Below are positions 1 to 21,700 of a stretch of 21,700 bases of DNA, in pieces. The notes beneath the pieces were generated by a model. That model worked only from the letters and a program-made list of their open reading frames with translations, searched no databases and was not told where the DNA came from. This DNA comes from a virus, in IMG/VR virus record IMGVR_UViG_3300025280_000214, positions 1 to 21,700 of that record, one strand, 5' to 3'. The translations under genes were made by a program, and so were the position numbers. The stretch's first letter is position 1, and each line of letters starts with the position of its first letter.

Positions 1-561
1 GTCCTTGCTATCTACCGCCTGCGTCATCTCGGCATCAGTAGACTCATCGAACGTAACACCGCAAGTATGGATACTTGCACTGCTTATCCTGGCCCGGTAC
101 TCGATCTTGGAGATCATCGAGATACCTGACGGGATATCGAATCGAACCTGCTTCCCATCGCCGTGCAGCGTGATGTTTTCGATGGGGTCGTAGACCCAGC
201 CCGTCGCAGCCAGGATGGACTGGTTGATGAAGTCATCTATGTGGTCAGGACTATAAGCGCCGTCCCACAACTCATACGATTCTGAAGCCGTTGAAGCCGT
301 AGCGGCAGGCATGAACGTATGGGTGGTGACGTTGTTCGTGATTGATGAGTCAGTGATCCGCCTCGTAAGGGTGTCGTTACTGCCACTAGTGAAGCGTATC
401 CATTTGCCTATCTGGGTATCAGCCCCGCCGAGAACGATGCTGTTATCGAGAAGCGTTGTTGTGCTACCACTTTCAGTAGCAGCAGACACATAGAGACCAC
501 CGACAGCACGGCCTACGTGCTGCCTTAATTGCTCACGGGTTCTCCCTTGTATCGCAGGCAT
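1..561 (-). CDS. Phage virion structural protein (partial, neck/tail type)
   Basis: An open frame of 187 codons starts at the ATG at 561 and runs off the left edge, so the C-terminus is missing. An AAGGAAA ribosome binding site lies about 4 bases before the start. The visible protein is soluble, rich in Thr, Ser and Asp, with no signal peptide or membrane segment. Residues about 1-40 are polar and helical (REQLRQHVGRAVGG), followed by short beta-prone repeats. A stretch near residues 108-125 (SPDHIDDFINQSILAATGWV) looks helical again. It is the last gene visible in the late head operon, downstream of capsid and small-protein genes, where head-completion, neck or tail proteins usually lie. I do not recognise a named family. 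A virion role is inferred from position and composition. Longer plus-strand frames here are antisense shadows. Confidence 0.8.
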   Translation of the reverse strand, partial: MPAIQGRTREQLRQHVGRAVGGLYVSAATESGSTTTLLDNSIVLGGADTQIGKWIRFTSGSNDTLTRRITDSSITNNVTTHTFMPAATASTASESYELWDGAYSPDHIDDFINQSILAATGWVYDPIENITLHGDGKQVRFDIPSGISMISKIEYRARISSASIHTCGVTFDESTDAEMTQAVDSKD

Positions 562-577
562 TGCATTTCCTTCTTAC

Positions 578-706
578 CTAACGAGTGGGCTTTCTGAGCT
601 TGCGGCCCCGTTGGGGCTTTACGGCTCGAGCAGCGATGATGAATCGAGGATCTTTGAGCCGTTCCTTCTGTTCCTTGCTCAACTTGCTAGGCTCTTGGGA
701 CGGCAT
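578..706 (-). CDS. Small basic phage protein, 42 aa
   Basis: A 42-codon frame begins MPSQEPSKLSKEQKERLKDP and ends TAG. Its ATG lies 2 bases after the stop of the preceding 41-residue gene, and a GGTGGG/AAGAAGG purine run upstream can serve as ribosome binding site. The product is strongly basic (Lys/Arg-rich throughout, with an Arg/Lys-rich C-terminal third ending KLRKPTR) and has no cysteine or membrane segment. It belongs to a tightly packed chain of tiny genes (578-1403) between capsid-associated genes and the next structural gene. The tight packing supports it being real. Function is unknown. A nucleic-acid-binding or minor virion role is only a guess from charge. Confidence 0.65.
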   Translation of the reverse strand: MPSQEPSKLSKEQKERLKDPRFIIAARAVKPQRGRKLRKPTR

Positions 707-708
707 CG

Positions 709-834
709 CTAGTACCCACCCTTCTTCTTCTTCTTGTTATTGGTCATCTTCTGCCCAGTACGCTTGGCGTATTTGCTCGCAGCCTCTTTGCCACGAGAGG
801 TATAGGGGAATTTCTTACCACCTACTTTTGGCAT
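709..834 (-). CDS. Small Lys-rich phage protein, 41 aa
   Basis: The frame encodes 41 residues starting MPKVGGKKFPYTSRGKEAAS and ending with five consecutive lysines then GGY. The ATG at 834 is 2 bases past the stop of the 66-residue gene, and AAGGGAAA about 5 bases upstream is a good ribosome binding site. The pattern 'MPKVGGKKFPYTxxGxxAAxxYAKxxG' followed by a lysine tail is one I recognise from many tailed-phage genomes as a short conserved hypothetical near head or tail genes. That recognition is from memory and was not searched. It is highly basic, so it could contact DNA or an acidic virion partner. Function unknown. Confidence 0.75.
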   Translation of the reverse strand: MPKVGGKKFPYTSRGKEAASKYAKRTGQKMTNNKKKKKGGY

Positions 835-836
835 GA

Positions 837-1037
837 CTATTTCCCTTTCTGACCGTGCCCGTTCTTAGCCTTCTCTAGCTCCTCGGTCAGTCGAACATTC
901 TCTTGCATGGCACTCTCGAAAGCGAGGTTGGTCGCTTCCAGTTGCCTGGCAAGAGCATGGTTCTGCACCTTGAGCGTCATGATCGGGTCGGTATTCAGCA
1001 CGGCCTGGACATCGTCGCTGGTTATCTGTAGATCCAT
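837..1037 (-). CDS. Small coiled-coil protein, 66 aa
   Basis: The 66-residue product has an acidic N-terminus (MDLQITSDDVQAVLNTDPIM) followed from about residue 21 to 58 by a heptad-like helix (LKVQNHALARQLEATNLAFE, then ENVRLTEELEKAKNG), consistent with a short coiled coil. The ATG at 1037 follows an AGGAAGAGGAA purine run, a strong ribosome binding site, and lies 9 bases after the preceding stop. No catalytic motif is visible. Small coiled-coil proteins in head modules can be chaperones, head-completion factors or minor virion proteins, but nothing in the sequence decides among these. Confidence 0.75.
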   Translation of the reverse strand: MDLQITSDDVQAVLNTDPIMTLKVQNHALARQLEATNLAFESAMQENVRLTEELEKAKNGHGQKGK

Positions 1038-1046
1038 TTCCTCTTC

Positions 1047-1403
1047 CTAGTAATACAGTTTGTTATTGGTGCTCTCAGCCCTACGGTCGCGATGCACTCT
1101 AAAGTCATGAAGCGCCTTGCCTGCCTCTTTCATCTCGGCGTGAGTAGCAGGTCGCTTGTTGTACTTCTGCTTCGCGTCTCTGATGTAGTTCTCAGCCGCA
1201 TAGCCCATCTGATCTTCTATCTCGGCATCGCTGGTGAACTCATCAGCCATCACAACTATCTTCTGCTTATGCTTTACACCGAACGTGTCGGTGTAATGCA
1301 CCTCCATCTGCTTGGAGACGATAGTTCCGCCTGTTTCCTTATTCCGCCCAAGGGGGGTGGTACGGATATACCGCCCCCCCTCAGGTAGCCATAACTCCTG
1401 CAT
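1047..1403 (-). CDS. Conserved-looking phage hypothetical, 118 aa
   Basis: A 118-residue soluble, basic protein beginning MQELWLPEGGRYIRTTPLGR. The N-terminal half has beta-prone segments (QMEVHYTDTFGVKHKQKIVV, about residues 33-52). The C-terminal half is helical and charged (AENYIRDAKQKYNKRPATHA), ending RRAESTNNKLYY. No cysteines, signal peptide or membrane segment. The start lies 14 bases after the stop of the 256-residue gene, with AGGG/AAGGA upstream as a moderate ribosome binding site. Tight spacing on both sides supports it as part of the late operon. I do not recognise a family. A virion or head-assembly role is inferred from position only. Confidence 0.75.
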   Translation of the reverse strand: MQELWLPEGGRYIRTTPLGRNKETGGTIVSKQMEVHYTDTFGVKHKQKIVVMADEFTSDAEIEDQMGYAAENYIRDAKQKYNKRPATHAEMKEAGKALHDFRVHRDRRAESTNNKLYY

Positions 1404-1417
1404 CTATGCCCTATTCC

Positions 1418-2188
1418 TTACGCCCTAATATTCAACATAACCAGCCCCTTGTCACCAGCTATAGAAGCAACTCCCATAGCAGTTCCGATAGAAATAAGGT
1501 CAGTTGCCCCAGAACTATCTTGTAGGGTAGCCGTACCATCCTGCCCTGATACTTGGGACACTTCAATGGAATCACCAAGGGTTAGTACCGTAGTACCACT
1601 AACTGCAACCGAGGAAATGCCTGAAGTCTGGAGCCAGCAATAGTAACTAGCCGTTACAGGTATAGTTGTTACACCAAGCGGCCCAGTTGTCTGAGTGCCA
1701 TCACCGTCAATCTTCTTCACCTCTGTATAAGGGTTGTAAACCAACTGAGCCTCAGTGGAGGTGGTCAGTGCAGTTCTAAGACCGTCTGGCTCATCAAGCG
1801 TGATTATTACCGTGTTGTCGTCAGATGCATCATGGGCGGGGTGGGACTTGATTCGGTAGAGCTCGCCCTCTCCAGCTTCATCGTTAAAGACTAGATATCC
1901 ATCTGCGTACTGGTCTTTGGTTAGGTCTGTAGTGGGTACTTCAAGACTGATGGTTGTATCACCAACACTGTGAGCCAAAATTAGGGTCAGGTCCATGTCG
2001 TGATCGCCCGCTAGTGCCTTACCATCTACTATAAATCCTGCGGTACCAATAGCAGCGGAACTATTCTGAGCGTAGTAAAACACTCTGCCATCAGGAAGCA
2101 TTGCACGCGTTCCGAGCTTTTGCTTCTGTGCAGAAGTCTCAACTTTCTCCTGTCCATAACTCAAATAAACCGTCGTCGGGAATGCCAT
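1418..2188 (-). CDS. Probable virion surface/decoration protein, 256 aa
   Basis: A 256-residue Thr/Ser/Gly/Val-rich, acidic, beta-rich protein two genes downstream of the major capsid protein. It starts MAFPTTVYLSYGQEKVETSA. Residues about 23-45 contain KLGTRAMLPDGRVFYYAQNS, a segment I associate with beta-rich head proteins encoded next to capsid genes in marine-type phages (memory, not a search). The remainder alternates short strands with polar turns and has no cysteine pair, signal peptide or catalytic motif. The start is supported by GAAGGAGAAG about 4 bases upstream. A structural role as head decoration or surface protein is inferred. A minor tail protein is the main alternative. Confidence 0.75.
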   Translation of the reverse strand: MAFPTTVYLSYGQEKVETSAQKQKLGTRAMLPDGRVFYYAQNSSAAIGTAGFIVDGKALAGDHDMDLTLILAHSVGDTTISLEVPTTDLTKDQYADGYLVFNDEAGEGELYRIKSHPAHDASDDNTVIITLDEPDGLRTALTTSTEAQLVYNPYTEVKKIDGDGTQTTGPLGVTTIPVTASYYCWLQTSGISSVAVSGTTVLTLGDSIEVSQVSGQDGTATLQDSSGATDLISIGTAMGVASIAGDKGLVMLNIRA

Positions 2189-2263
2189 ATCTTCTCCTTC
2201 TACAGGTTCAACGTCCTGTGAACGCCGTTGTTGATATATCGCTAGGCACGGCCTTCTTTACAC
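2189..2263 (-). other. 75-base gap with a small inverted repeat
   Basis: This is one of the longer gaps inside the late operon. It contains the inverted repeat ACAGG/CCTGT (2202-2206 and 2215-2219, 8-base loop) and the AT-rich palindrome GATATATC, followed by the ribosome binding site of the 256-residue gene. It could hold a weak internal promoter or an RNA stem at the 5' end of that gene. Neither can be shown, because no clear -35 box is visible. Confidence 0.3.
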
Positions 2264-2629
2264 CTAGCTAGCTTTGAAGTGAGGCCCCATCTGCCTCGTC
2301 CCTTTTCTTACGGGCTCCGGTTCTTCCTGGGGAGTCGGGGCGGCAGGTGTCCCTACCGCCGCTCGCTCCTTGCACCATTGGCATTCACAGGTATCGCTAG
2401 GAGGCCAGGTGAATAAGCCGATCTTTGACTTCTTCATCACGTAATCGGGGTTGCCGGGAACATTCTCTATGAAGGTTCCCACACCATCTGCGATCCCTCC
2501 TTCTGCGAAATAAGAAGCTTTGTGTCTGTACAGTATGGTCTTTGGCTGCCACTCGTCTATATATCTCAATGAGTAGCCTATTCCTACCAACTCATTCTGC
2601 ATCTTGTTTCGTTCTGTTATTCCTGCCAA
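2264..2629 (-). CDS. Small Cys-motif protein next to capsid gene, 121 aa (TTG start)
   Basis: The 121-residue frame starts at a TTG at 2629. AGGAG lies about 7 bases before it, which favours this start over the ATG nine codons later. Residues about 1-75 look globular, with aromatics (YIDEWQPKTILYRHKASYFA). A compact cysteine cluster CECQWC (Cys 81, 83, 86) follows, and then a Pro/Glu-rich, probably disordered tail (residues about 92-121). The cluster could bind a metal or form a disulphide, but only three cysteines are present, so a complete zinc site would need another ligand or a partner. It lies between the major capsid and decoration-type genes, so a capsid-associated role is likely by position. 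Family not recognised. Confidence 0.7.
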   Translation of the reverse strand: MAGITERNKMQNELVGIGYSLRYIDEWQPKTILYRHKASYFAEGGIADGVGTFIENVPGNPDYVMKKSKIGLFTWPPSDTCECQWCKERAAVGTPAAPTPQEEPEPVRKGTRQMGPHFKAS

Positions 2630-2645
2630 GACCTACTCCTAGATC

Positions 2646-3521
2646 CTAGTTATTACTGGCGAGTGTGGTGACATCGAACGTGATGCCTGCTCCACGGCTG
2701 TCATCAAGCTCGAATACTCCGTAGTCCGCAGTCATCACCACTTCGGTTGCCCGAAGGGATGCGTCTCGCTGACGCTCAGTGCGGGTATCAACACTGGTCA
2801 GTGACGCCATCGCCGTCTTGTCAGCGATGACACCGATACCGTCTCCATCAGAGTCCTCGGTGATGTTCCCATCCTCGAAGATAGAGACACCGTTCATAGG
2901 GCGAAGGCCACTCCAGAAGTTCCCGAGGAGATCTTCAGACCAGCCATGAGGAATACCGTTGGTCACCGCGGAGGCCACCGTTGCAGCTTCCTTGGAAAGG
3001 TAAGCAACTGCGTTTGGGTGGTGGAGGATGTAGAGTTGGTTCCCAAACTTGTTGGCCTTTGCGTAGGCGATCACAGCTTGGACGTTGGACGCCTTCATGA
3101 ACTTCGTTGCGGCACCAAGTTTCGTCCCGCCGTTCAGGTTGGTGTAGAGGCCCAGCACATCTTCGTCTTTCTTGCGGGCCATGCCGTCCCCGAGTTGTCT
3201 GCCGATCATGGAGAACACGTTGTCTGCGGCTTGCCGGACCAGCTTGTCGGTCAAGATGACCTTGGCTCCCACCTCGGATGCGGTGAGGTCTACCGTGGTC
3301 ATTCCGATGTCTTCCTCATCGATGATATCGATACCGTCTTGAAGGTCGCTCATCGACATCTGCCCAACCTTGGGCACCGTTACCTGCTTGGCACCCTTTG
3401 GAAGGCTGAATGGCTCGATAAGAGCTAGTGCAGGGGCGTTGTGCTCTTCGGTGTACCTCGCCGAAGCAAGGATGATCCTCTGAGCATTCTCGAGATTACC
3501 AGTCGTTGCGGTCGTTGCCAT
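2646..3521 (-). CDS. Major capsid protein (HK97 fold)
   Basis: The 291-residue protein has the size and pattern of a short HK97-fold coat protein without a large N-terminal delta domain. Early strands with a Thr/Val-rich E-loop-like segment (KGAKQVTVPKVGQMSMSDLQ, about residues 42-61) are followed by an acidic stretch and a Val/Thr strand pair. Then comes the spine-helix region (KLVRQAADNVFSMIGRQLGD, about 93-112), followed by a Lys/Asp-rich helix and an A-domain-like C-terminal half (YILHHPNAVAYLSKEAA, about 164-180). The C-terminus is beta-rich. It sits directly after the scaffold gene, the usual scaffold-capsid order, with AAGGAGA before its ATG. It would form the icosahedral shell of the procapsid and head. 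The family call rests on pattern and neighbourhood, not on a database hit. Confidence 0.87.
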   Translation of the reverse strand: MATTATTGNLENAQRIILASARYTEEHNAPALALIEPFSLPKGAKQVTVPKVGQMSMSDLQDGIDIIDEEDIGMTTVDLTASEVGAKVILTDKLVRQAADNVFSMIGRQLGDGMARKKDEDVLGLYTNLNGGTKLGAATKFMKASNVQAVIAYAKANKFGNQLYILHHPNAVAYLSKEAATVASAVTNGIPHGWSEDLLGNFWSGLRPMNGVSIFEDGNITEDSDGDGIGVIADKTAMASLTSVDTRTERQRDASLRATEVVMTADYGVFELDDSRGAGITFDVTTLASNN

Positions 3522-3533
3522 AGGAAGTCTCCT

Positions 3534-4325
3534 TTAACTCCCGAAATTCAAACGTCGTGCGGCCCTTGTTGCCGCCTCTGACCTATCGCCGTTGATGTAG
3601 GCGTCCAGCAAACGGTCCTGATTGGTCGTGACCTCCGCCGATCCCTGACTATTGTCGAAAGTCTGCGGTCCGACACGGCCCTGCTTCAGCCTGTCTATCT
3701 CCGCTCGTTGAGAGCGGAATTGGGCGATACGTTTAGCTTCGATATCCATCTCTTGAGGAGTCCTGCTCCTCGTCAGAGCCTGGATATCTGCAAGCGCTTG
3801 TTTAGGCAGCAGGTTGTACTTCTGTGCATAGTGCATCGCAGCATTATTCCTGCCTTCTACGAAACCGACGAGGTCGAGAGCCTTCGCATCTTGGTCTCTG
3901 GCTTTCTGTGCGTGAGCGAGGTGTTGCCTAGCTACCAGTCGAGCACTCTGTGGGTCGGCACCCTGTTCCTGTGCCCTGCGCTCAACCGTCTGAGCTTCAC
4001 GCATGAGTTGCTGCTGCCATTCCTTCTGGGCATTCGCCTGTCGGAGGCGCTGCAACTCCACGAGTTCTTGTACTTGATTGCCAGGTAGCATCTCCTGCGG
4101 AGGGTCTAATGACGGAGTGCCATCTTCATCGAGGGCTGGTGCCCCTGGTTCAGCCGGAGCCCCAGGGACTACCTCTGTCGGTCCTGCTTCTACGACTGGA
4201 GCTTCTTGTACCTCTTCCGGTTGCCGTTGCTCTTCAGGTGCATCGGCATCACCTAGATCTAACGTGGTTGATGGAACAGCTTGTTCCGGCTGCTCTTCGT
4301 TGATCGGGTCCGTTGTCATTACCAT
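3534..4325 (-). CDS. Head scaffolding protein
   Basis: A 263-residue protein with no cysteines, typical of capsid scaffolds. The N-terminal third (residues about 1-85) is acidic and Pro/Ala/Glu-rich, hence probably disordered. The middle (about 86-150) is a long Gln/Arg/Glu-rich helix that could form a coiled coil (QVQELVELQRLRQANAQKEW). The C-terminal part is helical and basic, ending EAATRAARRLNFGS, like the capsid-binding basic tail of known scaffolds. It lies immediately upstream of the capsid gene, with 12 bases between them, which is the canonical position. The ATG at 4325 is preceded by AAGGAG. A second ATG two codons later is possible but less well spaced. No Ser-His-Asp protease motif is visible, so this looks like scaffold only, not a protease-scaffold fusion. 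Confidence 0.82.
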   Translation of the reverse strand: MVMTTDPINEEQPEQAVPSTTLDLGDADAPEEQRQPEEVQEAPVVEAGPTEVVPGAPAEPGAPALDEDGTPSLDPPQEMLPGNQVQELVELQRLRQANAQKEWQQQLMREAQTVERRAQEQGADPQSARLVARQHLAHAQKARDQDAKALDLVGFVEGRNNAAMHYAQKYNLLPKQALADIQALTRSRTPQEMDIEAKRIAQFRSQRAEIDRLKQGRVGPQTFDNSQGSAEVTTNQDRLLDAYINGDRSEAATRAARRLNFGS

Positions 4326-4370
4326 TTCCTACTCCTTCGGTTCTAGTCTCGACTTTGTCTTAAAATAAAG
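4326..4370 (-). other. Gap with AT-rich inverted repeat upstream of scaffold
   Basis: In minus-strand sense the gap holds GACTTT, a 10-base AT-rich loop, then AAAGTC. This gives a small stem between the stop of the giant gene and the ribosome binding site of the scaffold. It might modulate expression of scaffold and capsid relative to upstream genes, but the stem is short and no U-run follows it. Confidence 0.3.
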
Positions 4371-7300
4371 TCAAGGCGCTAGGATAGCCCCTGCCGTAAC
4401 CTTAGTTCTTGGTAGCGTTCTTTCTTCTGAAGTCTTTCGCCATGGCTCCAAGGTGGTGCCTTCACTGACAGCTATCACGAACTCCGTCATATTCGGTATC
4501 AGCTTATCGCCCCTACGATGTCGCTCAAGTATCGAAAATGCCTCTTGTGCCCGTCGACTATAGGGCTTTTTATTGGTGCTGTAGCGTTTGTCTAGAATCG
4601 CGAGCATGCTCTCAATAAGCGCTCGACCTTCTCTCTCTGTCTGATACTCTGTTCCTCGTAAGTTCTGTGCTGCGGCATCTCTCATATTGAAGTAGCTATC
4701 CATATATGTCTGTCGCAAACGGTCGATATCTTCGAGATTTATGATACCCGCTGATCTCGCTTCCGTAGCGATATTTTTCTTGGCATCACTACCTGCCGCT
4801 TTCCATTGGATGTAGAAGTTCTCTACCGTCTCTCGATCGAGACCGCTGGCTTTCGTTAGCAAGTCGATCCCTATATTGTCGAATTCATAGTAGGTATTCC
4901 CATCGACCAGGGGTTGCCTGCTGATGTACTTCTGCATCTCGAATAGCGTTTCTGTAAGTGGCGGCGAATCCTTTACCATCGAGTCTTCTACACGCCAGAG
5001 ATATCTCGTTAGCCGTTCTCTAGCTATCGATGGGTATCGTTCCTCCATCATCTTGTACCAGTGTTCGGTCTTCTTGTCCTTCAGATTCCAATCAATCGTT
5101 CCGTCGAGACCACTTACTATCGACGGCAGGATTTTGCCTTCTTTATCTTTCGTCTCTTCATAGAAGGTGTCGAAATAGAAATACTGGGCTGCATCGTAGA
5201 TATCTACGTCCCATTCACTGACGTTTCTCGATAGTTCACCCTCACCGAACAAATCCTCAACTACTTTGTAATACGTACCTCCCGGTGCAGTAAGGATACG
5301 CCTGGCTTTGGCGAAGTTGCCATTCACCGTTCTCATATACTTTGAATACGCTTTGAGATCTCCAGGCCATAGGTTTACATCCTCAGTGACTTGTTCCCCG
5401 TCCTCATTGATATAAGTAACGGTAATCAACCCCTTTCGCCATCCTGGGTCAGGGTTGTTATAAGCATCTTCAATCGCTCGCACCGCATCTAGCTGTCGCC
5501 TATCTATTGCCTCTCTCTCTAGCTTGTACTGATCATAGGCACTTGCACTGCGCGCTCTGCGTTCGTTGATCCTCGACTCGAAGTCAGCCATCTCTTCGGG
5601 AGTCATCACGTCTTTGAATGCTCCGCTGGAGATCATCTCTTTGATCTTCTTCTTGTGGTCATTCGCTATGTCTTCCCACTTAGGAACCTGATCGCCGAGG
5701 CGTCCCCGGAACGAGATGCTGACACTCCAGTCCTCTCCGATATCGACGGCACGTTTCCACCAGGCTTCGCCTGCCTGCGCCCAAAGCTGCTCCATCTCTT
5801 CCTCGGTCATCGCGCCCGTATCAACGCCGAAGACCTGTAACTTCTGCTCATGGTTCATGTTCTCGAGGATATCGTTGTATGCCTCGTTCTTCGCTTCGTT
5901 GATAGTCTCGTATGCGCTCTTAACACCCATAAGCTGTCCGGCAGTCTGGCCTACTCCGGCGGCTATCGTGCCGATGCCCTTCAGGGGGTCGCTCGTTAGC
6001 TCATTAAAACCACCGAACACTCTGCTTACAATCGATTGCTGGCCTGGCTGACTGAAGGCAAACTCGGACCAGGCGAAAGGTGTTAGGTGTTCAGCGAATT
6101 GGTCAAGAAACCATGCAGCTTGTTCCCCTAGAGAAGAATCTTTCGGCGGTGCCGTGCTTCTGCCGATAACATCCGATCCGAAAGCCATATCCAGACCGTA
6201 TCCAGTTCCTGGCGCACTGACAGCACTGCGTAGAGCCGAGAGGCTTGACCAACCCTCTTGACCCACATTCGCAAGTATCAAGAGAGGAAGCGTCGTAAGT
6301 CTCAGCATGCCATCCCATGGCCCCAAAAGGCTGACATCTATCGGTCCGGCATGGACACGCAAGAAGTTGGGATTGAAGTACCACTGTTTCGTGGCTTGAT
6401 TCCTAACGAACGGGTTGATATCGGTCTCTTCCCCCAACAGTTCATTGATCATGAATGTCAGATAGGTAGCATTGCCGAATGCCCTGCTCAGATGTTGAGC
6501 CGCAACCCTTTGCTGCGTAGTCTTCGTAACCCCTGGCATCAATCCTTGTGCTGCAAGAGAGAGCATCTTCATGCGTGCATGGAGAAAACGAGGGGCGAAC
6601 AACAGCATCTGACCAGGCGTGCCGAGAAACCCACGTCTCCCCACACCTGACATGAAGTTTGCAACCGTAGCTATCTCGGTAGCAGTACCATCTTGGATTA
6701 GTTGCTGCGCGGTCTTGCCCGTACGCATCATCTCGATAGCCATATCGGTATCGAAGCGCTCATATCGAAATACGTTGCCGTAGTGCGTAAATACTCTGTC
6801 GAACTTTTTGATTCCGGGTAGAGAGCGAAGTCCCGCAGCGCTAGTGTAATTAAGGTCTGGTGCATTCTTCAGTATCGCGAGGCCAGCATTCGCAGCATCT
6901 GTCGGAGTTAGCGTGCCCATCTGGAGGGCCATCTGCTCCTGCCGCCAGAAGTACTCACCGACAACTTGGTCTCCATTGTTACCAAAAGCATCCCAGCTTG
7001 CTCTGAGCGCAGTGAAGGCGTCCCCTCGCCTATCGATCTTTATCTCATTCGCACCAGTACGCAGATTTATCACTCCGGCACGATCAAGGGTATCCCCTAG
7101 AACCCCTGTCCATCCCTGTATGCCGAAAGCGCTGAAGTCACCTGTGGCACCGACCATCCTCATGTACGAGTTGACCCTAGCCAAAAAGATAGCATCACTG
7201 GCTTTTTCACGAACGAGGTTCGAGGACAATATGGACTGAGCTAAGACCTTGGGGAAATACAATCCTTCGAGGCCCGTGCCGGTAGCTTCAGCGACACCGG

Positions 7301-10196
7301 AAATGCTTTTGTAGTCTTTGAGTACGGCTTCCTTCGCGTCGTCAACAGCCTTTTTATAAGCTGTCATTGCATTCGATATTCGAAGCACATCTCTAGTCGC
7401 GATAGCCCACTCGCCCTTCGCTGCTTTTACTGTTTTTACCCACTCATTGGCCTGCTGCTGAAGAGTATCCAGGTGCTCGAAGATGGTCTTATTCATCCCG
7501 ACATCGTTGTTACCGTAGATAGGACGTAAACGAAGCCAATAATTCATACTCTGGAAAAGTTTTTCGGCTTTGTTTATCTTCTGTCCCGTACCTTTTGGAT
7601 TGATATCGCGCTGACGCTTTACCGCATACGCGAGAGCATCTTCAAGCTCCTGGCCCTGTTTCAGGAGATGCTGATACCCGTCGCTATCCTTTAGCAGATC
7701 ATCAACTGTTCCATTAGGGATGTCGTATGCATCAGCTACACGAGAAACGAATTGGCCTGACTTGACCGCCATGATGTGCCTGGCGACATAGGTGGCGTAG
7801 TCGTCCATCGCCATGGATGGATCGATATACCATTGCCCAGCCCATTGGCCTTCTGCTTGAGAGGTAAACTGCCGCCTCTTGCTATGGGTGGTAGGAAGGA
7901 ACTGGCCTGTCTCATCTATTTTGAATGCGAGTTCCGGCTGAGGATCTTCCATTGGGAAATGACTGTCAGTTACCTTTCCCCCACCCATGGCATTCCTCGG
8001 GTAATAGGTTCCTCCAGAGCTTATAGACCGACCAGTGAATGCGTGGGTTACACCAGATCCAGCAGCACTAAGGGCAGTCTCGAGTTCACGGGCGATGTTC
8101 GCCATTTCCTCGAATACGTCGTAGGCATTCATCCAGTCGCCTTCTATCGGATTCCCCTGCCCATCGATGCGCTGTACAACGTTCCTGACAGACCGGAGTG
8201 GAGACCTATAGAGGCCAAGGTGTTCGATGATATCGCCTATGGATGGATCGAGATTATCGGCAACCCACTCTGTCTGATTGAAGACCACGTTGGTGTTTGG
8301 GTCTCTGGTGGTTAGGATATTGCCAGCAGCATCGTAACGGTCGACCTGATGTATAGGACCGGCAGCTTTGCCTGTGTTATCGAGGTAGTAGGTAGGAAGT
8401 CCCGTCATGGACTCTACATTTATCCGTGTATGCCCACGCAAGGTGTACCCAGATTCACCGATACCTTCCTCGAATAATCTATTTTGAACTGCAAAATGCC
8501 TACTTCCGACAGTGGTGGCCTCTATTACGTCCGGTGGAACTACGGCAGATGGTATGTCAGGCAGCACGACGCTATGATTCCCACGATTCTGAGCGTCCGT
8601 TGCACTACCTCTAACAAGTCCGGTAAAGCTGTTTCCACTAGCAAGAGTTAATTCCGCTTGTTCATCGAATTGCTCGGCTGCACGTCCCGTGTAGCCCCCG
8701 ACATTCCAACGCAACATGCCTGCTTTCTCGAGAGCGCCGATGTAGAAGTAGGTCTGCGACCTGGCTTTGGCAATCAATGCTTCCTGTCGATTCAGCCATT
8801 GATCCTGCACCGTCGTGATAGTTTCCCCTACGCGTCTGCCAAACCTAGACGATCTACTCGCTTTTTCTACTGCCTCTGGATCGACTCTGGCTTTGACACC
8901 GAAGCGAGCTTCCTTCATCCCTCTCAAGAACTCAGTGAGATTATGTCTGATCTGAACAACGCTATCGTGGATCATTTCCATATTGGATAGATCTTTATTG
9001 AGTAGCCTCTGTCCCTCTGGAGAGGCATCGACAGGCCTAAAGGAATCATAGATAGCGTTGCCTGTTGGTGGGGTAGGATCACTACCCTTCGGGTGTGTAC
9101 CCCAGAACCTTCTTCTCCACCACGGCGTGCCGTCTGCACCAGCACTGTCTAGGGCTTCGTTACGCCATAGGTCAGCTCCGCGCTGTCCGAAATGAAGTTG
9201 AGTATTCTCATTGAGCTTGCCTTCTCTGGCAGCTTTCTCGACGACATTCGTTGCCCTGCGGTTCACATCCGAACCCAGCGCACCACGGTTCAGTGCATCC
9301 CGGCGGAAATAGTTCACCGCTACTTTCAGCCCGCCTTCAGTTGTCGGATACAAGCTGGGATCAATAAGCATCCTTCCTGTTTTCCATGTCCCCGTAGTCG
9401 CCTTCCAAGGAAGATAAACACTCAAGCCTAGAGCCCTGCCTACTGTGGCTCCGACGGCGATATCGGTATATCGAGGCATATGGAATATCTGATTGACGCT
9501 ATGCCCAGCAACAGATACTGCCTTGCCAGCAGCACGGCCAGCGACCTCTCGTTTAGCACCTCTGCCTGCTTGGCTCTGTGCGATCTTCACGCTGGCCCTA
9601 GTAGCCGCTTGAAGGGCTTTCCTGCCCACCGCTGCCGATCCTCCAGTGAGTGCTACCTCTGCTGCTATCGTGGGAATATCTGCGCCAACTTCGATCAGTG
9701 CACGATTCGAAAATTCCCATGGGCCGAGTTTGCGGCGCTCGGTAAGTCCCGGCATAGCAGCATCTTGGATGTCAGCTTTCATCATGTACTGCTCTTCGAG
9801 AGAAGGCTCACGTCCTTCGGTGCGACGCCAATCCTCTTTGGTTTGCTCCAAGAGCAATCCCATCTGTGTCTCATCTGATGGATCGAGACGCTCTCCCCAC
9901 CCCTCCGGTATCAGACCTTTACTGATATCGGATGTGAAGTCGAGGACATCGCTACCTATCTCTCTCCCGAGATGAGAGGCGAGCCCTCCTAATCCTCGCT
10001 CGTCGTAGGTCTCACGCATCTCACCGAGACGCTGGATATCCTCGGTTACTCCATGGCGTGTATAGTCAAGGGCGGTAAGTGCCGCTCGTGCAACAGGCGC
10101 GAGTGGCCCTAGCTGATCCATGGAAAACCCACGACCGCCTGCTCGGGTTTCGATGCGCTTCCGCCTGTCCTCTATTTCTTGGTCTGTGAGAGCCAT
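4371..10196 (-). CDS. Giant internal/polyvalent virion protein, 1941 aa
   Basis: One intact frame of 1941 codons, by far the largest gene here. The N-terminus is charged and helical. Residues about 168-260 hold Ala/Gly-rich, partly hydrophobic stretches (EVALTGGSAAVGRKALQAAT) as seen in membrane-interacting ejection proteins. The middle is a long mixed region without recognisable catalytic motifs. Residues about 1185-1420 resemble the region of large polyvalent phage proteins where a 'FAPRF' segment is followed by 'NPNFLRVHAGPIDVSLLGPW' and hydrophobic stretches. About 1490-1590 is Lys/Glu/Arg-rich and helical. No MuF, lytic transglycosylase, protease or kinase signature was found by eye. Its ATG overlaps the stop of the 119-residue gene (TAATG), so the two are translationally coupled. 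I infer a protein packaged in the head and injected with DNA. Its position between portal and scaffold, rather than downstream of tail genes, is unusual. Confidence 0.78.
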   Translation of the reverse strand: MALTDQEIEDRRKRIETRAGGRGFSMDQLGPLAPVARAALTALDYTRHGVTEDIQRLGEMRETYDERGLGGLASHLGREIGSDVLDFTSDISKGLIPEGWGERLDPSDETQMGLLLEQTKEDWRRTEGREPSLEEQYMMKADIQDAAMPGLTERRKLGPWEFSNRALIEVGADIPTIAAEVALTGGSAAVGRKALQAATRASVKIAQSQAGRGAKREVAGRAAGKAVSVAGHSVNQIFHMPRYTDIAVGATVGRALGLSVYLPWKATTGTWKTGRMLIDPSLYPTTEGGLKVAVNYFRRDALNRGALGSDVNRRATNVVEKAAREGKLNENTQLHFGQRGADLWRNEALDSAGADGTPWWRRRFWGTHPKGSDPTPPTGNAIYDSFRPVDASPEGQRLLNKDLSNMEMIHDSVVQIRHNLTEFLRGMKEARFGVKARVDPEAVEKASRSSRFGRRVGETITTVQDQWLNRQEALIAKARSQTYFYIGALEKAGMLRWNVGGYTGRAAEQFDEQAELTLASGNSFTGLVRGSATDAQNRGNHSVVLPDIPSAVVPPDVIEATTVGSRHFAVQNRLFEEGIGESGYTLRGHTRINVESMTGLPTYYLDNTGKAAGPIHQVDRYDAAGNILTTRDPNTNVVFNQTEWVADNLDPSIGDIIEHLGLYRSPLRSVRNVVQRIDGQGNPIEGDWMNAYDVFEEMANIARELETALSAAGSGVTHAFTGRSISSGGTYYPRNAMGGGKVTDSHFPMEDPQPELAFKIDETGQFLPTTHSKRRQFTSQAEGQWAGQWYIDPSMAMDDYATYVARHIMAVKSGQFVSRVADAYDIPNGTVDDLLKDSDGYQHLLKQGQELEDALAYAVKRQRDINPKGTGQKINKAEKLFQSMNYWLRLRPIYGNNDVGMNKTIFEHLDTLQQQANEWVKTVKAAKGEWAIATRDVLRISNAMTAYKKAVDDAKEAVLKDYKSISGVAEATGTGLEGLYFPKVLAQSILSSNLVREKASDAIFLARVNSYMRMVGATGDFSAFGIQGWTGVLGDTLDRAGVINLRTGANEIKIDRRGDAFTALRASWDAFGNNGDQVVGEYFWRQEQMALQMGTLTPTDAANAGLAILKNAPDLNYTSAAGLRSLPGIKKFDRVFTHYGNVFRYERFDTDMAIEMMRTGKTAQQLIQDGTATEIATVANFMSGVGRRGFLGTPGQMLLFAPRFLHARMKMLSLAAQGLMPGVTKTTQQRVAAQHLSRAFGNATYLTFMINELLGEETDINPFVRNQATKQWYFNPNFLRVHAGPIDVSLLGPWDGMLRLTTLPLLILANVGQEGWSSLSALRSAVSAPGTGYGLDMAFGSDVIGRSTAPPKDSSLGEQAAWFLDQFAEHLTPFAWSEFAFSQPGQQSIVSRVFGGFNELTSDPLKGIGTIAAGVGQTAGQLMGVKSAYETINEAKNEAYNDILENMNHEQKLQVFGVDTGAMTEEEMEQLWAQAGEAWWKRAVDIGEDWSVSISFRGRLGDQVPKWEDIANDHKKKIKEMISSGAFKDVMTPEEMADFESRINERRARSASAYDQYKLEREAIDRRQLDAVRAIEDAYNNPDPGWRKGLITVTYINEDGEQVTEDVNLWPGDLKAYSKYMRTVNGNFAKARRILTAPGGTYYKVVEDLFGEGELSRNVSEWDVDIYDAAQYFYFDTFYEETKDKEGKILPSIVSGLDGTIDWNLKDKKTEHWYKMMEERYPSIARERLTRYLWRVEDSMVKDSPPLTETLFEMQKYISRQPLVDGNTYYEFDNIGIDLLTKASGLDRETVENFYIQWKAAGSDAKKNIATEARSAGIINLEDIDRLRQTYMDSYFNMRDAAAQNLRGTEYQTEREGRALIESMLAILDKRYSTNKKPYSRRAQEAFSILERHRRGDKLIPNMTEFVIAVSEGTTLEPWRKTSEERTLPRTKVTAGAILAP

Positions 10197-10555
10197 TAGT
10201 AGAAGATGTGCCTTGTCCTAGGATCGGTGTAGGTCTTGGTCACGCCGCGCTCGAACTGAGGCAACTGTCCATACCGTTTCGTCCATGGGTCGGTTTCGAG
10301 GAATTGTTCGAATGAGGCTGGCTCTCTTCCCTCACGCATTGCGGTTCCCCACGCTCCCATGTATTGGCCGAAGACATCGTTGTAGGCCTGCTGGAAGTAA
10401 CGTCCGCGGCTCGGGCTAGCTGCACCGAATCGCTGACCGGCAAGTGAACTGTAGTACTGCGGAAGACCTGCGACATACCCTGGCTCCGTCATACTTAATA
10501 GCATCGAACCCCAGTCGCTATTGGCTAGGAAATCACCGAATACATTCTCTTCCAT
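10196..10555 (-). CDS. Probable virion protein, 119 aa
   Basis: A 119-residue protein rich in aromatic residues, Gly, Ser and Arg, starting MEENVFGDFLANSDWGSMLL. The centre has a Tyr/Gln/Phe-rich segment (RGRYFQQAYNDVFGQYMGAW, about residues 50-69). There are no cysteines and no membrane segment. AGGGAG lies upstream of the start. A second ATG 5 bases earlier is out of frame and stops quickly. The stop overlaps the start of the giant gene by one base, indicating coupled translation. The aromatic/Gly/Gln composition resembles the 250-residue protein just upstream. Both probably are head-internal or connector proteins working with the giant protein. That is inference from operon position, and I know no family. 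Confidence 0.65.
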   Translation of the reverse strand: MEENVFGDFLANSDWGSMLLSMTEPGYVAGLPQYYSSLAGQRFGAASPSRGRYFQQAYNDVFGQYMGAWGTAMREGREPASFEQFLETDPWTKRYGQLPQFERGVTKTYTDPRTRHIFY

Positions 10556-10567
10556 GCCATGTTCTCC

Positions 10568-11320
10568 CTACCCGCCGAATGCCAACCGCCCCGCTGCCTG
10601 AGCCGGTTTCCCTTCGCCAGCCGCCACCGCTGGCTTGCTCGCATCGAGCCACCACTGAAGGAAACTTCCCGCTCCTGCTGTTGGATTCTGCCCTATGTAT
10701 GCGGTGAAGAGTTCATCGACAAGGCTAGAGATAGCTTGGCCCGTGGCTCCAGCATACTGGCGCTCACCGCCCATCTCATCGGGGCGTTGCATCGCCATAA
10801 GCTTGATGAGGTTTTGGACGTTCGTGCCAGCCTCTGCTCCGGTGCCATAGGTCTCTCGGTATTGAGCAAGCTCCGCCGGTGTCAGATTTTGTATCGCTGC
10901 GTAATTGGGTGTCCCCAATCCATAGTATGCGGACCCATAGCTAGGAATGGCAGAGTAATCAAAGAATTGATCAGCCGTCATCCCTGCCAGGCCAGCGGCG
11001 GCATATGCCCTATTACGGATGTCGGCTCCTGTTAATGGAGTAACTCCTAGGTTCGTTCCAGTAGGGACTGCGGGATAATTAAATCCAGGGTTTATACCTC
11101 CACCAGCGCCATAGGCACCGAGCCAGTTGGCAAATTGACCACCATATTCAGGTTGCCGCAACTGCCATCTCGCGGTTAGTGGATCTTGTTGCCCCCAGAA
11201 AGCTTGCCGTGCTGGGCCTGGGGCCATACCGCTTGCGAATTGATAGAACTGTTGCCCAGGTTGTTGCATCCCTGTGACGCTAGCACCATACGAGGCCAGG
11301 ATATCTTCGAGCGTTGCCAT
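10568..11320 (-). CDS. Gly/Ala/Gln-rich probable virion protein, 250 aa
   Basis: The 250-residue product is rich in Ala, Gly, Gln, Tyr and Pro and has low charge. The N-terminus (MATLEDILASYGASVTGMQQ) leads into a Gln/Phe/Gly region, then a segment with many Tyr residues and a helical part about residues 165-220, ending in an Ala/Gly tail. No cysteine, signal peptide or catalytic motif. The ATG is preceded by AAGGAG about 6 bases upstream, and the gene lies 10 bases after the 666-residue gene. Such composition is common in internal virion and ejection-type proteins. I assign it to the head interior or neck on that basis only. Confidence 0.65.
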   Translation of the reverse strand: MATLEDILASYGASVTGMQQPGQQFYQFASGMAPGPARQAFWGQQDPLTARWQLRQPEYGGQFANWLGAYGAGGGINPGFNYPAVPTGTNLGVTPLTGADIRNRAYAAAGLAGMTADQFFDYSAIPSYGSAYYGLGTPNYAAIQNLTPAELAQYRETYGTGAEAGTNVQNLIKLMAMQRPDEMGGERQYAGATGQAISSLVDELFTAYIGQNPTAGAGSFLQWWLDASKPAVAAGEGKPAQAAGRLAFGG

Positions 11321-11330
11321 AGTTCTCTCC

Positions 11331-13331
11331 TTATTTCACATATGCTCGGAGGTATGATTCGACTGATCTGCCAGAGCGTACCCATGAAGAAAGCCCGCTT
11401 GTCATCAATTTCTGATTCTCTATGATGTCGTATCGGCCTGCTCCTTTTGGCGAGATGTAGGTCCCAATCAACGCACCGGTACGGTTTATAGCTTTACTAT
11501 CGGTTGGGTCTATAAATGCGGCTCGTTGCCACGCCAGATCAGGCCCCGCTTCACTCACAATTTGTTGGTGATCATCGTACGATAGACCTTCGAGTGCTGA
11601 CATCGCATCTACCATCTCACGTACGCTCTCACGAGTCTCTTCGCTAGTCAGCACAGATATATCACCGAGGAAGTCGCCTACATACTTGCCATAGTCGGTC
11701 ATTCGGTCTTGGTCACGCTCGGCATCCATCTCCGTCTCGCCTCCCCATCCGTACTCTGGGATTACTCCGTAATCGGTAACCCCGCTTACCGATGGAGGTC
11801 GCGTGAGGTAGTAATGCACATCAGCATCAGCACTGAGGTGTGGAAGTACCTGTTGTGCATTGTGTGAAGAGGAGCCTTCTAGCTGGTTGAACTGTCTTTC
11901 AAATATGATCGAGTGCGGTGAGATATCTGCCCCTGGACTTCTAAATACATCTGTTAAGGGATCGAGCGGCGTAGGGGTAGGTGTCATTGTCTCCGGTCCG
12001 TGAGGAAGGGTTGTCACGGTCAATGGTTGCGTAGGCTTATCCGTCGTAGGGGTAAGGGCAGTAGAGACAGGATCAGTAGGATTCCATCCGGGGAAAACAA
12101 CATCGAGTGCATTGGCGACATTGCCTAATTGCTGCTCATTCATAGCGTCACTAACTGCATTCTTATCATCTTCATCGAGCGTACCCCAGTACGTCATCGC
12201 ACTGGCAAGGTCTTCGGCAGGCCGGTCTCCACGCGGTAGACTCTGGTCAAGACCCCCTCCTCCAAAAGGTAAGTATCCACTCTTCATACCACCAGTATCG
12301 CCGCCTCCGCTAGACACAGTGGTCGGTGAGTAGTCTATTGCGAGATTTGGCTGAATGCCCGGTCCGCCATCAGCAATCGTAGTATTGGTTCTTTCTATCT
12401 GTCCAAGTATGTTGTCTATCGAGTCTATGACGAAGCTTGATGTGCCCTGATCTCGCAACTGATTGACGAATATCCGCACATCCTCTGGCAATGCCCATGG
12501 ATTCGGGTCTGTAAGCGAGGCAGTGAGATCCGAGAGAAACTCGGTGATAGATTCGGTATTACGAAAATCGCTATGGAGATCGGCCACGGCCTGGTTCGCT
12601 GCTGTCGTTTGGACCACTTGCTCCATATGACTTGCGGATGCTCCTGATATTCCGGATGACATTCCGAAAATGTCACGACCTAGGTTCTCGAAGGTATCCG
12701 TAACGAAATCAGCGGCAGTATTGAGCCAGTCGAATGCGCCTCCACGATCTTCTTCAGGCGCGCTTACTCTATCAAGAGGTGAGGCATAAGCAATCTCGGG
12801 TGAGAGTGGATTAAGTTGGTTTAGCCAATCGCCTGCCGTATCCCACATCGAGTTGAGACTATCGATCCAGCCGTTATCGACTGCCGCGTCATCGATGCTA
12901 TTGAGCAGGTCATCTATCCCGTCACCGGCATAATCCAGTACCATATCAGTACTGTTGAAAGCTGCATCGAAGTCGTACGGGTCTGCGCCACCGAGGGCAT
13001 CTATGCCAGGGTAGAGACCGATGAGGCTATCGACCTCGTTCTGCTCGAGACTCGGACCCCACGGAGTCAGCATCCCCATCATGGGAGCGCCCGTTCGGGC
13101 TTCTACTCCCTTCTGGTAGACGGCCTTCTCCACCGCGAACGGATCATTGTTCTCTATCTCAAAGGGATCGAGAGTAGCTGTATCACCGTACCCAAATATT
13201 TGATTGATATGGTTATCCATAGCAGCGTCAAACGTCAGGTCGTCAAACCACATATCGTAGATGACAGCTTCCGGTGCGCCCGTGTAGACAGACTCGAATA
13301 GGTCAGGGACATGGTCGGTGTTATGTGGCAT
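11331..13331 (-). CDS. Large acidic virion-type protein, 666 aa
   Basis: A 666-residue, strongly acidic protein (many Asp/Thr/Ser), starting MPHNTDHVPDLFESVYTGAP directly after the portal stop (TAGATG) with GGGAGG inside the portal gene as ribosome binding site. The first half has repeated acidic helical stretches (about residues 120-215, many Asp-Asp/Ile-Asp pairs). About residues 425-470 is a Thr/Pro-rich linker (LTPTTDKPTQPLTVTT, then TPTPTPLDPL). The C-terminal 150 residues look globular again. No catalytic or membrane motif is seen. The immediate position after portal suggests a head-interior or portal-associated protein, produced at levels linked to portal by translational coupling. Family not recognised. 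Confidence 0.68.
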   Translation of the reverse strand: MPHNTDHVPDLFESVYTGAPEAVIYDMWFDDLTFDAAMDNHINQIFGYGDTATLDPFEIENNDPFAVEKAVYQKGVEARTGAPMMGMLTPWGPSLEQNEVDSLIGLYPGIDALGGADPYDFDAAFNSTDMVLDYAGDGIDDLLNSIDDAAVDNGWIDSLNSMWDTAGDWLNQLNPLSPEIAYASPLDRVSAPEEDRGGAFDWLNTAADFVTDTFENLGRDIFGMSSGISGASASHMEQVVQTTAANQAVADLHSDFRNTESITEFLSDLTASLTDPNPWALPEDVRIFVNQLRDQGTSSFVIDSIDNILGQIERTNTTIADGGPGIQPNLAIDYSPTTVSSGGGDTGGMKSGYLPFGGGGLDQSLPRGDRPAEDLASAMTYWGTLDEDDKNAVSDAMNEQQLGNVANALDVVFPGWNPTDPVSTALTPTTDKPTQPLTVTTLPHGPETMTPTPTPLDPLTDVFRSPGADISPHSIIFERQFNQLEGSSSHNAQQVLPHLSADADVHYYLTRPPSVSGVTDYGVIPEYGWGGETEMDAERDQDRMTDYGKYVGDFLGDISVLTSEETRESVREMVDAMSALEGLSYDDHQQIVSEAGPDLAWQRAAFIDPTDSKAINRTGALIGTYISPKGAGRYDIIENQKLMTSGLSSWVRSGRSVESYLRAYVK

Positions 13332-15188
13332 CTACGGACCTCCCTGAGCCCCTGGACGTGGCGTGCCTGGTGGCACGTTTGGACCCGGTTGCGGTACGGG
13401 CATAGGCGGAGGAACGCCCATCATGGCGTTCGGCATCACCTCTGGTGCCATGGTTGGAGGGCCACCGGGAGGCGGACCCATGGGCGGACCTCCGCCAGGC
13501 ATAGGTGGGCCTTCACCGGGCATAGGTGGCCCCATAGGAGGCTGTGGCGGCGCTGGGGGTGCTGCTCGTTGCTCTGCCATCTGACGCTTCTGCATCAGCA
13601 CGCTCATCAATTCGCCGAGGTAGAACTTCGCGAGGTCCGATCGCCCCTGGCGCTCTGCCGCACGCAGGAGGGTCCATAGCGCCGCCTCGGGCAGCATGCG
13701 CTCGGCCATCTGTTCCTTGATGGCGTCGTCCATCTGATCCGCGTCCTGTAATGCGAGGATGCGGTCTCGGATCGCGCGGTCGGAGAGTAGTGGGGTGGGG
13801 CCTTCGCGGGCGATCTGGGCCATGGAGTAGCGGGTCATGTCGTCCTGCGGTAGCTGTCCGACGAGGGTGACCACCGGTTGGCTCGTGCCCTTGATCATCT
13901 CGGTGGTTATCTCTTCGGTGAAGTAGACACGGTTCCTGTCCATGCCCGATATCTCCATGGACTGGAACGCTCCCTCAGAATACTGGTCTGCTATCAGGTT
14001 GAAGATCATCTGATAGGCCTTCTCGACACCCCGCAGATACTTCGATACGACGGTCTCCACGCCCTGTCTGAGCGTATTGATCGCGAACCCGGAGAGTTGG
14101 AAGGGAAGCTCGCCGTACACTGAGTAGGGAAGGGAGCCGCGCTGCATCTCGCCGGAGACGAGTGTCATGAAGGCACCTGTCTCCTTCGCCATCTCCAGCA
14201 ACCCGAGCGGTTCCACGTTCTCGTTCTGGGCAAGGGCGATCTCTGAGCCCTCCAGGTACGGGTCTTCGTCGAGAGACTTCGTCCCGTCGCGGGAGCGGAC
14301 GATGAGGCCCTGCCTGCGCGAGCGGGCGGTCAACTCCAAGAGCGTGCTCATCATCAGGTTGTGCTTCGGGTAGAGGTCTCTCGTGGCCCGGAACACGGAC
14401 TCGCCAACGTCGGCTATCGTGTCTCTCATAGAAGACTGGGTAAGACTCACGATATAGGGGTTCGCCCCGATGGGGCCGATGAAGGCGGGCACCTGATCAG
14501 CGCCGTGGCGCTGTTGCTTCTTCACCACCCGTAGCAACGGATTCCTATCGGAACCGTTGTGGATGATGATCGTGTTCATCTCCTTGTCATAGAAGTCGTA
14601 GACATCTATGCCATCGGCAGAGTAGGGCGCATCCCAGTCGATCTTGATGTTGTACTGGGAGAATATCTGGTCTTTCGTCTTCGGAACCTTGTAGCAGGCC
14701 CATTCCAGACCTTCCGGCCCCGTTCCCCAATAGGTATGAAGTGGGTCCCACGGGGTGATGTCCACGTAGGTCGAGCCGTTATCTCTCTTCGCCAGCAGTG
14801 CCCTGCCTGCGTACCAGCCACGCACCGTGACGTACCAGGCAAGTTGGTCTCGTATCTCCGGTAGCATCATGCGGGAGAGACGCTCGTTCGCGGCCCGTTC
14901 CACGCCTATCAGGAATCGCTCCTTCATGTCGTTGCGTTCCCTTAGCTCCGGGTCTGCTCCGTCATGGGGGATACGCACCGTCATATCGGCCCCTGCTATC
15001 CAGCCGATCACCTTCTCCGCATAGGTCTGCGGCTCGTTCGACGTGTAGGACTGATAGCCTTCCCCGGCGTTATACGGCTCCAGGCGATAGAGGGCGTGAT
15101 CGTCCTGCATGCGCTGGCGCAGCGGTTCGGTCGCGTCATAGTGCCCATCTACGAGGGCTACGATGTCTTCAGGCCGTCTTCTCGCCAC
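13332..15188 (-). CDS. Portal protein
   Basis: The 618-residue protein follows the large terminase and has the expected size and layout of a phage portal, the dodecameric ring through which DNA enters and leaves the head. An N-terminal helical region with Tyr/Trp/Asn-rich motifs (residues about 35-65) is followed by a wing/clip region with WDP near 'DITPWDPLHTYWG' (about 143-155). A long helical stem/crown region and a C-terminal helix then run to residue about 543. The start is GTG, with AAGGTGGG about 8 bases upstream, adjoining the terminase stop. The last 75 residues are an extreme Pro/Gly/Met tail of repeated PPMPG-like units, probably disordered. This tail is extra to the fold. The portal call is from pattern and synteny. 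Confidence 0.87.
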   Translation of the reverse strand: MARRRPEDIVALVDGHYDATEPLRQRMQDDHALYRLEPYNAGEGYQSYTSNEPQTYAEKVIGWIAGADMTVRIPHDGADPELRERNDMKERFLIGVERAANERLSRMMLPEIRDQLAWYVTVRGWYAGRALLAKRDNGSTYVDITPWDPLHTYWGTGPEGLEWACYKVPKTKDQIFSQYNIKIDWDAPYSADGIDVYDFYDKEMNTIIIHNGSDRNPLLRVVKKQQRHGADQVPAFIGPIGANPYIVSLTQSSMRDTIADVGESVFRATRDLYPKHNLMMSTLLELTARSRRQGLIVRSRDGTKSLDEDPYLEGSEIALAQNENVEPLGLLEMAKETGAFMTLVSGEMQRGSLPYSVYGELPFQLSGFAINTLRQGVETVVSKYLRGVEKAYQMIFNLIADQYSEGAFQSMEISGMDRNRVYFTEEITTEMIKGTSQPVVTLVGQLPQDDMTRYSMAQIAREGPTPLLSDRAIRDRILALQDADQMDDAIKEQMAERMLPEAALWTLLRAAERQGRSDLAKFYLGELMSVLMQKRQMAEQRAAPPAPPQPPMGPPMPGEGPPMPGGGPPMGPPPGGPPTMAPEVMPNAMMGVPPPMPVPQPGPNVPPGTPRPGAQGGP

Positions 15189-16550
15189 CTATGCCCACCT
15201 TTTGACACGGATATGTTCTCTATCTTGGACGTATCCGTATCCGAACCGGTCGATAAGCCCGTAGATCATGGCTTTGATGCCGTGATTATTCTTGTCCTCT
15301 GGCACGTCCCCGACGATAGACCCATCTCTGTCGGTTTTCCAGCGGTATGCCTTGGTCTGTCCATCGAATGGGTTCGGCGCAGAGCCGAATTCAGACAAGA
15401 TACCGTGGCATCTCGGCGAGAATACCATACGGGGGGCGTGTGTCTTCGGGTTGATCTTCAGCCAGCCCTTGAGCCGCTCCGTTCCCTCGTTGATCCTCAC
15501 CTTTTGGGAGGAGAGGTAGAGTCCGGTCTGTTGGAGCCAGACCTCCGTCGGTGCCGCCATCGCTTGGTGCTGCGTACCGGCGATGTCGATGACCCCGAAC
15601 TTAACGTCGGGCCACCACTCTCGAGAGCGGGCGACATCGATGATCTCGTCGGTGACGAGTCCTTGCTCGTAGATCTCGTCGATGACGCAGAGTTGTTCTC
15701 CTCTGACCTGAACCACCTCCACGGCATAGCCGCCCGTATAACCTGGGTCCATCCAGAGATGGACCGGCTCACCTTTCTCATAAGAAATCTCACCGATATG
15801 CATGTCAGGGCGAAACTCGGTGAAGACCAACCCCTTCGGGGGGCTGGGCTTGCCCTCTATCCGCTCCATGAAGAAGTCGTCGCTCGAAGCCTCTCTCAAT
15901 CGCTGGATCTCGGGGTCGTTCGCACCGCCGGGATAGAGATGGACGTTCGTGTAGCTCGGTAGCGAGAAGGCTCGTGCATCCCTATCGGCACCTGATGCCC
16001 ATGCCGTGAACATCTGGGGATACCACCCGAGGCTGCCCTCGAACGTACCCGAGAGGAACATCCATCCCCTCTTCGGCGCGCACCTTCCGCGCAGCCTGAA
16101 GAAGGTCTCCAGATCCAACTGCGATGCCTCGCACCCCAATATCCCGTCCGGGGCCCTCATCGCCAGCGTACGGGGGTCTTTCGCGGACTTCGTCTCTATC
16201 CGGGTGCCGTCCCCCAATACCAAGTGCCCCGGATCGACCCGCTTGGAGGCGGAAGAAAGGATACGGAGCGCGGAGAAGTCCTCTATCAGGTACTCAAACT
16301 CTGCTCTCGTTCGTTCGTAGTCCGCTGCGACGAGCCAGTACAGCCCGTTCCCTTCGGTCTCGGCGATACGTCCGAGGAGATACTTCGAGGCGATAAGAGA
16401 CTTGCCCGCCTGCTCGCCACCTGCCACAAGATTAAACCGAAAAGGGGACTCGAGGATGGCCCGTTGCTCGTCCGTAGGCGCGAAGCCCACCTTCTCAAAG
16501 AGGTAATCACGTAGCTTCTTCCCCGTAGTGGACGTGGTCACTTGTGACAC
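15189..16550 (-). CDS. terL: Terminase large subunit (packaging ATPase-nuclease)
   Basis: The 453-residue protein is the DNA-packaging motor. The ATPase domain has a Walker A GGEQAGKS (residues 44-51). A Walker B-like strand GILGCEA (136-142) keeps the catalytic Glu141 but has Cys where Asp is usual. The coupling motif LSGT is at 166-169. The RNase H-like nuclease domain shows WMDPGY (Asp268), GVIDIAG (Asp322) and a C-terminal DKNNHGIKAMIYGL (Asp419) that can supply the third acidic residue. It uses GTG at 16550. An alternative GTG three codons in has AGGTG about 6 bases upstream and could be the true start. It lies downstream of the small terminase and upstream of portal, the canonical order, and cuts and pumps genome DNA at the portal vertex. 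Confidence 0.93.
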   Translation of the reverse strand: MSQVTTSTTGKKLRDYLFEKVGFAPTDEQRAILESPFRFNLVAGGEQAGKSLIASKYLLGRIAETEGNGLYWLVAADYERTRAEFEYLIEDFSALRILSSASKRVDPGHLVLGDGTRIETKSAKDPRTLAMRAPDGILGCEASQLDLETFFRLRGRCAPKRGWMFLSGTFEGSLGWYPQMFTAWASGADRDARAFSLPSYTNVHLYPGGANDPEIQRLREASSDDFFMERIEGKPSPPKGLVFTEFRPDMHIGEISYEKGEPVHLWMDPGYTGGYAVEVVQVRGEQLCVIDEIYEQGLVTDEIIDVARSREWWPDVKFGVIDIAGTQHQAMAAPTEVWLQQTGLYLSSQKVRINEGTERLKGWLKINPKTHAPRMVFSPRCHGILSEFGSAPNPFDGQTKAYRWKTDRDGSIVGDVPEDKNNHGIKAMIYGLIDRFGYGYVQDREHIRVKRWA

Positions 16551-16612
16551 CTACACCCGCAGTCCGGCTTCCTACAATCCGGGTGGTACTCGTATACGCA
16601 CACCAGGCTCAT
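16538..16612 (-). CDS. Possible Cys-rich micropeptide, 24 aa
   Basis: A 24-codon frame with ATG at 16612 and TGA overlapping the start of the terminase gene by 13 bases. GGTAAG lies about 4 bases upstream. The peptide has Cys at residues 5, 13, 18, 20 and 22 and His at 10 and 23 (ending CRKPDCGCRCHK), a density suited to metal binding. It fills the only space between the 59-residue gene and the terminase, and termination across the terminase start would allow coupling. It is too short for codon statistics, so it could be chance. The high Cys content next to another Cys-rich small gene is the main argument for it. Confidence 0.35.
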   Translation of the reverse strand: MSLVCVYEYHPDCRKPDCGCRCHK

Positions 16613-16616
16613 GTTC

Positions 16617-16796
16617 TTACCGCGTTTCTTCTTTTTCCGGGTGCGGCCACCCTCTATCCCAACAATCGACACAGTAACCACTCCCCAATATCGCATCTAT
16701 CTGCTTGCAGTTCTTTGAATTCCTGCATCTGCCCCTCGATTCCTTAGGTAGGGGCTCCTTCGCCAGCGCTACCCACACACTGTAATCCTTCGCCAT
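16617..16796 (-). CDS. Small zinc-finger-like protein, 59 aa
   Basis: A 59-residue frame starts MAKDYSVWVALAKEPLPKES at an ATG 2 bases after the stop of the small terminase, with GTGGAG about 5 bases upstream. It has four cysteines arranged C-x5-C (residues 24 and 30) and, 15 residues later, C-x2-C (46 and 49), a plausible single zinc site, followed by an aromatic/basic tail (WDRGWPHPEKEETR). It is sandwiched between the two terminase subunits and clearly belongs to that transcription unit. Small zinc-binding proteins near terminase genes are common in phages, and a role in packaging or DNA binding is possible. This particular protein is not one I can name. Confidence 0.7.
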   Translation of the reverse strand: MAKDYSVWVALAKEPLPKESRGRCRNSKNCKQIDAILGSGYCVDCWDRGWPHPEKEETR

Positions 16797-16798
16797 GT

Positions 16799-17353
16799 CT
16801 ACTCCACGTCCTTATGTTCCGGCTGTTCGCCTTCTTGCTCTTTCCTTTTCTCAGGTGGATGGCTGCGCTTCTCCAATATCTGTGCAAGCGTCCGTTCCAT
16901 CGGCACCGAAAGCTCCGTCTCCTGCGGCGGCTGTTCGACCTTCTCCTGCTTGAACACCCGCTTCATCTCACTCAGCACCTCGCGGGCGTAATCCTGATCC
17001 AGAGCAGATGTCTGGCGGTACTTCTGCGGCCAATTCGCATTCAGTAGCCCTATCAGAAGCACATCACTCCCACGATTCCCATGCGGATCTTTCACCCTGT
17101 CGAGAGCTATCTGCTCGAGATACTCCGCAAAGGCACGTCTCGACTGCTCGAAGACATCGACGAAGTCAGGGTCCGTCATCCAGACACGCTGCGTCGAACG
17201 GGCGATACCCGCTGCCTCGCAGGCCTTCGCCACCGTCCCGTGCTCCTCGTATGCCGCAAGGAATATCCTCTTACGATCAGCACCATCGATCTGGCGCTCT
17301 CGGTTAAGGCGCGTCCTTCCAGCCTTCAGCCCTTCCGTGTCTCCGGTAGGCAT
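16799..17353 (-). CDS. terS: Terminase small subunit
   Basis: The 184-residue protein has a helix-turn-helix (HGTVAKACEAAGIARSTQRV, about residues 38-57) followed by WMTDPDF, the hallmark of HTH-type phage small terminases that recognise the packaging site. Next comes a long oligomerisation helix (FEQSRRAFAEYLEQIALDRV, about 68-87), then the usual segment about losing or keeping oligomer contacts with NWPQKYR (107-113). The C-terminal 65 residues are charged and Pro/Gln/Glu-rich, probably disordered, and would contact the large subunit. The ATG at 17353 is preceded by AGAGGAG. It is the first gene of the late operon, so its promoter and probably its DNA target are in the region just upstream. 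Confidence 0.87.
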   Translation of the reverse strand: MPTGDTEGLKAGRTRLNRERQIDGADRKRIFLAAYEEHGTVAKACEAAGIARSTQRVWMTDPDFVDVFEQSRRAFAEYLEQIALDRVKDPHGNRGSDVLLIGLLNANWPQKYRQTSALDQDYAREVLSEMKRVFKQEKVEQPPQETELSVPMERTLAQILEKRSHPPEKRKEQEGEQPEHKDVE

Positions 17354-17372
17354 TACTCTCCTCTTACTCGTA

Positions 17373-17412
17373 TTACTTACCCCTGGCTATATAGCCATGG
17401 GGGGGTAAGTAA
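17373..17412. repeat. Long inverted repeat upstream of terS
   Basis: Arms TTACTTACCCC (17373-17383) and GGGGTAAGTAA (17402-17412) enclose the perfect palindrome TGGCTATATAGCCA (17384-17397), with a 4-base bulge on one side. The whole would fold into a hairpin of about 17 base pairs in DNA or in the terS mRNA leader. It lies 20-59 bases before the terS start. It could be a packaging-site element, a repressor operator or an RNA leader structure. No U-run follows in either direction, so a simple intrinsic terminator is unlikely. Confidence 0.75.
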
Positions 17413-17446
17413 TTACCGTAATATTACCCTCTATTACTGGGTAATA
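17412..17446. repeat. Adjacent ATTAC/GTAAT inverted repeats
   Basis: Immediately next to the long hairpin lie ATTAC-C-GTAAT (17412-17422) and TATTACCC (17422-17429) with its complement GGGTAATA (17439-17446) across a 9-base loop. Together with the ATTACTTACCCC arms of the larger repeat, the unit ATTACC/GGTAAT recurs about five times in 75 bases in alternating orientation, a pattern typical of multiple protein-binding sites. Confidence 0.7.
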
Positions 17447-17473
17447 CGGCATAACTGGCTCCTACACCTCGTG

Positions 17474-17502
17474 ATACTGCACACCTAGCGCACGCCTGTC
17501 AA
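17474..17502 (-). promoter_or_regulatory. Candidate promoter for the late operon
   Basis: On the minus strand a perfect TTGACA (17502-17497) is followed after 17 bases by CAGTAT (17479-17474), a 3/6 match to TATAAT. Transcription would start near 17467, about 115 bases before terS, and the leader would include the inverted repeats at 17373-17446. The -35 box overlaps one of the CAATAGC/GCTATTG words, so that word may be an operator. The assumption of a sigma-70-like host factor is untested. Confidence 0.4.
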
Positions 17503-17746
17503 TAGCGTCTTTAGTCGGAAAAACCTGTCATGGGTATCCTTGACACACCTACACTATCCCTAAGCCATACCCCTACCCTCGATTGATCACAACACTTGCT
17601 GCCGCTCTTCCTGCCCACAGCGCATAAGAATGCACTGCTCCTGCTATTGGCTTCCACGAACGTCCCCCCAGAACCTCCCCCCTCCCGTGCCCACGAACGA
17701 TCACAGGCAAACGTAATCCACAATCGCCCTTCGTAATCCCTTCTCA

Positions 17747-17790
17747 CCAATAGCTCATCGGAATGCGCTATTGGCGGGCTCGGAGAGCCC
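17747..17790. repeat. Inverted repeats at GC-skew switch (candidate origin element)
   Basis: CCAATAGC (17747-17754) and GCTATTGG (17767-17774) form an 8-bp inverted repeat with a 12-base loop. GGGCTC/GAGCCC (17776-17781 and 17785-17790, GGA loop) follows at once. The plus strand is C-rich to the left (17641-17760: 17 G against 51 C) and G-rich to the right (17761-17940: 75 G against 45 C). The coincidence of skew switch and hairpins is typical of bidirectional origins, but diverging transcription could cause the same skew. Confidence 0.5.
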
Positions 17791-18039
17791 GGCGCGCGGC
17801 CAAGCGCTCAGGCGGGGGCGCGGCCTGGCGCTCCTGGACGACGTTTGGGGCGGAATCGCTTGCGCGGGCGCGTGTATGGGCTGGAATGGGGCCTGATTCG
17901 GCATGATTTGGGGCGTCGTGCTTTTTAAATTGCTCGGACAGGCCTTGACTCCTACGCTCTCCACTCCTGGCCGCTCCTGATCGAGGCCCTCGCTTTTGGG
18001 TGTCGATTAGGACCTCTCGACGGCTCCAACTAGACAAAC

Positions 18040-18068
18040 TTGAACTCCTGAGCCCATGTTGCGACAAT
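18040..18068 (+). promoter_or_regulatory. Candidate promoter for the plus-strand operon
   Basis: TTGAAC (18040-18045), a 17-base spacer and GACAAT (18063-18068) match sigma-70-type boxes 4/6 each. The predicted start near 18075 gives a leader of about 40 bases carrying AGGAG before the ATG at 18117. The direct repeat ATGTT-N6-ATGTT (18056-18072) overlaps the -10 box and could be a regulator site. Confidence 0.4.
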
Positions 18069-18116
18069 GTTCAAACGGCCAACAGCCGAATATGAAGCGA
18101 AATAGGAGCATGAGAC

Positions 18117-18938
18117 ATGGCGAAACTAGGCGACAAATTGGCGGTCAAAATGAGCGATAAAAACATCGCAGAAACGGAGCGAAAAATGGTCACAAAACAA
18201 CGCAAACAGCGAGTCAATTCCGCAGTGATTTGGGAAGGTCTCAGCCCGTACGATAACGGACCGATTATGGCGGTCATAACTAACATGGATGGGAGCAGTC
18301 AAAACGATAAAACTGGACGCATGGCTCAGGTGTCAATTATCCGCTCCGATATGCATCCATGGGAAGCGATCAAAACCGATGCGGATGTATCCATCTGCGG
18401 AGGCTGTCCGCTGCGCTATACATGGAACGAAACCACGCGCAAGTTCGAGCGAATCTGCTACGTAAATGTAGTCTACGGAATAGCGGCAAAATGGCGCAAA
18501 GAATCCTCGACCGGATACGTCCGAATGACACCTGAAGAAGCGGGCGATTTATGTGCTGCAAACGGTGTCGGTATTCGCGGCGGTGACTACGGTGACCCGG
18601 GCATGATTCCATACGAGATTTGGCATGCATTATTCTCCCGCGCTCCGTTCCATACCGCGTACACTCACCAATGGATGGAACCGTTCTTTGATGTGCGTCT
18701 ATTCCAGTACGTAATGGCTAGCGTGGACTCCACAAATACCGTCGAGAAATTGCAAGCAATCCACGGCCCGGACGTACGCTACTATCGTCTCGCGGATGAC
18801 TACGAAAACGTCGCAAGCAACGAGGCAATTTGCCCATCAAAGAAGAACGGCGAACGAGTGCGGACATGCGCCGAATGCAAGCTCTGTGCTGGCGCGTCAC
18901 GGCCTGCCAAATCAATCGTGATAATTGAAGACGAGTAG
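18117..18938 (+). CDS. Eight-cysteine conserved phage protein (DUF7227-like)
   Basis: A 273-residue protein starting MAKLGDKLAVKMSDKNIAET, with AGGAG about 8 bases before the ATG. Landmarks are SAVIWEGLSPYDNGPIMAV (35-53), the motif SICGGCP (Cys94, Cys97), CYVNV (Cys114-), a Gly/Asp-rich segment GGDYGDPGMIPYEIW (155-169), YTHQW (182-186) and a C-terminal CP-x11-C-x2-C-x2-C (Cys239, 251, 254, 257). This layout matches my memory of a widespread phage/plasmid family catalogued as DUF7227, whose function is not established. The cysteines suggest one or two metal sites, zinc or iron-sulphur. GC content (about 47% in a sampled block) is lower than in the genes to its right, hinting at separate origin. 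It opens the plus-strand operon. Confidence 0.8.
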   Translation: MAKLGDKLAVKMSDKNIAETERKMVTKQRKQRVNSAVIWEGLSPYDNGPIMAVITNMDGSSQNDKTGRMAQVSIIRSDMHPWEAIKTDADVSICGGCPLRYTWNETTRKFERICYVNVVYGIAAKWRKESSTGYVRMTPEEAGDLCAANGVGIRGGDYGDPGMIPYEIWHALFSRAPFHTAYTHQWMEPFFDVRLFQYVMASVDSTNTVEKLQAIHGPDVRYYRLADDYENVASNEAICPSKKNGERVRTCAECKLCAGASRPAKSIVIIEDE

Positions 18939-18944
18939 ATCGGC

Positions 18945-18982
18945 AAAACAACGGCCCAAAGAGGTCACGAAAGGGGACGATG
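18945..18982 (+). repeat. Gene-leader repeat, copy A
   Basis: AAAACAACGGCCCAAAGAGG and the following bases up to an ATG at 18980 match copy B (19076-19115) at roughly three quarters or more of positions. Both copies follow a TAG stop at about the same distance (41 and 44 bases) and include a GAAAG-GGAC ribosome binding site. Within the copy, GGCC (18953-18956) can pair with GGTC (18963-18966) through one G-U pair. Confidence 0.65.
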
Positions 18983-19068
18983 ACGGCCTGTGCCCTGGGT
19001 GCGCCCAGTGCGCGCCGTTGTTGGTGACGGTGGACACCCTAGAGGCAGCACAAACGGACCTGATCTAG
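18980..19068 (+). pseudogene. Frame-disrupted small Cys-motif ORF
   Basis: The copy A leader delivers an ATG at 18980 with an AAGGGGAC ribosome binding site, but that frame stops after 15 codons (TGA at 19025). The frame that ends at the TAG just before leader copy B (19066-19068) instead encodes a protein-like stretch GLCPGCAQCAPLLVTVDTLE, containing C-x2-C-x2-C. It has no ATG of its own; an upstream TTG at 18925 lacks a ribosome binding site. The distance from ATG to that TAG is 89 bases, not a multiple of three. A one- or two-base indel (real mutation or assembly error) in a roughly 29-residue gene is the simplest reading. A 15-residue leader peptide is the alternative. Confidence 0.4.
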
Positions 19069-19075
19069 ACGGTCG

Positions 19076-19115
19076 AAAACATAGGCCCAACGAGGCCAGG
19101 AAAGAGGACACAATG
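19076..19115 (+). repeat. Gene-leader repeat, copy B
   Basis: Second copy of the leader described at 18945. It keeps AAAACA, GGCCCAA, GAGG, a GAAAG-GGAC-type ribosome binding site and the ATG. Here GGCC (19084-19087) and GGCC (19094-19097) are perfectly complementary with a 6-base loop, so the potential stem is conserved between copies despite the base change. A more degenerate relative may precede the gene at 19371 (AAAACTGCCCAA at 19336). Confidence 0.65.
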
Positions 19116-19304
19116 GCACAGTACAACGAGCAGGCAATTACGGCAGCGATCAACGCAGATCCGCGCATCGGTAAGCGTGAGGCACAGGCGATACACCGCC
19201 TGCTGAAGGGGCGCCACGAGCTTGCCGACAACGACGCTGCCGTTGAGCAGGCACAGGAGGACGCATACCAGGACAACGAGGCCCGGAGGATCGGCCTGAT
19301 TTAG
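19113..19304 (+). CDS. Small helical phage protein, 63 aa
   Basis: A 63-residue protein (MAQYNEQAITAAINADPRIG at the start), rich in Ala, Glu, Gln, Asp and Arg, without cysteine, probably two or three helices with a basic central patch (KREAQAIHRLLKGRH, residues 21-35). I choose the ATG at 19113 because the AAAGAGGAC ribosome binding site is about 3 bases upstream and the preceding bases belong to the leader repeat. A longer in-frame version starting near 18990 would translate that leader and is unlikely. The gene lies in the short-gene part of the plus-strand operon. No family recognised; an early regulatory or inhibitor role is possible but unsupported. Confidence 0.68.
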   Translation: MAQYNEQAITAAINADPRIGKREAQAIHRLLKGRHELADNDAAVEQAQEDAYQDNEARRIGLI

Positions 19305-19370
19305 CTCGCTACATACACGTCCTGGGCATGACATAAAACTGCCCAATAAAACCACAGTGGAGGCACTGAC

Positions 19371-19907
19371 ATGGGAACATTCGAGACAAGCAGGATCAGG
19401 AGCAACGTGCGGTTCGATCAGGACTGGGGCGAGTACGTCGTACGGGTCACCGTCTCCGGCGTCCCGATACAAGGCAAAGACGGCACCGTGGAGGCCTGCG
19501 AGTACCGCACCGATGACCGCACCGATGCGATGGACACGGCAGCCCGGATGGTGGCGGAAGAGACCACGAGGCAGCACCAAGAAAGAGGGTCAGATATGAA
19601 CATGGAAAAAGTCACGTTTACCAAGCGCCGCGAGGCCGTCAGGGGCATGGGCCGTGGGCCCGATAACACGTACACGCCGGGCAGGTACACGGTTCTCGTC
19701 GACGGGATCGAAGTTGGGTACATCCAGGGCGCTCAGCGGCGCTACATGGAGGCCGCAAGCTGGCGCTTCTATCGCATCTACGCGGACCGGCTGCCAGGAC
19801 TCGCCAGCACTGAGGGCCCCAGCCAGGACACGCTAGGCGAGATGAAGGACAAGCTGCGGGTCCGGTTCGCGGACTTCTCCGGGCCCAACCTGTACCCGGT
19901 CGATTAG
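19371..19907 (+). CDS. Two-part phage hypothetical, 178 aa
   Basis: One frame of 178 codons with GGAGG about 8 bases before the ATG. Residues 1-75 (MGTFETSRIRSNVRFDQDWG start) form a beta-then-helix unit. Residues 76-178 begin with the motif MNMEKVTFTKRREAVRGMGR and hold a beta-rich part (PGRYTVLVDGIEVGYIQG, about 102-119) and an aromatic helix. At the junction lies AAAGAGGG (19582-19589), 6 bases before the ATG at 19596, so a shorter second product of about 103 residues could be made from the same frame. The gene may be a fusion of two small proteins that are separate elsewhere. No catalytic motif or cysteine pair. Function unknown. Confidence 0.68.
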   Translation: MGTFETSRIRSNVRFDQDWGEYVVRVTVSGVPIQGKDGTVEACEYRTDDRTDAMDTAARMVAEETTRQHQERGSDMNMEKVTFTKRREAVRGMGRGPDNTYTPGRYTVLVDGIEVGYIQGAQRRYMEAASWRFYRIYADRLPGLASTEGPSQDTLGEMKDKLRVRFADFSGPNLYPVD

Positions 19908-19925
19908 CCCGCCCCAGTGAGGGAG

Positions 19926-19945
19926 CCGGGGCCCATCGGCCCCGG
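19926..19945 (+). terminator. GC-rich hairpin between operon genes
   Basis: CCGGGGCC (19926-19933) and GGCCCCGG (19938-19945) are perfectly complementary across a CATC loop. No T-run follows, so this is at best a weak or factor-assisted terminator. It may instead lower expression of the ATPase pair or protect the upstream mRNA end. A second stem, GCCCGG/CCGGGC (19957-19962 and 19974-19979), follows before the ATPase ribosome binding site. Confidence 0.4.
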
Positions 19946-20004
19946 TCGAAACGCCAGCCCGGAAATCTCAAGGCCGGGCGGCGGGCATACATGGGAGGTT
20001 GAGC

Positions 20005-21042
20005 ATGAGACGCTCAGAGTTGGAGACGGTAGGGATCGCTACGCTTCGGGAGTGGGGCCGTGAGTACGGCGTCACGTCGACGATGAAGGCCGACATCATC
20101 GCCGCCCTGGCGGACGATTACCGCGAGGCGATGGACAGGGTGGTGCCAGGAGACACATCGGAGCAGGCGATCTGGCCGTTGGTGCCGGATGCGGCATGCG
20201 AAATCAACGGCGGATACATCGATCCGCCCTGGCTCGCAGAGTTGGAGGCCGCGAGCAGCTTTGGGCATGTCGAGTTGCTGGGCCCGGCAGGCTCCGGCAA
20301 GAGCCTGGGTGTCCACAAGCTGGCGGCTACGCAACGCCGCAGGCTGGCCGTGGTCACGGCAGACGGTGGCCTGCGTAAGCGTGACCTCATCGGCGGGGCA
20401 GGGCTCCGCAACGGGTCGACGGTGTTTCAGGCCAGCGAGTTCGCAGCCGCTGCCCGCAGCGGAGCGTGGGCCCTCATCGACGAGGTCAACATGGCGGAGC
20501 CGGACGCCATCGCCGTCCTGCTAGGGATGCTCGACCACCCCGGCAGCGAGGGCTCCACGTTCACGGTTAACGGGCAGGTGGTGCCCGTACACCCGGACTT
20601 CCGATGCTTTGTGACCCGCAACCCCGGCTACGCCGGTAGCAAGCGGTTGAACGAGGCGTTCGCCGATAGGTTCTGGAGCATAGAGGTGCCGCCCCTACTG
20701 GGCGACAGCCTCGATGCCATGCTGACATCGCACGGTGTAGACGATGCCAACGTACGGCGCATCGCCGTGATGGTGGTCGAGGCGCTGTACCGCAACTGGG
20801 AATCGAACCGAATCGTGTACCAGATAAGCCCACGCCGGGCCCTTCAGGCAGCGGAGATGTACTCCCGCATCGGCAACTCCACGGCGATGTTCTGGACCCT
20901 GCTCACCAAGAGCATCACCACCAAGATCGATACCAAGCATGACCGGGAGGCCGTCGCCCGGATCATCGAGCAGGCTCAGGAAGCATGGCGGCTACTCGAC
21001 AGGCAGACCAACAACGACACTAGGGAGGCACGTAATGTCTAA
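20005..21042 (+). CDS. AAA+ ATPase, MoxR/CobS type
   Basis: A 345-residue ATPase. The N-terminal 45 residues (VGIATLREWGREYGVTSTMK) resemble a SAP/helical lead domain, as in CobS-like proteins. The AAA+ core has Walker A GPAGSGKS (93-100), Walker B WALIDE (155-160) followed by VNMAEPDA, sensor 1 TRNP (204-207), a probable arginine finger near ADRF (Arg222) and sensor 2 in SPRRAL (275-280). ATG 20005 is preceded by GGGAGG six bases upstream; an earlier in-frame TTG is too close to that site. It overlaps the VWA gene by 8 bases. In this family the ATPase remodels a target with a VWA partner acting as adaptor; cobaltochelatase CobS and MoxR are the models. The target here is unknown. GC-rich (about 70%) unlike the structural genes. 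Confidence 0.85.
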   Translation: MRRSELETVGIATLREWGREYGVTSTMKADIIAALADDYREAMDRVVPGDTSEQAIWPLVPDAACEINGGYIDPPWLAELEAASSFGHVELLGPAGSGKSLGVHKLAATQRRRLAVVTADGGLRKRDLIGGAGLRNGSTVFQASEFAAAARSGAWALIDEVNMAEPDAIAVLLGMLDHPGSEGSTFTVNGQVVPVHPDFRCFVTRNPGYAGSKRLNEAFADRFWSIEVPPLLGDSLDAMLTSHGVDDANVRRIAVMVVEALYRNWESNRIVYQISPRRALQAAEMYSRIGNSTAMFWTLLTKSITTKIDTKHDREAVARIIEQAQEAWRLLDRQTNNDTREARNV

Positions 21043-21700
21043 GGCAGACCAGGGTTACAAGGCAGCCAAGCGGAGCACGGGCGGCGGATACGGGCGGGCC
21101 ATCAAGCGCTCCACGTACCTGGCTAAGGCGGGCAAGGATGAACTCGCAGACATCTACCTGCGGACGCAGCAACGGGGCATCATCGATCTGCTTGGCCTCG
21201 ACCACGGCAGCGAGCAGGCCATGATCATCCGGCAGGGGCTGCTCGAGGAATACAACGAGTCCACGATGACCAAGGCGGAGATCGATGCCGCCACGCAGGC
21301 GGAGAGCCGGGGCCTTCAGGCCACCGCCAGCAACGCCAGGAAGACCAACCTCCTCGAGGCTGCGGCGGTGCTGATCGACGCCCTCCAATCCCGTACCCGC
21401 AGCCGGGACAGGCTAGACCTCGAGCAGGGCGACCTCATCGATGACCCCGCCATGCTCATGGTCGACGGCTCCGGCTGGGGCGAGGAGACCTACACCGGCA
21501 CGCAGTACCGGAAGCACATCAACATCGCCCTCGATAACTCAGGCTCCACCCACATGCCGGAGACGGGATACTGCTCCATCGACATGCAACAAGTGGCCTG
21601 GAGCCTGATGGAGATCCTCTACGCTGCGGCGGACCAGTTCCCCGGCATTAGCTGGGATGCGTTCACGTTCAACCGGGTAACGAACCAGCATACCGGGTAC
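21035..21700 (+). CDS. VWA-domain protein, CobT-like (partial)
   Basis: An open frame of 222 codons starting at ATG 21035 (GGGAGG 6 bases upstream) runs off the right edge. The first 150 residues are helical, basic at first (MSKADQGYKAAKRSTGGGYG) then charged, a substrate- or partner-binding region. At 163-171 INIALDNSGS carries the D-x-S-x-S metal-ion-dependent adhesion site of a von Willebrand factor A domain, followed by helical and strand segments expected of that fold (SLMEILYAAADQFPGISWDA). The start lies inside the ATPase gene, so the two are translationally coupled and probably form one complex, like CobS-CobT or MoxR-VWA pairs. The remaining VWA motifs (Thr and Asp of the metal site) must lie beyond the window. 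Confidence 0.82.
   Translation, partial: MSKADQGYKAAKRSTGGGYGRAIKRSTYLAKAGKDELADIYLRTQQRGIIDLLGLDHGSEQAMIIRQGLLEEYNESTMTKAEIDAATQAESRGLQATASNARKTNLLEAAAVLIDALQSRTRSRDRLDLEQGDLIDDPAMLMVDGSGWGEETYTGTQYRKHINIALDNSGSTHMPETGYCSIDMQQVAWSLMEILYAAADQFPGISWDAFTFNRVTNQHTGY

Follow-up and report, generated by a model that had tools for sequence, protein, structure and literature searches.

Introduction

In Rea1 (Midasin, Mdn1), CbbQ-CbbO and NorQ-NorD, the MIDAS of a VWA domain binds the client at an acidic residue, and the client is pulled or strained by the ATPase ring. Viral cobS and cobT belong to the core gene set of marine cyanophages and are frequently classed as auxiliary metabolic genes for vitamin B12. 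Viral CobST have also been suggested as auxiliary cobaltochelatase subunits in many tailed viruses (PMC8651126). Viral AAA+/VWA pairs have already been published for ATV (p618/p892; PMC4124505), haloviruses (PMC7911831, PMC8651126), jumbo phages (PMC7824862), and a Bacillus phage (PMC2147016), and a cluster containing MoxR and VWA genes is common to pCAR1, R478, Rts1, SXT, and R391 (PMC2642839). A fusion with a metallopeptidase has been described in jumbo phages (PMC7824862), and the peptidase annotation of cyanophage cobT was deemed a mistake by one paper. In the open literature, we found no paper that ties MoxR-VWA pairs to recombination modules in general, the subscription papers being mostly outside the scope of this survey. 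Viral MoxR-VWA pairs are known; what is new here is a compact form that has neither the HExxH domain nor the acidic linker.

Gene layout of the virus record

The window, i.e., the whole stretch of DNA analyzed in this study, is an entire 21.7-kb virus record of a marine phage. Its capsid and terminase genes are located on the minus strand, and the structural region also contains an ORF of 1941 aa (4371-10196, minus strand). A run of plus-strand genes, divergent from the capsid and terminase genes, starts at 18117, continues until the record ends, and holds the AAA+/VWA pair. A promoter scan gave no excess over shuffled sequences. The window and contig 3300025267_003120 (L007) were regarded as one phage because only 4 of 9145 common bases differed; three of these mismatches, at 18347, 18350, and 18371, are clustered in a 25-base stretch of the Cys-rich gene (18117-18938).

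ATPase gene and protein

The first gene of the pair (20005-21042, plus strand) encodes an AAA+ ATPase of 345 aa of the MoxR type (CbbQ/NorQ-like), as identified from the ORF, a Pfam AAA_5 match (E=4e-19), and a structure model. The ORF runs from an ATG at 20005 to a TAA ending at 21042 and is preceded by a ribosome-binding-like site (GGGAGG); a TTG in the same frame at 19999 is a less probable start. Residues 1-41 (20005-20127) form a small N-terminal helical segment, with helices at residues 3-7, 11-21, and 25-40 in the model. The Rho_N profile gave E values of 0.02-0.04 in three of the five relatives whose N-termini were tested, below the cut-off, which is a hint from sequence that these helices may be weakly Rho_N-like in some relatives.

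The catalytic motifs were identified on the plus strand. Walker A (GPAGSGKS, residues 93-100; 20281-20304) is invariant in 13 aligned members except for S/T at residue 100, and the same 13 members share without change Walker B (WALIDE, residues 155-160, with D159-E160; 20467-20484), sensor 1 (TRNP, residues 204-207, with N206; 20614-20625), R222 in DRFW (20668-20670), and the sensor-2 motif SPRR (residues 275-278; 20827-20838). R222 is a candidate arginine finger by analogy with other AAA+ proteins. The protein shows the AAA_5-type core that characterizes the MoxR AAA+ family, including both Walker motifs, the two sensors, and a candidate arginine finger.

The structure model of the ATPase (mean pLDDT 70) was nearest to CbbQ (Z 17.6) and NorQ (Z 16.4), followed by Mdn1 (12.8), dynein, and other AAA+ proteins. 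The structural neighbors listed did not include CobS, which is uninformative, as CobS structures exist and match by sequence. In the sequence search against solved structures, the best single-domain scores were those of CbbQ (62.7 bits) and NorQ (43 bits), with single Midasin modules reaching up to 39.5 bits and CobS 25 bits. Midasin was rejected as the best match, since its very low whole-chain E-value is a sum over repeated AAA modules, each of which scores below CbbQ.

VWA gene and protein

The second gene (21035-21700, plus strand) is an open ORF encoding the first 222 of 366 residues of a VWA protein, the rest lying beyond the end of the record. It starts at an ATG at 21035 with its own AGGGAGG and overlaps the ATPase gene by 8 nt ATGTCTAA, in agreement with the overlap given in the preliminary description. 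The complete protein of 366 aa was found in contig 3300025267_003120 (8480-9580) and in contig 3300035199_000383 (L008; 4686-5786). MIDAS motif 1, D167-N-S-G-S171, is located at 21533-21547 of the window (plus strand), and D167, S169, and S171 are invariant in 12 members. The remaining MIDAS residues, T252 (9233-9235 of the former contig) and D282 (9323-9325), lie outside the window and are likewise invariant in the 12 aligned members. All five MIDAS residues are therefore present in the completed protein, whose model has a VWA fold. The preliminary description had read Walker A/B, sensor 1, and the DxSxS metal site in the pair, and these were all confirmed; it had also named a VWA domain lacking the remaining MIDAS residues as evidence against its proposal, an objection that falls because T252 and D282 are present and invariant. 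The third partner that it had proposed to look for beyond the VWA gene (CobN, a phosphatase, or a protease) was not recognized.

The model of the VWA protein is of low confidence (mean pLDDT 57). Its nearest structure was Rea1-MIDAS (Z 13.9, rmsd 3.6, 186 aligned residues), and the VWA domain of NorD (Z 11.7) was level with generic VWA domains. Sequence searches gave no significant family match for the VWA protein, no relatives were found in annotated phages and plasmids, and a profile comparison between this VWA family and the HExxH-VWA proteins was not significant. The VWA proteins of the family are 364-386 aa in length, and the N-terminal HExxH domain was absent in the seven members tested.

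Conservation of the pair

Scans of viral contigs identified further pairs in a dozen further IMG/VR records, with the same gene order and about 45-60% identity. The VWA protein was present in all 12 related records, some of which are near-copies of one another, and the ATPase gene was paired with a VWA gene at every family locus having both ends. Adjacency and order were kept in the family, with spacing between the two genes from -8 to +108 nt; because the spacing varies, the 8-nt overlap itself is not conserved. GTDB genomes were scanned twice, using the alignments of the two proteins, and gave no cellular relatives, by a method based on short conserved peptides that would miss distant ones. 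A cellular or prophage origin, considered as a candidate, found no relative in these same scans, with the same limit on distant relatives.

Between the phage of the window and L008, the ATPase gene differed by 10 synonymous codon changes and 1 amino-acid-changing one, compared with 38 and 32 in the VWA gene. This contrast may reflect either a recombination breakpoint near the junction of the two genes or faster change in a client-binding protein.

Relationship to cobaltochelatase

The preliminary description had named the pair CobS/CobT-like, and the ATPase matches phrog_249, a family of phage CobS-type proteins, at E=1e-31. We scored the ATPase against the CobS equivalog TIGR01650, and it obtained 16.7 bits against a cut-off of 558.55, with Sinorhizobium CobS as a positive control reaching 650.6 bits. 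CobS_N was found neither in the Pfam scan of the ATPase (to E=1) nor in the isolated N-termini of five relatives (to E=10), and CobT_C gave no match in the 12 family records to E=10. The CobT_C profile does match in L004-L006, other records in which an ATPase of 451 aa is followed by a protein of 658 aa with HExxH and VWA domains (L004 5846-9174; L005 670-4001); this pair is related to those of Gordonia phage GMA6 and Brevibacterium phage Cantare. The acidic linker before the VWA domain is also absent, as D/E makes up no more than 32% of any 60-residue stretch in the family, versus 48% in Sinorhizobium CobT. Neither CobN nor a large-chain ribonucleotide reductase was found in the 12 related records, which are possibly partial, and a CobN of the host could serve.

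A tree of 32 ATPases, which includes one cellular CobS and has long deep branches, recovered the family as a single clade (100/100). When two long rows were omitted, a clade (99/98) comprising CobS, CobS of T4-like phages, and the ATPases of phage-plasmids and conjugative plasmids excluded the family. The AU test gave p 0.038 against a grouping of the family with CobS, and groupings with NorQ (p 0.20) or MoxR (p 0.11) were not rejected. The phylogeny against CobS, MoxR, and phage homologs that the preliminary description had proposed thus disfavors a CobS affiliation.

Because the ATPase falls far below the CobS cut-off, CobS_N and CobT_C are lacking, CobN was not found in the possibly partial records, and the family lies outside the CobS-holding clade, the pair is not a CobS/CobT cobaltochelatase. 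An auxiliary role in which the pair, together with a host CobN, increases the availability of cobalamin, a function put forward for the CobST of many tailed viruses (PMC8651126), is highly improbable: the phrog_249 match would fit it, and the equivalog score, the lack of CobS_N, CobT_C, and acidic linker, the tree with the AU test, and the lack of CobN and large-chain ribonucleotide reductase genes in the possibly partial records speak against it. Of the earlier naming, a chaperone-type AAA+/VWA pair is upheld by sequence, models, and conserved pairing, and membership in CobS/CobT is not supported by equivalog score, domains, and tree.

Genes around the pair in the family

A Cys-rich gene (18117-18938, plus strand; phrog_2554, E=6e-50) is a conserved neighbor upstream of the pair and is, at most, a putative part of the machine. 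A phrog_2554 or GP88-type Cys-rich gene was located upstream of the ATPase gene in the relatives examined (L008 1437-2294; L009, L010, L024-L027, and L029). The phrog_2554 set has seven invariant Cys residues (CxxC, C, and C with CxxCxxC), a pattern that suggests a metal site, and no solved relative of this protein was found. We considered phrog_2554 and GP88 as one superfamily and rejected this, the profile comparison being weak. A role of the pair in maturing a metalloprotein in the manner of NorQ-NorD, e.g., the Cys-rich protein encoded upstream, would suit both these neighbors and the position of NorQ among the nearest structures. However, the Cys-rich genes belong to two families with a weak profile comparison, the metal cluster is putative, and several genes may separate them from the pair, so we consider this role very unlikely. 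The metal-linked role that had been suggested earlier from the Cys-rich proteins is at most conceivable: such genes lie upstream in the relatives examined, with no link to the pair observed.

Downstream of the pair, a phrog_298 exonuclease gene was found at 2.5-4.2 kb in all seven family records in which over 2.2 kb of sequence follows the VWA gene. In L007, L008, and L024, the next gene codes for an ATPase that is AAA_25- or primase/helicase-like. A DUF932 gene follows the pair in L007 and L008, with a DUF932-like fragment in L009; phmmer detected none in the remaining loci. A protein of 212 aa encoded before the exonuclease is SSB-like by position, and this candidate was rejected, as neither the protein nor its counterparts gave a convincing family match.

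Two other genes were observed in L008, a relative of 35 kb. One is a full TatC gene (13912-14820, minus strand; Pfam E=1e-46, above the NCBIfam tatC cut-off), for which no close relative was found in another viral contig. The other is a phosphoadenosine-phosphosulfate-reductase-like gene in the early region (10887-11762, plus strand).

Pairs in other phages and plasmids

The neighborhoods of pairs in other mobile elements, a set that was collected by hand and carries no computed null, contained various genes involved in replication and recombination. In T4-like phages, the pair lies between gp46/47 and the genes for the clamp and clamp loader. Genes near the pair include those for SSB, helicase, and primase in Gordonia phage GMA6, and for DnaE, ThyX, DnaB, and primase in Brevibacterium phage Cantare. 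In a crAss-like phage, the ATPase gene occurs alone, next to those for Sak4, polymerase, helicase, and primase, and phage-plasmids (L061 and L063) carry VWA, ATPase, and DnaE genes together. Among plasmids, the gene content is ATPase, ssb, bet, exo, DUF3150, and VWA in an IncC conjugative plasmid and ssb, recT, exo, ATPase, DUF3150, and VWA in another conjugative plasmid; two further plasmids have a YqaJ-type gene immediately before the ATPase gene. The remaining cases are less specific: a Hef nuclease gene lies about 4-5 kb from the pair in HCTV-1, methylase and nucleotide-metabolism genes lie near it in Gordonia phages Forza and GMA2, and the surroundings were uninformative or held nucleotide metabolism only in three phages. 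A relative of the plasmid ATPase was present in 4441 plasmid records. In plasmids L059, L060, and L062, MoxR-type ATPase and VWA genes adjoin ssb/bet/exo, with DUF3150 in the conjugative ones.

An N-terminal HExxH was present in 14 of 15 other phage or plasmid VWA partners having DxSxS, several of them also with an acidic stretch. Since a bacterial CobT also lacks HExxH, the "CobT" proteins of mobile elements represent an architecture of their own.

These locations bear on two further roles that had been suggested for the pair. A virion-assembly chaperone, aiding the folding or maturation of a structural protein in the manner of ATV p618/p892 or of jumbo phages, has precedents in p618, a virion component that binds p892 strongly (PMC4124505), and in the role suggested for jumbo phages (PMC7824862). 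However, the pair is on the strand opposite to the capsid and terminase genes and leads into replication and recombination genes, annotations of the phage stretches examined show no virion structural gene on the strand of the pair, and comparable genes are kept by plasmids that build no virion. Such a target is thus disfavored by gene location, and we regard it as quite unlikely.

The early-type, divergent position away from the virion genes would also suit takeover of the host or counter-defense, through dismantling or inactivation of a host complex (respiratory, stress, or defense) early in infection. Host conflict systems include MoxR-vWA modules (PMC7159879), and the cellular pair RavA-ViaA is reported to act on respiratory complexes (PMC10585395). 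Nevertheless, there was no match to a defense family, no third component such as VMAP was recognized among the neighbors scanned, and this reading gives no reason for conjugative plasmids to have comparable genes in their recombination clusters. PADLOC, whose library may lack MoxR-vWA conflict systems, gave no match for the pair or DUF932, and the counter-defense target proposed at the outset thus gained no positive evidence. Overall, a host target appears unlikely.

Proposed function

The pair very probably consists of an ATPase of the MoxR type and a VWA cofactor. The most likely arrangement is a MoxR-type motor whose cofactor binds the client, because the ATPase model is CbbQ/NorQ-like and the VWA model is Rea1-MIDAS-like. 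The client may be the early DNA replication/recombination complex of the phage, of phage or host origin, an assignment that we make tentatively. A replication/recombination client, which was not among the targets named in the preliminary description, is favored because of the gene location and because conjugative plasmids, although they build no virion, have comparable genes in their recombination clusters. Taken together, our best explanation, which we hold at slightly less than an even chance, is a compact two-gene remodeling machine of the MoxR type acting on an early replication/recombination complex.

In this machine, the ATPase would form a ring on which the VWA protein would dock. By comparison with Rea1, CbbQ-CbbO, and NorQ-NorD, the MIDAS metal of the VWA protein could coordinate an acidic residue of the client, and ATP-driven motion of the ring might then strain or dismantle the client complex, perhaps a replication/recombination assembly. 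Because the family is a separate deep clade, its function may differ from that of other mobile-element pairs.

A broader idea, possible but rather doubtful at present, is that MoxR-VWA pairs serve phages, phage-plasmids, and conjugative plasmids alike as a general replication/recombination accessory, remodeling complexes of SSB, annealing proteins, exonuclease, or the replisome. If so, many "cobaltochelatase CobS/CobT" annotations would be misnamed, and the compact family would be the minimal, deep-branching form of a general role that has so far gone unrecognized. The viral family described here is built on the same two-gene logic, yet it fails the CobS/CobT tests. Taken with the repeated occurrence of such pairs beside recombination and replication genes, it provides a testable alternative to the vitamin-B12 role.

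Comparison with known systems

CbbQ-CbbO and NorQ-NorD resemble the pair in that they supply the nearest structures and sequences to the ATPase and in the adjacency of the ATPase gene to a gene for a VWA protein. They differ in that Rubisco or nitric-oxide-reductase genes are absent here, and a NorD-type protein has 640 aa versus 366 aa for the VWA protein of this study, with no match at the sequence level. Midasin/Rea1 is similar in its MIDAS domain, the nearest structure to the VWA model, and in the scores of its single ATPase modules, but combines AAA modules and MIDAS in one giant chain, whereas here one AAA module and a VWA domain are encoded as separate small proteins.

Among viral systems, the "CobS/CobT" pairs of cyanophages, haloviruses, and a Microcystis phage share adjoining AAA+ and VWA genes in tailed viruses, but their ATPases belong to another clade and their VWA proteins are 581-740 aa with HExxH, compared with 366 aa without it. 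The MoxR-vWA pairs of jumbo phages (PMC7824862) likewise combine a MoxR-type ATPase and a VWA cofactor in phages, with a metallopeptidase domain that is absent here. ATV p618/p892 is also a viral MoxR ATPase with a VWA partner, and, as in the present pair, no peptidase domain has been reported; however, it belongs to the virion of an archaeal spindle virus, with 618 and 892 aa versus 345 and 366 aa here, and the pair of this study is encoded away from the virion genes. The MoxR-DUF3150-VWA genes of conjugative plasmids and SXT/R391-type elements are alike in having a MoxR-type ATPase and a VWA gene near exonuclease and recombination genes, and differ in the ATPase clade, the extra DUF3150 gene, and the HExxH of the VWA protein. 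The pair described here is the smallest AAA+/VWA pair among those compared and would be useful for structural work.
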